DNA of 64,000 bases. It comes from Sphingomonas sp. EC-HK361 (GTDB taxonomy: Bacteria > Pseudomonadota > Alphaproteobacteria > Sphingomonadales > Sphingomonadaceae). Location: NCBI RefSeq assembly GCF_902498785.1, contig NZ_LR701494.1, forward strand, positions 558,001 to 622,000, in the 5' to 3' direction. Shown here piece after piece: positions 1 to 64,000 of this stretch (its first letter is position 1; each line of letters starts with the position of its first letter). The notes beneath the pieces were generated by a model. The model had not been told where the DNA came from. It searched no databases and worked only from the letters and a program-made list of their open reading frames with translations. A program made the position numbers and the translations under genes.

Positions 1-1
1 C

Positions 2-3000
2 CCTTATGGCGGCGGCAAGTCGAGTGCGGCGCTGCTGCTTGCCAATCTGGTCGCGGGAACCAAGGGGAATCGCAAGATCGCGCGCGACATTGCCGGCGAA
101 GCGCTGAGCCGCCTCTACACCGAAGCCTTTCCCGAGCCCAAGGGCCGCTGGAAAGTGGTCGCGGTCACCGGCAGCCGGCAGCGACTGCGCGATGCGATCA
201 TCGACGCCGCGACGATCGCGCTCGACTGGAGCTCGGCCGAGGTTGCCGCCCATAGTGCGAGCGACGACAAGCTGATCGCTGCGCTCATCGCGGGTGGTGA
301 AACCGCATCGAGCGGCACGCTGTTGATCCTCGACGAACTCGGCAAGCTGCTCGAACATGAAGCGCTCGAGGGCGGCGATGTGCATTTGCTGCAGGATCTC
401 GCCGAACATGCGACGCGCAGCAAGGGCCGGCTGGTCGTCATCGGCATCCTGCACCAGTCGTTCGAGCAATATGCCGCTCGCGCCGCGCGCGATGCACGGC
501 AGGAATGGGCCAAGGTCCAGGGCCGTTTCCACGATATCGCGTTCCTGTCCGGCGCCGACGAGACCGTCGCGCTGCTCGGACGCGCGATTTCGGCTGACCA
601 CCCGCCGTCAGCCGAGGATGTCGCCAGAACCGTCGCGGAGGAAGTCGCCAAGCGGCGGCCGACCGATACGCAGAGCCTCGCTCGCGCGCTCGCCGATACC
701 TGGCCGCTCAACCCGGTGACCGCGCTGCTGCTGGGGCCGGTTTCGCGCGCGCGCTTCGCGCAGAATGAGCGCAGCGTCTTCGGCTTCCTGAGTTCGGCTG
801 AACCATCGGGTTTCCAGGATTTCCTCGATCATGCCGACGACGCCGGCGCGACCTATGATCCTGCAATGTTGTGGGACTATCTCGCCGCCAATTTCGGCAT
901 GGCGCTCGCCGGCGGCACCGATGGCAGCCGGTTCAGCCTCGCCTATGAAGCGATCGAGCGCGCGGGCGCCAAGGGTGACGGCATCCATGTCGCGCTGACC
1001 AAGGCGGCGGCGGTGATCGAGTTCTTCCGCAACGGCTCGGGTGTGACGCTCGCTGACGAATTCCTCATCGCCTCGGTGCCGAATGCTCCGGAGAAAATGG
1101 TCCGCGCGGCAATCAGGGACCTGCTCGACTGGGCGGTGCTGATCCGCCAGCCGCGGCTGGGCGGCTATGCATTATTCGCGGGCAGCGACTTCGACCTCGA
1201 CGAAGCGATCGGGCGCGCGGAGATGCCGGTCGACAATGTCCAGCTCGAGGGCATTCCCAACCGAGTCGGGTTCGGCTTCGCGACCGCCAAGCGCCATTAT
1301 TTCCTGACCGGGGCGCTGCGTACCTTCGAGATCGCGCTGCAAGTGGTGTCGCCCGAAGACACGACCGAAACGCTGGTCGCACGCGTCAGCGCACGACCGC
1401 AGCGTGGCAGCGGACTGCTGTTGCTGTTCCTCGCCGATGGCAGCCTGCCGCGCCAGGCGGTGGAAGCGCTCGCCAAGAGCGTGGCCAAGGCGCTCAAGGC
1501 GAGCGGCCGGGTGATCGCGATCGGCAGCGCCAGCGAGAGTTTCGCGCTGCGCAGTGCCGCAGCTGAGCTGCTGGCGGTCGAACGTGTCTTCCGCGAGCAT
1601 CCCCAGCTCGAGGGTGACCGGATTGCCCGGCGTGAGATCGCCGCCCGCCAGTCGCGCTGTATCGACGAACTGCACCGCAAATTGGAAGCCGCGCTCGAAG
1701 GCGCGAAATGGTATCTGGCGCCGGCCCCCAAGCGCGCGCACAGCGAGCCGCTGGCGATCATCGCGAGCGCGCTCGCCGATGCCGGCTATGCCAAGGCGCC
1801 GATCCTCAAGAGCGAATTGCTCCAGCGCGACAAGCCGTCGTCGAACGCGATGGCGGCACTGCGCGATCTGGCGCATGCGATGGTCCATGCCGGCGACCAG
1901 GCGCAGCTCGGCATGACGCAATATCCCGCCGAGCTCGGGCTCTATCTGACGGTGATCAAGCCGTTCGGGCTCCACCGCGAGGTCGAACCGGGCCGCTATG
2001 CGTTCATGGCACCGGACGAGGAACGTGTCGGCCAGTCGCTCCAGCCGGCCTGGGACGTGCTCGACGCCGCCGGCGATGAGCCGCTCGACCAGATCTATGC
2101 GCGCTGGGCGGCCCCGCCTTATGGCATCAAGGCCGGGGTGATGCCGGCGATTGCGCTCGCCTATATGCTCGCCAAGGCCGACAGCGTGGCGATTTACATC
2201 GACGGCATCTACCAGACCGCGATCGACGATGTGGTGGTCGACAAGCTGATCCAGAAGCCGGGGAGCTTCCGGCTGCGCAAGATCGATCGTTCGGTGCGCG
2301 AACTCGCGTTTTTGAGCGGACTTGGCAAATTGCTCGAGGTTGAGGACAGCAATGCGTCGCTGCCGATCGCCGCGGCGCTGTTCCAGCGCTTCGAGGCCTT
2401 GCCGAATTTCGCGAAGCGCACCCAGCGGATCGACGGGCAGGCGCGCACCATCCGCGGCGTCGTCACCAAGTCCGACGACCCGGAGAAACTGCTGTTCGAC
2501 GATTTGCCCGATGCGCTTGGCGAGGCACTGACCCCCGAGGCGATCCACCAGGCGATCCTCGAGGCTGAAGCCAGCTATCCCGACCTGCTCGACGAAGTCC
2601 GGCTGGCGCTCGGGCGCGCACTTGGCATCGACCCCAATGATTTCGGCGGGATCACCGAACGGGCGGCCTTGATCAAGGGGCTGACCAACGACTATAATTT
2701 CGATGCCTTCGCCGATCGTGCTGCCGCGATCGAACAAGGCAATGGCGATATCGAGAGCCTGGTCAGCGTGTTGCTGCACCGTCCGGCGCGCAACTGGTCG
2801 GACCGCGACCGCGAGGAAGCGCTGACCGAGATCGCGCGCTATGGTCGACGCTTCCGCGAACTCGAGGCGCTGGCGGTGGTGCGCGACCGTAAGTCGCACA
2901 CCGAAGCGCTGGCGCTGGTCGTCGGGCTCGATCCCAAGGCACCGCCGCTGATGCGCAGCTTCGTCCTCAACGAGCAGGAAAAGGCCGCCGCCGCCAGCAT

Positions 3001-3124
3001 GGCCGATCGGTTGGTCGCGGCATTGCAGGCCGATGACAAGACCGGCCGGTTGCAGCTCGCCGCGCTCGCCCGCGCGGTGGCGATGCTCGCTGCCGAACAT
3101 GAGGATGAGGCCGAAGCGGCATGA
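2..3124 (+). CDS. sspC: SspC-like P-loop ATPase, 5' end outside window
   Basis: The reading frame is open from the left edge, so the N-terminus is missing; about 1040 residues are visible. The first visible residues form a Walker A motif (PYGGGKSS), and a Walker B (LLILDE, then LGKLLEH) follows about 105 residues later, so this is a large ATPase. The remaining ~900 residues are mostly helical with no motif I recognise. The stop codon overlaps the start of the next gene (ATGA), so the two are translationally coupled. A large ATPase directly before a PAPS-reductase-like protein, next to an FGH-type restriction operon, matches SspC of the SspBCD phosphorothioation module. There the ATPase supports sulfur insertion into the DNA backbone (family knowledge). 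BrxC of a type 4 BREX locus is the main alternative. I infer SspC from context; the ATPase fold itself is seen directly. Confidence 0.7.
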   Translation, partial: PYGGGKSSAALLLANLVAGTKGNRKIARDIAGEALSRLYTEAFPEPKGRWKVVAVTGSRQRLRDAIIDAATIALDWSSAEVAAHSASDDKLIAALIAGGETASSGTLLILDELGKLLEHEALEGGDVHLLQDLAEHATRSKGRLVVIGILHQSFEQYAARAARDARQEWAKVQGRFHDIAFLSGADETVALLGRAISADHPPSAEDVARTVAEEVAKRRPTDTQSLARALADTWPLNPVTALLLGPVSRARFAQNERSVFGFLSSAEPSGFQDFLDHADDAGATYDPAMLWDYLAANFGMALAGGTDGSRFSLAYEAIERAGAKGDGIHVALTKAAAVIEFFRNGSGVTLADEFLIASVPNAPEKMVRAAIRDLLDWAVLIRQPRLGGYALFAGSDFDLDEAIGRAEMPVDNVQLEGIPNRVGFGFATAKRHYFLTGALRTFEIALQVVSPEDTTETLVARVSARPQRGSGLLLLFLADGSLPRQAVEALAKSVAKALKASGRVIAIGSASESFALRSAAAELLAVERVFREHPQLEGDRIARREIAARQSRCIDELHRKLEAALEGAKWYLAPAPKRAHSEPLAIIASALADAGYAKAPILKSELLQRDKPSSNAMAALRDLAHAMVHAGDQAQLGMTQYPAELGLYLTVIKPFGLHREVEPGRYAFMAPDEERVGQSLQPAWDVLDAAGDEPLDQIYARWAAPPYGIKAGVMPAIALAYMLAKADSVAIYIDGIYQTAIDDVVVDKLIQKPGSFRLRKIDRSVRELAFLSGLGKLLEVEDSNASLPIAAALFQRFEALPNFAKRTQRIDGQARTIRGVVTKSDDPEKLLFDDLPDALGEALTPEAIHQAILEAEASYPDLLDEVRLALGRALGIDPNDFGGITERAALIKGLTNDYNFDAFADRAAAIEQGNGDIESLVSVLLHRPARNWSDRDREEALTEIARYGRRFRELEALAVVRDRKSHTEALALVVGLDPKAPPLMRSFVLNEQEKAAAASMADRLVAALQADDKTGRLQLAALARAVAMLAAEHEDEAEAA

Positions 3125-3960
3125 CCAACGAACGCCATATCCTCGGCATTTCGGGCGGCCGCGACAGCGCGTCGCTCGCCGTGTATATGCGCCAGCATCA
3201 TCCGCGACTGCCGCTCGAATATTTCTTCACCGACACAGGCAAGGAACTGCCCGAAGTCTATAGCTTCCTCGACAAGCTCGAGGGCTTTCTCGGCAAGCCG
3301 ATCCAGCGGCTCAACCCCGATCGTGACTTCGACTTCTGGCTCGACGAATACGGCAATTTCCTGCCCTCGCCGCGCACGCGCTGGTGCACCAGACAGCTCA
3401 AATTGCGGCCGCTCGAACATTGGCTGAAGGCCGATCTTGAGGCCGGCACGGTCATTCACAGCTATGTCGCGATCCGCGCCGACGAGCCGAGCCGCGAAGG
3501 CTATCAGGCGACTCATCCCAATATGCGCGTGCACTTCCCGCTGCGCGATGCCGGGATCGATCGCGCCGGGGTGCTCGAAATCCTCGAACAATCCGACGTC
3601 GGTGAGCCCGACTATTATAAATGGCGCTCGCGCTCGGGCTGCACCTTCTGCTTCTATCAGCAGAAAATCGAATGGGTCCGCCTGTCCGAAAACCACCCCG
3701 ACCGGTTCGCCGAGGCGGTCGACTATGAGAAAACAGCGCTCAAGGACGGCTCGCCCTTCACTTGGAGCCAGGGTGAGAGCCTGACCGAATTGATCGCGCC
3801 CGCGCGTGTCAGCCAGATCAAGGCGGATTATGAAAAGCGCCGCGAGCGGCTGCGCAGGAATCGCCGGTTCAATCCGCTCTCGGCCAACACCGCCGAGACG
3901 ATCGACGATGTCTATGGCATCGACGAAGGATCAAGCAGCTGCGTCATTTGTCACAAATAG
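3121..3960 (+). CDS. sspD: SspD/DndC-like ATP pyrophosphatase (PAPS reductase family)
   Basis: A 279-residue protein of the PP-loop/PAPS reductase fold. The PP-loop SGGRDS is at residues 11-16 and is expected to bind ATP and activate the DNA backbone for sulfur transfer. Cysteines lie at C89 (RWCTRQ), C174 and C177 (GCTFC), and C274 and C277 (CVIC at the C-terminus). That arrangement could hold an iron-sulfur cluster, as reported for DndC. It starts at the ATG that overlaps the stop of the ATPase gene, so it belongs to the same transcript. In phosphorothioation systems this subunit works with a cysteine desulfurase (DndA/SspA), which is not in the window. The BrxP protein of type 4 BREX has the same fold and is the alternative. 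The gene ends 17 bases before the stop of the converging operon. Confidence 0.8.
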   Translation: MTNERHILGISGGRDSASLAVYMRQHHPRLPLEYFFTDTGKELPEVYSFLDKLEGFLGKPIQRLNPDRDFDFWLDEYGNFLPSPRTRWCTRQLKLRPLEHWLKADLEAGTVIHSYVAIRADEPSREGYQATHPNMRVHFPLRDAGIDRAGVLEILEQSDVGEPDYYKWRSRSGCTFCFYQQKIEWVRLSENHPDRFAEAVDYEKTALKDGSPFTWSQGESLTELIAPARVSQIKADYEKRRERLRRNRRFNPLSANTAETIDDVYGIDEGSSSCVICHK

Positions 3961-3977
3961 GTTGACCGTCGCATCAC

Positions 3978-4931
3978 CTATTCGGCGTCCGTTTCAGAAC
4001 TTCTCCAGCGCTCTGGCAAGAGGTGAAGGCTTTTGAAGATCGTTCCTGCCGGTTCCGTAATCTGGTCGTAGGTTCTGGACATCGGAATGCGTTTGTTGGG
4101 CTGAACGAGCTGCAAACGGATTAGAGACTGGATCAATAGGAGTAGCAAACGCGACATCGCGTAAAAGCGTGCGAAGGCCCAGCCGCCGGGGAGATGATAG
4201 ATCGGGATGGGGTCGGAGCCATGGACGATATAGTTCCGAAAGATTCTCACTAATTCGGCGGCTGCAGCTGCTCCCTTGAGTTGATACTGCTGCTCGATTT
4301 TGCCGATATCTTCAGTGAGCACCTCATCTTTAAGGCAGCAATGCCTTGCCAGCCGGTAGGAAAAAGCAAGAAGGGGCATGTCCTCTGTCCGATCGTGAAA
4401 ATCGGCAAAGTGCTTTCGCGCTTGAACTGGCAGCTTGTCTTTCTTGTATTGCGCTATTTTGGTCTCTCGGATCGCGTCCTCATAAGCCATCCAGACAAAA
4501 TTGAAGACGGTCAGGCCCGCCACGTATTTCGAGGCCTGTTCACGATCGTCTTCGTCGCTTTCCCAAGCCGGGCTGCACCATGCCCAAGCCTCGGAGTCAT
4601 CTGTGATTGAGGGATCCGCGAACACATCGGTGATGCTCGCTGCCATTTGAAGCGGATAGCAAACTCCCGGCCAAGCCTCATAAGCACCTTCTGCGCCCGG
4701 CAGCTGGCCTTCGTGGCCAGCTGAGAGGATGACGCGCACCAGCTCGGCGATATGATCGCGCAGCGGACTGAAAGATGCGATGTTGCAATCAGGCTTTCCG
4801 CAGCTGCAGGTAAACAGTTTCGTCGCTGGATCGATCGCTGTGTATCGGAGCGTCGCGATTCCTGCCTCGTCGTACGTCAGTCGCTCCATCCCCGGCACAA
4901 AATGAAGCGATTGACGCTCCCGAGCCGTCAT
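3978..4931 (-). CDS. putative HEPN-domain protein at the end of the sspFGH operon
   Basis: A 317-residue protein with no assigned family. I chose the ATG that follows the sspH stop by four bases, with AGGTGA as ribosome binding site; a start 26 codons upstream would overlap sspH. The N-terminal part has a cysteine cluster, CSCGKPDC (C42, C44, C49). From about residue 135 the sequence is helical, with an aromatic segment (FNFVWMAYEDAI) and then RNYIVHG at 232-238. RNxxxH fits the Rx4-6H active-site motif of HEPN ribonucleases, and the spacing between helices fits a HEPN fold. Two sampled 60-base stretches contain 31 and 27 G+C, clearly below the ~63% of sspH, so it may have joined the cassette separately. 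The HEPN assignment and any ribonuclease role are inferences. Confidence 0.6.
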   Translation of the reverse strand: MTARERQSLHFVPGMERLTYDEAGIATLRYTAIDPATKLFTCSCGKPDCNIASFSPLRDHIAELVRVILSAGHEGQLPGAEGAYEAWPGVCYPLQMAASITDVFADPSITDDSEAWAWCSPAWESDEDDREQASKYVAGLTVFNFVWMAYEDAIRETKIAQYKKDKLPVQARKHFADFHDRTEDMPLLAFSYRLARHCCLKDEVLTEDIGKIEQQYQLKGAAAAAELVRIFRNYIVHGSDPIPIYHLPGGWAFARFYAMSRLLLLLIQSLIRLQLVQPNKRIPMSRTYDQITEPAGTIFKSLHLLPERWRSSETDAE

Positions 4932-4935
4932 GGCG

Positions 4936-7900
4936 TCACCTATCCCCCGCGATGATCGCATCCACCACCGCGTCGATATCGTCGTCTGACAGGAAAGGGG
5001 CCTGCGCATAGATGATCGACGGCTCGCCGCTCAATCGCGCGGCGAGATGGCCTAGCCCCAGCAACTGTTCCGCACCCTTCACGCCGAGCGCAATTTCCGA
5101 TGTGCCGACGCTCGCCACCTTGAGGATCAGGCGATTGCCGAGATTGTCGCGCAGCTGCATCGGCATTACATTGGCATCGGGCCGTTGGGCTGCGAAGATC
5201 AGGTGCATGCCCGCCGCGCGCGCCTTGACCCCGAGCCGCGAAACGTTGGACGTCACCGCCGACTTATACTCGTCGGTCAGCATCCATTCGGCGAATTCAT
5301 CATGGACCAGAAACACATAGGGTAGCCGCTCGGAGGGCGGGACTTTGGTGTTGAACGCGCGGATGTCGCGCGCGCCATGGGTGCGGAACAGTTCGTAGCG
5401 CCGCTCCATCTCGGCTACGAGGCCTTCCATCACTTCGACCGCGCGGGTCTGGTCGACGATGACCCCGCCTTGCAGATGCGGCAACCGCTCGATCGCCGCA
5501 TAGTCGACCCCCATTTTCGGATCGATGAGATAGATGTGCGCGAGATTGCTGGCATTGGTGACAGCGATATCGAGCAACAGCGCCTGGATGAGCACCGATT
5601 TGCCCGAGCCAGTCGCACCCGCGACCAGCGTATGCGGCTCGTGCTGCTGCCCGCCGGCGAAGGGACCGCCAAGGTTGAGATAGAGGATGTCGCCGTCGAG
5701 CTCCTTCAGCCCGAGCACGAACGAGGCGTTCACGCCGGCGGCGTTGCGGTTGATCTCGCGGCGCGCCCAGACATCCCAGAGCGACACGATCTGCCGCTGC
5801 GGCCGGGCAACCCCGACGACGATCTCGCCGGGAAGCGGCGACACCGAAATCAACCGCAGGCCATGGGTGGTGAGCAGTGCTGACTGACGCGCCTCGATGT
5901 CCTCGACGCGCAGCCGGTCGGACCCCATGAAGCGGATCAGCGCGGCATTGGGGGTGAGCCGGGTGCCGGTGATCTTGGCCTGGAGATTATAGCCGAGCAG
6001 CGCCGATCGCAGCTTCTGCGCGGTCGCGTCGAGCCAGCTTTGCGCCTCCGCCGATTCTTCATGCGCCTTTTCGGCGCGGGCCTGGATCAGGGCGTCGATC
6101 GAGAGACCTGACCCTGCCTGCGCTACGGGAACAGCCGGCGCTGCCACGGGCGCGGGTGCGACGGGATCGGGCGGCGGCGGGGTCACCGGCGCTGCTTGAG
6201 CACCCGCAGACGCGGTTTCGACCGGGCTGGTCACAGCCTCGACCGGCGCAGCGCTCTCCCCTGCCCCACCGCTGTTGCCTGCTGGCGGCGATGCGTCAGG
6301 TGTCGCGGCCTCGCTTTCGGTCGGTGGGGTGGCGGTTGCTGCATCCGTCGGTGCCGCAGGCTCGCTATCCGAACCCGCAGCTGCACCGCTATCGCCGGAA
6401 CCGGGCGTCGGCGCCGGCTCATCGACGGTGATGCCGCCTTCGGGATCGCCTTCGTCGTCATCCTCATCATAATCATGGACGATCGGCTTGGCGGTGGCGG
6501 CGGGCGTCGCATCGACCCCGATCGACTTGGTCCATTCGACGCGCGGGGCTGGCGCGCTGAAGTGAGGCGTATCCCAGCTGCGATCCTCGCCAAGGCTCTC
6601 GCGCACGACGGCGAGCGGCGCCCGTGCTTCATAGGCTTTCAACAGCTGGCGCAGACCCTCGCGGGAGAAGGTCTCCTGCAGACCACCCTGGATCCCGGGC
6701 AATGCGTCCTGCTCGCCCGCATTGCTGCCATCGCCGGCCGGGCCGGAGATGAAGATGTGCGAATAGCCGCGCAGGTCGATCGGAACGGCGCCGCGCCGGA
6801 TCCCGTCGCGCACCCGCTCGAGCAGATTGGGCTGGCCCAGGGCTGCTGTGCCGTCGAGAAGCAGGTCGGCGATGCGCGACAGCCAGAGATCGCGGTCGAG
6901 ACGGCCGGGATCGCCGAACAGGGCGTCATCAATCCGCGCGACGGTCTGGCGAAGCTGGCCGCGCGACTTGCGGCTGGCTTCGGCCGCACCCGTCTGATCG
7001 ACATATTTGGCTTCGGTGACGATCGCGCGCAGCCGCGGCTCGCCCTCAGCATCGGTCGAAAGGCTGAGCCCGAGAATATCGGCGATGCCCTCCTCTTTCT
7101 GACCGAGCCACTCGGCATAATCGTCGAGCAGGAACCAGGCGATCGCGGCGCTGCTGCCCATTTCCTCCGCGATCAGCGCACGGCTGAGCACGAGCCCGAT
7201 AAGTTCGCCGGCAGAGACGCCGCGCTTGGCGGCGCGCAGCACGATGTCGCCCGAGATCGCGTTGGCGTCCTCGATCATCCGCTTGGCGAGCGCACCGAGC
7301 CGCGCGTCGTCGAGGCCAAGCGACAATTCGGTCAGGCGGCGCAGAACCAGAACATGCAGAATGCGCAGTTCGGAGGTCGAGGACACCACCATGTTGCGAC
7401 CATGGGTGCGCTGCCGGCGATAGCGAATGACGTTGATGCCCTGTGCGGCGAGCTGGCGCTTGTCGAGCAGGTCGTCATAGGTCGCGACCCATTCGGCGAG
7501 GCCATGGACCTCCTCGAACATCGCCTTCAATCCGCCATCTTGGAACGAAATCTGGCGCGCGGGCAGATAATGTTCGTCGGGCGCGTGGGACTGGCGGCGC
7601 ACAATGTTGGCGATGGCATCGACATAGGCCCAGCCGGCATCGGGCTGGCGAGGACAGGTAAGATAGCTGGTCGCCTTGAGCTCGTCCTCGGAGGTCACGC
7701 GGCGATAGGACCAGCGCGCCGGGACATGCTCGAGCAGGGTCGGATTGTCGCTGATCGCGGGCACCGGAAACCATTGTTCGCGCGCCTGGCGCGAGACGAC
7801 ATCGTGCAGGAAGGCGACATCGATTTCGCGGGTGTTGCCGCCGGTGGTGGTGCCGGCGTCGAGCATCACGCCGATGCGCAGCTTGGACATGAAATTGCGC

Positions 7901-10464
7901 GAGGTCTCGCTGACGACGACCGCGTCGGGATCGCCTTCGGAGCGTTCGAGCAACTCGGTATAGACGCGCGAGAGGCGCGAGCGGTCGCGGTGCCGCACCA
8001 GCACATTGCAATGCACCTCGTCCTGGTCCTGCACCGAGCCGAGCGCATTGACGGTCGCGAGCGGCAGACCCGCCGCATCGCAATTGTAGAGCATGATCGA
8101 CAGGTTCGAGCGCTCATGCGGCTGGAGGTCGAGATAGCGTTCGAGCAAGCTACGGATCTGCCGCGCCGCCTCGGCCGGATCGACGTCGGTGGTCGCCTCG
8201 GACGGATCGCGCACCGGCCGCTCGAGCAGGCTATAGTCATTGACCGTGCTGGTCTCGGCGAGGAGCACCGCCTCGCTGCCGTCATAGCCGACCGCGATTT
8301 CAGGAAAAAGTGGATGGGCAAGTTCGTCGCGCAGATCGGCGAAGAACAGGCGCGAATCGCCGAAATTCACATCGACATCGGACAGCAGATAATCGGCCAG
8401 TCCCGCAACCGAGCGCATCTTGGCGGCGCTGGCGGCAAGGCGCAGCGGATGCCACGGCGCGACGATCGCCGATGGCGCGCCACCGACCACGGTGACGGTG
8501 CCGAGGCTGAGCAAGGGTTCCCAGAGGTCGCGGCGGTTGAGGTCGCCGACCGCATGGGCGGCGAGGGTCGAGAGCAGCGCGCCATAGGCCTCGGCCTGCG
8601 CGATCAGCGTGCCCGAGGCATAGCCCGAGCTTTGCAGGGCGGTCAGTGCGTCGGTGTAGAGCGCGGCGAACGCGGACCAGCTCGCCTCGATCGCGGCAAA
8701 GCCGGCGGCGTCGATGCGGCCGCCGTCGCGCGCGGTCCTCAGCGCCTTGGGGAAGAGCTTGGCGATATCCTCGCCTGCATTGGTGCGCGGCACCAGCGTG
8801 CCGGCATCCTGGCCGAAGGCAGGCTGTAAGGTGCCGACATCGACGAGCGACACGGATTGCAGCGCGCCTTTGCGGCTGACCGGCAGGCGCGCGACATTGC
8901 TGCGCACGAACGGGCGCTTGAGCAGCCGGCCGACATCCTTGGGCATTTCGACCCCGATGACGCCGGGTTGCCCGGTCCAGACTAGCTGCACGGTGGCGCG
9001 TTCGCCGCCGACGCTCAGCGCGATATCGAACTTAATCTGGATCGCGCCGCGCGCGGTGGACTCATTGCGGCGATATTTCTTCTGGCGCGCCTTGGCGCGG
9101 TCGAGCAGCTCTTCATAGGCGAAGAGATGCGGCACATCCCAGTCGACTGAGGGGCCGATCAGGTCTTTCAGACCGCGATAGCGCAGACCGAAGGCGAGAC
9201 CGACATCGGCGTTCAGGTCGAGCCACTGGTTGCGGCTGCGGCGTGCCGACTTGATCGTGAGCTTGCGCGTACCGCCGAGCAAATTGACCTGACCGAACAA
9301 GCGTTCGATCGCCCGCAACAGTCCTTCGAGAAAATCAGTGCATTCGATCGGGCGGCCGAAAATGAACCGCTCCCATTTGACGCGGAGCGATTTGTCCTGG
9401 GCGAGATCGTCGCGGTGGGCCTCGAAGAAATCGCGATCGTCGTCGCGCGTCTCCTTGAGCGAGCGGCCCTTGAGCGCAGTTAGATAGTCGTTGTCGGCCG
9501 CGCTCAGCCGGTCGGGCAAGGTGAACTCGAAGAAGTTGATGGTCTCCTGCGCGAAGGAGGTCTTCTTCAATTTGATGCCCGAGAAGAGCTGGAGGACGCT
9601 CTCCCCTTCCCATTCGAACGCGGCGAGCGCTTCGGCTTCCGGTCCCCAGCCCGGCGCGGTGTCGATAAAGGCGTCGATCGCCGGGTGCACTTCGGCCGGG
9701 ATATCCTCGCGGACCTCCTCGAACTGGCTGCGCAGCTCGTCGCTTTCGATGATCTGGCGGTTGGGCCGCTGCTTCACCAGAAGCGGCTTGCGGTCGGAGA
9801 CCAATTTCTCGAACAGCTTCTTCCAGCGGCGCGGCTGTTCGCGGTCCTTGTCGCCGAGCGCCATGAAATAGCCGCTGTCACGGGGCAGGCGCAGCGCCGG
9901 CAAGGCCCAGCCGAGCGCCGCGGCTACCGGCACGGCGTCGGTTTCGATCCGCTCGCGCGTCATCGCGACATAGGTGCCGATCTGATGGAGCGTCCAGTCA
10001 TCCGCGCTGTTGAGACCGCGCAGCGCCGCCTTCCACGCGGCGATCTGGGTATCGACGAGACCAAGCCCTGCAACCGCGGCGTCGACCCAGGGGTCGGGCT
10101 CCTCGGTCAGCTGCTTGGCGCCGATCAGCGTGACGTCGCCGAGCGAGGCGCCCTGGTCGTCATCGGTATTGGCGATGAGCATCGCCGGCCGATCGCATTC
10201 AAGGTTGCGGACGCGCACGGTACGCTCGTCGGTGATGACCGTTTCGGGCAGACCGAACGGCGCGACGAGGTCGCGCGGCAGCGCAATCATCAATTTGGCC
10301 GCGGTCGCGCCATCGGCAAGCAGCGCGCGGGTGATCGCGGCGACCTGTTCGCCGGTCAGCCGGTCGAGCAGATAGCGTGCGAGTTCATCCTCGGGGGTGA
10401 GGCTTTCCAGACGCAGGCGAATGGAGGTTGCGCCGGCGGCGCCAATCAGATCGGAAGGAGTCAC
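4936..10464 (-). CDS. sspH: SspH/DptH-like protein with C-terminal FtsK/HerA motor domain
   Basis: An 1842-residue protein. The last ~235 residues are an FtsK/HerA-type DNA motor: Walker A GATGSGKS at 1616-1623, Walker B VFLVHDE at about 1717-1723, and the family signatures FAAQRPDANV and LRDNLGNRLI. A disordered stretch of about 130 residues, rich in Ala, Pro, Glu and Asp, links the motor to a ~1320-residue N-terminal part of unknown fold. This large-protein-plus-FtsK layout matches DptH/DndH, the third gene of the phosphorothioation-dependent restriction module; SspH is its counterpart in the single-strand system. In those systems FGH attacks DNA lacking the phosphorothioate mark. The GTG start overlaps the sspG stop (GTGA). 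The gene probably acts as the DNA-translocating or DNA-processing subunit of the complex; the nuclease site, if any, was not located. Confidence 0.75.
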   Translation of the reverse strand: MTPSDLIGAAGATSIRLRLESLTPEDELARYLLDRLTGEQVAAITRALLADGATAAKLMIALPRDLVAPFGLPETVITDERTVRVRNLECDRPAMLIANTDDDQGASLGDVTLIGAKQLTEEPDPWVDAAVAGLGLVDTQIAAWKAALRGLNSADDWTLHQIGTYVAMTRERIETDAVPVAAALGWALPALRLPRDSGYFMALGDKDREQPRRWKKLFEKLVSDRKPLLVKQRPNRQIIESDELRSQFEEVREDIPAEVHPAIDAFIDTAPGWGPEAEALAAFEWEGESVLQLFSGIKLKKTSFAQETINFFEFTLPDRLSAADNDYLTALKGRSLKETRDDDRDFFEAHRDDLAQDKSLRVKWERFIFGRPIECTDFLEGLLRAIERLFGQVNLLGGTRKLTIKSARRSRNQWLDLNADVGLAFGLRYRGLKDLIGPSVDWDVPHLFAYEELLDRAKARQKKYRRNESTARGAIQIKFDIALSVGGERATVQLVWTGQPGVIGVEMPKDVGRLLKRPFVRSNVARLPVSRKGALQSVSLVDVGTLQPAFGQDAGTLVPRTNAGEDIAKLFPKALRTARDGGRIDAAGFAAIEASWSAFAALYTDALTALQSSGYASGTLIAQAEAYGALLSTLAAHAVGDLNRRDLWEPLLSLGTVTVVGGAPSAIVAPWHPLRLAASAAKMRSVAGLADYLLSDVDVNFGDSRLFFADLRDELAHPLFPEIAVGYDGSEAVLLAETSTVNDYSLLERPVRDPSEATTDVDPAEAARQIRSLLERYLDLQPHERSNLSIMLYNCDAAGLPLATVNALGSVQDQDEVHCNVLVRHRDRSRLSRVYTELLERSEGDPDAVVVSETSRNFMSKLRIGVMLDAGTTTGGNTREIDVAFLHDVVSRQAREQWFPVPAISDNPTLLEHVPARWSYRRVTSEDELKATSYLTCPRQPDAGWAYVDAIANIVRRQSHAPDEHYLPARQISFQDGGLKAMFEEVHGLAEWVATYDDLLDKRQLAAQGINVIRYRRQRTHGRNMVVSSTSELRILHVLVLRRLTELSLGLDDARLGALAKRMIEDANAISGDIVLRAAKRGVSAGELIGLVLSRALIAEEMGSSAAIAWFLLDDYAEWLGQKEEGIADILGLSLSTDAEGEPRLRAIVTEAKYVDQTGAAEASRKSRGQLRQTVARIDDALFGDPGRLDRDLWLSRIADLLLDGTAALGQPNLLERVRDGIRRGAVPIDLRGYSHIFISGPAGDGSNAGEQDALPGIQGGLQETFSREGLRQLLKAYEARAPLAVVRESLGEDRSWDTPHFSAPAPRVEWTKSIGVDATPAATAKPIVHDYDEDDDEGDPEGGITVDEPAPTPGSGDSGAAAGSDSEPAAPTDAATATPPTESEAATPDASPPAGNSGGAGESAAPVEAVTSPVETASAGAQAAPVTPPPPDPVAPAPVAAPAVPVAQAGSGLSIDALIQARAEKAHEESAEAQSWLDATAQKLRSALLGYNLQAKITGTRLTPNAALIRFMGSDRLRVEDIEARQSALLTTHGLRLISVSPLPGEIVVGVARPQRQIVSLWDVWARREINRNAAGVNASFVLGLKELDGDILYLNLGGPFAGGQQHEPHTLVAGATGSGKSVLIQALLLDIAVTNASNLAHIYLIDPKMGVDYAAIERLPHLQGGVIVDQTRAVEVMEGLVAEMERRYELFRTHGARDIRAFNTKVPPSERLPYVFLVHDEFAEWMLTDEYKSAVTSNVSRLGVKARAAGMHLIFAAQRPDANVMPMQLRDNLGNRLILKVASVGTSEIALGVKGAEQLLGLGHLAARLSGEPSIIYAQAPFLSDDDIDAVVDAIIAGDR

Positions 10465-12002
10465 GCGGCTTGGGCTCGCTGGAACGGGTTTTCGACATAG
10501 GCGCAGCTGTCGGACAGGCGATTCAACAGACCGAGGCTGGCGAGCCGTTCTTCCAAACGGTGCGCATTGTCGGAGAAATCTTCCTGGTCGGCGGTGCCGG
10601 CGTCGATGAACGGCCGGGCCTGGGCGTCGCCGATAATGAGGCCATAGCGCTCGTGGAGCCGGATCAAGAAATCCTTGAACTCGAGGCGCTCGCCGACACA
10701 GGCGATGACCAGTGTCTTCAACAGTCGATCGGTAGGTGCATAGCGAACGCGCCGGCTCGAGCGCCGCGACGCAAGCCCAATCGCGCGCGACCAGGTCATG
10801 TGGATCTTGCCGACATGCTGTTTGTGGCGAACCGTCGCCCGGTCGACCAGCGCATCGACAAAATCCTGCGGGTCGGTCGAGAGCTCGTCGTCGTCGCCGT
10901 CGGGCCAGCCGAACTCGCGCTTGAGGATGTCGATCGCATTGAGCGTCGGATCGTCCGACGCCAGCGCCTCGGTCCAGACATCGGTCGCGGTGACGCGGCG
11001 CACGAAATGCTCGATCGCTTGCTGCGGCAGTATGTTGTTGTGCTGATAGCTGTCGGCCGAGAGGTCGCGCACCACCGATTTGCGCGGCGAGACGATCTCG
11101 CAGACGAGGCTGATCGGCGGCCGGTCGAGCAACTCGCGCGCGCGGTCGAGCTGATAGAGGATGAGATTGAGCCCGGTCATGGTGACGAGATGCGGGATCG
11201 CGTCATGCGCCGGAATCGGCAGGTTGAGGATTGCAAGCCAGTCGGCGGCGAGCCGGTCGAAGATCGGATGGCTCGAACAGGGCAGATAGGCGCCGGCGCG
11301 TTCGGCCTTGGCGAGCTGCCGCTCGCCCTGCAGGGCATGCGCCATGCTGTCATAGGGCACCGGGCTTTCCAGAAAGCGCGTGACGAGCAGGTTGCGCAGC
11401 GCATCGGCATGCTGGCTGCGGCTGAGCATGAGATAGAGGAGTTCGCCCGAGCGCGCGAAGAAGCGGCGGTCGTTCGAGACACTGCCGCTCGGCTTTACAT
11501 TGACGTCTTCGTAGAGCGCGTGCGGACCGAACGGGAACACGAATTTCGAACTCCAGCGCTTGTTGCTGGTGCCCTCGATCGCCGAACCCTGGAGGAAGCT
11601 CAGCACGGCGGCGAAATCGTCGAAGCTCTCGAACCGGTCGCGCAAATAGGCGAAGTTGCGATCCTCGATCCCGCCGGCGGTGTCGGCCATTTTCTCGAGC
11701 CAGCTGGCCCAGGCCGCCTCGTCCGAGCGGGCCTCGGCGCGCACCGTCATCACATGCGGATTATTGAAGACCAGGTTGCGCAGCCGCAGCTGCAGCTGCG
11801 GCTTGTAGGAGAGGCTGTTGAGCCGCTCCTCCCTGAGCGCCCGTCCCTCGCGATGCTCGGCGAGCAGCACGGTCATAAACTCGAGGAAGATCAGCCAGGG
11901 CGCCTGTTCGTCGTGCAAGCGATGGCCCCAAATCGCTTCGTCGATCCAGAAGGCGGGACCAGCGCGATCCTCGAACTCGGTGGGGCGGGCAAGGATTTCC
12001 AT
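10461..12002 (-). CDS. sspG: SspG/DptG-like restriction module protein
   Basis: A 513-residue protein with no nucleotide-binding motif or other signature that I recognise. It is named from its position: it lies between a P-loop ATPase of the F type and an FtsK-type protein of the H type, in the order and approximate sizes of the dptF-dptG-dptH (sspF-sspG-sspH) module. It starts two bases after the sspF stop and its stop overlaps the sspH start, so the three are made from one message. In the known systems all three subunits are needed for restriction and this one is thought to be structural or a coupling factor. A profile search against the DptG/SspG families would settle the name. Confidence 0.6.
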   Translation of the reverse strand: MEILARPTEFEDRAGPAFWIDEAIWGHRLHDEQAPWLIFLEFMTVLLAEHREGRALREERLNSLSYKPQLQLRLRNLVFNNPHVMTVRAEARSDEAAWASWLEKMADTAGGIEDRNFAYLRDRFESFDDFAAVLSFLQGSAIEGTSNKRWSSKFVFPFGPHALYEDVNVKPSGSVSNDRRFFARSGELLYLMLSRSQHADALRNLLVTRFLESPVPYDSMAHALQGERQLAKAERAGAYLPCSSHPIFDRLAADWLAILNLPIPAHDAIPHLVTMTGLNLILYQLDRARELLDRPPISLVCEIVSPRKSVVRDLSADSYQHNNILPQQAIEHFVRRVTATDVWTEALASDDPTLNAIDILKREFGWPDGDDDELSTDPQDFVDALVDRATVRHKQHVGKIHMTWSRAIGLASRRSSRRVRYAPTDRLLKTLVIACVGERLEFKDFLIRLHERYGLIIGDAQARPFIDAGTADQEDFSDNAHRLEERLASLGLLNRLSDSCAYVENPFQRAQAA

Positions 12003-12004
12003 TA

Positions 12005-13858
12005 TCAGACTCGCACAATCACGCGGCGCGGTTGCGCGCGGCCGTCGGCACTCAGCTCGATGAAGCGCAGCACCAGTTCGCCCTCGGCGGCTTCGTCGTC
12101 GCCATCGAGCTTGCGGCGGGTTTCAGTCTCGCGCAGCAGCCGCGCCTTGAACGCCAGCAAATCCTCATGGCATTCGAGCGAGAAGCTGCTGGGCAACGCG
12201 CCTTCGGCGACGCGGCCGAGAAATTCGAAGCGGGTTGGCGAGAGCGACAGGAATACCGGCGGGATTTCGCTGCCGCGCACCAGCTTGACCGAGACGCCGA
12301 ACGATCCCTCGCTCTTGTCGGCGACTATGCTGACTTCCTCGCCGCCTGAGCGGGGGACCGAGATCAGCTCGTCGAGCAGCGGGCTGCGCTTCGACTGTGA
12401 ATAGCTGCCAGAGGTCGCGAGCACGAGTTCGTCCTGGTTCTGGACCAGCATGCCGGTGAAGATGCGGTTGAGGCCGCGCACCACCATGTTGAGCGCGGCG
12501 CGCGGCACCGGCTGCTTCGCGGCGACCTTCTCGGCGACCTCGAGATAGAGACCGGCGTAGCGGAACACGGTCAGATCCCACAGATCATAGTCTGCCGCCT
12601 TGTCCGCGGGCATGGTGAAGAAGAGGCGCTGACGCTGGGCGCGCAAGGCGCCCAGAAAGCTTGCCCGGTCGCCATCGTCAGTGCCTTCGAGATAACCGCG
12701 CTGCGCGTTGGTATAGGCCGGTGTCGCGCCATAGACAGGATCGCCAAGTACGAGCGCGTTATAGTCGGCGGCATATGCCGGATCGTCGGCGCCATAGACC
12801 AAAAGATTGTCGACCCGGTTGCTGGTCTCGGCACCGATGCCGAAGGCGTTAAGCTTGCGGAACAGCTCGGTTTTCTCGGCCTTACTGGGCTTTAAATTTT
12901 CACCGAAGATGTTCCGGTAGATCGACGCGCGATCGGCGTGTCCCGACGCTTGGATGCCCGCCACATCGTTGCAGCTCATCAGACCGTCGCGCGCCTCGGG
13001 ATGGCCGAGAATGGCATTGGCAACGAGCGCGAGCAGCTGGCGCACCGGAAAATGGCTGCCGTTGCGCTCGCTAAGCTCGATAAGCGCGGTCAGCCGGTGC
13101 TTGAAGGGATCGTTGGGGCCATCGCCGATCAGCCGGCGCCGATTTTCAAAGATCGGACAGCTGCCGTCGCTGCTGGCACCGCATTCACCACACCCTTCCC
13201 AGCCCTCATGGTCGGTGACTTCCTCTATGATCGTCATTGCCATTTCGGCGGCGGGCGACCGGCTAAGATCGGTCAATTCGAGCGCGATGCCGGAATCGGC
13301 ACTGGCGCCGGTGACGAGCAGATCCTCAACCACCTTGCTGACCCGGACCACCGCGTCGTTTGCCGGCGCCGATTTGAGCTTTTCGAGCAGCTGGCCGTGA
13401 TTGGCCGCGAACAGATAGAAAGTGTCGGTCGCGGGATTAGCGACATCCTGCGCAAACTCAACGATGAGATTATTGCTCTCATCGTCACGGAGCTCGCTTA
13501 GATCCTTGACGATGACGAGCGTGCGCGCACCCACTGCGAGCCGCTGGACCTTGTCGCCGTGGTTCCAGGCCGTGACATCCCCGCCGAGCTCGGTCCAGAC
13601 TTCGCGGCAGTGATAGGTTTTGCCGTCGCCGGCGGTACCGGTGATGATGTGCGAAATCGGCGCATCGCCGCGAAACATCGCGACAAGGCGGTCGCGCAGC
13701 GGCGCAGGCAAGGTGATCGGTCGAATCTTGTGGCGGCGCAGCGCGCGTTGGATCGACTCGTCATACATATTGTCGTTGGTCGGGATGGGTCCGTAGTTGC
13801 GTAGAAACCGCACCCATGCCGCCGCCGTTGAATTCACTGACAAGTTCGACCCCGACAT
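12005..13858 (-). CDS. sspF: SspF/DptF-like P-loop ATPase of the restriction module
   Basis: A 617-residue ATPase and first gene of the minus-strand operon. Walker A GTAGDGKT is at residues 74-81; a hydrophobic strand (TLVIVKDLSE, about 113-122) may serve as Walker B. A cysteine cluster (C223, C226, C234) resembles a metal-binding knuckle. This layout and the position at the head of an F-G-H set fit DptF/SspF, which uses ATP in restriction of unmodified DNA. No strong ribosome binding site precedes the chosen ATG; an in-frame ATG 30 codons downstream (at Met31) still retains the P-loop, so the start is uncertain. Confidence 0.72.
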   Translation of the reverse strand: MSGSNLSVNSTAAAWVRFLRNYGPIPTNDNMYDESIQRALRRHKIRPITLPAPLRDRLVAMFRGDAPISHIITGTAGDGKTYHCREVWTELGGDVTAWNHGDKVQRLAVGARTLVIVKDLSELRDDESNNLIVEFAQDVANPATDTFYLFAANHGQLLEKLKSAPANDAVVRVSKVVEDLLVTGASADSGIALELTDLSRSPAAEMAMTIIEEVTDHEGWEGCGECGASSDGSCPIFENRRRLIGDGPNDPFKHRLTALIELSERNGSHFPVRQLLALVANAILGHPEARDGLMSCNDVAGIQASGHADRASIYRNIFGENLKPSKAEKTELFRKLNAFGIGAETSNRVDNLLVYGADDPAYAADYNALVLGDPVYGATPAYTNAQRGYLEGTDDGDRASFLGALRAQRQRLFFTMPADKAADYDLWDLTVFRYAGLYLEVAEKVAAKQPVPRAALNMVVRGLNRIFTGMLVQNQDELVLATSGSYSQSKRSPLLDELISVPRSGGEEVSIVADKSEGSFGVSVKLVRGSEIPPVFLSLSPTRFEFLGRVAEGALPSSFSLECHEDLLAFKARLLRETETRRKLDGDDEAAEGELVLRFIELSADGRAQPRRVIVRV

Positions 13859-14157
13859 TACGACGTGTTGCGATCAACGTGCGATTTGCGGAGGCCTAGG
13901 TCAACGACGAGCGCGCCACCGCCTTCGCCTCATAGGCGATTCGCGCGACAGGACTCGCGGAGGCTGCGAGCGCGATCGCCCTTGCAGCGCGATGCACGTC
14001 GGCAAGGCGCTGGTGAAATTATCGATGCCGCGATTCGCCTCCGCTCTACCAAGGCACAAAGCTGTCTGTTGCCGTCTACTGACGCTCCAACGTTTTCCTG
14101 ACGATCCCTCAGGCCGTATAATCGTTCCGGAAGGGGCTATCCTGCTTGGAGCAGTTC
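13859..14157. other. intergenic region, possible sspF promoter
   Basis: About 300 bases between the sspF start and the AlpA-like gene, which diverge. I see no convincing reading frame. On the minus strand TTGACC (13904-13899) is followed after 17 bases by CACGTT (13881-13876), a weak sigma-70-like pair placed correctly for sspF. This is a guess from pattern only. The region should also carry the promoter of the AlpA-like gene, but no clear hexamers were found. Confidence 0.3.
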
Positions 14158-14364
14158 ATGGCCAAAGATGCTCACACACCCACGCGCCTCATCCGGCTGC
14201 CTGAAGTTAAACTCCGGACTGGTCTCGCCCGATCATCCATCTACCGCATGATGGAGCACGGCGGTTTCCCACGACCTCGGAAGCTCGGGCCACGGGCCGT
14301 CGCCTGGTTAGTGAGTGACATCGATCATTGGATCGACAGCCGGCCTGCAAAGCCGAGCGTTTGA
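14158..14364 (+). CDS. AlpA-like excisionase/transcriptional regulator
   Basis: A 68-residue winged-helix protein of the AlpA/MerR-like excisionase type. The core runs RLPEVKLRTGLARSSIYRMM, then GGFPRPRKLG and a tail with DIDHWI, the usual pattern of this family in mobile elements. I chose the ATG preceded by GGAGCA; a TTG four codons upstream would also be in frame. AlpA proteins activate excision genes or act as recombination directionality factors. Here it lies between the defence operon and a tRNA gene, the usual place for such a regulator at one end of an integrated island. Confidence 0.85.
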   Translation: MAKDAHTPTRLIRLPEVKLRTGLARSSIYRMMEHGGFPRPRKLGPRAVAWLVSDIDHWIDSRPAKPSV

Positions 14365-14471
14365 GGGTGCAGCGAAGAGCAGAGCTGGCGTAAGGTCGGC
14401 GGATACGGAGAACAGCGTGGCAGACTCATCTGACAGCTTGAACGGCTCTCGACTCCCCCTTCAGGGGAGCG

Positions 14472-14493
14472 TGTTACCTAGTATGTTACCTAG
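14472..14493 (+). repeat. tandem direct repeat near the tRNA-Arg end of the island
   Basis: TGTTACCTAG occurs at 14472-14481 and again at 14484-14493, a 12-base period close to one helical turn. It sits between the AlpA-like gene and the 3' end of tRNA-Arg. Excisionases and integrase arm-binding domains often use such phased direct repeats near the attachment site, so this may be a binding site; that is inference. A small hairpin (CTCCCC/GGGGAG) lies just to its left. Confidence 0.4.
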
Positions 14494-14536
14494 AGCCATC
14501 CGGGCGAGGGATGGTCCCTGCTAACCCCTTGAAAAA

Positions 14537-14613
14537 TGGCGCGCCCGGAACGATTCGAACGTCCGACCCTCAGATTCGTAGTCTGATGCTCTATCCAGCT
14601 GAGCTACGGGCGC
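14537..14613 (-). tRNA. tRNA-Arg (anticodon ACG)
   Basis: A 77-base cloverleaf including an encoded CCA. The 7-bp acceptor stem (GCGCCCG/CGGGCGC) pairs perfectly, the T loop contains GTTCGAATC, and the anticodon loop CTACGAA gives ACG, read as ICG after deamination. The 3' end points toward the defence island, the usual orientation when a tRNA gene serves as an integration site. Confidence 0.97.
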
Positions 14614-14696
14614 TTGGGAGTGGCGCTGATATAAGGGGCTTTCGGATTGCGCAAGTGCGTTGCGCCAAGAATCTTCGCCGCCTACACGAGAGCACG

Positions 14697-15200
14697 ATGA
14701 AAGTGTCGCTCTCCGCCGTCAGCCTTGCGCTCGCGCTCTGCGCCTGCGCGACCCCGGAAACGACGGGCTACCCCTCGCTTGCGCCGCGTCCGGTCGAGAA
14801 GCTCGGATTTGCCGAACCCGCCGCGCCCGAGGCGAAGCCCGTCGTGGCCGACCCTGCGCTCGATGCTGCGATTGCCGCGGCGCGGGCAAAGCTCGCGAGC
14901 GGCAAGACCGCGTTTGACGCGGCGGCAGACCGCGCCGGCTCTGCTGCGCGCACGGCGAAGGGCGCGGCGGCCGGCAGCGAGCCGTGGATCGAAGCGCAGA
15001 CGCGGCTTGCAACGCTCGATTCGCTGCGCGCCGACACATCGCTGGTCGTCACCGATCTGGAACAGCAGGCGATCGTGCGCGCGACGGCGCTGGAGCCGGC
15101 CTATCCGGCGCTGGAAACCCTGCGCGGCGAAGCAGCCGCACAAGCCGACGACCAGGCGAAGCGGATCGCCACGTTGCAGGCGCAACTCGCGCCGCTCTGA
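14697..15200 (+). CDS. putative lipoprotein of unknown function
   Basis: A 167-residue exported protein. The N-terminus is a short signal sequence (MKVSLSAVSLALALCAC) ending in a lipobox-like LCAC, so it is probably a lipoprotein. The rest is Ala-rich, helical and charged, with a periplasmic coiled-coil look and no catalytic motif. It is the first core gene to the right of tRNA-Arg and converges on the GNAT gene with six bases between the stops. I do not recognise a family. Confidence 0.6.
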   Translation: MKVSLSAVSLALALCACATPETTGYPSLAPRPVEKLGFAEPAAPEAKPVVADPALDAAIAAARAKLASGKTAFDAAADRAGSAARTAKGAAAGSEPWIEAQTRLATLDSLRADTSLVVTDLEQQAIVRATALEPAYPALETLRGEAAAQADDQAKRIATLQAQLAPL

Positions 15201-15206
15201 CGCACC

Positions 15207-16762
<1,556 letters not shown>

Positions 16763-16802
16763 TTACGGAAGCGAAACCGCCATTCGTGCGTTGAGCGCCG
16801 CG

Positions 16803-17699
16803 ATGCCCGAAACTCCACAAGCAATCCGATCGGCGGCGATGATCGTCAACGCGAAGTCCCGCAAAGGACAGCGCCTCTTCAAAAGAGCCTGCAAGCGTCT
16901 GGACGCACTACCCTTTCCGGTCGAGGCACGCGCGGTCGACGATCCCAGGAAGCTCGTTCCCACCATCAAGGCCTTGATGGCGAAGCAGCCCGACCTGATG
17001 ATCCTTGGCGGCGGCGACGGGACGGTCAGCGGGCTCGTCGATTATCTGGTGGGGACGGAGACGATCCTCGGCGTCCTGCCGCTCGGCACCGCGAACAGCT
17101 TCGCGCGCACCCTCGGCATTCCGCTCGACATCAACGGCGCGATCGAGGTGCTGCGGACCGGGGCGCCGAAGCGAATCGATCTCGGCATGATCGACAAGGA
17201 TTATTTCGCGAACTGCGCCGCAATGGGGATCAGCCCGCAGATCGCGGAGACGGTGCCGCACGGGTTGAAGAAGGTGCTTGGCCGCGTCGGGTATCTCGGC
17301 TGGGCTGGCGTGCAATTCGCGAAGTTCAAACCCTTCACGCTGATCGTCGGCGAGGGCGAAAGCGCAGAGCGGCTGAAGGTCGTCGAGGTGCGAATCTCGA
17401 ACGGCCCCTTCCACGGCGGCACCGAACTGGTCGATGAGGCCGCGGTCGATTCGGGCGAGATCATCGTCCAGGCGGTGCGGGGCCATGTGAAAAGCACGCT
17501 CATCAAGAACTGGGCGGCGAGTGTTCTTCGGCACGAGGCAAGGCACGAGGACACCGTTTCTTTCCGCGGGCGCGAGCTCAAGATCGCGACGATCCCGCCG
17601 CTGCCGATCTCGATCGACGGCGAGGTGCTGGCCCACACGCCCGTCACCGCAAAGATCGCGGCCGGCGTGATCCGGGTGATGGCGCCGGTCGGCGCCTAG
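16803..17699 (+). CDS. diacylglycerol kinase family lipid kinase
   Basis: A 298-residue protein of the DAGK catalytic-domain family (YegS/BmrU-like). The nucleotide-binding motif GGGDGT is at residues 69-74, followed by LPLGTANSFAR, and the C-terminal beta domain carries IDGE. It probably phosphorylates a membrane lipid (diacylglycerol, sphingoid or related) at the inner membrane face. I chose the ATG at MPETPQ; an earlier ATG would overlap hemB. Its stop shares the palindrome CTAG with the stop of the converging MATE gene. Confidence 0.88.
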   Translation: MPETPQAIRSAAMIVNAKSRKGQRLFKRACKRLDALPFPVEARAVDDPRKLVPTIKALMAKQPDLMILGGGDGTVSGLVDYLVGTETILGVLPLGTANSFARTLGIPLDINGAIEVLRTGAPKRIDLGMIDKDYFANCAAMGISPQIAETVPHGLKKVLGRVGYLGWAGVQFAKFKPFTLIVGEGESAERLKVVEVRISNGPFHGGTELVDEAAVDSGEIIVQAVRGHVKSTLIKNWAASVLRHEARHEDTVSFRGRELKIATIPPLPISIDGEVLAHTPVTAKIAAGVIRVMAPVGA

Positions 17700-19171
17700 C
17701 CCGCGGGCTTGAGTGTCCCTGCGGGTTCGAGTGTCGCGTGCGCCTGGTCCTGCGCTTCATGCTCGTGCGGGACGACGAGCCGCCCCTTCCGCCACGGCCC
17801 GAGGCGATAATACAGCCCGGCAAGGATCAGCGTCGTCGCCGAACCGGCGGGAAAACTCCACCACAACGCATCGGCGCCCAGTGCGGGCTTGAGCGCCAGG
17901 GCGATGCCGAGCCGCACCGGAAACATCGCGATTGCCAGGCTGACGAGCGGCCCCCACACCGCGCCGTTCGCGCGGACGATGCCGAACAACACCATCGTCG
18001 CGCCGAACAGGATGAACCCCCAGGTCGCGATGTAGCTGATATGCTGCGCGATCGGCAGTGCGGCGCTGCTTTCGGCCACGAACAGACCCAGGATCGTGCG
18101 GTCGAACCACAGGACGACCCCGACCATCACACCCGTCAACGCGACGTTGAGGATCAGTCCCGATCGGGTGATCCGCGATACCCGGTCCCACCGCCCTGCC
18201 CCGATATTCTGCGCCGCCATCGCGCTGACCGCGGCACCGATCGCCATCGCCGGCATCTGGACATAGGCCCATAGCTGCTGGGTAATGCCGTAGGCGGCGG
18301 TCGTATCCACCCCATTGCGGTTGACGAGGCCCACCATTGCGAGGCCCGCGGTAGAGATCACCAGCATCTGCGCACCGATCGGCAGGCCCTTGGCGACGAT
18401 CAGCTTCGTCAGATCGGCCGAGGGGAGGATGTAGCGATGTTCACCCCCGCGCAGACGCAGCGGCAGGTCGCGCAGGCGAATGTAGAGCGCGAGCGCGGAC
18501 ACCGCGACGACATTGGCGATCAGCGTCGCGGTCGCCGATCCCGCAATCCCCATTTTTGGCGCGGGGCCGAGGCCGAGGATGAAGACGGGGTTGAGCCCGC
18601 TGTCGAGCACCACCGACAGCCCCATGAACCACAAAGGCGTCAGCGAATCACCCGTCCCGCGCAGCCCCATGAACATCAGGACGAGAATCATCGATGCGGG
18701 CAACCCGAGGAAGATGACGCGCAGATACGCCTCCGCCTGCGCCAGCGCTTCCGGCGGGGTCGCGAGCGCCTTCAGTATCCCCGGCGCGAACGCCCAGCCG
18801 GCAAAGCCGACGACGATCGATGCGCCGAGCACGAGCCCGATCGCCGACCCGAACGCGCGCCGTGCACCATCGACATCGCGGCGGCCCCAGCTTTGCCCGA
18901 CAAGGATCGTCGCGGCCATGCCGAACCCGAAGACCGCACCGAACATCAGGAACATAATGATGTTCGCATTGGACGTCGCCGCGAGCGCGCCTTCGCCGAG
19001 GAAGCGCCCCACCCAGATCGCGTTGATCGAGCCGTTCAGCGACTGGAGAATGTTCGAGCCGAGCGTGGGAAGCGCAAACGCGATGAGCGTACTGCCGATC
19101 GGTCCGGCGGTCAGGTCTCGCTGGCCGGGGCGGGAGCGCTCGCGCGGAGGAACGTCGCTATCGGATGCCAT
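17696..19171 (-). CDS. MATE-family efflux transporter
   Basis: A 491-residue inner-membrane protein with about twelve hydrophobic segments in two halves. The family start (IGSTLIAFALPTLGSNIL) and the GRxLGEGALAA-like segment identify it as a MATE (NorM/DinF) multidrug or metabolite antiporter driven by H+ or Na+. The extreme N-terminus is polar and basic. It is the last gene of a minus-strand series after valS, separated from valS by a palindromic repeat pair, so it may have its own promoter. Confidence 0.9.
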   Translation of the reverse strand: MASDSDVPPRERSRPGQRDLTAGPIGSTLIAFALPTLGSNILQSLNGSINAIWVGRFLGEGALAATSNANIIMFLMFGAVFGFGMAATILVGQSWGRRDVDGARRAFGSAIGLVLGASIVVGFAGWAFAPGILKALATPPEALAQAEAYLRVIFLGLPASMILVLMFMGLRGTGDSLTPLWFMGLSVVLDSGLNPVFILGLGPAPKMGIAGSATATLIANVVAVSALALYIRLRDLPLRLRGGEHRYILPSADLTKLIVAKGLPIGAQMLVISTAGLAMVGLVNRNGVDTTAAYGITQQLWAYVQMPAMAIGAAVSAMAAQNIGAGRWDRVSRITRSGLILNVALTGVMVGVVLWFDRTILGLFVAESSAALPIAQHISYIATWGFILFGATMVLFGIVRANGAVWGPLVSLAIAMFPVRLGIALALKPALGADALWWSFPAGSATTLILAGLYYRLGPWRKGRLVVPHEHEAQDQAHATLEPAGTLKPAG

Positions 19172-19184
19172 CGCTGCGCTACCC

Positions 19185-19279
19185 CGTCATGCCGGACGTG
19201 TTCCGGCATCCGTCGTGCCGCGTCGCTCTTCGCTTTGCCTGTGCCGCAGCGTGAACCCCGGAACAAGTCCGGGGTGACG
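19185..19279. repeat. REP-like palindromic doublet between MATE gene and valS
   Basis: Two hairpins: ATGCCGGA/TCCGGCAT (19189-19196 and 19202-19209) and ACCCCGG/CCGGGGT (19255-19261 and 19269-19275). The outer edges CGTCA and TGACG also pair, so the whole is one composite palindrome, like a BIME. It fills most of the spacer between the start of the MATE gene and the end of valS and may fold in RNA and act in transcript ends or stability. Confidence 0.7.
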
Positions 19280-19287
19280 ACGTGAGG

Positions 19288-22296
<3,009 letters not shown>

Positions 22297-22334
22297 GGCC
22301 GGGCTTTAGCCACACCACAGCGCTAGCCGCAATG

Positions 22335-22384
22335 TCCTCCCGCGAAGGCGGGAGCCCAGTCTGGGTCCCCGCCTTCGCGGGGAC
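22335..22384. repeat. REP-like palindrome between valS and the S9 peptidase
   Basis: A 14-base perfect inverted repeat CCCGCGAAGGCGGG (22339-22352) and its complement (22368-22381), extended by a further imperfectly paired AGCCCAG/CTGGGT near the centre. It fills the spacer just after the peptidase stop, where it may act as a transcription end or mRNA-stabilising hairpin. I associate this CGCGAAGGCG palindrome with sphingomonad intergenic regions. Confidence 0.8.
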
Positions 22385-22387
22385 ACA

Positions 22388-24436
22388 TCATTGAGCAGCG
22401 CCGTCCTTCCCCGTCCACCGATCCATCCACCCCAGCACCTCGCCATACCATTGGCGGCTGTTCTTCGGCTTCAGCACCCAGTGGTTCTCGCCCGGGTTCA
22501 CCACCAGCCGCGAGGGAATCCCGCGCCGCTGGAGCGCCGTGAACGCCGCGATCCCCTGGGTGTAGGGGATGCGGAAGTCCTTCTCGCCGGTGATGACGAG
22601 CATCGGCGTCTTCCACTGCGCGACGTAATTGACCGGGTTCCACTTCTCGAACGCTTGCGGGTCCTCGAAATAGGCCTTGCCGCCATGTTCCCATTCGTCG
22701 AACCACAGCTCTTCGGTCTCATAGGCCATCGCGCGCGCATCGAAGACGCCGTCATGCTGGACGATGCACTTGAACCGATCGGGCCACTGACCTTCGAACC
22801 AGTTCATCATATAGCCGCCATAGGACGCGCCGAGCGCGCAAGCGTTGTCCGCGTCGAGCCAGGCGAACTTGTCCGTCGCCGCCTTCAATCCCTTTTGCAG
22901 GTCCTCGAGCGGCCAGCCGCCCCAATTGTTGCGGATCGCGTCGGTGAAGGCCTGGCCGTAGCCGGTGCTCCCGTGGAAATCGACCGCGACGAGCCCATAG
23001 CCGGCGCCCGCGAACACCGCGGGGTTCCAGCGATAGGACCAGCTGTTGTTCGAGGAACCCTGCGGCCCGCCGTGGACCATATAGGCGATAGGCACCTTGC
23101 CAGCGCTGCCCGCAGGCTTCACCGCATAGCCCCAGACGGTATCGTTGTTCGCGCCCTTGAAGTTGAAGCGCGTGACCGTCGGCATGTCGATGCCCGCGAG
23201 CTTGGCGGCATTGACCTTCGTAAGCCGCTTCGGCGCGCCCTTGCCCGCCACCATGTAGAAGTCGTCCGGCGCGGTGAGGCTGTTCATCGCGATGACGACC
23301 CCCTTGGGGGTCGGCACGACGGCCGAGACACTGCCTTCCTTCGTCAGCCGCGCGACCCTGCCGCTCGCCGGATCGACCGACCAGAGCGGCGTTTCCTGCG
23401 TGTCCTCGGCCGTCACGTAGATGCGTTTCGAATCGGGCGCCCAGGCGATCGATCCGACCGAGCGATCCCAGCTTTCGGTCAGCGCGCGCACCTGCCCGCT
23501 CGCCAGATCGCGGAGCATCAGTACCTGACGATCGGCTTCATAGGTCGGGCGCTTCATCGCGAACCAGGCGAGGTATTTCCCGTCGGGCGATACGGTCGGC
23601 AGATTGTCCATCCCGTCATTCGCGTCGGTCAGGTTCACCGGCGGCGACGATCCATCGGCGGGCGCTGCGAAGATGTCGAGGTTGGTCGAGGTCGGCTCGA
23701 TCCGTCCTGCCTCGCGCAGCGCAAAATAGACGGTCTTGCCGTCCGCGCTCCAGTTTACTTCCTCGCCGCCGCCAAAGGGCTTGGACGGCGTATCGCCGAC
23801 AAGCTTGCCTTCGATCGGGACGCCGTTGCCGGCCGCGCCCGCGGCGCTCAGCGGCAGCACGAACAGCTGCGACCGCGTGCCGTCCGCCCAGGTGTCCCAG
23901 TGACGCACGAACAGCTGGTCATAGGTCCGCGCCGCGCCCGCATTCGGATCCTTCTTCGTGGCGGCTGGCTCAAGGCTCGGCGCGCCGGGAAGGCGATCAG
24001 CCCAGACGAGCAGCTTGTCACTGGCGGGCGACACCTTGAACCCGCCGAAACCGCCCTTGAAGTCGGTGACGCGGTGCGCGTTCGCGCCGTCCAGCCCCAC
24101 CGCCCACACCGCATCATCGCCGCCCTTGTCCGACTGGAAATAGACGGTCGAGCCGACGATCTGCGGGCTCGTCTCGTTGACATCCGCATCGGCGACGAGC
24201 TTTTCCGGTGCCGCGCCCTTGCGGGTCAGGTCGAGCCGCCAGAGGTCGAACCGTCCCTTGTCCGCGGCAAGATCGGTTTCGCGCTGTTGCCACACAAGCC
24301 AGCGGCCGTCCGGTGATGCAGCAGGCGCCCCGACGCGGCTCAGCGCGATCACGTCATCGATAGTAAGTTGCCGGGCGGAAGCAGGCACGGCGGCGGTGGC
24401 GAGCGCGGTGAGGCTCGCGGTCAGAAGCATCTTCAT
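22388..24436 (-). CDS. S9-family serine peptidase (prolyl oligopeptidase type), secreted
   Basis: A 682-residue protein with a signal peptide (MKMLLTASLTALATAAVPASA), a WD40-like beta-propeller, and a C-terminal alpha/beta hydrolase. The nucleophile is about Ser538 in GASYGGY, the acid is in TGEKDFRIP and the histidine in NPGENHWVL, so the catalytic triad is complete. It should cleave oligopeptides in the periplasm, like other acylaminoacyl-/dipeptidyl-peptidase relatives. It lies between popZ and valS on the same strand, separated from valS by a REP-like palindrome. Confidence 0.93.
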   Translation of the reverse strand: MKMLLTASLTALATAAVPASARQLTIDDVIALSRVGAPAASPDGRWLVWQQRETDLAADKGRFDLWRLDLTRKGAAPEKLVADADVNETSPQIVGSTVYFQSDKGGDDAVWAVGLDGANAHRVTDFKGGFGGFKVSPASDKLLVWADRLPGAPSLEPAATKKDPNAGAARTYDQLFVRHWDTWADGTRSQLFVLPLSAAGAAGNGVPIEGKLVGDTPSKPFGGGEEVNWSADGKTVYFALREAGRIEPTSTNLDIFAAPADGSSPPVNLTDANDGMDNLPTVSPDGKYLAWFAMKRPTYEADRQVLMLRDLASGQVRALTESWDRSVGSIAWAPDSKRIYVTAEDTQETPLWSVDPASGRVARLTKEGSVSAVVPTPKGVVIAMNSLTAPDDFYMVAGKGAPKRLTKVNAAKLAGIDMPTVTRFNFKGANNDTVWGYAVKPAGSAGKVPIAYMVHGGPQGSSNNSWSYRWNPAVFAGAGYGLVAVDFHGSTGYGQAFTDAIRNNWGGWPLEDLQKGLKAATDKFAWLDADNACALGASYGGYMMNWFEGQWPDRFKCIVQHDGVFDARAMAYETEELWFDEWEHGGKAYFEDPQAFEKWNPVNYVAQWKTPMLVITGEKDFRIPYTQGIAAFTALQRRGIPSRLVVNPGENHWVLKPKNSRQWYGEVLGWMDRWTGKDGAAQ

Positions 24437-24497
24437 GATGCGGGTTAGAGCAGATCGTTACGTATGCGACAATCGCCGTCGCATCGGCGGCGAAGCG

Positions 24498-24977
24498 TCA
24501 GCGTTGCGCGCCGGTGATCTTCGCGATTTCGCGCTGCACCATCTGTTCGACCATCGCCGGCAGGTTGGCGTCGAGCCACTCCCGCAGCATGGGCCGGAGC
24601 ATATCGCGCACCAGGCCCTCGAGCGTGCCGTCGCTCGGCGGCTCGGGCTTCACCACCAGCCGCGACAGGATATCGAGCGCACCGCGCGTCGCCTGCGCGG
24701 CCGAATCGGAGAGGATCGGCGCCGGGCTAGCAGACGGCGCATCATCGGCAGGGGTCAGCATGGCAGGCTCGGGCGCGGGGGCTGGCATCGGGTCGCTCAG
24801 TTCTAGCACCTCGTCCTCGATGACGGGTGCGGGCTTCGAAGCGGGCAAAGCGGCGCGCGGGGCCGGTTCCGCCCGGCGCGTGCGCGCCTGAACGGCGCCC
24901 TCGCCTTCCTCGGCGATGATCCGCTTGATCGACGACAGGATGTCTTCCATCGACGGTTCGGTCGTAACGTCGCCCAT
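24498..24977 (-). CDS. popZ: PopZ-like polar organising protein (DUF2497)
   Basis: A 159-residue protein with the PopZ layout: an N-terminal helix EPSMEDILSSIKRIIAEE, a disordered Pro/Ala/Asp/Glu-rich middle, and a helical C-terminal oligomerisation region (LVRDMLRPMLREWLDANL). PopZ forms a condensate at cell poles that anchors ParB and signalling proteins in alphaproteobacteria. I chose MGDVTTEPSM as start because it lies after the tolC stop; an upstream start would run into tolC. It follows tolC by 37 bases. Confidence 0.85.
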   Translation of the reverse strand: MGDVTTEPSMEDILSSIKRIIAEEGEGAVQARTRRAEPAPRAALPASKPAPVIEDEVLELSDPMPAPAPEPAMLTPADDAPSASPAPILSDSAAQATRGALDILSRLVVKPEPPSDGTLEGLVRDMLRPMLREWLDANLPAMVEQMVQREIAKITGAQR

Positions 24978-25014
24978 CTCGCCTGCGCGCTCCCCGACAA
25001 CGACCGCCGGGATG

Positions 25015-26532
25015 TCAGCGGTTCGGTGCGTTCTCACCTGTCGTCAAAGGCGCGCCTCTGTCAACATCGCTCTCCAGCATGGGATCGAGCGACTTGGTGA
25101 CCTGCGCCCCCTGCGCAGGCGTCGTGCGCGTCGTCGAGGCAACGGGCTGGGGTGCCGGGTCCGAATCGAAATCGTTGATGCGGTGACGCACGCGGTTGTA
25201 ATTGGCGACCGGATCGTAGAGCGGCCCGCCGTTCAGCCCGAGGTCCTTCGCCTCCGCCTCGCCCATCGCAGCCAGTAGCGCGAAGCCGGCCACATACGCG
25301 TCGCGGCGCGCGGTGACGAGCGTCACCTGGCTGTTCAGAAGCTCCTGCTCGGCATTCAGAATGTCGAGAATCGTGCGCGTGCCGACACTGTTCTCGGCGC
25401 GCACGCCCTCCAGCGACAGCTTGTTGGCGGAAACCGCCGCCTCGGACGACTGGATCACCTGTTGCGACGACTGCCAGATCGCATAAGCCGAGCGCGCCTG
25501 CGCGATCACGCCGCGTTCGGTTTCGGTGACCTGCTCGATCGCCTGCGATCGCAGCGCCTGCGCCTGGCGCACCTGCGCGCCCGGACGACCACCCTGGAAC
25601 AGCGGCAGGCGCAGCGTCACCCCGGCGGTCGCGCCGACGCCGCTCTGCCCGACCGGGAAGCCCTGCCCCGAATTCAGCGATCCGAGATAGTTGGTGTAGG
25701 TGCCGCCGCCGGTCACACTCACGGTCGGCAGCCGCCCGGCCCGCGCGACCGAAATGTCGTAGCCGCTCGCGTCGCGCTCCTTCTGCGCGGCAAGCAGCGC
25801 GGGATTGCGATCGAGCGCCACATCAACGGCGCTGTCCGGCGAGGCGGGCAGGTTCGGGAGAATCGGCGGCGCATCGAGCGTTCCCGGTGCAGTGCCGACA
25901 AACCGCACGTAATTTTCACGACTTGCGATGAGATTCGCCTGCGCAGTCTGAAGTTGTGCGCGCGCGATCGACAGCCGCGCCTCCGACTGCGCGACGTCGG
26001 TACGCGTCAGGTCGCCGACCTGGAATCGATCCCGCGTCGCTTCCAGATTGACGTCGAGCACCTTCACGTTCTGGGTATTGAGCCCGACGATCGCCTCGTC
26101 GCGGATGACGTCCATATACGCGCCGACGACATTGGTGAACACCGTCGCCTCGGTGCTGCGCAACTGGTCGCGCCCGGCCTCGACGCGGGTCTTTGCCGCC
26201 CGGACGGAGTTCTTGACCGCGCCGCCCGAATAGACCGGCAGCGAGACGAGCGCCTGCCCGTTCACGCTCCGCGCGACGCTGGTGAAGTTCGTCCCGCTGT
26301 TCAGCAGGTTCTCGGTGTAGTCGCCCTGCACGTTGGCGGACGGCAGCCCGGCTGCGCGCTGGATCGGCACATTCTCGTCGTTCGCGCGCTGCGCCGCGCG
26401 CTGGCCGGTCAGCGTCGGATTGCTGTTATAGGCCTTCAGCAGCGCATCGCGCAGCGTGTCCGCGCCGGCCGCTCCCGGCACGACGACGAGAATGGCGGCG
26501 GCAGCCAGAAGATGCGAGCGACGGTTCAGCAC
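25015..26532 (-). CDS. tolC: TolC-family outer-membrane efflux channel
   Basis: A 505-residue outer-membrane factor with a signal peptide (ending near AAGA) and two repeated halves of long helices and strands, as in TolC (TLRDALLKAYNSNPTLTGQ at the N-terminus; GTRTILDILNAEQELL in the second half). It forms the exit duct for type I secretion and RND pumps. The C-terminal ~75 residues are Pro/Thr-rich and probably disordered. The GTG start is two bases after the stop of the upstream methyltransferase-like gene. Confidence 0.93.
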   Translation of the reverse strand: MLNRRSHLLAAAAILVVVPGAAGADTLRDALLKAYNSNPTLTGQRAAQRANDENVPIQRAAGLPSANVQGDYTENLLNSGTNFTSVARSVNGQALVSLPVYSGGAVKNSVRAAKTRVEAGRDQLRSTEATVFTNVVGAYMDVIRDEAIVGLNTQNVKVLDVNLEATRDRFQVGDLTRTDVAQSEARLSIARAQLQTAQANLIASRENYVRFVGTAPGTLDAPPILPNLPASPDSAVDVALDRNPALLAAQKERDASGYDISVARAGRLPTVSVTGGGTYTNYLGSLNSGQGFPVGQSGVGATAGVTLRLPLFQGGRPGAQVRQAQALRSQAIEQVTETERGVIAQARSAYAIWQSSQQVIQSSEAAVSANKLSLEGVRAENSVGTRTILDILNAEQELLNSQVTLVTARRDAYVAGFALLAAMGEAEAKDLGLNGGPLYDPVANYNRVRHRINDFDSDPAPQPVASTTRTTPAQGAQVTKSLDPMLESDVDRGAPLTTGENAPNR

Positions 26533-26534
26533 AC

Positions 26535-27212
26535 TTACCTCGAAAAGGAGAAGGACGCCGGCGCGGCGAAGCCGGGCAGGACGACGCAGTCGATATCGGC
26601 GAAATCGGAAAGACCAAAGCCGCCCGCGCTGCGCTTGCCGGTCGCAAGTCGCGTGACACCGCGATCGACGATGCCGGTCACCACCCGGCCGCCGATCGCA
26701 ACCTGATCGATCAGGGCGTCCGGCAGCTTTTCGACCGCGCCATCGACGATCAGCACGTCATAGGCGGCGTGATCGGGCGCGCCCGCGGGCAACGGACCTT
26801 CGACCACGGTCACGTTTGCGGCATCGGCAAGGTTCGTCCGCGCCTGCTCTGCCAACGCCGAATCGACTTCGACCGCGACGACCGACGCGACGAGGCGCGA
26901 CAGCACCGCGGCGGTGTAGCCCGCGCCCGCGCCGATCAGCAGCACCTTGTCGGTGGCGCGCAGATACGCCTCGGTCAGCAGCTTGCCGGTCGCGATCGGC
27001 ACGTTGGCCGAGCGTCCGCCGCCGATCGGCACCGCAGTGTCGCGATACGCGAGCGCGCCGACCGCTGCGGGCAGAAAATTCTCGCGCGGCACCTCCGCCA
27101 TCGCGGTGACGAGACGCGGATCGTTGACCGCGTTCGGGCGCAGCTGGCTGGCCACCATGGCGGAGCGCAGCGCTGCGAAATCGATCGTCAAGTCGTTGGT
27201 CGCGGTCATCAT
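26535..27212 (-). CDS. protein-L-isoaspartate O-methyltransferase-like protein
   Basis: A 225-residue SAM-dependent methyltransferase. The SAM loop IGAGAGYTAAVL starts at about residue 93, and RENFLP at 43-48 is the family signature of isoaspartyl methyltransferases. The substrate-side residues (GGGRSANVP) differ from the classical GGGxTIS-type stretch, so it may be a diverged member rather than a true repair enzyme. The paired start ATGATG has AGGAC upstream. It is the first gene of the minus-strand run to tolC and popZ, a linkage that recurs in this group as far as I know. Confidence 0.82.
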   Translation of the reverse strand: MMTATNDLTIDFAALRSAMVASQLRPNAVNDPRLVTAMAEVPRENFLPAAVGALAYRDTAVPIGGGRSANVPIATGKLLTEAYLRATDKVLLIGAGAGYTAAVLSRLVASVVAVEVDSALAEQARTNLADAANVTVVEGPLPAGAPDHAAYDVLIVDGAVEKLPDALIDQVAIGGRVVTGIVDRGVTRLATGKRSAGGFGLSDFADIDCVVLPGFAAPASFSFSR

Positions 27213-27375
27213 TGTCTGTCCTGTCGCACAGCTGTTATACCAATGCAATACACTTCGTTCTGTCGAGGCTTCTATCGCGCCTGTCGGGTGTCGCCAAGCG
27301 TTCCCGCCGCCTGTTGCCGCTTGCGCTTGACATGGCCCCCGCATCCCCGCATCTGCGCGCCTCCCGCGACATCGA

Positions 27376-27449
27376 GGCCCGATGGCGGAGTGGTGACGCA
27401 GAGGACTGCAAATCCTTGCACCCGGGTTCGATTCCCGGTCGGGCCTCCA
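27376..27449 (+). tRNA. tRNA-Cys (anticodon GCA)
   Basis: A 74-base cloverleaf with encoded CCA. Acceptor stem GGCCCGA/TCGGGCC pairs perfectly; the anticodon loop CTGCAAA gives GCA; the T loop contains GTTCGATTC. It ends one base before the stop of the converging mutT gene. Confidence 0.97.
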
Positions 27450-27450
27450 T

Positions 27451-27879
27451 CTACGCCGCCAGATACGCGCGCAGCGCATCGACGAGCGGCACGTCGGCGG
27501 GCGGCATCGGCAGCTCGGCGAGTTCGGGCAACCCGGTCCACCTCAGCGCGGCTGCATGCAGCGGTTGCACATCGCCCGTCCAGCGGTGACAGATGAAGAG
27601 CAGCAGCAACAGGTGACGCTCGCCTCTCGGCTCGCTGGCAAACGCGAGCGGCAGGACATCCCGGATCTCGACGCCGATCGCGAGTTCCTCGCGCAGTTCG
27701 CGGCACAGTGCGACCTCCGGCGCCTCGCCGGCCTCGATCTTGCCGCCGGGGAACTCCCACAGTCCCGCCATGTCGGTGCCGGCAGGGCGCTGCTGCACCA
27801 GCACCCGTCCTTGCGGATCGATCAGCGCGCAGGCGACGACGGTGAGCAGCGCGATCGTTTCGGGGACGGCATCAGTCAT
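27451..27879 (-). CDS. mutT: MutT-type Nudix hydrolase (8-oxo-dGTP diphosphatase)
   Basis: A 142-residue Nudix enzyme that removes oxidised nucleotides. The Nudix box is complete: G46, E52, R60, E61, E64 and E65 in GGKIEAGEAPEVALCRELRE. The preceding AGLWEFPGG is typical of MutT. It converges on tRNA-Cys with a one-base gap and diverges from the first Flp pilin gene. Confidence 0.93.
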   Translation of the reverse strand: MTDAVPETIALLTVVACALIDPQGRVLVQQRPAGTDMAGLWEFPGGKIEAGEAPEVALCRELREELAIGVEIRDVLPLAFASEPRGERHLLLLLFICHRWTGDVQPLHAAALRWTGLPELAELPMPPADVPLVDALRAYLAA

Positions 27880-27911
27880 TCGTTAAGGCTTTCGGCGGTA
27901 TCGCGGCAGGG

Positions 27912-28118
27912 ATGAACCTGCGTCGTCGCCTATCGCCTCGCGCCCTTGCTCGCCAGCTTTCGCGGCTGGCGGCGGACGAGCGCGGCGCGACGGCGGTCGA
28001 ATACGGGCTCATTCTCGCGCTCATCTTCCTCGCGGTCGTCGGCAGCATCCAGGCGGTCGCGAACTCGACGACCGGCATGTGGAACGATGTGTCGTCGAAG
28101 GTCGCAAACGCACGCTGA
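27912..28118 (+). CDS. Flp-type pilin subunit
   Basis: A 68-residue pilin. A basic leader is followed by DERGATAVEYGLILALIF, the Flp signature: cleavage by the prepilin peptidase before or at the Gly/Ala with Glu at +5, then a hydrophobic helix. Flp pilins assemble Tad pili at the inner membrane. The usual tad/cpa assembly genes are not in the window, so secretion machinery must lie elsewhere. A second pilin follows 138 bases downstream. Confidence 0.9.
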   Translation: MNLRRRLSPRALARQLSRLAADERGATAVEYGLILALIFLAVVGSIQAVANSTTGMWNDVSSKVANAR

Positions 28119-28256
28119 CCGGCGCGCCGCTATTGTAAGAAAATATCCGGCGCGGCCTTAAACTTTTCTCAACCCAGAATCCCTAATCCTCGTGCCGCTG
28201 CTCCGGTGTTCCCGGTTCAGCCGGGTGACTGAAGCGTTATTGAACGGAGACCGGAC

Positions 28257-28424
28257 ATGCAGAAGATTCGCACTTTCCTGAAGAACAACAAGGGCGCCAC
28301 CGCAATCGAGTACGGCCTGATCGCCGCGCTGATCGCCGTCGCCGCCATCGCAGCGATGCAGGGCCTGGGCAACCAGCTGAAGACCACGTTCTCGAACGTG
28401 TCGACCAACATGAAGGCTTCGTAA
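28257..28424 (+). CDS. Flp-type pilin subunit, small
   Basis: A 55-residue pilin with NNKGATAIEYGLIAALIA, the Flp prepilin signature, then a helix and the polar tail LKTTFSNVSTNMKAS. The ribosome binding site ACGGAG lies eight bases upstream. It is probably the major pilin: short, typical in sequence, and followed 26 bases later by a strong terminator. A small hairpin (CCCGG/CCGGG) lies in the leader at 28211-28225. Confidence 0.93.
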   Translation: MQKIRTFLKNNKGATAIEYGLIAALIAVAAIAAMQGLGNQLKTTFSNVSTNMKAS

Positions 28425-28450
28425 GTCCAAGCGACTTTGCGAACGGAAAC

Positions 28451-28488
28451 GGGGCGGCGGACCACAGGGTCCGCCGCCCCTTTCTTTT
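28451..28488 (+). terminator. rho-independent terminator after the Flp pilin gene
   Basis: A perfect 13-bp GC stem (GGGGCGGCGGACC and its complement) with the four-base loop ACAG, followed by TTTCTTTT. It ends transcription of the second pilin gene and separates it from the converging accA. Confidence 0.93.
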
Positions 28489-28512
28489 GCGGTCGGTCCC
28501 GCACCAGCAATC

Positions 28513-29463
28513 TCAGGCGAAGCGGCCCATCGTCAGGAACTTGGTACGGCGATCCGCCTTCAGTGCGGCCTGATCCATGCCCGACAGCGAATCGAGCTGC
28601 GCCATGATGGCATCGCCGAGCGCGCCGATCGCCGCGGCCGGATCGCGGTGCGCGCCGCCAAGCGGCTCCGGCACGATCGCATCGATGACGCCGAGCGCCT
28701 TCAGGTCCTGCGCCGTGACCTTCATCGCCTCGGCCGCGTCGGCTGCCTTGTCGGCGGTGCGCCACAGGATCGACGCGCAACCCTCGGGCGAGATCACCGA
28801 ATAGACGGCGTGCTCGAACATCAGCACGCGGTTGCCGCTCGCCAGCGCGATCGCGCCGCCCGAGCCGCCCTCGCCAACCACCGCCGCGACCATCGGCACT
28901 TCGAGCGCGAGGCACGCCTCGGTCGACCGCGCGATTGCCTCCGCCTGCCCGCGCTCCTCGGCCTGGATGCCGGGGAACGCGCCTGACGTATCGACGAGCG
29001 TCACCACCGGCAGACCAAAACGATCGGCGAGCTCGAGCAGCCGGATCGCCTTGCGATACCCTTCGGGCTTGCCCATTCCGAAATTGTGGCGGAGGCGCGA
29101 TGCGGTGTCGTCGCCCTTTTCGTGACCCAGCACCATGACTCGCCGCCCGCGAAACATCGCAAAGCCGCCGAGGATCGCCTGATCGTCGCCGAACGCGCGG
29201 TCGCCCGCCAATGGCACGAACTCGTCGAACAGACCCGCGACATAGTGCTTGAAATGCGGCCGCTCGGGATGGCGGGCGACCTGGGTCTTCTGCCACGGGG
29301 TCAGTTTCGCGAAGGTGTCGCGCAGCAGTTTGTCGGACTTGGCCTGCAGGCGCGCGACATCGGCATCGATATCGATTCCGCCACCATTGCCCGTCTCGCG
29401 CAACTCGTCGATGCGAGTCTGAAGCTCCGCGATCGGCTTCTCGAAATCCAGAAAACTTGGCAT
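28513..29463 (-). CDS. accA: acetyl-CoA carboxylase carboxyltransferase subunit alpha
   Basis: A 316-residue protein that, with AccD, transfers carboxyl from biotin to acetyl-CoA in the first step of fatty-acid synthesis. It starts with the family sequence [11 protein letters not shown] and contains the carboxyltransferase signatures [12 protein letters not shown] and [13 protein letters not shown]. Length and start are standard. It follows xerD by nine bases on the same strand; its partner gene accD is in the trp cluster. Confidence 0.98.
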
Positions 29464-29472
29464 CGGCGGCGA

Positions 29473-30375
29473 CTAAGGCCGCTCGCGCGTCAGGTCAACG
29501 AGCGGGTGGCGCGCGTTGACCAGATCGACCAGCCGGCTCGCATCGACATGGGTATAGATTTCGGTCGTCGCGATATCGGCGTGACCGAGCATCGATTGCA
29601 GCGCGCGAAGATCGGCGCCCCCCTCCAGCAGATGCGTAGCGAATGCGTGGCGCAGCACGTGCGGACTGACCCGGTCGGGATCGATCCCGGCATCGGCCGC
29701 GAGCGTCTTGACGAGCTGGTAGAGGCGGATGCGCGAAAGATGCCCCCTGCCCGACGGAAACAGGAACGCGCGCCCCGGATCAACATGCGCGCGCCACGCC
29801 GCCACCGCCGCGCGGGCACGGTCGGAAATCGGCACCATCCGCTCCCGCCCGCCCTTGCCGCGCAGGATGAGATAAGGCCGGTCGGGATGCACCGCGCCGC
29901 GCGGCAGCGATACCAGCTCCGACGCGCGCAGCCCCGATCCGTAGAGAAGCTCGATCAGCGCAGCTAGCCGCAGGTCCGACGGTAACGGCGCGCCCGCCAA
30001 GCGTTCGGAGATAACGCCGAACAGGCGATCCACATCATGATGATCGAGCGTGCGCGGCAGCGTGCGCCGCGCCGCCGGGCGGGGGAGTGCGTCGCTGGGG
30101 TTGTCGTCGCGGTCGCCCTCTTCACACAGGAAGGCGTAGAACCTTCGCAGCGCGGCCGCCTTGCGCGCGACGGTGGACGACGCGAGCGGGAGCCATGTTG
30201 CGGAAAGTGCAGCGATCGCGTCGCCATCCGCCGTCGCGAGCCGTCCATCGAGCGCCGACGAGGCCAGCATCAGGTCGCTGCGATAGGCGGCGAGCGTGTT
30301 CGGCGCCGCGCCGACCTGCGCCGCCATCATCTCCAGAAACCGCTCGACGAGCGCGGCGTCTCCGCCCGTGGTCAC
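29473..30375 (-). CDS. xerD: tyrosine recombinase XerD
   Basis: A 300-residue site-specific recombinase for resolution of chromosome dimers at dif. All catalytic residues are present: R150 (GSGLRASEL), K174, H239 and R242 (HVLRHAFATH), H265 (LGHADIATTEIY) and Y274. The N-terminal SAM-like domain (NTLAAYRSDL) binds DNA. The GTG start overlaps the stop of the upstream gene (GTGA). The accA-xerD-aroK neighbourhood is a core chromosomal order in sphingomonads, so this is the housekeeping recombinase and not the island's integrase. Confidence 0.93.
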   Translation of the reverse strand: MTTGGDAALVERFLEMMAAQVGAAPNTLAAYRSDLMLASSALDGRLATADGDAIAALSATWLPLASSTVARKAAALRRFYAFLCEEGDRDDNPSDALPRPAARRTLPRTLDHHDVDRLFGVISERLAGAPLPSDLRLAALIELLYGSGLRASELVSLPRGAVHPDRPYLILRGKGGRERMVPISDRARAAVAAWRAHVDPGRAFLFPSGRGHLSRIRLYQLVKTLAADAGIDPDRVSPHVLRHAFATHLLEGGADLRALQSMLGHADIATTEIYTHVDASRLVDLVNARHPLVDLTRERP

Positions 30376-32174
30376 GCGCGTGTCAGCGCTTCCGCGGCGA
30401 TCATCCGCGCTTCGCCGTTCAATCCGACCGCGCGCAGCGCCGCGACGATGCGGTAGAGCGCGGCCGGCGGCACGCCGTCCCACCCCGGCGTCTGCATACC
30501 CACCGCAGCGAGCAGCAATACCGTTCCCGGCTGACGCCGGCGCACCGCGACGTTCAGCGCGCGGGTCCAGCTGTTCTCGGCCCCGATCGGCACGTCGAGC
30601 GCCTGTGCCGCGCGCTCGACATCGTCGGGCGCCATGCGGCCAAGCCCGGCGAGCCCCGCGAAGAACAGCCGCTGCTTCAGCGCCGCGTCGCCGCTCCCCG
30701 CATAGCCCGACAGGGTACGATATGAGACGCGCCCGGCGAAATCGGGATCGGCGAGCGTGATGAGCGCCCAGCCATCGCTCCCTTCGTTCACGCTGTTGCG
30801 CCAGCGCGAGGCGAGCCGGTCGAGCCCTGCAGTGAGCATCGCCGCAACCAGACGATTCGCTTCGGGGTTGTCGCCGGGGCGGACTCGCGCGGCTGCGCGC
30901 GCGGTCAGGATCAGCCGCGCATAGCGGTCCGCCGGCGTCGTCGCGCCGTCCCACAGGTTCACCAGCGCCTTGGCGCGGGTCGCCGCGTCCGCGCCGACAT
31001 ATGCGTTCTGGATATCGCTCGCGAGAGCGGCGATCGGCGCGGGCGTGTCGTCGGCCGTATCAAGCGCGGCGTAGAGATCGACGAGGGCGGCGCTGGACAG
31101 GACGCCCATCGTCGCCGCCTGCCCCGCGACCCCCACGCGATCCGCCATCGGAATCGCCGGCGAGAGCGCGCGCCAGCCGGTGACCTGCGGCCCGACCGAC
31201 GCATAGAGCGTATCGGGGATCGCGACACCGGTCGCGGCGGCAAGGCCGAAACGCCAGGCGGTGAGCTGATCGACCGCGTTCCATTCGATGGTCACCGCCT
31301 GACGGCTGTCGGCCCCTGCGCCGGCCACCTTTTCGGCGAGTTGCATGTCGATCCCGGTCGCCAAACGCTGCCGCTTCGCGGCGGCGATCAGCGGACGCGC
31401 CGCAGCGGCATCGCCCGACAGGCTGGTGCACATCGCCTTGGCGAGCACCCATCCACGTTCGTTGAACGCAGCGGTCGACGCGTTCGCGAGCGGGCACAGC
31501 CCCGCTGGGTCGGCGGTGGCGAGCATCGCCTGCATCGCGACCTGACGCAGCTTCGGCGTATAGTTGTCGTTATCGACCGCCTCGACGACGCTGCGCGCCG
31601 ACACCGATTCTCCCATCCGGAGCAGCAGCCATGCACGCTCGGCAGCAAAGTCCGCGCCGTTCAGCTGCGCAGGCGTCGCGATCGGCGCGGTCAGCAGCCG
31701 GCGCAGCGCAATCGATACCCAGCGCGAGGGGACGGGCGCGGACAACCGGCGCATCAGCGTTTCGAGATAACCGCCATCGGCCTGCCCGAAAGCGTCGGCG
31801 CCGAATCCTCCGCCACCCGTGCCAACCGTCGTCAGGCTGCGGCGCGCGAACTCGGGCATCTCGTATTTTGCGAGCGTCGCCGGATCGATCGGTGTCGGCG
31901 ACACAGTCGGCGTCGGGCTGGGCAGGATATCGGGCGCCACGCCGTTCACGAGCGCCGGAGCAACGGTTCCCGGCGCGGCCGGCACCGTCTGTGGCGGTTG
32001 CTGCTGGGGCGACAGCCCGGGCTGATCCGGGGCTTGCGTCGGCGCCTGCTCGCCGAAACCGGGCGGCAGCAGCGATTCGGGCTTTTCCTGTTTCTGGTCC
32101 TGCTTCTGGGCGAGGGCGCCCGCGCCGACAAAGGCCAGCGCGGCCACGCCGAGCAGAAAAATCCTAGCTCGCAA
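30372..32174 (-). CDS. exported helical-repeat protein of unknown function
   Basis: A 600-residue protein with a signal peptide (RARIFLLGVAALAFVGAGALA), a Gln/Pro-rich linker of about 90 residues, and a long Ala-rich helical part that looks like repeat helices (TPR- or Sel1-like in character, with no clear motif). The likely start is a TTG that lies just inside the end of the small upstream gene, so translation would be coupled. Its stop overlaps the xerD start. I do not recognise the family. It is probably periplasmic. Confidence 0.65.
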   Translation of the reverse strand: MRARIFLLGVAALAFVGAGALAQKQDQKQEKPESLLPPGFGEQAPTQAPDQPGLSPQQQPPQTVPAAPGTVAPALVNGVAPDILPSPTPTVSPTPIDPATLAKYEMPEFARRSLTTVGTGGGGFGADAFGQADGGYLETLMRRLSAPVPSRWVSIALRRLLTAPIATPAQLNGADFAAERAWLLLRMGESVSARSVVEAVDNDNYTPKLRQVAMQAMLATADPAGLCPLANASTAAFNERGWVLAKAMCTSLSGDAAAARPLIAAAKRQRLATGIDMQLAEKVAGAGADSRQAVTIEWNAVDQLTAWRFGLAAATGVAIPDTLYASVGPQVTGWRALSPAIPMADRVGVAGQAATMGVLSSAALVDLYAALDTADDTPAPIAALASDIQNAYVGADAATRAKALVNLWDGATTPADRYARLILTARAAARVRPGDNPEANRLVAAMLTAGLDRLASRWRNSVNEGSDGWALITLADPDFAGRVSYRTLSGYAGSGDAALKQRLFFAGLAGLGRMAPDDVERAAQALDVPIGAENSWTRALNVAVRRRQPGTVLLLAAVGMQTPGWDGVPPAALYRIVAALRAVGLNGEARMIAAEALTRA

Positions 32175-32301
32175 GGTTGCCGAGCTCCACCGTCTGCTCG
32201 ACGCGGGTCTGCGGCTTTTCGGTCGCGCGGCTGCCGAGCAGGAACAGTCCGCCCACAACAACGACGACGATGACGACGAGAGAAACGATCAACCGGGACA
32301 T
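32164..32301 (-). CDS. small single-pass membrane protein
   Basis: A 45-residue protein, MSRLIVSLVVIVVVVVGGLF at the N-terminus, with one transmembrane helix and a short polar tail ending GNLAS. It overlaps the TTG start of the large exported protein downstream and diverges from aroK. The overlap, its start codon and the good hydrophobic helix support it as a real gene. Its function is unknown; it may be an accessory of the protein made next to it. Confidence 0.7.
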   Translation of the reverse strand: MSRLIVSLVVIVVVVVGGLFLLGSRATEKPQTRVEQTVELGNLAS

Positions 32302-32394
32302 CGCGTAGAACACCACCCTTGCACAAAAATTGTCGGCGCCGACCTGTCGTCGGCTTTTGCCGCGGCGCTGCTGCGCTGTATAGCCCCGGACCCG

Positions 32395-32937
32395 ATGTTG
32401 CAAAGCCGCCCCGCCCCACCCGCCGCCTGGACCGGCCAGCCGATCGTGCTCGTCGGGCTGATGGGCGTCGGCAAGTCGACGGTCGGCCGCCGGCTCGCGG
32501 CGCGCCTCGGGCTTCCCTTCGTCGATGCCGATCACGAGATCGAGGCGGCGGCGGGCATGACCATCGCCGAGATTTTCGACCGCTTCGACGAAGCCTATTT
32601 CCGTGATGGCGAGCGCCGCGTGATCGCGCGGCTGATGGACGGCGTGCCAAAGGTCATCGCGACCGGTGGCGGCGCGTTCGTCAACGACGAAACCCGCGCG
32701 CTCATTCTTGCCGAGGCACTGGCGGTCTGGCTCGATGCCCCGCCCGAGGTGCTGGCCGACCGCGTCACCAGGCGCGACACGCGCCCATTGCTGCGCGGGC
32801 GCGATCCATTGGTCGTGCTGCGCGATCTCGCCGCCGTGCGCAATCCGCTCTACGCGACCGCGCCGATCCACGTCGCGAGCAACCGTTCCCCGCACGAGAC
32901 GACGGTTCGTGCCATCCTGAAGGCGATCGGCCGATGA
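32395..32937 (+). CDS. aroK: shikimate kinase
   Basis: A 180-residue kinase of the shikimate pathway for aromatic amino acids. P-loop GLMGVGKS at 21-28; DADHEIE and FRDGERRVI bind shikimate; TGGGAF follows, and RPLLRGRDP forms the lid. Its stop overlaps the aroB start (ATGA), so the two consecutive pathway enzymes are coupled. Confidence 0.96.
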   Translation: MLQSRPAPPAAWTGQPIVLVGLMGVGKSTVGRRLAARLGLPFVDADHEIEAAAGMTIAEIFDRFDEAYFRDGERRVIARLMDGVPKVIATGGGAFVNDETRALILAEALAVWLDAPPEVLADRVTRRDTRPLLRGRDPLVVLRDLAAVRNPLYATAPIHVASNRSPHETTVRAILKAIGR

Positions 32938-34034
32938 CCGTGGTTCCCGTGGCACTCGGCGCGTGCAGCTATGACGTCATCATCGAGCCTGGCCTGCTCG
33001 CCAGCGCCGCAGACCATATCGCGCCGCTTACCGGCACGCGCCCGGTGGTCATCGTCGCCGACGCGAATGTCGGCACGCATCTGGCGACGCTCCGCCGGTC
33101 GCTGGAGAGTACCGGTCTGGTCGTGCACCCGATCGAGATTTCCGCCGGCGAGGCCAGCAAGAGCTGGGCGACGCTCGAGCGCCTTTGCGACGAATTGCTG
33201 GCACTCGGGGTCGAGCGCGGCGATCATGTCGTGGCGCTCGGCGGCGGGGTGATCGGCGACCTTGTCGGCTTCGCGACCGCGATCCTGAAGCGCGGCTGCG
33301 GCTTCATCCAGGTCCCGACGACGCTGCTCGCCCAGGTCGATTCGTCGGTCGGCGGCAAGACCGGGATCAACGCGCGCGCCGGCAAGAACCTGATCGGCGC
33401 CTTCCACCAGCCCGCCAGGGTGCTCATCGATCCGGATGTCCTGGCGACCCTCCCGCCGCGTCAGCTGCGCGCAGGCTATGCGGAGGTCGCCAAATACGGC
33501 CTGATCGACGACGCCGTTTTCTTCGCGTGGTGCGAGGAGAACGGTGCAGCGCTGCTGGCCGGCGACCGCGGTCTTCAGGCGCAGGCCATCGCGCATTCGG
33601 TGGCCGCAAAGGCGCGGATCGTCGGCGAGGACGAGTTCGAGACGACGGGTCGCCGCGCGCTGCTCAATCTCGGGCATACCTTCGGTCACGCGCTGGAGGC
33701 CGAGGCCGGCTTCTCCGACCGCCTTCTCCACGGCGAAGCGGTTGCCGCCGGTTGTGCGCTTGCCTTCGCCTATTCCGCGCGGCGCGGCCTCTGTCCGGCG
33801 GGTGCAGCGGAGCGCGTTGCCGCACATTTCCGCGCGGTTGGCCTGCCCGACGGCGTGCCTTCCGCCGGCATCGAAGCGACCGGCGCGACGCTCGTGGAGC
33901 ATATGCGCCACGACAAGAAGATGGCGGCCGGCACGCTGCCTTTCCTTCTGGCGCGCGACATCGGCCAGACCTATCTCGACAAGACGGTCGATCTCGCCGA
34001 CGTCACCGCGTTCCTCGATGGTCGGGATCGGTGA
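32934..34034 (+). CDS. aroB: 3-dehydroquinate synthase
   Basis: A 366-residue NAD- and zinc-dependent enzyme that makes 3-dehydroquinate from DAHP. Visible signatures are [34 protein letters not shown] and the metal region [12 protein letters not shown] with [10 protein letters not shown]. It overlaps aroK upstream and the next small gene downstream (TGATG), giving a three-gene unit. Confidence 0.97.
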
Positions 34035-34174
34035 TGCCCAACGGCGTCGCGAAAACCGATCTGCCGACCAAGACGTGCCCGACCTGCGGTCGTCCGTTTA
34101 TGTGGCGCAAGAAATGGGCGCGCGACTGGGAGACGGTGATCTATTGCTCGGACGCGTGCCGCAAGAAACGCTAG
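34034..34174 (+). CDS. DUF2256-like small zinc-ribbon protein
   Basis: A 46-residue basic protein with two cysteine pairs, CPTCGRPF and CSDAC, around a WRKKWARDW segment, the DUF2256 pattern. It should bind one zinc and perhaps nucleic acid. Role unknown. The start overlaps the aroB stop (TGATG), and its own stop shares CTAG with the stop of the converging DUF423 gene. Confidence 0.85.
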
Positions 34175-34503
34175 CCCCGCGCGGCGATCCACGCCATCCA
34201 CAGCCAGCCGCCGATCAACAGCGCGCCGCCGATCGGTGTGATCGCGCCCAGCCAGCGCGGCAGGCCCAGCGCCATCAGGTAGAGCGTGCCGGCAAAGATC
34301 GCGCCACCTGCCAGAAACAGCCACCCCGGCCCGTGCATCTCCAGCTTCGTCGCGACGAGCGCGGCCACCGCGTGAATCAGCTGGTAATGCCCACCGGTCT
34401 TCAGCCACTCCGCCGCGTCGCCGCTCGCCCCGTGCGCGCCGAATGCCCCCGCCGCGACCGCCACCGCTCCCGACAGCGCCGCCAACGCCAGCAGCAGGTT
34501 CAC
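34171..34503 (-). CDS. DUF423 family small membrane protein
   Basis: A 110-residue protein with four hydrophobic helices and the DUF423 signature AGAFGAHG near the N-terminus and YQLIHAVA in the middle. Function in the membrane is unknown. The GTG start overlaps the stop of the antiporter gene upstream (GTGA), so it may be co-translated with it. Confidence 0.88.
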
Positions 34504-36263
34504 TTGTCGTTCCCCCAGGGTACTTGCGCTGCGGTCTGCGCACGCGCGGCAAGCATGTCGCCAGATTCGATCTGGATGCGCAGCCGTTCCTTGTCCTTGG
34601 CCCGGTACATATCCTCGGCGCGGTCGATATCCGTCTTGTCGATGCCGAGCCCCTCCATCGCGAGCCGCGCCATCTTCACCGCCGATTCGAGCACCTCGCG
34701 CACGACCAGCGTCGCCGGCCCTGGCTTCAGCTTCACGAGTGCGCGGCGATCATAGGCGCGAACGTAGAGCGCCGCATTGGGAAAGGCCTCGTGCACGCCC
34801 TCCAGGATGTCGGGGGTGATCTGGTCGCCGTCGATGCAGAACAGGATCAGCTCCGCTTCCCCGGCGCCCGCCTGACGCAGCAGATCGAGCCGGGTCCCGT
34901 CGCCATAATAGACCTTCGCACCGAACTCGCCGGCGATGTCGATCATCTCGATATCTGTATCGATCAGCGTGACCGGGATGTCCTGCGCAAGCAGCATCTG
35001 GCCGACCGTCTGCCCGAACCGGCCATAGCCGACGATCAACGCGTTGGCGCCGTCCGACGACGGTCCCTCGCGCTCCTCTCCGTCCTTCGCGGGTTCCTCG
35101 CGGAACCTGCGGGTCACGGTCATCAGGAACGGGGTCGTCGCCATCGACAGGGTGATGATCGCGCCGAACAGGCTCGCCGCATCGGGGGCGATCAGATACG
35201 CGTTCTGCGCCTGAGCCAGCAGCACGAAGCCGAACTCGCCGCCCTGGCTCAGCAGCAGGCCAAGCGCGAAGGCGCCGCGCCATTTCATGCGGAACGCCAG
35301 CCCTATCAGCGTGATGACGAGCGTCTTGGTCGCGATCAGCGCCGCCGCCATCGCAATCACGAAGACCGGCCGCTCGGCGATCGCGGTGAGGTTGAGCATC
35401 ATCCCGACCGCAAGGAAGAACAGCCCGAGCAGGATCGATCGGAACGGCTCGACATCGGCCTCCAGCTCGTGCCGGTAGGGGCTGTCTGCGAGCATCACGC
35501 CCGCGATGAACGCGCCGAGCGCGGTGGACAGCCCCAGCGCCTCCATGAGCGCCGCGCTTGCGATGATCGTGAACAGCGCCGCGAACACGAACATCTCGCG
35601 CTCGCCCATATTGCCGATCAGCCGGAACAGCGGACGCAGGATGAAGCGACCCGCCGCGATAAGCCCGACGATCGCACCGATGGTATAGAGCGTCAGCAGC
35701 CATCCCGGCGGCCCGGCGGCATCGGCCGGGTTACGGCTCATTGCGGCGATGATCGTGATCATCGGGATGATCGAAAGGTCCTGGAACAGCAGGATCGAAA
35801 AGGCGCGCTCGCCGAAGGGCGTGCGCATCCGCCCCGACGATTGCAGCATCGGCAGTACCTGCGCCGTCGACGACAGCGCCAGCGGCAATCCGATCGCGAA
35901 CGCCGCGGGGATCGAGAATTTGACGAACACCGCCACGATCGATGCGATCGCCAATCCGCACGCAACGACCTGAATCAGGCCGAGGCCGAAAATGTCCTCC
36001 TTCAACCGCCACAGGCGTGACGGATTGAGCTCCAGCCCGACGATGAACAGCAGCATCGTGATGCCGAGTTCGGCGATCCCGAGCTTCGATTCGGCATCGC
36101 CCACGAGCCGCAGCACCTGCGGTCCGACGACGGCGCCCGCAACGAGATAACCCAGCGTTGCGCCGAGACCGAGCCTCCGGAACACCAGCACGAAGAACAG
36201 CCCCGCGCCGAGCAGGATGAATCCGTCGCGCAGAAGCGAGGTCGCGTTCGCGGCGTCATGCAT
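34500..36263 (-). CDS. Kef-type monovalent cation:proton antiporter (CPA2)
   Basis: A 587-residue inner-membrane protein. The N-terminal ~385 residues form a CPA2 antiporter with about twelve helices (LSSTAQVLPML, LGAFIAGVMLADSPYRHE). A Rossmann RCK/TrkA-N domain follows (VGYGRFGQTVGQ, about residue 420 onward), which senses NAD(H) or glutathione adducts in KefB/KefC. It probably exports K+ or Na+ under electrophile or pH stress. Its start overlaps the end of the scaffold-like gene by eight bases. Confidence 0.92.
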   Translation of the reverse strand: MHDAANATSLLRDGFILLGAGLFFVLVFRRLGLGATLGYLVAGAVVGPQVLRLVGDAESKLGIAELGITMLLFIVGLELNPSRLWRLKEDIFGLGLIQVVACGLAIASIVAVFVKFSIPAAFAIGLPLALSSTAQVLPMLQSSGRMRTPFGERAFSILLFQDLSIIPMITIIAAMSRNPADAAGPPGWLLTLYTIGAIVGLIAAGRFILRPLFRLIGNMGEREMFVFAALFTIIASAALMEALGLSTALGAFIAGVMLADSPYRHELEADVEPFRSILLGLFFLAVGMMLNLTAIAERPVFVIAMAAALIATKTLVITLIGLAFRMKWRGAFALGLLLSQGGEFGFVLLAQAQNAYLIAPDAASLFGAIITLSMATTPFLMTVTRRFREEPAKDGEEREGPSSDGANALIVGYGRFGQTVGQMLLAQDIPVTLIDTDIEMIDIAGEFGAKVYYGDGTRLDLLRQAGAGEAELILFCIDGDQITPDILEGVHEAFPNAALYVRAYDRRALVKLKPGPATLVVREVLESAVKMARLAMEGLGIDKTDIDRAEDMYRAKDKERLRIQIESGDMLAARAQTAAQVPWGNDK

Positions 36264-36687
36264 GGTGGCTGGCCCTCGCTTCGTCTGCCGCTTGCGCCGC
36301 CGCTTCGAACGCGAGGCGGATCGACGGATGACGCGCCTTGTAGTCCAGTGCCGGCGTGAACACCTCCATACCCGGCCAGTCGGGCGTGCCGCCTTCGCCG
36401 GCGAGCCACCCTGTCAACGCATCGCGCGCCTGCGCCAGTTCCTCCGGCGTGCGGCCGACCGCATGGGCGCCGAGCAGCGCGGACGACGCCTGGCCCAGCG
36501 CACAGGCCTGCACCAGCATGCCGATCTCGCTCACCCTTCCATCCGCATCGACATTCACATCAACGGTCACGCGGCTGCCGCAAATCGGCGAACGCTTCTC
36601 GGATGACGCCATGGGATCGGCCAGCCGCTCGGCATGCGACTCCGTCGCCAGCCGCAGGATCGCCTCATTGTAAAGCGGCGCGCTCAT
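36256..36687 (-). CDS. IscU/NifU-like iron-sulfur scaffold family protein
   Basis: A 143-residue protein with the NifU N-terminal-domain fold: LYNEAILRLA start, C36 in PICGSRV and C62 in QACALGQASSALL. True IscU has a third cysteine late in the domain; none occurs here after C62. It may therefore be a diverged carrier or a regulator rather than a full scaffold. The start overlaps the cvpA stop (ATGA), and its end overlaps the antiporter start, forming one compact operon. Confidence 0.8.
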   Translation of the reverse strand: MSAPLYNEAILRLATESHAERLADPMASSEKRSPICGSRVTVDVNVDADGRVSEIGMLVQACALGQASSALLGAHAVGRTPEELAQARDALTGWLAGEGGTPDWPGMEVFTPALDYKARHPSIRLAFEAAAQAADEARASHHA

Positions 36688-37229
36688 GGCCGGTCGCTCT
36701 GGCGCGGCGTGGGGCCGAGCGCGGGCAGCCCCCGCCTGCGCCGATCGACGAAATCCGAGACACTCTTGCTCGTCGTGTTCAGCAGCGGATAGGTGCGCGA
36801 ATCGGTCAGCCAGACCGGCCGCCGCGCCGGCCCGCCGCGGATCGTATCGAGCACGAGCACGACGCCAAGAAAGGCGAGGCTGGCGAGGATCAGGCCCTTC
36901 AGCGCCCCGAACCCGAACCCCAGTGCCCGATCCACCGGGCCGAGGATCGACGTCCGTGTCCGCGCGCCGATCGCGTTCGCCACCATCCGGCCGAAGATGT
37001 AGGTCACCCCGCCGAGCAGCGCGAACGCCGCGACCGCCGCGCCTGAATTGGTGCCGATCATCGGCGCCAGCACCTTCGTCAGCGGCAGATGCGCGACCTT
37101 GATGACGAAGACGATCGCCACCCACGCGAACAGTGACAGCACCTCGGTCACGAAACCGCGCATGAAGCCAAGAACGGCCGCGCCCGCGACGAACAGCAAC
37201 ACGATGATGTCGAGCGCAGTCAGTCCCAT
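36684..37229 (-). CDS. cvpA: CvpA family inner-membrane protein
   Basis: A 181-residue protein with four hydrophobic helices (LTALDIIVLLFVAGAAVLGF first) and the CvpA core GPVDRALGFGFGALKGL. CvpA is needed for colicin V production in Escherichia coli and for envelope stress tolerance more widely. The C-terminal ~30 residues are basic and probably cytoplasmic. First gene of the cvpA / scaffold / antiporter / DUF423 run, and 57 bases after radA. Confidence 0.88.
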   Translation of the reverse strand: MGLTALDIIVLLFVAGAAVLGFMRGFVTEVLSLFAWVAIVFVIKVAHLPLTKVLAPMIGTNSGAAVAAFALLGGVTYIFGRMVANAIGARTRTSILGPVDRALGFGFGALKGLILASLAFLGVVLVLDTIRGGPARRPVWLTDSRTYPLLNTTSKSVSDFVDRRRRGLPALGPTPRQSDRP

Positions 37230-37286
37230 GTCGTCCGATTCTCAGGTGATGCCCAACCCTGAGGTGGGCGACAGATCAGGATTTCG

Positions 37287-38660
<1,374 letters not shown>

Positions 38661-38710
38661 GGCGAGTGCCTAGCAGAAGCGGAACGGGAGGGGAACATGC
38701 TCCAGCGCGT

Positions 38711-39415
38711 TCATCCCCTGGACGGAATCTCCAGCCCGCGCTGCACCGCCGGCCGCGCCAGCCCGCGATCGAGCCATGCCGCGACGTTCGGATAGCCATC
38801 GAACCCGACGAGATCGCGCGCTTCATAGAAGCCGATCAGATTGCGCACCCAGCCGAGCATGGAGATGTCGGCGATCGTGTAGTCGTCGCCGAGGAACCAT
38901 GTTTTCCCGGCAAGCGCGGCATCCATGACGCCAAGCAGCCGCTTGCTCTCGGCAAGATAACGGTCGCGCGGGCGCTTGTCCTCATAGTCCTTGCCGGCGA
39001 ACTTGTTGAAGAAGCCAAGCTGGCCGAACATCGGCCCGACGCCGCCCATCTGGAACATCACCCACTGGATCGCATGCCAGCGACCCGCAGCGTCGTCCGG
39101 AATGAACTTGCCGGATTTCTCCGCGAGATACAGCAGGATCGCACCGCTTTCGAACAGGGCGATCGGTGCCCCTTCCGGGCCATCGGGATCGATCATCGCG
39201 GGGATTTTCCCGTTGGGATTGAGCGAGACGAACTCGGGCGACTTCTGGTCGTCCTTCGCGAAATCGACCAGATGCGCTTCGTAAGGCAGCCCCGCCTCCT
39301 CCAGCATGATCGATGCCTTCACCCCGTTCGGCGTGTTCAGCGAATAGAGCTGGATGCGATCGGGATGCTGCGCCGGCCACCGCCGGGTGATCGGAAAGCC
39401 GGAAAGGTCCGCCAT
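38711..39415 (-). CDS. glutathione S-transferase, YghU/YfcG (nu) type
   Basis: A 234-residue GST-fold protein. The N-terminal thioredoxin-like domain has LNTPNGVKASIMLEE, where the Thr-Pro-Asn region matches the nu-class disulfide reductases YghU and YfcG, then NPNGKIPAM and ESGAILLYLAEK for glutathione binding. The C-terminal helical domain has FLGDDYTIADI. It likely reduces disulfides or organic peroxides. I chose MADLSGF; a longer upstream start would run almost to the divergent glycosyltransferase gene. Confidence 0.9.
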   Translation of the reverse strand: MADLSGFPITRRWPAQHPDRIQLYSLNTPNGVKASIMLEEAGLPYEAHLVDFAKDDQKSPEFVSLNPNGKIPAMIDPDGPEGAPIALFESGAILLYLAEKSGKFIPDDAAGRWHAIQWVMFQMGGVGPMFGQLGFFNKFAGKDYEDKRPRDRYLAESKRLLGVMDAALAGKTWFLGDDYTIADISMLGWVRNLIGFYEARDLVGFDGYPNVAAWLDRGLARPAVQRGLEIPSRG

Positions 39416-39486
39416 GTTCGCCTCGCATCGTTGTCGTTCTGACGACAGGTAGGCACGCAACAGGCGAACCGCTATGCCCGCCCGCA

Positions 39487-40632
39487 ATGCAACCTTCAGA
39501 GCTTCGCGTCGCGCTGTTCAGCGGCAATTACAATTATGTGCGCGACGGCGCCAACCAGGCGCTCAACCTCCTGGTCGGGCATCTGCTGGATCGCGGGGTG
39601 ACCGTTCGCGTCTATTCGCCGACCGTCGCCGAACCCGCTTTTGCGCCGACCGGCGACCTTGTCGACGTGCCCGCTTTCCCGATGATCGGCGGGCGCGGCG
39701 AATACAAGCTCGGCCGCGGGCTGCCGGCGAAGCCGCGCGCCGATCTCGAGGCGTTCCGGCCGAATATCGTCCATGTCTCCGCACCCGAATTTCTGGGGCA
39801 TGCGGCGCTGACATGGGCGCGGGCGAACGGCGTCGCGTCGGTCGCCTCGCTTCACACCCGTTTCGAAACCTATTTCCGCTATTATCACGTCGGCTTCGTC
39901 GAGCCACTGATCGAACGCCTCCTGACCCGCTTCTACAACCGCGCCGACCGTGTCGTGGTGCCGAGCCCGAGCATGGGCGCGCTGCTGAAGGAATGGGGCG
40001 TGACGACCCCGATCGGCATCTGGTCGCGCGGGATCGACCATGCGCGCTTCAACCCTGCGCGGCGCGATCTCGCCTGGCGCCGCTCGCTCAGGATCGGCGA
40101 CGATGAGATGGTCATCGGTTTTCTCGGCCGGCTGGTGAAGGAAAAGGGCCTCGACATCTTCGCGGACGTCGCAACGCGACTGCGCGAGCGCGGCGTCCCG
40201 CACCGCGTGCTCGTGATCGGCGAGGGCCCGGCGCGCGAATGGTTCGCCGCGCGCGTGCCGGAGGCGGTCTTCACCGGCTTCATGTCGGGCGACGACCTGG
40301 GCCGCGCGGTCGCGTCGATGGACGTATTCTTCAACCCGAGCGTGACCGAAACCTTCGGCAACGTCACGACCGAGGCGATGGCGGCCGGCGTGCCGGTCGT
40401 CGCCGCACGCGCGACGGGCGCGGTCGATCTCGTCGTCGAGGGCGCAACGGGGTTCCTCGTGCCGCCGCGCGACGTCGATGCGTATGCGGATGCCATCGGG
40501 GAGATCGTCGGTAATCCGGCGATGCGGCGCACGATGGGCGACGCCGGCCACGCCCGCGCGGCCGGCTATCGCTGGGAGGTGGCGAACGAAGCGGTGCTGC
40601 AGACCTATCTGGAACTGCTGGGCACCCGCTGA
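39487..40632 (+). CDS. GT4-family glycosyltransferase
   Basis: A 381-residue GT-B glycosyltransferase. The N-terminal half has SGNYNYVRDGAN and an HTRFETY motif; the C-terminal half has FLGRLVKEKGLDIF and the nucleotide-sugar site NPSVTETFGNVTTEAMAAG (E-x7-E pattern). It resembles mannosyl- or glucuronosyl-transferases that act on glycolipids. Acceptor and donor are not known. It diverges from the GST gene over 71 bases and ends before a palindromic repeat. Confidence 0.9.
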   Translation: MQPSELRVALFSGNYNYVRDGANQALNLLVGHLLDRGVTVRVYSPTVAEPAFAPTGDLVDVPAFPMIGGRGEYKLGRGLPAKPRADLEAFRPNIVHVSAPEFLGHAALTWARANGVASVASLHTRFETYFRYYHVGFVEPLIERLLTRFYNRADRVVVPSPSMGALLKEWGVTTPIGIWSRGIDHARFNPARRDLAWRRSLRIGDDEMVIGFLGRLVKEKGLDIFADVATRLRERGVPHRVLVIGEGPAREWFAARVPEAVFTGFMSGDDLGRAVASMDVFFNPSVTETFGNVTTEAMAAGVPVVAARATGAVDLVVEGATGFLVPPRDVDAYADAIGEIVGNPAMRRTMGDAGHARAAGYRWEVANEAVLQTYLELLGTR

Positions 40633-40650
40633 TCCCATGAACCCGTTAGC

Positions 40651-40710
40651 TTCGAGCGAAGTCGAGAAGCGTTTCCAGGCGCAGTCCAGCGTGTCTCGAC
40701 TTCGCTCGAA
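40651..40710. repeat. palindromic repeat after the glycosyltransferase gene
   Basis: Perfect 17-base inverted repeat, TTCGAGCGAAGTCGAGA at 40651-40667 and its complement at 40694-40710, with a 26-base loop. The core GAGCGAAGTCGA is the same as in the element inside valS. It lies between two converging genes, where it could serve as a two-way transcription end; no T-run follows, so this is uncertain. Confidence 0.85.
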
Positions 40711-40749
40711 ACGAACGGACGTGGTGATTCCAGCCAGCCCGTTTTCGCG

Positions 40750-41052
40750 CTAGCCCTCGCGCCAATCGAACGTCAGCGGCGCTTCGCGAAAGGCGAAGCG
40801 ATCGAGGTGGCTAGCCACCACCTCGCGCATCCGTGCCCGGTCCTCTCCGTCCGGCACCCGGAGCACGACGTCCAGGCTTTCGCTGTCCGCGCGCATCTCC
40901 AGCCGGCTGCCGTTCGAAAAGTCGATCGTGCCCTCCTGCGCGTCGAACACGACCGTCATCTTGTGGCTCCAGTGCTTGGCAAGCTGCTGGAGGTAGCGGC
41001 TCGCCGAATGCGTCGGCACCCGTGCGAGCGACACGCTCATCCCGGCGCTCAC
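40750..41052 (-). CDS. DUF2218 domain protein
   Basis: A 100-residue protein with LARVPTHSASRYLQQLAKHW at the start and VVFDAQEGTIDF in the middle, the DUF2218 pattern. This domain often goes with siderophore-interacting or ferric-reductase proteins and PadR regulators. The GTG start overlaps the padR stop (GTGA); the ATG four codons later is an equal choice. Probably made with PadR and controlled by it. Confidence 0.88.
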   Translation of the reverse strand: MSAGMSVSLARVPTHSASRYLQQLAKHWSHKMTVVFDAQEGTIDFSNGSRLEMRADSESLDVVLRVPDGEDRARMREVVASHLDRFAFREAPLTFDWREG

Positions 41053-41627
41053 CGCAGCCGCTCGATCTTCTGCGCGACCTCGTCGATCAGCGCCGCGACG
41101 TCATGCAACGTCTCTTCGGAAAACTCACCCTTCGACAGGCGGTTCTGCAGCGCGACGCGCAGATTGCCCATCGCGCGGCGGATCGGTGCGCCATCGGTGC
41201 GCTCGCGATGCTGGCCGACCGCTTCGAGCCGCGCCATCAACTCGGCGACCTGCTCGGCATTTTCTTCCAGATGTTTGCGCCCATCCTCGGTCACGGCGAA
41301 GCGCTTCTTGGCGTCATCCGACTGCTGTTCCGCAATCAGTCCCATTTCGTCGAGCAGCGCCAGCGTCGGATAGACCACGCCAGGGCTCGGCGCATAGGCG
41401 CCGCCGGTCATGTCCTCGATCGCGCGGATCAGCTCGTAGCCATGGCGTGTCTCGTCGGCGATCAGCTTCAGCAACACGAGGCGCAACTCACCGCCATCGA
41501 ACATACGCCTGCCGCGGCCGGGGCCGTGGCGTTCGCCGTGCATTTCCCAACTTACCGAAAACGGCCCGCGCTGCCAGCGCCCGCCACTCCGTGGACCGCA
41601 TTCGCGGCCGTGCATTCCGTGAAACAT
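41049..41627 (-). CDS. PadR-family transcriptional regulator with His-rich N-terminus
   Basis: A 192-residue winged-helix repressor. The PadR core runs from about residue 42 (FDGGELRLVLLKLI, then ETRHGYELIRAIE and PSPGVVYPTLALLDEMGLI), and a helical C-terminus dimerises. The first 40 residues carry H3, H6, C10, H30 and H34, a possible metal-binding arm like that of the nickel-responsive PadR protein YqjI. The upstream region holds a perfect 12-base palindrome, so it probably represses itself and the coupled DUF2218 gene. Metal sensing is inference. Confidence 0.9.
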   Translation of the reverse strand: MFHGMHGRECGPRSGGRWQRGPFSVSWEMHGERHGPGRGRRMFDGGELRLVLLKLIADETRHGYELIRAIEDMTGGAYAPSPGVVYPTLALLDEMGLIAEQQSDDAKKRFAVTEDGRKHLEENAEQVAELMARLEAVGQHRERTDGAPIRRAMGNLRVALQNRLSKGEFSEETLHDVAALIDEVAQKIERLR

Positions 41628-41638
41628 GTTCGAACTCC

Positions 41639-41665
41639 TATCTCGATAGCGCTAAGATATATCTT
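41639..41665. promoter_or_regulatory. probable PadR operator
   Basis: AAGATATATCTT at 41654-41665 is a perfect 12-base palindrome, with another palindrome TAGCGCTA (41647-41654) and a half site TATCT (41639-41643) next to it. It sits 12-38 bases upstream of the padR start and just before the divergent rarA gene. AT-rich palindromes of this kind are common PadR targets, so autoregulation is the simple reading. Confidence 0.6.
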
Positions 41666-41723
41666 TGATGCGCGTCGACAAGACCGGCTGTGAAAAAATT
41701 TCCACACCCCCTATCTTGAACGT

Positions 41724-43043
41724 ATGGCCGATCTGTTCGCGGGGTTCGAACCCGCCGCCCCTGCCGATATCGCTGCGCCGGACGCGCCCCTCGCAGACCG
41801 CCTCCGCCCCCGCGCGCTCGGTGAGGTCGTCGGGCAGGATCACCTGACCGGCCCCGAGGGCGCGATCGGACGGATGGTCGCGGCGGGGCGGCTTTCGTCG
41901 ATGATCCTGTGGGGTCCGCCCGGCACCGGCAAGACGACGATCGCGCGGCTGCTCGCCGACGCGGTGGGATTACGATTCGTCGCGATCTCGGCGGTGTTTT
42001 CCGGCGTCGCCGACCTGAAGAAGGCGTTCGCGGAGGCAGCGGAACATGCCCGCATGGGCACGAAGACGCTGCTCTTCGTGGACGAAGTCCACCGCTTCAA
42101 CCGCGCGCAGCAGGACGGCTTCCTGCCCTATGTCGAAAACGGCACGGTGACGCTTGTCGGCGCGACGACGGAGAATCCCTCGTTCGAACTCAACGCCGCA
42201 CTCCTCAGCCGCGCGCAGGTGCTGATCCTCCACCGTCTCGATCGCGCTGCGCTGGAACTGCTGCTGGAGCGCGGCGAAGCGGAGATGGACCGCCCGCTCC
42301 CCCTCACCCCGCCCGCCCGCGACGCGCTGGTCGCGAGCGCCGATGGCGATGGCCGGTTCCTTCTCAATCAGGCGGAGACGTTGTTCTCGGCCGACCTGCC
42401 CGCGCCGCTCGATCCCGCGGGCCTTTCCAGCTTCCTGCAACGCCGCGTCGCAGTCTACGACAAGGACCGGGAGGGGCATTACAACCTCATCTCCGCGCTC
42501 CACAAATCGATCCGCGGCAGCGATCCACAGGCAGCGCTCTATTATCTCGCGCGGATGCTGACGGCCGGCGAGGAACCGCTCTATCTCCTCCGCCGCCTGA
42601 CCCGCGCGGCAGTGGAGGATATCGGGCTCGCTGATCCGCAGGCGCTCGTCCAGTGCATCGCGGCGAAGGATACCTATGATTTCCTGGGTTCGCCCGAGGG
42701 TGAGCTCGCCATCGCACAGGCCTGCCTGTATCTCGCGACCGCCCCCAAATCGAACGCCGCCTACAAGGCGCAGAAAGCGGCCTGGCGAACGGCGAAGGAA
42801 ACCGGATCGCTGATGCCGCCGGCCAACATCCTGAACGCGCCGACGAAGCTGATGAAGCAGATCGGCTACGGCAAGGACTACGCCTACGACCATGATGCCG
42901 AGGACGGATTTTCCGGCGCGAATTACTGGCCCGACGACCTGCCGCCACAGACCTTTTACGAACCGACCGAGCGCGGATTCGAGAAGCGGCTGTCGGAACG
43001 GCTCGCCTACTGGTCGCAACTCCGCGCCGAGCGCCGATCATGA
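41724..43043 (+). CDS. rarA: replication-associated recombination protein A (MgsA/RarA)
   Basis: A 439-residue AAA+ ATPase that acts at stalled replication forks. It opens with LADRLRPRALGEVVGQDHL, has Walker A GPPGTGKT at 64-71 and Walker B LLFVDE at 116-121, followed by HRFNRAQQD, the RarA version of sensor motifs. The C-terminal part is the tetramerisation domain. Its stop overlaps the start of the MmcQ-like gene (ATGA). Confidence 0.96.
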   Translation: MADLFAGFEPAAPADIAAPDAPLADRLRPRALGEVVGQDHLTGPEGAIGRMVAAGRLSSMILWGPPGTGKTTIARLLADAVGLRFVAISAVFSGVADLKKAFAEAAEHARMGTKTLLFVDEVHRFNRAQQDGFLPYVENGTVTLVGATTENPSFELNAALLSRAQVLILHRLDRAALELLLERGEAEMDRPLPLTPPARDALVASADGDGRFLLNQAETLFSADLPAPLDPAGLSSFLQRRVAVYDKDREGHYNLISALHKSIRGSDPQAALYYLARMLTAGEEPLYLLRRLTRAAVEDIGLADPQALVQCIAAKDTYDFLGSPEGELAIAQACLYLATAPKSNAAYKAQKAAWRTAKETGSLMPPANILNAPTKLMKQIGYGKDYAYDHDAEDGFSGANYWPDDLPPQTFYEPTERGFEKRLSERLAYWSQLRAERRS

Positions 43044-43387
43044 CCTTCGACGATTGGGATCAGGTCGTCGCCTATGCGCTGACGCTGCCTGATACCTATA
43101 TGGAAAGCTTCTACGGCACGCCCTGCCCCAAGGTGAACAAGAAGGCGTTCGTCTCACCGGGCCGCGAGGCGGACAGTTTCCATGTGATGAGCCCGCACGA
43201 CGAAAAGGCGGTGCTGCTGGATACCGATCCCGACACTTTCTGGCAGACGCCGCACTATGAAGGCTGGCCGGGACTGCTCGTACGCTATGGCAGCGCCGAT
43301 CCGGAGCGCGTCGCACGCGTCGTCCGCCGCGCGTGGTGGGACCGCGCGTCGAAGGTGCAGCGGGGAGCGTTCGGCGATCGTCCCTGA
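43040..43387 (+). CDS. MmcQ/YjbR family protein
   Basis: A 115-residue protein with LTLPDTYMESFYGTPCPKVN and the WW/WD segment (RRAWWDRAS) typical of the YjbR DNA-binding-like fold. The molecular role is not established. Coupled to rarA by an ATGA overlap and followed by, or overlapping with, an RNase-H-fold gene. Confidence 0.85.
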   Translation: MTFDDWDQVVAYALTLPDTYMESFYGTPCPKVNKKAFVSPGREADSFHVMSPHDEKAVLLDTDPDTFWQTPHYEGWPGLLVRYGSADPERVARVVRRAWWDRASKVQRGAFGDRP

Positions 43388-44243
43388 GCATTTCAGCCGC
43401 TTCGCCGCGATCGACTGGTCGGGCGCGAAGGGAAGCCGCCACAGGGGGATTGCGGTCGCGCTTTGTGACAAGGGGGACGCGGCGCCTGTCCTCGTCGATC
43501 CGCCGGACGGCGTGTGGTCGCGGCAAGCGGTGCTCGACTGGCTGGTCGCCCGGCGCAGCGACCCAATGCTCGTCGGGTTCGATTTCAGCTTTTCTGCGCC
43601 CTTCATGGCGCGCGGCGCGCACCTGCCGGGCGAAACCGACAGCGTTCGCGCGCGTGATTTGTGGGCCTATGTCGATGCGCACAGCGCCGATGTGGATCTC
43701 GGTGCCGCGTCTTTCCTTGAAGCGCGGCGCAGTCGTCACTTCTATCTCGGCGCGGCGGACGGCGCGAAGGCCGATTTCATGCATTTTCGAGAATGCGAGA
43801 CGTGGTTCAACGCGCAAGGCGGCGGCAAGCCCTCCACGGTCTACGACGCGATCGGCGCCGCGCAGGTCGCGAAATCGAGCTTTGCGGGGATGCGCCTGCT
43901 TCATCGTCTGGACGGTGCGATCCCCGTCTGGCCGTTCGACCCCGCGCCGTCCAAGGGCGCCGCGATCGTCGAAATCTACACCACCATCGCCGCCCGCGCG
44001 GCCGGCATCCGCAAGGGGCTGAGCAAGATGCGTGGCCCGGATGCGCTCGACGAAGCGCTGACGTCGCCCGCGATCGGCAGCCGCCCGCACGCGCCGCTCG
44101 CCCGCTATGACGACCACGCGACCGACGCGATCCTCACCGCCGCGTGGCTGCGCGCCTCCGCCCGGCGCACCGAGCTGTGGCACCCGCAAGCGATGACCGA
44201 CGCAATCGCGCAAAGCGAGGGCTGGACCTTCGGCGTCGCCTGA
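43287..44243 (+). CDS. RNase-H-fold protein (DUF429-like), start uncertain
   Basis: The conserved protein begins near FAAIDWSGAKG (first Asp of an RNase-H-like fold), continues with VGFDFSFSAPF (second acidic strand), and ends with DDHATDAILTAAWL (acidic/His C-terminal helix). The layout resembles DUF429 predicted nucleases. From the last convincing position to the MmcQ stop there is no ATG, GTG or TTG in frame. The given ATG lies inside the MmcQ-like gene, without a ribosome binding site. GGGGAG followed after nine bases by ATC at 43377 is a possible rare start. Function unknown. Confidence 0.6.
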   Translation: MAAPIRSASHASSAARGGTARRRCSGERSAIVPEHFSRFAAIDWSGAKGSRHRGIAVALCDKGDAAPVLVDPPDGVWSRQAVLDWLVARRSDPMLVGFDFSFSAPFMARGAHLPGETDSVRARDLWAYVDAHSADVDLGAASFLEARRSRHFYLGAADGAKADFMHFRECETWFNAQGGGKPSTVYDAIGAAQVAKSSFAGMRLLHRLDGAIPVWPFDPAPSKGAAIVEIYTTIAARAAGIRKGLSKMRGPDALDEALTSPAIGSRPHAPLARYDDHATDAILTAAWLRASARRTELWHPQAMTDAIAQSEGWTFGVA

Positions 44244-44262
44244 CGCAAAGGACGCGTGAAAC

Positions 44263-44338
44263 GCCGGTTTAGCTCAGCTGGTAGAGCAGCGGTTTTGTAA
44301 ACCGAAGGTCGCGGGTTCGATTCCTGCAACCGGCACCA
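44263..44338 (+). tRNA. tRNA-Thr (anticodon TGT)
   Basis: A 76-base cloverleaf with encoded CCA. Acceptor stem GCCGGTT/AACCGGC is perfect; the anticodon loop TTTGTAA gives TGT; D loop and T loop (GTTCGATTC) are normal. Confidence 0.97.
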
Positions 44339-44351
44339 TTCTGGCTCGGGC

Positions 44352-44771
44352 ATGAAGGCGCAGCAGATGACATGGCGCGGCCGCTCTCCGACCCAGTGGC
44401 TGCTCATCGCCTGCTTCGTGATCGTTGCCACCGTCACTGCCGTCGCCGTCGTCCGCACGGTGCGCGAAGTCCGCTTCTGGAACGCACACCGCGACGAGCC
44501 GATCGAGGGCTGGATGTCGATCGGCTTCGTGGCGCATTCCTATCACGTCCCGCCCTATGTGCTGGAGCAGGCGATCGGGCTGCCGCCGGGGCCGCCACCC
44601 GATCACCGCCGGCTCGCCCGCATCGCCGCCGACACCGGGGTGCCGCTGGCGACGTTGAAGGCGCGGTTGCTGAACGCGATCGTCCACGTCCGCCCGCCCT
44701 ATCCGCCGCCCGGGCCGCCGCCACCGCGGCAACCGCCGGGCACGGGCAAGCCGGCATCGAGCGCGCGGTGA
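44352..44771 (+). CDS. single-pass membrane protein with Pro-rich tail
   Basis: A 139-residue protein: basic N-terminus, one transmembrane helix (WLLIACFVIVATVTAVAVV), then a periplasmic-type domain with a helical segment (YVLEQAIGLPPG, DHRRLARIAADTGVPLATL) that looks like a small helix-turn-helix-type fold, and a Pro-rich tail. No known family. The DedA gene starts inside its stop (GTGA). Confidence 0.65.
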   Translation: MKAQQMTWRGRSPTQWLLIACFVIVATVTAVAVVRTVREVRFWNAHRDEPIEGWMSIGFVAHSYHVPPYVLEQAIGLPPGPPPDHRRLARIAADTGVPLATLKARLLNAIVHVRPPYPPPGPPPPRQPPGTGKPASSAR

Positions 44772-45406
44772 GCGATACCCTGCTCGGCCTGTTCGCCGAT
44801 TACGGCGTCGTCGCGCTCTTCCTCATTCTCGTCTTCGCATCGGCGGGCGTACCGTTTCCATCCTCCCTGATGCTGCTCGCCGCCGGATCGGTCGCCGCGC
44901 AGGGGGAGATCGACCCGGCGCAGGCGCTTGCCGCCGCGGTCGCAGGCGCGGTGCTGGGCGACCAGATCGGCTATTGGGCTGCGCGCTGGGGCGGTCGCCG
45001 GCTCGTCCGCCGGATTACCGACGCGGTGGGCGGCGCGGACAAGGTCGATGCGGCGGAAGATTTCGCGCGCAAATGGTCGGGCGCCGGCATCTTCTTCACG
45101 CGGTGGCTGGTCGGGGCGCTGGGCCCATGGATCAACGTGACCAGCGGACTCAGCGAATATCCGTGGCCGCGCTTCATGCTCTGGGACGTTTCGGGCGAGC
45201 TGCTCTGGGTGCTGCTCTACGGCGGGCTGGGCTATATCTTCAGCGACCGCATCCAGGCGATGGCCGAGCTGCTCGGCAACGTCAGCTGGGCGATCGCCGG
45301 CGGCGCGGCCACGCTGTTCCTCGGATACCGGCTTTACCGCGCGATGAAGCCGGCCGATCTTTCCGGGGATACCGACAGGATGCCGGACGTTACGCCATCG
45401 GCATGA
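44768..45406 (+). CDS. DedA family membrane protein
   Basis: A 212-residue inner-membrane protein with the DedA (VTT/SNARE-associated) layout: ASAGVPFPSSLMLLAAG, GAVLGDQIGYWAARWGG, and the re-entrant FFTRWLVGALGPWINVTSG with its conserved Arg. DedA proteins move lipids such as undecaprenyl phosphate or phosphatidylethanolamine across the membrane. GTG start overlapping the gene before; stop overlapping the next (ATGA). Confidence 0.9.
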   Translation: MSDTLLGLFADYGVVALFLILVFASAGVPFPSSLMLLAAGSVAAQGEIDPAQALAAAVAGAVLGDQIGYWAARWGGRRLVRRITDAVGGADKVDAAEDFARKWSGAGIFFTRWLVGALGPWINVTSGLSEYPWPRFMLWDVSGELLWVLLYGGLGYIFSDRIQAMAELLGNVSWAIAGGAATLFLGYRLYRAMKPADLSGDTDRMPDVTPSA

Positions 45407-46095
45407 TAAAGGTCGCCAGCTACAATATGCGAAAGGGGATCGGCGCCGACCGGCGACGCAATCCCGACCGGATCCTCGAGGTCCTGCGCGAGGTCGATGC
45501 CGATATCATCGCGCTGCAGGAGGCGGACAGACGCTTCGGCGCTCGCGCCGCGGTCATCACGCCGCATGCGCTGGCAGAGCATGGCGACTGGCAGGCGATC
45601 GACGTGGGGGTGCGCGCGGCGAGCCTCGGCTGGCACGGCAATGCGATCCTCGTCCGCCGCAGCGCGCGTATCCTCGATTGCGAACCGATTCATCTGCCGG
45701 CTCTCGAACCGCGCGGCGCGGTCAGCGCGGATGTCGCGATCGGCGATACCGTCGTTCGCGTCATCGGCATGCATCTCGATCTCTCTGGACTGTGGCGTCG
45801 CCGCCAGGCGCATGCGATCATGGCGCATGTCGATGCCTGCACCCGCCGCCTGCCGACCGTGATGATGGGCGACCTGAACGAATGGACCGCGTCTGGCGGC
45901 TGTCTGCGCGATTTCGGCCATGGCTACCGCTTCGCCGAGACCGGCCCCAGCTTCCACGCCCGTCGACCGGTGGGGCGTCTCGACCGGATCATGGTGCGGG
46001 ACATGACCATCGTCGATTGCGGCGTGCACCACAGCAACACCGCGCGGCGGGCGTCCGATCACCTGCCCATCTGGGCGACGCTGGCGGCGGATTGA
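45403..46095 (+). CDS. endonuclease/exonuclease/phosphatase family hydrolase
   Basis: A 230-residue EEP-fold hydrolase. Catalytic residues are seen in VASYNMRKG (Asn), ALQEAD (Glu), MHLD and MGDLNEW (Asp, Asn) and ASDHLPIWA (Asp-His). These enzymes cleave phosphodiesters in DNA, phosphoinositides or sphingomyelin. Between DedA and a patatin-like lipase, a lipid phosphodiester is a plausible substrate (inference). Both ends overlap their neighbours. Confidence 0.88.
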   Translation: MIKVASYNMRKGIGADRRRNPDRILEVLREVDADIIALQEADRRFGARAAVITPHALAEHGDWQAIDVGVRAASLGWHGNAILVRRSARILDCEPIHLPALEPRGAVSADVAIGDTVVRVIGMHLDLSGLWRRRQAHAIMAHVDACTRRLPTVMMGDLNEWTASGGCLRDFGHGYRFAETGPSFHARRPVGRLDRIMVRDMTIVDCGVHHSNTARRASDHLPIWATLAAD

Positions 46096-48380
46096 TGCGC
46101 GAACGCGAGCTGCGCCTGGCGCTGGTCTGCTATGGCGGGATCAGCCTTGCCGTCTACATGCACGGCATCACAAAGGAGATCTGGCGCCTGGCCCGTGCGA
46201 GCCGCGCCTTCCACGACGGCGAGCCGGCGCTTGGCGGCAGCCAGGGCGTCTACCGCGCGCTGCTGGAGGAAATCGCGGCCGATGGCGACACGATGCTGCG
46301 CGTGCTGCCCGATATCGTCGCAGGCGCGAGCGCGGGCGGGATCAACGGCATCTTCCTCGCCCAGGCGCTCGCGACCGGACAAAGCCTTGAGCCGCTGACC
46401 GATCTGTGGCTGACCTCCGCCGATGTCGAGGCGCTGATCGATGCCGAAGCCGCTCCCGCTTCGCGCTTTTCCAAGGCCTGGGCGCTCCCGCTCGCATGGA
46501 TGGCGGCGGGCAGGAGCGCGGAGAACATCGACGAGCTCGACCCCGGCACGCGCGACGAGGTACGCGCCAAGCTCTCCCATTTCGTCCGGTCGCGCTGGTT
46601 CGAGCCGCCTTTCGGGGGCGCGCGCTTCACCGCGCTGCTGCTCGACGCGTTCGAGGCGATGGAGGCGGCACCCAGGGGGCCGCGGCTCCTCCCGGACGGC
46701 CAGCCGCTCGATCTGTTCGTCACCGTCACCGACTTTACGGGTCATCCCGAACGCCTGCGCCTGAATTCGCCACCGGAGGTCGTCGAAACCGAGCACCGAC
46801 TGGTCTTTGCGTTCAGCGATCACGGTGAGCCATCGCAGTCCCTGGGGGACGCCGCCGAACTCGCCTTCGCCGCGCGCGCCACATCGAGCTTTCCCGGCGC
46901 CTTTCCGCCGTTCAGCGTCGGCGAACTCGATGGCGTGCTGAAGGCACGGCATAGGCCCTGGCCGGGGCGCAAGGCCTTCCTTTCGCGCATCCTGCCGCGC
47001 CATGCCGCCGCCGATGCGGCGGAAAAGGCGGTGATGATCGACGGCTCGGTGCTCGCCAACGCGCCCTTCCGCCCCGCAATCGATGCACTGGCGGATCGCC
47101 CCGCCCGCCGGCCGATCGACCGCCGGTTCGTCTATATCGACCCCTCGCCGGGCATGAAGTTTCGCCTTGCACGCGAAGCGAGCGAGGTGCCGGGCTTTTT
47201 CCAGACGATCCTCGGCGCGGTGACAGAATTGCCGCGTCACCAGCCGATCCGCGACAATCTGGACGCCATCGCCGAACGCTCCGCGCGGATCGAGCGGATG
47301 CGTGCGATCGTCACCGCGATCCGCCCCGAGGTGGAGCATGAGGTCGAATCGCTGTTCGGCTACACGCTGTTCCTCGATCGCCCCACGCCGGCGCGCCTCT
47401 CCGCCTGGCGAAAGCGCGCGAATGCCGGTGCTGCGGCGAAGGCGGGCTATGGCTTTGCGGCCTATGGCCATCTGAAGCTTGCCGGCGTCATCGAAGGGAT
47501 GACCCAGCTTGCCTATGCGATCGGTGGCGAGCCCGGCCCGCAGCGCTGGCGGAGGATACGCGGCGCGATTGCCGATACGCTGCGCGAACGCGGGCTGGAC
47601 GAGGCGGCCGCCGGCTCGGCCGACGACCCGACGACCATCGCTTTCCTGCGCGAACACGACATCGCCTTTCGCCTGCGCCGTCTGCGGCTGCTGTCGCGCC
47701 GCATCGTCGCGCTCGAAGCCGATGTCGCGGAGGCTTCGCTGCAACCGATCCGCGATGCCGTCTACGAATCGCTTTCCGCCTATCTTGCCGCAAAGTCGCC
47801 GCCGCGGCACGCGCCGCTGCGTCAGCAGATTCGCGCGCTGCGCGGCGATGCGGCCCCGGTCATCGATGCGCTCGCCGCATCGCTCGATCTCAAGCGGATC
47901 GATGACGAGACCGATGCGCGACTGGCCGATGCGCTGACCGCGCTCGCCAAGGATGTGCGCCGTCCGCTGCTGCTCGCCTATCTCGGCTTTCCCTATTTCG
48001 ACGTCGCGACGCTCCCGCTGCTCCAGGGCGAGGGCCTCGATGAGTTCGATCCGATCAAGGTCGATCGCATCTCCCCGGACGACGCGCGCTCGATCCGCGG
48101 CGGCGGTGCGGAGGCGACGCTCAAGGGCATCCAGTTCAACAGCTTCGGCGCGTTCTTCAGCCGCGCCTACCGCGAAAACGATTATCTGTGGGGGCGTCTC
48201 CACGGCGCGCAACGACTCATCGACATCACCGTCTCCGCACTCCCCGACACGATCCGGCTGAAGCCGGGACGCGTCGCCGCGATCAAGCGACAGGTGTTTC
48301 TCGCGATCCTCGACGAGGAGGCGCCCCGGCTGACCGCGGTTGCTTCGCTGATCGCCGCCGTCCGCCGCGAGATCGGCTGA
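46095..48380 (+). CDS. patatin-like phospholipase family protein (DUF3376 type)
   Basis: A 761-residue protein. The N-terminal patatin domain has the oxyanion loop CYGGISLAVYMHG (12-24), nucleophile Ser79 in GASAGG (77-82), and the dyad Asp in MIDGSVLANAPF (about 313-324). The long C-terminal part, largely helical, belongs to the DUF3376-type extension. It probably hydrolyses membrane phospholipids. The start overlaps the EEP hydrolase stop (TGATG), so the three lipid-linked genes form one unit. Confidence 0.88.
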   Translation: MRERELRLALVCYGGISLAVYMHGITKEIWRLARASRAFHDGEPALGGSQGVYRALLEEIAADGDTMLRVLPDIVAGASAGGINGIFLAQALATGQSLEPLTDLWLTSADVEALIDAEAAPASRFSKAWALPLAWMAAGRSAENIDELDPGTRDEVRAKLSHFVRSRWFEPPFGGARFTALLLDAFEAMEAAPRGPRLLPDGQPLDLFVTVTDFTGHPERLRLNSPPEVVETEHRLVFAFSDHGEPSQSLGDAAELAFAARATSSFPGAFPPFSVGELDGVLKARHRPWPGRKAFLSRILPRHAAADAAEKAVMIDGSVLANAPFRPAIDALADRPARRPIDRRFVYIDPSPGMKFRLAREASEVPGFFQTILGAVTELPRHQPIRDNLDAIAERSARIERMRAIVTAIRPEVEHEVESLFGYTLFLDRPTPARLSAWRKRANAGAAAKAGYGFAAYGHLKLAGVIEGMTQLAYAIGGEPGPQRWRRIRGAIADTLRERGLDEAAAGSADDPTTIAFLREHDIAFRLRRLRLLSRRIVALEADVAEASLQPIRDAVYESLSAYLAAKSPPRHAPLRQQIRALRGDAAPVIDALAASLDLKRIDDETDARLADALTALAKDVRRPLLLAYLGFPYFDVATLPLLQGEGLDEFDPIKVDRISPDDARSIRGGGAEATLKGIQFNSFGAFFSRAYRENDYLWGRLHGAQRLIDITVSALPDTIRLKPGRVAAIKRQVFLAILDEEAPRLTAVASLIAAVRREIG

Positions 48381-48446
48381 GCCACCTCTGGTCAAGCGAT
48401 CGCATCGGGGCTAGCTTTTGCGGCGCCCGCATGGGAGGCGGCAGCC

Positions 48447-48785
48447 ATGCAGTTTCTCAAGATCCTCTTCTGGTGCCTCATCGCCTTCATCGCGGCGCTG
48501 TTCACCATCGGCAACTGGACCACGGTCCCCGTCCGCGTCGGCGGCGGACTCATCGCCGAAACCAACCTGCCGCTCCTGCTGCTCATCGTCTTCCTCATCG
48601 GCTTTCTCCCGACGCTGCTCTATCAGCAGGCAACCAAGTGGCGGCTGCGTCAGCGGCTCGCGGCGACCGAGCGCGCGCTGAGCGAGATTCGCCTTGCAGC
48701 GGGTCCGCCGGCTACAAGCGCGATGGCCCCGCCGCTTTCGCCAGCCGGCGTCCCGATCCCGCCGGTAGGCGAGCCTCGGCCATGA
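48447..48785 (+). CDS. LapA domain membrane protein
   Basis: A 112-residue protein with two hydrophobic helices (FLKILFWCLIAFIAALFTIGN and the LLLLIVFLIGFLPTLLY region), then a coiled coil and a Pro/Ala tail. This is the LapA (DUF1049) pattern, related to lipopolysaccharide-assembly regulation in enterobacteria. The pyrF start overlaps its stop (ATGA). Confidence 0.85.
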   Translation: MQFLKILFWCLIAFIAALFTIGNWTTVPVRVGGGLIAETNLPLLLLIVFLIGFLPTLLYQQATKWRLRQRLAATERALSEIRLAAGPPATSAMAPPLSPAGVPIPPVGEPRP

Positions 48786-49456
48786 CGAGCAAGATCTACG
48801 TCGCGCTCGACACCCCCGATCTCGACCGGGCAAAGGCGATCGCAGAGCGCGTTCGCCACCATGTCGGCGGAATCAAGCTCGGTCTTGAATTCTTCCTCGG
48901 CAACGGCCGGCAGGGCGTGCGCGAGATGGCCGATATCGGCCTTCCCATCTTTCTCGACCTGAAACTCCACGACATCCCCAATACGGTCGGGAAAGCGATC
49001 CAGTCGCTGCGCCCGCTCGAGCCGGCGATCCTGACGGTGCACGCCGCGGGTGGCCGCGCGATGCTGGAGGATGCGAAGGCCGCAGCGCCATCGGGGACGA
49101 AGGTCGTCGCGGTGACGATGCTCACCAGCCTCGACGACGGCGATCTTCGCACCACGGGCGTCGCGGGCAGCGCGCACGATCAGGTGATGCGCCTGACCGA
49201 ACTCGCCATGAGCGCGGGCGTGGACGGCATCGTCTGTTCCGGCGAGGAAGTCGCCGCCGCGCACCGGCTCTGGCCCAAGGGTTTCTTCGTCGTGCCCGGG
49301 GTGCGCCCAGGCAACGGCGCGGTCGGCGACCAGAAGCGGGTCGTCACCCCGCGCGCCGCGCTCGACGCCGGCGCCTCGATCCTGGTCGTCGGGCGGCCGA
49401 TCACCCAGGCCGAAGACCCCGACCACGCCGCGCGGGAAATCGGCGCGACGCTGTAA
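48782..49456 (+). CDS. pyrF: orotidine 5'-phosphate decarboxylase
   Basis: A 224-residue TIM-barrel enzyme for the last step of UMP synthesis. The catalytic region DLKLHDIPNTV contains K61, H63 and D64; VVPGVRPG and VVGRPIT bind phosphate. Coupled to lapA upstream, and 45 bases before trpF. Confidence 0.96.
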   Translation: MTSKIYVALDTPDLDRAKAIAERVRHHVGGIKLGLEFFLGNGRQGVREMADIGLPIFLDLKLHDIPNTVGKAIQSLRPLEPAILTVHAAGGRAMLEDAKAAAPSGTKVVAVTMLTSLDDGDLRTTGVAGSAHDQVMRLTELAMSAGVDGIVCSGEEVAAAHRLWPKGFFVVPGVRPGNGAVGDQKRVVTPRAALDAGASILVVGRPITQAEDPDHAAREIGATL

Positions 49457-49501
49457 GTCGCGCGCCCTTCCCTCGCCCGCCGCGCGCGCTATATCGCCGC
49501 G

Positions 49502-50137
49502 ATGCCAGTGGCCAAGATTTGCGGCGTCACGACGCCGGCGGCACGCGATGCCGCGATCGAGGGCGGCGCGCGCCACATCGGCTTCGTCTTCTTCGCGCCC
49601 AGTCCACGCGACGTCGGCTTTGAGCAAGTCGCAGCGCTTGCGAGGGACATCCCTTCCCACGTCCAGCGCGTCGGCGTCTTCGTCGATCCAGACGATGCCG
49701 TGATCGACCGAGCCGTCGCGGCGAGTAGGCTCGAAGCGCTGCAACTGCACAAGACGGCGCCCGATCGCGTCGCCGCCTTGCGAAGGCGAACGGGCCTGGA
49801 AACCTGGGCGGCGGTCGCGGTCAAGACGCGCGCCGATCTCGACCGCGCCGCGGCTTACCGCGATGCCGCGACGCGCATCCTCTATGACGCCAGGACGCCG
49901 GACGATGCGTCGCTGCCCGGCGGCATGGGCATCCGCTTCGACTGGGGGCTGCTCGATGGCTTCCACCACCCGCTTCCCTGGGCGCTGTCGGGGGGGCTGG
50001 ATTCCTCGAACGTCGGCGAGGCCATCCGCCGCACCGGCGCCATGATCGTCGACGTCTCCTCCGGCGTCGAGTCCGCGCCCGGCGTCAAGGATGTGGACAA
50101 GATCGCGACGTTCCTTAAAGCCGTGGACCACGCATGA
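49502..50137 (+). CDS. trpF: phosphoribosylanthranilate isomerase
   Basis: A 211-residue TIM barrel of tryptophan synthesis. KICGVTT at 5-11 holds the catalytic cysteine, [12 protein letters not shown] and [11 protein letters not shown] follow, and [14 protein letters not shown] binds phosphate. The stop overlaps the trpB start (ATGA). Confidence 0.96.
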
Positions 50138-51363
50138 ACGCTCCAAATTCCTTCCGGGCACAGCCTGATGATCGTGGCCATTTCGGCCAGTTCGGCGGTC
50201 GCTACGTCGCCGAGACGCTGATGCCACTCGTTCTCGATCTCGATCGGGAATATCGCGCGGCGAAGGCCGACCCGGCATTCAAGGCCGAGTTCGACGACCT
50301 CCTCGAACATTATGTCGGTCGCCCCAGCCCACTCTACCACGCGGAGCGGCTTACCGCGGCGGTGCGCGAAGGTGCCGAGCAGGGGATGGGTGCCGAAATC
50401 TGGTTCAAGCGTGACGAGCTGAACCACACCGGCGCGCACAAGATCAACAATTGCATCGGCCAGATCCTGCTCGCGATCCGCATGGGCAAGACGCGGATCA
50501 TCGCAGAAACCGGCGCCGGCCAACACGGCGTCGCGACCGCGACCGTCTGCGCGCGTTTCGGCCTGCCCTGCGTCATCTATATGGGCGCGCGCGATATCGA
50601 GCGGCAGCAGCCGAATGTCTTTCGGATGAAGCTCTTGGGCGCCGAAGTTCGCGCCGTGACTTCAGGTGCCGCGACGCTGAAAGACGCCATGAACGAGGGG
50701 CTGCGCGATTGGGTCGCGAACGTCCACGACACCTTCTACATCATCGGCACCGCCGCCGGCCCGCACCCCTATCCCGAGCTTGTCCGCGACTTTCAGAGCG
50801 TCATCGGCATCGAAGCGCGGGCGCAGATGCTTGCCCGCACCGGCCGCCTGCCCGACCTGCTGGTCGCGGCGATCGGCGGCGGATCGAACGCGATCGGGCT
50901 GTTCCATCCCTTTCTCGACGATCCGGACGTCGCGATGCTCGGCGTGGAAGCTGCGGGTCACGGACTGGACAAGGACCATGCCGCCAGCCTCGCCGGCGGC
51001 TTTCCCGGCGTCCTGCACGGCAACAAGACCTATCTGCTCCAGGATGAGGACGGCCAGATCACCGAGGCACATTCGATTTCGGCGGGCCTCGACTATCCCG
51101 GCATCGGTCCGGAACATGCGTGGCTGCGCGATATCGGCCGGGTAGAATATGACTCCGCCACCGATAGCGAGGCGCTCGACGCGTTCCAGCTGCTCTGTCG
51201 GACGGAAGGCATCATCCCAGCGCTCGAGCCTTCTCATGCGATTGCAGCCGTCACGCGGAAGGCACGAGAAATGCGGGAAGATCAGATCATCCTCGCCAAT
51301 CTGTGCGGTCGTGGCGACAAGGACATCTTCACCGTCGCCGAGGCGTTGGGGGTCGCGATATGA
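50134..51363 (+). CDS. trpB: tryptophan synthase beta chain
   Basis: A 409-residue PLP enzyme that joins indole and serine. The PLP lysine is K103 in HTGAHKINN; the phosphate-binding loop is [14 protein letters not shown] follows. Overlaps trpF and trpA, keeping the alpha and beta chains in equal amount. Confidence 0.98.
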
Positions 51364-52172
51364 GCCGCCTCGGTTCGGCCTTCGAGCGCGCGAAGGCCGA
51401 TGGTCGCGCGGCGCTCGTCACCTTCGTGACCGCCGGCGATCCTTCGCCAGCCGCGACCGGGGCTATCCTCGATGCGCTGGTCGAGGGCGGCGCGGATGTC
51501 ATCGAGCTGGGTATGCCCTTCACAGATCCGATGGCGGACGGGCCTGCAATCCAGGCGGCGAACATCCGCAGTTTGGATGCCGGGACGACAACTGCCGACA
51601 TCCTGCGCATCGCGAAGGAATTTCGGACGCGCCACGCTGGCATCCCGCTAGTCCTGATGGGCTATGCCAATCCGATGCTCCGCCGCGGCGCCGCGTGGTT
51701 CGCCGACGCCGCACAGGAAGCCGGTGTCGATGGCGTGATCTGCGTCGATGTGCCCCCCGAGGAGGACGACGCGCTTGGCCCGGCGCTCCGCGCCGCCGGG
51801 CTCGACCTCATCCGCCTGGCGACGCCCACCACCGACGCCGCGCGGTTGCCGGCGGTGATCGATGGCGCCTCGGGCTTCCTCTATTATGTGTCGGTGGCGG
51901 GCATCACCGGGTTGCAGCAGGCCGCGCAGGATTCGATCGAGGCCGCGGTCGCGCGGATCAAGGCCGCAACCGATCTGCCCGTCGCGGTCGGTTTCGGCAT
52001 ACGGACACCCGAACAGGCCCAAGCGATCGGCGCGGTCGCCGACGGCGTCGTCGTCGGCTCGGCCATCGTCGAGATCATCGCCGCGAACGGTGCTGATGCA
52101 CCCGCCGCCGTCATCCCCTATATTCGCAGTCTCGCCGACGCGGTTTCGTCGGCCCGAAGGATTCCCGCATGA
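51360..52172 (+). CDS. trpA: tryptophan synthase alpha chain
   Basis: A 270-residue TIM barrel that cleaves indole-glycerol phosphate. Both catalytic residues are at the classical positions, E49 (VIELGMPF) and D60 ([10 protein letters not shown]). I chose the ATG that overlaps the trpB stop (ATGA). The stop overlaps accD. Confidence 0.98.
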
Positions 52173-53029
52173 GCTGGCTTTCTAGTGTTCGCAATGCCTT
52201 GTCGCTGGTTGTTCCTACCAAAAAGGAAACGCCCGACAATCTCTGGCACAAATGCAAGGGCTGCGGGCAGATGGTGTTCGCCAAGGAAATGGAGGAAAAC
52301 CTCCACGTCTGCCCGAAATGCGACCATCACGAACGGATCGGCCCGCGTGACCGGTTCGCCTATCTGTTCGACGAGGGCAGCTCTGCCGAACTGCCCGCGC
52401 CCAAGGTCGCCGAAGACCCGCTGAAATTCCGCGATTCCAAGAAATATGCCGACCGGCTGAAGGCCGCGCGCGTCGCGACCGGTGAGGCGGACGCGTTCGT
52501 CAACGCGCGCGGGCGGATCATGGGCCACAAGGTGGTCATCGGCGTGCAGGACTTCGCGTTCATGGGCGGATCGATGGGCCAGGCGGTCGGCGAGGCGTTC
52601 ATTCGCGGCGCGCAGGCGGCGATCGAGGACAAATGCCCCTTCATCGTCTTCACCGCGTCCGGAGGCGCGCGCATGCAGGAAGGCATATTGAGCCTGATGC
52701 AGATGCCGCGCGCGACCGTTGCGATCCAGATGCTTCACGACGCGGGGCTACCCTACATCGTCGTGCTGACCGATCCCACCTCCGGCGGGGTCATGGCGGC
52801 CTATGCCATGCTGGGCGACGTCCACATCGCCGAACCCAAGGCGACGCTCGCCTTTACCGGCCGCCGCGTGATCGAGAACACGATCCGCGAAAAGCTGCCC
52901 GATGATTTCCAGACTTCCGAATATTATCTCGAGCATGGGATGATCGACATGGTCGTGCACCGCAAGGCGCTTCGCGAGAAGCTGGCGACCGTGATCGAAT
53001 ATCTTTGCCCGGAACGGGCCGCGGCCTGA
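52169..53029 (+). CDS. accD: acetyl-CoA carboxylase carboxyltransferase subunit beta
   Basis: A 286-residue partner of AccA. The N-terminal zinc ribbon has C29, C32, C48 and C51; the carboxyltransferase core has [11 protein letters not shown] and [14 protein letters not shown]. Its place between trpA and folC is a widely conserved order in proteobacteria. ATGA overlap with trpA. Confidence 0.98.
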
Positions 53030-53059
53030 TCGCGCCCTGATCGCACAAGGATAGCGGCG

Positions 53060-54379
53060 ATGCCCGACCACGCCGTCTCCTCCTCGCCTGCCGTTCAGGC
53101 ACAGCTGGACCGGTTGTGGTCGCTCTCGCCCGGCGCGGATGTGCTGGGGCTCGATCGGATCACGCGGCTGCTCGATCGTCTTGGCAACCCGCAACGCAAT
53201 CTGCCCCCGGTCTTCCATGTCGCCGGGACGAACGGCAAGGGATCGACCTGCGCCTTCCTGCGCGCCGCGATCGAGGCGGCGGAAAAACGCGTCCACGTCT
53301 ATTCGAGCCCGCATCTCGTCCGCTTCAACGAGCGGATAAGGCTCGCCGGCGAGCTGATCGACGACGCCCATCTCGCCGCACTACTCGAAGAGGTGCTCGA
53401 TCACGCCGATGGCCTGCGGGCGAGCTTCTTCGAGGTCACGACCGCGGCTGCGTTCCTGGCCTTCGCGCGCACCCCCGCGGACGCCTGTGTGATCGAGGTG
53501 GGGCTAGGCGGTCGGCTCGATGCGACCAACGTCATCGCACGCCCCGCCGTCACCGGAATCGCCGCGCTCGGCATCGATCACCAGGCATTTCTCGGCGAGA
53601 CGCTGCCGGTGATCGCCGCGGAAAAGGCCGGCATCGCCAAGGAGGGCGTTCCCCTCGTCACCCTCGCCTACCCGCCCGAGATCGCCGCGGTGATCGACCG
53701 TATCGCGACCGAGCGACGCGCGCCCGTCGTGATGCAAGGCCGCGACTGGACCTGGACGGGCGAGGACGGCGTGGTGCGCTATCATGACGCCAAAGTTGCG
53801 ATTGCGATGCCGATCCCGACCCTTGCCGGCGACCATCAACGCGATAACCTCGCGCTCGCCGCGGCAATGATCCGCAACCAGTCGGCCCTTCGCATGCCTG
53901 AGGAATCCATGGCGGAGGCGTCCCGGCAGGCGACATGGCCCGCCCGCATGCAGAGGCTCGATCGCGGCGACCTGGTCGATTCGCTCCCCGCGCATTGCGC
54001 GCTGTGGCTCGACGGGGCGCACAACCCCTCGGCGGCGGCGCGCGTCGCGGACGCCTTTATCGAAGCAGCGCCGCGCGGGCCGCGCATCCTCATTCTCGGC
54101 ATGCTCGCCAACAAGGATGCGGCCGGCGTGCTGGGAGCCTTTGCTCCGGTCGTTGACCTCGTGGTCGCCGTCCCGGTTCCCGGGCACGACGAGCATGATC
54201 CGCAAGCGCTGGCCGACCAGGCGCGGGGGATGGGCCTGAACGCAGAAGCTGCTGGCGATATCGCCGCCGCGCTCCGCCTGGCGTCGACGGCGCAATCGAA
54301 TGTAGCAGCCATCCTCATTGCAGGCTCGCTCTACCTCGCCGGCGAGGCGCTCAAGCTCAACGGCACCCCGCCCGACTGA
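53060..54379 (+). CDS. folC: bifunctional folylpolyglutamate/dihydrofolate synthase
   Basis: A 439-residue Mur-ligase-family enzyme that adds glutamate to folates. P-loop GTNGKGS at 56-62, then YSSPHLVRFNERI, EVGLGGRLDATNV and the C-terminal DGAHNPSA. Follows accD by 30 bases, last gene of the trp-accD-folC cluster. Confidence 0.96.
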   Translation: MPDHAVSSSPAVQAQLDRLWSLSPGADVLGLDRITRLLDRLGNPQRNLPPVFHVAGTNGKGSTCAFLRAAIEAAEKRVHVYSSPHLVRFNERIRLAGELIDDAHLAALLEEVLDHADGLRASFFEVTTAAAFLAFARTPADACVIEVGLGGRLDATNVIARPAVTGIAALGIDHQAFLGETLPVIAAEKAGIAKEGVPLVTLAYPPEIAAVIDRIATERRAPVVMQGRDWTWTGEDGVVRYHDAKVAIAMPIPTLAGDHQRDNLALAAAMIRNQSALRMPEESMAEASRQATWPARMQRLDRGDLVDSLPAHCALWLDGAHNPSAAARVADAFIEAAPRGPRILILGMLANKDAAGVLGAFAPVVDLVVAVPVPGHDEHDPQALADQARGMGLNAEAAGDIAAALRLASTAQSNVAAILIAGSLYLAGEALKLNGTPPD

Positions 54380-54390
54380 CCCCACTTTAT

Positions 54391-54420
54391 TTGCGATTGA
54401 CTTGCAATAGCGACTTGCGA
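54391..54420 (+). promoter_or_regulatory. possible iron (Fur-type) box upstream of a small gene
   Basis: TTGCGATTGACTTGCAA (54391-54407) has TTGC/GCAA arms, and TTGCGA recurs at 54415-54420, a tandem arrangement seen at iron-regulated promoters of alphaproteobacteria. TTGACT inside it could also serve as a -35 element. It lies 28 bases before the start of the next gene. Pattern only. Confidence 0.35.
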
Positions 54421-54447
54421 GACTGTCCTCGCAAAGGAGTCGCGTCA

Positions 54448-54879
54448 ATGGACATCGTTTCGGTGAGTCGCCCCCTGCCCCATTCCCTGCCCGCCGGCGG
54501 AACGGCACGCCTTGCCCTGTTCGTTGTTCGCCGGATCGGTGCGCACGGGCTTCACGATGCACGCGCCACGCAGATCATGATGCAGGCTTTCGGCACCGGA
54601 TTCCGACGCCCGCTGTCCCTGATGCGCGCGATGATGGCCGATCTCGCCGCGAGTGCTGCCACCTGCCTGACCATCGCACCGTGCTGCTGCGCGCGCGCAA
54701 CCGACGCCGAACGCGCGCTGCTCCTGCTGCTGGAATGCGCGGAAACGCGACCGGCACGCGCGCGGCTGCTGCTCGCCGACCTGCTCGGGAACCGATCCGT
54801 GGATGGCGCGCTCGCCAGCATCGCAGCGGTGTCGGCGGCCTTTGCCGATCTCGGGCACCCGATCGTCCTGAGCGACTGA
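54448..54879 (+). CDS. hypothetical protein, helical, Cys-rich
   Basis: A 143-residue protein, start chosen at MDIVSV because AAGGAG lies nine bases upstream. It contains FVVRRIGAHGLHDARATQIM, long helices, and a cysteine cluster around CLTIAPCCCA (four Cys), then ARLLLADLLGNRSVDG. I do not recognise the family with confidence; similar short proteins seem to occur only in sphingomonads. The possible iron box upstream and the cysteines hint at a metal-linked role, which is inference. Confidence 0.7.
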   Translation: MDIVSVSRPLPHSLPAGGTARLALFVVRRIGAHGLHDARATQIMMQAFGTGFRRPLSLMRAMMADLAASAATCLTIAPCCCARATDAERALLLLLECAETRPARARLLLADLLGNRSVDGALASIAAVSAAFADLGHPIVLSD

Positions 54880-54930
54880 TCTGGCGAACAGCGGTTTCGC
54901 GAATCGCGCGGGGCGCGCATAGTCGCCCGC

Positions 54931-57900
54931 ATGGCGCATTCCGGCTTCGTACCGCTTCGTATCTTTTCGTCCTACACCATGCTCGACGGTGCGATCGAAC
55001 CCAAGGCGATCGCGAAGTCTGCGGCGAAACTGCGCTTTCCGGCTGCGGCACTTACCGATCGCAACGGTCTCTACGCCGCCATGGCGTTTTCCGACGCGGC
55101 GATGGGCGCCGGCGTCCAGCCGGTGATCGGCACGATGCTCTCGATCGCGCGACCGGGCATGCCGGACGGCGCCGCGCCCGTCGTCGACTGGATCGCGCTC
55201 TACGCGCAGGACGCCGCGGGCTATGACAATCTGTGCCAACTCGTCAGCCGCGCGCATCTCGACCGGCCTATCGACCAGCCGCCCCATGTCGAGCTGTCGA
55301 CACTGCGAGAATTCAGCGCCGGCCTGCTCGCGCTGACCGCCGGCGGCGAAGGGGCGGTCGCGCGGCTGTTCGCGGAAGACCAGCCGGCGCGCGCGCTGGC
55401 CTATGCGGAGCAGCTTGCCGAGGCGTTCCCGGACCGCCTCTACATCGAACTCTCGCGCCGCGGCGATGCGATCGAGGAGGCCGCCGAGGAGGCGCTGATC
55501 GATCTCGCCTACGCCCGCGACCTGCCCCTTGTCGCCACCAACCCCTGCTGCTTTGCGGAGGCCGATTTCGGCGAGGCGCATGACGCTATGCTGTGTATCG
55601 CCAGCTCCAGCTACTTACAGAGCGAGGATCGTCCCCGCAGCTCGCCGGACGCGTGGATGAAGCCGGCGGACGTCATGGCGACATTGTTCGCCGACCTGCC
55701 CGAAGCGATCGCGAACACGCTCGTCGTGGCCCAGCGCTGCGCCGTCGCCGCGCCCAAGCGCAAGCCGATCCTGCCGAGCCTTGCGGGCGACCGCGACGGC
55801 GAGGCGGCGATGCTGCGCGAACAGGCGCGCGCGGGACTCCACGCCCGGCTCGACCGGATCGCGGCATTCGCGGCAGAGCCAGCTCCCGATGGCTGGCGCG
55901 ATCCCTATATCGCGCGGCTGGAATTCGAGCTCGACGTCATCATCCAGATGGGGTTTCCGGGCTATTTCCTGATCGTCGCCGATTTCATCAAATGGGCGAA
56001 GGACCACGATATTCCCGTGGGACCAGGGCGCGGTTCGGGTGCGGGCTCGGTCGTCGCCTGGTCGCTGACGATTACCGATCTCGATCCGCTGAAGCTGGGT
56101 CTGCTGTTCGAACGCTTCCTGAACCCGGAACGCGTGTCGATGCCCGATTTCGATATCGACTTCTGCGAAACGCGGCGCGGCGAGGTCATCCGCTACGTTC
56201 AGGAACGATATGGCCGCGATCAGGTCGCGCAGATCATCACCTTCGGAAAGCTGAAGGCGCGCGCGGTGTTGAAGGACACCGGACGCGTCCTCCAGATGAG
56301 CTACGGTCAGGTCGATCGGCTCGCCAAGCTGGTGCCCAACCATCCGACCGACCCGTGGGACCTCAAGCGCGCGCTCAACGGCGTGCCAGAGCTGGCGCGC
56401 GAATATTCGAACGACAATCAGGTCCGCCACCTGCTCGACCTTGCGACGCAGCTGGAGGGCCTGCCCCGCCACAGCTCGACCCACGCCGCCGGCGTCGTCA
56501 TCGGCGATCGCCCGCTCGCCCAGCTCGTCCCGCTCTACCGCGACCCGCGATCGGACATGCCCGTCACACAGTTCGACATGAAATATGTCGAGGGCGCCGG
56601 GCTGGTGAAGTTCGACTTCCTTGGCTTGAAGACGCTTTCGGTTCTCAAGAAGGCTGTCGAACTACTTAAGAAACGAGATATAGTTGTCGATCTCGATACG
56701 CTGTCATGGGACGATGAAGCGACCTTCAAGCTCATGCAGAGCGGCAACACGGTCGGGGTGTTCCAGATCGAGTCGGAGGGCATGCGCCGGACGCTGACCG
56801 CGGTGAAGCCGACCGTTTTCGAGGACATCATCGCGCTCAACGCGCTCTATCGGCCGGGTCCGATGGACAATATCCCGATGTTCGGCCGTCGCAAGAATGG
56901 CAACGAAGCCATTGAATATCCTCACGCCCTTCTCGAACCGATCCTGCAAGAGACGTATGGCATCTTCGTCTATCAGGAACAGGTGATGCAGGCTGCGCAG
57001 ATCCTGGCGGGCTACACGCTGGGCGGCGCCGACATGCTCCGCCGCGCGATGGGCAAGAAGATCAAGGCCGAGATGGACGCGCAGCGCGCGATCTTCGTCG
57101 AGGGCTGCGCACAGGTGAACGGGATCGCCAAGGCGAAAGCCAACGAGCTGTTCGACTTGATCGACAAGTTCGCCGGCTATGGTTTCAACAAGAGCCACGC
57201 CGCGGCCTATGCGCTGCTCACCTATCAGACGGCATGGCTGAAGGCGCATTATCCGCACGAGTTCTTCGCGGCATCAATGTGTTACGACCTGCATCTGACA
57301 GACAAGCTCGCGATCTTCGTCGATGACATGCGTCGACTCGGCGTCGAATGCCTGCCGCCCGATATCAACGCGAGCGAAGCCGAGTTCGATGTCCAGGCGA
57401 CGTCGGACGGCCACGCCGTGCGATACGCGCTTGCGGCGCTCAAATCGGTCGGCGAAGGCGCGATGGAACGGCTGGTCGAGGAACGCCAGGCGAGCGGCGC
57501 GTTCCAGAGCCTAGACGACCTCGCCGATCGCGTCGATCCGCGATTGCTCAACAAGCGCCAGGTCGAGACGCTCGCTGCTGCCGGCGCCTTCGATACGCTC
57601 GAACCCAACCGCGCCGGCGTGTTCGCCGCGGCCGAGACGATCCTCGCGGTGGCGGCCAGCAACCATGCGGCACGGATCAGCGGCCAGGGTGGGCTGTTCG
57701 GCGATAGCGCGGTCGCAGGCGACACGATCAAGCTGCCCGCGGGCGCCAACTGGTCGCTCGCCGAGCGGATGGAGCAGGAGAAGGAGGCTTACGGCTTCTA
57801 CTTTTCCGCCCATCCCGTCGATCGCCACCTGCATCTTGCCCGCAGCCACGGCGCGCGCAGCTTCGTCGCGCTTGGCGAGCTGTCGATCCCCGACGATGGC

Positions 57901-58428
57901 ACGCGGACCGGCGCGACGATGGCGGTGCTGGTCGAGGACGCGCGCTGGCGCACCTCGGCGCGCGGGCGGCGCTACATGATGGCGACGATGTCCGACGCCA
58001 GCGGCCAGTTCGTCGCAACCTGCTTCGACGACGCGGTCGCCGCCGATCTGGAGGACGCCGCGAAGAACGGCGGATGCGGGCTCATCACCGTCGAACTCGA
58101 CAGGCGTCCGGGCGAGGATACGCCGCGCGTGTCGGTGAAACGAATCCAGCCGTTCGAGACGCTGGCATCGACCGCGCGCTTCGTGCTGGAGATCGCAGTC
58201 GATGATGCGGCCGCCATCCCGGCGCTTGCCGCCACACTCGCCCCGCACCGCGGCGCGCGGGGTGAGGTTCGCCTCAAGGTTCTTGTGCCGACAGGCGGAA
58301 CCGCAACGCTGCTACTCGGGCGCGACTTCCTGCTCGACGGCGAGCTTGCGGGCCGGATCGAGACGTTGCACGGTGTGACCACCGCCTTGCTCAAGCCGTC
58401 AGAAACCCGGCTCGCGCTCGTCGGCTGA
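54931..58428 (+). CDS. dnaE: DNA polymerase III subunit alpha
   Basis: An 1165-residue C-family replicative polymerase. The palm acidic motif PDFDIDF is at 405-411; GPGRGSGAGSVVAW, the fingers (GVFQIESEGM) and the C-terminal OB and tau-binding regions follow. The N-terminal PHP domain (FVPLRIFSSYTMLDGA) has Pro and Phe where many PHP domains have the metal-binding histidines, so proofreading from this domain is unlikely; DnaQ would supply it. Length fits DnaE1 rather than the shorter DnaE2. Confidence 0.96.
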   Translation: MAHSGFVPLRIFSSYTMLDGAIEPKAIAKSAAKLRFPAAALTDRNGLYAAMAFSDAAMGAGVQPVIGTMLSIARPGMPDGAAPVVDWIALYAQDAAGYDNLCQLVSRAHLDRPIDQPPHVELSTLREFSAGLLALTAGGEGAVARLFAEDQPARALAYAEQLAEAFPDRLYIELSRRGDAIEEAAEEALIDLAYARDLPLVATNPCCFAEADFGEAHDAMLCIASSSYLQSEDRPRSSPDAWMKPADVMATLFADLPEAIANTLVVAQRCAVAAPKRKPILPSLAGDRDGEAAMLREQARAGLHARLDRIAAFAAEPAPDGWRDPYIARLEFELDVIIQMGFPGYFLIVADFIKWAKDHDIPVGPGRGSGAGSVVAWSLTITDLDPLKLGLLFERFLNPERVSMPDFDIDFCETRRGEVIRYVQERYGRDQVAQIITFGKLKARAVLKDTGRVLQMSYGQVDRLAKLVPNHPTDPWDLKRALNGVPELAREYSNDNQVRHLLDLATQLEGLPRHSSTHAAGVVIGDRPLAQLVPLYRDPRSDMPVTQFDMKYVEGAGLVKFDFLGLKTLSVLKKAVELLKKRDIVVDLDTLSWDDEATFKLMQSGNTVGVFQIESEGMRRTLTAVKPTVFEDIIALNALYRPGPMDNIPMFGRRKNGNEAIEYPHALLEPILQETYGIFVYQEQVMQAAQILAGYTLGGADMLRRAMGKKIKAEMDAQRAIFVEGCAQVNGIAKAKANELFDLIDKFAGYGFNKSHAAAYALLTYQTAWLKAHYPHEFFAASMCYDLHLTDKLAIFVDDMRRLGVECLPPDINASEAEFDVQATSDGHAVRYALAALKSVGEGAMERLVEERQASGAFQSLDDLADRVDPRLLNKRQVETLAAAGAFDTLEPNRAGVFAAAETILAVAASNHAARISGQGGLFGDSAVAGDTIKLPAGANWSLAERMEQEKEAYGFYFSAHPVDRHLHLARSHGARSFVALGELSIPDDGTRTGATMAVLVEDARWRTSARGRRYMMATMSDASGQFVATCFDDAVAADLEDAAKNGGCGLITVELDRRPGEDTPRVSVKRIQPFETLASTARFVLEIAVDDAAAIPALAATLAPHRGARGEVRLKVLVPTGGTATLLLGRDFLLDGELAGRIETLHGVTTALLKPSETRLALVG

Positions 58429-58492
58429 CGCGGGAGACCGGGCGGCGTTCGCTCCGGCCGATGCGATCGACACGAACGGGAGAGCGTGGGCG

Positions 58493-60097
58493 GTGCTTGG
58501 CGGAATGCAGGATTTCGAGCTGCGCGTACCGCGCCTCATCGATCACGCGGCGCGCGAACATGGCGCGCGGGAAATCGTCACACACTGGGCCGATGGCCGC
58601 GAGACGCGCACCGACTGGGCCGGCATCGCACGCGATGCGCGCAAACTGGCGCAGGCGCTCGAACGAATGGGCGTGGGCCGTGGGGACCGGGTCGCGACGC
58701 TGGCGATGAACCACGCGCACCACCTCGTCGCGTGGTATGGCGCGATCGGCATGGGCGGGGTCGTCCACACTATCAACCCGCGCCTTTTCGACGAACAGCT
58801 CGTCTACATCGCCAATCACGCCGAGGATCAGGTGCTGTTCTACGACATGGCCTTCCAGCCGATCGTCGATCGATTGAAAAGCCAGTGGACCAGCATCCGT
58901 CATTATGTCGCGTTCGACGATCTCGGGCTGCAGGGCTTTGCCGCGCTGATCGATCGCGAGGACGACGACTATGAATGGGTCGAGGGGCCGGAACGCGAGC
59001 CGTGCATGCTCTGCTACACCAGCGGCACGACCGGCAATCCGAAGGGCGTTCTCTACGAACACCGCTCCACGATGATCCACGCGATGGCGGAGGTTGCGCC
59101 ATGGGTCTTCGATCTCGCGCCGAGTTCGGTAGTGCTGCCCGTCGTCCCGCTCTTCCACGCCGCCGCCTGGGGCCTGCCCTTCGCCTGCGCGCTCGCCGGC
59201 GCGAAGCTCGTCTATTCCGCCGTCAATGATCCGGCCGTGCTGTGCCGGCTGATGAACGACGAAAAGGTCACCCATTCGGCCGGCGTGCCGACGGTGTGGC
59301 TGTCGATGTTCCAGCATATCGATGCGACCGGGGAAAGTCCGCGCCACCTGAAGCAGGTCACGATCGGCGGTTCGGCGGCGCCGCGCGCGATGATCGACCG
59401 GATCATGGGGATGGGCGCGACCGTCAAGCATCTGTGGGGGATGACCGAAACCTCACCGATCGGCACGGCGGGCAACGAACCGCCGGACTGGGCGAGCATG
59501 ACTCGCGACGCCCAACTCGACCGGATGTGCAAGCAGGGGAGTATTCCGTTCGGGATCGAGCTGCAGGTCATCGACGACGATGGCGCTGTGCTGCCGCGCG
59601 ACGGCAAGAGCTCGGGTCGCCTGCAGGTGCGCGGGCCCTGGGTCGTGAAGCGCTATTTCGGCGCGGATCAGGACGCGGTCGATGCCGGTGGCTGGTTCGA
59701 CACCGGCGATGTCGCGGTGCTTCACCCGGACGGCACGATGCAGATCACCGATCGTTCGAAGGACGTCATCAAATCGGGCGGCGAATGGATCAGCTCGGTC
59801 GAGCTGGAAAACGCCGCGGTCGGCTGCGCAGGCGTGGCGGAAGCCGCCGCCATCGGCATCGCGCATCCCAAATGGGACGAACGCCCGCTCCTTCTCGTCG
59901 TGCGCAAGCCGGGATCGGCCGTATCACCCGACGAGATCAATGCGCATCTGAGGAAGCATGTCGCCAAATGGTGGCTGCCCGATGCGATCGAGTTCGTCGA
60001 TTCGCTCCCGCACACCGCGACCGGCAAGCTGCTGAAGACGGCGCTACGGGACCAGTTTCGGGACTATCGACTGCCCGACGCGCGCCTCGCCGGCTGA
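58493..60097 (+). CDS. long-chain fatty-acid-CoA ligase
   Basis: A 534-residue AMP-forming enzyme. The AMP loop [11 protein letters not shown] is at about 176-186, LWGMTETSP follows, then [26 protein letters not shown] and the catalytic Lys in [11 protein letters not shown]. It activates a medium- or long-chain acyl substrate for beta-oxidation or lipid use. The GTG start gives [12 protein letters not shown]; an ATG four codons later is possible. Its stop abuts the stop of the converging Hpt gene (TGATCA). Confidence 0.93.
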
Positions 60098-60532
60098 TCA
60101 GGCGCGGCCGAAGCCTCCGGGCGATGCACGGCGACCGAACCCGCCGGCGGGCCGGCGCTCGGCCAGTGGATTGGCCTCGCGCTCCAGCAGCGCGAGCGTC
60201 TGTTCGAACATCGGGCGCAATGCGACGATATCCTCGATCGCCTGATCCGGCGTATCACGCGATTCGACGCAGTCGCGCGCGATGACCTCGATCCGCTCGG
60301 CCATGTCGGCCAGCGGTTCCGCGCCGAACTGCCGCGCCTCGCCCTTCAGCGTGTGCGCGGGAATCACCATCGCGGTCGCGTTGCCGCTGCGCATCGCGTC
60401 CTCGATCGCGGCGACCGACTTGACGCCATCTTCGCGGAAATACCCCAGGATCCGCACGAATCCCGCGCCCAGCTCAGCACGGGCGCGCGAAAAGGCGGCC
60501 CAGTCCACCAGAGTGCTACCTTCGAACGACAC
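60098..60532 (-). CDS. histidine phosphotransfer (Hpt) domain protein
   Basis: A 144-residue single-domain phosphotransfer protein. The site is H60 in AHTLKGEARQFG with K63 and Gly after it, in a four-helix bundle; the C-terminus is Gly/Arg-rich and disordered. It passes phosphate between a hybrid kinase and a response regulator, neither of which is nearby. GTG start with GGGGGAG nine bases upstream. Confidence 0.9.
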   Translation of the reverse strand: MSFEGSTLVDWAAFSRARAELGAGFVRILGYFREDGVKSVAAIEDAMRSGNATAMVIPAHTLKGEARQFGAEPLADMAERIEVIARDCVESRDTPDQAIEDIVALRPMFEQTLALLEREANPLAERRPAGGFGRRASPGGFGRA

Positions 60533-60628
60533 CGTGATCTCCCCCTATCGGCGCGAACGCCGAACGGCACTGTTAAAGCGCAAGTTAGTCCGATCTGGGT
60601 AAACATGTCGTTGACGCGGGCACCGCAA

Positions 60629-61999
60629 TCACTCGCGGCGATCGAACGGATTGCTCGGTGCGCGCAGCGTCAGCCGAACCGGCACTGCGCCGAAATTCAG
60701 GTCGCGGCGCATGCTGTTGACCAGATAGCGTTCATAGCTTGCGGGCAGCTGATCGACGCGGGTGCCGAAGATCACGAAACTCGGCGGCCGCGTCTTCACC
60801 TGGGTGACGTAGCGCATCTTGATCCGCTTGCCGCCGGGGGCGGGCGGCGGATTCGCCTCGATCGCGCGTTCGAACCAGCGGTTGAGCTCGCCCGTTCCGA
60901 CGCGGCGCGACCACGCCTCGCGCGTCTCGAACGCCGCCTGGATCAACTGGTCGATCCCCTTCCCCGTCGCGGCGGAGACGGTGATGACGGTCACGCCCTT
61001 CACCTGGCTCAGCCCGTCTTCCAGCGCACGCTTGATGCCGTTGAACAGCGACGACGCGTTTTCGGCGATGTCCCATTTGTTGATCGCGATGATGAGCGCG
61101 CGGCCTTCGGACAGGACCTTGTCGGCAATGCGCAGATCCTGCGCCTCCAGCCCCAGCGTCGCGTCGAGCAGCAGGACGACGACCTCGGCGAAATCGACCG
61201 CGTGGAGCGCGTCCGCAACCGACAGCTTTTCCAGCTTGTCCTGAACCTTCGCGCGCTTGCGCATGCCCGCAGTATCGATGATCCGCACCGGGCGCACGGT
61301 GCCGTCCGCCGCGGTCCATTCCCAGTCGATCGCGATCGAATCGCGCGTGATGCCGGCTTCCGGACCGGTAATCATCCGGTCTTCGCAGAGCATCTTGTTG
61401 ACCAGCGTGGACTTGCCCGCATTGGGCCGACCGACGATCGCCAGCTTCAGCGGCGCGTCCTCTCCCTCGTCGTCGTCCGCATCATCGTCGGTCGCCTTGC
61501 CCTCGATATGCGGCAACAGTGCCTCGAACAGATCGCCAATGCCCTCGCCGTGCTCGGCGGAGAGCTGGACGGGATCGCCGAAGCCGAGCGCCAATGATTC
61601 GAGGATGCCCTGCTCACCGGCGCGCCCTTCCGCCTTGTTGGCGACGAGCAGGATCGGCGTCCTGGCGCCGCGCAGCCAGCGTGCGATCTCCTCGTCGAGG
61701 GGGACGATACCGGCACGCGAATCGATCATGAACAGCGCGACGTCGGCCTGTGCAACCGCGGCTTCGGTCTGCTGGCGCATCCGACCGGGTAGCGACTGGG
61801 CGTCGTGGTCTTCATAACCAGCCGTATCCACGATCCGGAAATCGAGGCCGAGGAGGTGCGCGTCGCCCTCCCGCCGGTCACGGGTTACGCCGGGACGATC
61901 GTCGACCAGCGCCAGCTTCTTGCCGACGAGCCGGTTGAACAGCGTCGACTTGCCGACATTGGGACGGCCGATGATCGCGACCACGGGGAGTTTTGGCAT
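60629..61999 (-). CDS. der: ribosome biogenesis GTPase Der
   Basis: A 456-residue protein with two GTPase domains, P-loops GRPNVGKS at 11-18 and GRPNAGKS at about 190-197, and a C-terminal KH-like domain. It is needed for 50S subunit assembly. Linked on the same strand to bamB and the YfgM-like gene, an order that is conserved in proteobacteria (yfgM-bamB-der). Confidence 0.97.
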   Translation of the reverse strand: MPKLPVVAIIGRPNVGKSTLFNRLVGKKLALVDDRPGVTRDRREGDAHLLGLDFRIVDTAGYEDHDAQSLPGRMRQQTEAAVAQADVALFMIDSRAGIVPLDEEIARWLRGARTPILLVANKAEGRAGEQGILESLALGFGDPVQLSAEHGEGIGDLFEALLPHIEGKATDDDADDDEGEDAPLKLAIVGRPNAGKSTLVNKMLCEDRMITGPEAGITRDSIAIDWEWTAADGTVRPVRIIDTAGMRKRAKVQDKLEKLSVADALHAVDFAEVVVLLLDATLGLEAQDLRIADKVLSEGRALIIAINKWDIAENASSLFNGIKRALEDGLSQVKGVTVITVSAATGKGIDQLIQAAFETREAWSRRVGTGELNRWFERAIEANPPPAPGGKRIKMRYVTQVKTRPPSFVIFGTRVDQLPASYERYLVNSMRRDLNFGAVPVRLTLRAPSNPFDRRE

Positions 62000-62062
62000 A
62001 CGCGCGCGATAGCCGACGCGCGCGCTGTCGTCACCCGTGATCGTGGAACGCCGGTTCCGCCC

Positions 62063-63385
62063 CTAGCGATAGGCCGAAAGCTGACCCTTCTGGTCGAGCA
62101 CATACAGCGTGTTGTTGGCGACGACCGGCGGCAGCGAGAAGGATTCCTTCGTCTCGATCGTCGCATGCACCGAACCGTCGCTGGGGTTCGTCGCCACGAT
62201 CTGGCCGGCCGAATTGGTCAGCCACAGGCGGTTGCCCGCGAGCACCGGACCGAACCAGTTGATCGGGTTCTTCTTTTTCTTGACGTTGCGATAGCCGGGC
62301 AGCTGGCTGATCCAGCGCACCTTGCCGTTGGTCCGCGACAGCGCGATCAGCCGCGCGTCGTCGGTCACGACGAACAGCCACTCGCCCGCGATCCACGGGG
62401 TGGATATGCCGGCCAGATTCTGTTCCCAAAGCCGCTGCCCGGTATCGAGCTGGATCGCGACCATTCGACCACCGACACCGACCGCATAGGCGCGGCCGTC
62501 CTCGATCACCGGATCGGCATCGACATCGGCAAGGCTCGACACCGAGGTCGAGATCGACGTGCGCGACAGCGCATCCTGCCACAGCGAGCGGCCATTCTCG
62601 TAACGATAGGCGTTGAGCTCGCCCGAGGAGAAGCCCGCAACGACCGTGCCGGACGCGACCGCCGGCGCCGCCACGCCGAAGACGCCCTGCGTTTCGAGGC
62701 TGGCGGTCTGGTTCCAGAGCACCTTGCCCGTCGCCTCGTCGAGCGCGAAGAGCTGGTTGTCCTGGCTGAGCACGTAAAGCTGGCCCCCCGCGATCGACGG
62801 CGCGCCGCGCAGCGGGCCACCCGGCTTCGCGCGCCACACTTCCTTGCCGTCCGCCGCGTTCAGCGCGACGACTTCGCCAAGACCGTCGGTCGCATAGACC
62901 TTGCCTTCGTCGTAGCTCACCCCGCCGCCAAAGCGCGCCGCCCGGTTCTTCTCGCCATCGGCGAGGCCGTGCGACCAGAGCGAGGCGCCGGTGTCGGCGG
63001 CAAAGGCGTGGACGTTGGCGTCGACATCGACCGCGAAGATCTTGTTATCCGCAATGACCGGCGCCGCACCCAACCGCGCGCGGCTCGATCCGCCGTCGAT
63101 CCGGGCGACCCAGGCGCGGGTCGGCTGGTCACCGATGGCGAGCTGACCCATCGACTTGGACGCATTGCCGCCGGGCTGTGCCCACGCGTCGTTGACGACT
63201 GGTGCGGGCAGCGTGACCTGAATATCGGCGAGCGTCTTGTCCGCCTCGGCGCCGTTTTCGGACACCAGGATCGGCACGCGGTTGCCCAGCGTCGGCGTCT
63301 TCTTCTGGCCGCCCTTGAACACGCCGCACGCGCTCAGCCCCATCATCGCCGCGAGGACGAGCGGGGTTGCAACAGTCTTCTTCAT
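62063..63385 (-). CDS. bamB: outer-membrane assembly lipoprotein BamB
   Basis: A 440-residue PQQ-repeat beta-propeller lipoprotein of the BAM complex. Signal peptide with lipobox LSAC (cysteine near residue 20, GLSACGVF), then repeats such as AFAADTGASLWSH, ALNAADGKEVWRA and ALDEATGKVLWNQ. The start overlaps the stop of the YfgM-like gene (ATGA). Confidence 0.95.
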   Translation of the reverse strand: MKKTVATPLVLAAMMGLSACGVFKGGQKKTPTLGNRVPILVSENGAEADKTLADIQVTLPAPVVNDAWAQPGGNASKSMGQLAIGDQPTRAWVARIDGGSSRARLGAAPVIADNKIFAVDVDANVHAFAADTGASLWSHGLADGEKNRAARFGGGVSYDEGKVYATDGLGEVVALNAADGKEVWRAKPGGPLRGAPSIAGGQLYVLSQDNQLFALDEATGKVLWNQTASLETQGVFGVAAPAVASGTVVAGFSSGELNAYRYENGRSLWQDALSRTSISTSVSSLADVDADPVIEDGRAYAVGVGGRMVAIQLDTGQRLWEQNLAGISTPWIAGEWLFVVTDDARLIALSRTNGKVRWISQLPGYRNVKKKKNPINWFGPVLAGNRLWLTNSAGQIVATNPSDGSVHATIETKESFSLPPVVANNTLYVLDQKGQLSAYR

Positions 63386-64000
63386 TGCTTGTTCTGACCT
63401 TCGTTCGCGCCGACCGTGTCGACCCCCATCGTCCCGGCCATCTGAACCGCGCGTTGACGGATCGATTCCGGAACCCCCTCGTCCTTGGCGAGCCGGCCGA
63501 ACATCGCGCCCGCCAGATCGCGCCGCCCCTGCTTCAGATACGCCGCCGCCACCAGCTCGCCGGCGCTGCCGAACCACGGATTGCCCTGCACCGCGAGACC
63601 GCGCAGCCGCGCGATGACGTCATCCGGCTTCAGCGTGTCGAACTCCGCCGTCGTCTGACGCACGAGCGCAAGGTCGCGGAAAGGTTGCGCGACGCTGCTA
63701 TCGTTCGCGACCGAGGCGAACTTGGCTGCCGCGCCCTTCAGATCGTCCTTCTGCAGCAGAAGGTCCGCCTGTGTGAAGATCGCGAGCGCGCGGTAGCCGT
63801 CCGCACTGGACTGCGCCAGTTCCGCCAGCGGCTTGGCCGCCGCGTCCTTTTGCCCTGCAGCAAGCTTGTCATACGCTGCCTGCAGCTGCTCGCCCTCGGC
63901 GCCGGCGGCTTCGGCCTTGCGGTGCTGCCAGAACAGATACCCGCCGAATGCCACCAGCGCGACGACCACGCCGACGACGATCAGCCGTCCCCACTTGCGC
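63382..64000 (-). CDS. YfgM-like TPR membrane protein, 5' end outside window
   Basis: About 205 residues are visible; the N-terminus lies beyond the right edge. The visible start RKWGRLIVVGVVVALVAFGG is the single transmembrane helix, followed by YLFWQHRKAE and TPR-like helices. This is the YfgM (tetratricopeptide) family, which assists envelope protein folding near the Sec translocon and BAM. Position before bamB and der supports it. Confidence 0.88.
   Translation of the reverse strand, partial: RKWGRLIVVGVVVALVAFGGYLFWQHRKAEAAGAEGEQLQAAYDKLAAGQKDAAAKPLAELAQSSADGYRALAIFTQADLLLQKDDLKGAAAKFASVANDSSVAQPFRDLALVRQTTAEFDTLKPDDVIARLRGLAVQGNPWFGSAGELVAAAYLKQGRRDLAGAMFGRLAKDEGVPESIRQRAVQMAGTMGVDTVGANEGQNKQ

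Follow-up and report, generated by a model that had tools for sequence, protein, structure and literature searches.

An SspABCD-SspFGH phosphorothioate defense island with a predicted HEPN-type ribonuclease as a candidate second effector

The first 13,858 positions of a 64,000-nucleotide stretch of Sphingomonas sp. EC-HK361 DNA (hereafter, the window) belong to an SspABCD-SspFGH phosphorothioate defense island, of which they make up the right-hand part; this kind of system is already described (PMC8092258). This core system is ordinary; the new point is orfX, a fourth gene in its restriction operon. The reading we favor is an SspABCD-SspFGH island, probably at a tRNA-Arg gene, in which a HEPN-type RNase, OrfX, would act as a second effector. 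We observed the identity of the genes, the layout of the operon, a conserved motif in OrfX and the recurrent linkage of orfX to ssp or dnd genes; we read OrfX as a backup or co-effector of phosphorothioate defense, for which we infer RNase activity, gating and a benefit against phage.

Core defense genes and their layout

SspABCD-SspFGH systems mark the cell's own DNA with sulfur, expected as single-stranded phosphorothioates, and attack DNA that is unmarked. In the roles given in the literature, SspA and SspD would transfer the sulfur, SspB/SspC would select and modify sites in host DNA, and SspF, SspG and SspH are reported to damage incoming unmodified DNA. The part of the modification module inside the window starts with sspC (2..3124, plus strand), encoding its ATPase (PADLOC PDLC02780, 1066.3 bits, profile positions 60-1044 of 1045). 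The reading frame is open at the window start, the visible part beginning PYGGGKSS, and as the profile match begins at position 60, about 59 residues probably lie beyond the window with the cut-off 5' end. It is followed by sspD (3121..3960, plus strand), which encodes a PP-loop/PAPS-reductase-like sulfur transfer protein (PADLOC PDLC02782, 441.7 bits, profile positions 1-277 of 277; PF01507), and the two genes (2..3960) adjoin the sspFGH operon.

The restriction operon, on the minus strand, runs from sspF (12005..13858), encoding a P-loop ATPase with Walker A GTAGDGKT at residue 74 (PADLOC PDLC02793, 813 bits), through sspG (10461..12002; PDLC02799, 717.1 bits) to sspH (4936..10464; PDLC02806, 2404.1 bits), encoding a motor of FtsK/SpoIIIE type with an extended N-terminal region (PF01580 at residues 1607-1762). 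The spacing of 2 nt between sspF and sspG and the overlap of 4 nt between sspG and sspH indicate a single operon. An Ssp model was the best PADLOC match for each of SspC, SspD, SspF, SspG and SspH (442 to 2404 bits), far beyond chance. These profile HMM matches bear out the initial annotation, which had proposed an SspCD/SspFGH-like phosphorothioate island consisting of a plus-strand GGGKS ATPase, a DndC-like PP-loop protein and an F-G-H layout of P-loop ATPase, second protein and FtsK motor. It had also described three coupled minus-strand genes; the coupling of F, G and H stands, but the count does not, as orfX is the fourth gene of the operon. Similarly, the 17-bp gap that it placed between the convergent modules is present (3961..3977), but it separates the stops of sspD and orfX, so that sspD faces orfX and not sspH, whose stop is 975 bp from that of sspD.

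Both modules could be seen in 13 relatives, and in 12 of these sspFGH is convergent with sspBCD (L001/L008, counted once, L003, L005, L006+L030, L014+L015 and L022-L028), the sole co-directional case being L029, from Chloroflexota. Two loci are outside this count: L002, where 29.5 kb with sspFGH gave no match to sspBCD, and L009, which has sspBCD and SspE and whose genome has no SspG. With 12 of 13 relatives convergent, we rejected the convergent layout as a novelty.

As type 4 BREX shares SspC, SspD and SspB homologues (PMC12839542) and the left flank of the island is outside the window, we considered whether the SspC/SspD-like genes here might go with pglZ and brxL. This is very improbable, given that the BREX models scored far lower (BrxC, 286 bits versus 1066 for SspC; BrxP, 30 bits versus 442 for SspD), that sspFGH adjoins sspCD, and that SspB (343 bits, DUF4007) and SspA (374 bits) are found by PADLOC at the expected place in L005. 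This locus is the closest relative (SspC 83%, SspD 95% and SspH 88% identical) and has the gene order of the window, with sspFGH-orfX convergent with sspDCBA. We therefore rejected a type 4 BREX identity on the PADLOC scores and the L005 flank. SspB and a cysteine desulfurase are present in L001 and L003 as well as in L005, and the corresponding genes of the island would lie to the left of base 1. No PglZ or BrxL was found among the annotated neighbors of L001 and L003 or when the six proteins encoded in 1..13858 were scanned with PADLOC.

The SspABCD-SspFGH system of Vibrio anguillarum FF-93, as presented in PMC8092258, resembles the window in having sspBCD beside a three-gene sspFGH, with F a P-loop ATPase, then G, and H carrying an FtsK-like C-terminus. 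The window differs in having orfX after sspH, a gene for which we saw no counterpart in our reading of that paper; the words "HEPN", "convergent" and "orientation" do not occur in the text, as distinct from the figures. A likeness to MADS was also seen, between the SspG C-terminus and MAD7 (49.5 bits, cut-off 410) and between the SspH motor and mad8 (77.8 bits); however, these scores are far under the SspG and SspH ones, and MADS is by name methylation-associated, not phosphorothioate-associated.

The orfX gene and its HEPN assignment

The fourth gene of the sspFGH operon, orfX (3978..4931, minus strand), encodes a HEPN-like protein of 317 amino acids with the motif R232-N-x3-H237 and an N-terminal CxCx4C. 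The open reading frame list gives its start as 5009, inside sspH; the likely ATG is at 4931, 4 nt past the sspH stop, which makes coupled translation likely. Its G+C content is 55%, versus 65% in its neighbors. OrfX had no Pfam match up to E 10, no relevant NCBIfam match and no PADLOC family, and a comparison with PDB sequences found no HEPN chain; HEPN families being divergent, such a sequence match is not a strictly defining feature. A profile search against solved structures returned SUMO E2 enzymes (E 0.0096 or worse); as this match covers positions 68-127 and not the motif, we took it as chance.

In HEPN RNases the motif is Rx4-6H, the arginine being followed by a polar residue (PMC3710099), a pattern that the OrfX RNxxxH satisfies in all 11 homologue sequences, in which E151 is also invariant. 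In an AlphaFold2 model, helix 220-236 ends with the motif and is followed by 250-273, the final long helix, and residue E151 is within helix 122-156, a placement that agrees with the HEPN description in PMC3710099 and that we counted in favor of this assignment. With the HEPN toxins 8xeh and 8yuf, the structural alignment of the model has 8-9% identity and the match is not above the helical background. This comparison was a single VIA-align run, and its list is also compatible with other families. No MNT-type gene of the kind found in HEPN-MNT pairs is next to orfX in the window, where its neighbors are sspD and sspH. With an invariant motif and a weak fold match, OrfX is most probably a HEPN-type ribonuclease.

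The N-terminal CxCx4C is found in all six sspFGH-linked OrfX members and in none of the five others. Together with the start of orfX 4 nt past the sspH stop, this would fit a structural or regulatory subunit of SspFGH, for instance a nucleic-acid binding adaptor acting through CxCx4C, instead of an RNase. We consider such a role improbable, because RNxxxH is invariant in both OrfX groups, including members that do not have the cysteine motif, and because the three-gene Vibrio SspFGH cassette with SspBCD protects by itself, according to PMC8092258.

Linkage of orfX and its candidate roles

Of nine OrfX loci found elsewhere, eight have ssp or dnd genes nearby: sspFGH in L005, L006, L008 and, about 16 kb away, L007; sspBCD with SspE in L009; and dnd genes in L004, L017 and L019. 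Placement varies: orfX may follow sspH, lie upstream of sspF or divergent from it, or sit beside dndA or a dnd-linked Orf5. The genome-contig scan for the family relied on two peptide patterns and has probably missed members. As a base rate, 9 of the 372 alphaproteobacterial genomes sampled had a clear SspD, full length in 8 and partial in 1, and 8 had DndC above cut-off; G070 and G080, which hold the strong OrfX matches in the class sample besides that of the window, are both among those 17 genomes, the samples being not identical (385 genomes for OrfX, 372 for SspD/DndC). A further candidate, G372, was dropped as a weak match of 22 bits. No OrfX relative was found in two viral-contig scans and a phage collection.

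Most sspFGH loci are without orfX: an OrfX match was seen in just 2 of 33 SspG-bearing plasmid records, and among the 11 plasmid sspFGH loci opened from these 33, all but L001 had none. Such counts, the lower G+C of orfX and the general clustering of defense genes would suit a plain SspABCD-SspFGH island in which orfX, an abortive-infection or cargo gene with no relation to the system, came to sit in the convergent junction and does no joint work with SspFGH. The linkage to phosphorothioate genes in eight of nine loci, in several arrangements, and the grouping of the sspFGH-linked OrfX members as one (100/99) argue against this, and we regard it as unlikely.

As a second effector, OrfX would be silent while phosphorothioate marks satisfy SspFGH, and would cut RNA, halting the infected cell, once SspFGH is inhibited or encounters unmarked DNA. 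Built-in suicide backups are an older proposal (PMC3506569, PMC10853773), and PMC10853773 proposes that role for stand-alone HEPN and PIN RNases at dnd locus boundaries. Those HEPN RNases come from dnd neighborhoods, and "SspFGH" does not occur in the text of that paper, whereas OrfX is also Ssp-linked; the families are listed in its supplements, so that some may overlap with the dnd-linked OrfX members. We found no description of an Ssp-linked OrfX family, PMC10853773 having predicted, in its text, only dnd-side HEPN backups. A defined HEPN-like family traveling with both Ssp and Dnd would allow the suicide-backup proposal to be tested through a single gene and two residues, and would bear on how cells cope when a phosphorothioate system fails or misfires, SspFGH itself being experimentally known.

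The slot after sspH is occupied by SspE in L028 (PADLOC 1361 bits) and by a DUF262/NsnA-like protein in L002 (133 bits), suggesting that second effectors are added there. A more specific proposal, which we offer tentatively and hold to be somewhat doubtful, is that OrfX is a HEPN RNase family dedicated to phosphorothioate defense, serving Ssp and Dnd, that CxCx4C docks the sspFGH-linked group to SspFGH, that unmarked DNA thereby triggers RNA cleavage as well, and that the effectors after sspH are interchangeable. Were docking to hold, SspFGH would be a system of both DNA damage and RNA shutdown, with interchangeable second effectors after sspH (HEPN here, SspE in Methylibium).

The right edge of the island

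Near the right edge, an AlpA-type regulator gene (14161..14364, plus strand; PF05930, 73.9 bits) is divergent from sspF. ARAGORN placed a tRNA-Arg(ACG) at 14537..14613 (minus strand), its 3' end towards the island, and this tRNA gene is the likely integration site. In the search for empty sites among eight hemB loci, one had a tRNA-Arg in the short flank, and G559, G540 and G444 were extended. L041 and L042 each have tRNA-Arg(ACG) near HemB and GNAT genes, and over the 12-14.5 kb read neither shows a match to ssp, orfX or alpA. In G559 (L040) only a tRNA-Thr was seen, so two of the three extended genomes support the empty-site comparison.

The Ssp system and the slot behind sspH

The ssp genes at the left end of the window almost certainly form an SspABCD-SspFGH system, a known kind of phosphorothioate defence. 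PADLOC profiles name all five genes, in agreement with the initial annotation: on the plus strand sspC (2..3124, 1066 bits, its 5' end beyond the window start) and sspD (3121..3960, 442 bits, with a Pfam PAPS-reductase domain), and on the minus strand sspF (12005..13858, 813 bits), sspG (10461..12002, 717 bits) and sspH (4936..10464, 2404 bits, Pfam FtsK/SpoIIIE). NCBIfam matches of the island proteins were all below cut-off. A fourth minus-strand gene, orfX (3978..4931, 317 aa), is the last of the operon sspF, sspG, sspH, orfX, its ATG at 4931 lying 4 nt past the sspH stop, and makes this new member of a known system a variant.

The positions expected for sspB and sspA fall to the left of the window start. 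In the closest relative, a Sphingomonadales MAG (locus L005; L-numbers denote loci opened in relatives), sspF-G-H-orfX is convergent with sspD-C-B-A; SspC is 83% identical to its window counterpart, and SspF, SspG, SspH and SspD are 88-95% identical to theirs. Its SspB (PADLOC 343 bits) carries Pfam DUF4007 and its SspA (374 bits) an aminotransferase class V domain; the D-C-B-A order is also annotated on Sinorhizobium (L001) and Rhizobium (L003) plasmids. Judged by such relatives, the host is probably a sphingomonad-like alphaproteobacterium. Convergence of the two modules, earlier thought to be possibly special, is the layout in 12 of the 13 relatives showing both, the exception being a Chloroflexota plasmid (L029). 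The 17-base gap reported between them is present, but separates sspD from orfX.

The slot behind sspH is where extra genes get inserted. It holds orfX in the window and L005. In Methylibium (L028) the occupant is an SspE of 779 aa (1361 bits with PADLOC), and in Sphingopyxis (L002) an NsnA-like DUF262 protein of 344 aa (133 bits). In eight loci without an intervening gene, seven plasmids and Caulobacter L014, the distance between the sspH and sspD stops ranges from 5 to 48 bp (L001, 16; L003, 24; L014, 36; L022, 14; L023, 17; L024, 48; L026, 5; L027, 15), a set that leaves out L025, where the end of sspH is ambiguous; the spacing in L006/L030 is 448 bp.

Two relatives with full sspBCD matches have altered partner genes: an IS5-family transposase gene splits the sspF match on Rhizorhabdus pUPO218 (L027 9703-12498), and the SspH frame is shortened on Sphingobium xenophagum p1 (L025 13997-18007). 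A gene annotated "sensor histidine kinase" and its 640-710-aa hypothetical neighbour recur (L023 6289-10565, L027 5079-9439, L029 5024-9597). In Agrobacterium and Rhizorhabdus they lie close to sspFGH/sspBCD, while on the Chloroflexota plasmid they separate sspC from sspD; they are a candidate further accessory pair.

The OrfX family and a possible RNase motif

OrfX had no family match in Pfam (E up to 10), NCBIfam or PADLOC. A plasmid search returned three records with relatives and a genome contig scan five loci, and none were found in phage and viral collections. Matches occurred in 4 of 385 class genomes sampled (one the sample's centre genome, one weak and dropped) and 2 of 397 family genomes (one the centre genome).

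When 11 sequences from 10 loci, including the window, are aligned, 18 columns are invariant; E151, R232, N233, H237 and G238 belong to these. The resulting R-N-x3-H agrees with what passages of PMC3710099 describe as a mark of HEPN RNases, an Rx4-6H motif in which a polar residue follows the R, and we put the chance that OrfX is an RNase at about even. The six sspFGH-linked sequences form one group (support 100/99), and all six carry CxCx4C near the N-terminus, which is found in none of the five others (dnd, SspE, L018). As this split may reflect one event, the correlation of CxCx4C with SspFGH is indistinguishable from shared ancestry. One Caulobacter sp. locus (L007 9875-12195) has two tandem, diverged copies, both with RNxxxH.

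Linkage of OrfX to phosphorothioate genes

OrfX is rare, yet linked to phosphorothioate genes, which lie nearby in eight of nine OrfX loci (window left out). The gene follows sspH in L005 and is divergent from sspF at 0.5 kb in L006. In L008 (same species as L001) it lies upstream of sspF, about 2.4 kb away and separated from it by DUF262 and SIR2 genes. The Caulobacter copies are ~16 kb from a cluster of sspFGH and sspDCB that also has an SspA homologue (L014, L015). In Ahrensia (L009), in whose genome SspG was not found, orfX is 5 kb from sspD with SspE (906 bits) between. Elsewhere it lies 23 bp from dndA (L004), inside a dnd cluster (L017, DndC 674 bits), or 28 bp from a dnd-type Orf5 gene (708 bits) adjoining dndBCD (L019). 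At the ninth locus, L018, it sits beside a truncated cysteine desulfurase gene, and that genome's sspC/sspD are on a separate contig (L031). For comparison, among 372 sampled genomes SspD was clear in 9, of which 8 had it at full length and 1 in part (45 if weak PAPS-reductase-like matches are included), and DndC exceeded the cut-off in 8 (any match, 17). The converse fails, as only 2 of 33 SspG-bearing plasmid records, both Sinorhizobium americanum, match OrfX.

According to sections of PMC8092258, SspBCD with a cysteine desulfurase mark host DNA, and the effects of SspFGH are damage to unmarked DNA, suppressed replication of phage DNA and harm to cells lacking the marks. OrfX and SspH are probably translated from one transcript, and we infer that OrfX acts as a second effector, attacking RNA. 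Portions of PMC3506569 propose that toxin nucleases, including HEPN, serve immunity loci as suicide backups, and portions of PMC10853773 propose the same role at dnd loci. We found no description of a HEPN protein with SspFGH in the literature searched, which leaves out most subscription papers.

The right edge of the island

An AlpA-type regulator gene (14161..14364; PF05930, 73.9 bits), divergent from sspF, might regulate either the sspFGH-orfX operon or excision of the island. Beyond it is a tRNA-Arg(ACG) gene (14537..14613), its 3' end toward the island, and the genes to the right include those for ALAD (HemB), a GNAT protein and ValRS. In two sampled genomes, G540 (L041) and G444 (L042), HemB and GNAT matches lie close to tRNA-Arg(ACG), and tblastn found no ssp, orfX or AlpA protein match in 12 kb and 14.5 kb, respectively. 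This supports insertion of the island at the tRNA gene, the comparison covering its right end; in a third genome, G559 (L040), the tRNA-Arg was not found within 12.5 kb.

In the same flank, valS (19288..22296, minus strand) has an in-frame insert of ~35 residues (about 524-558; 20590..20721), as defined against the solved Thermus-type enzyme 1gax. Its DNA contains the inverted repeat GAGCGAAGTCGAAG ... CTTCGACTTCGCTC and resembles a REP-type element that is translated as part of the protein.
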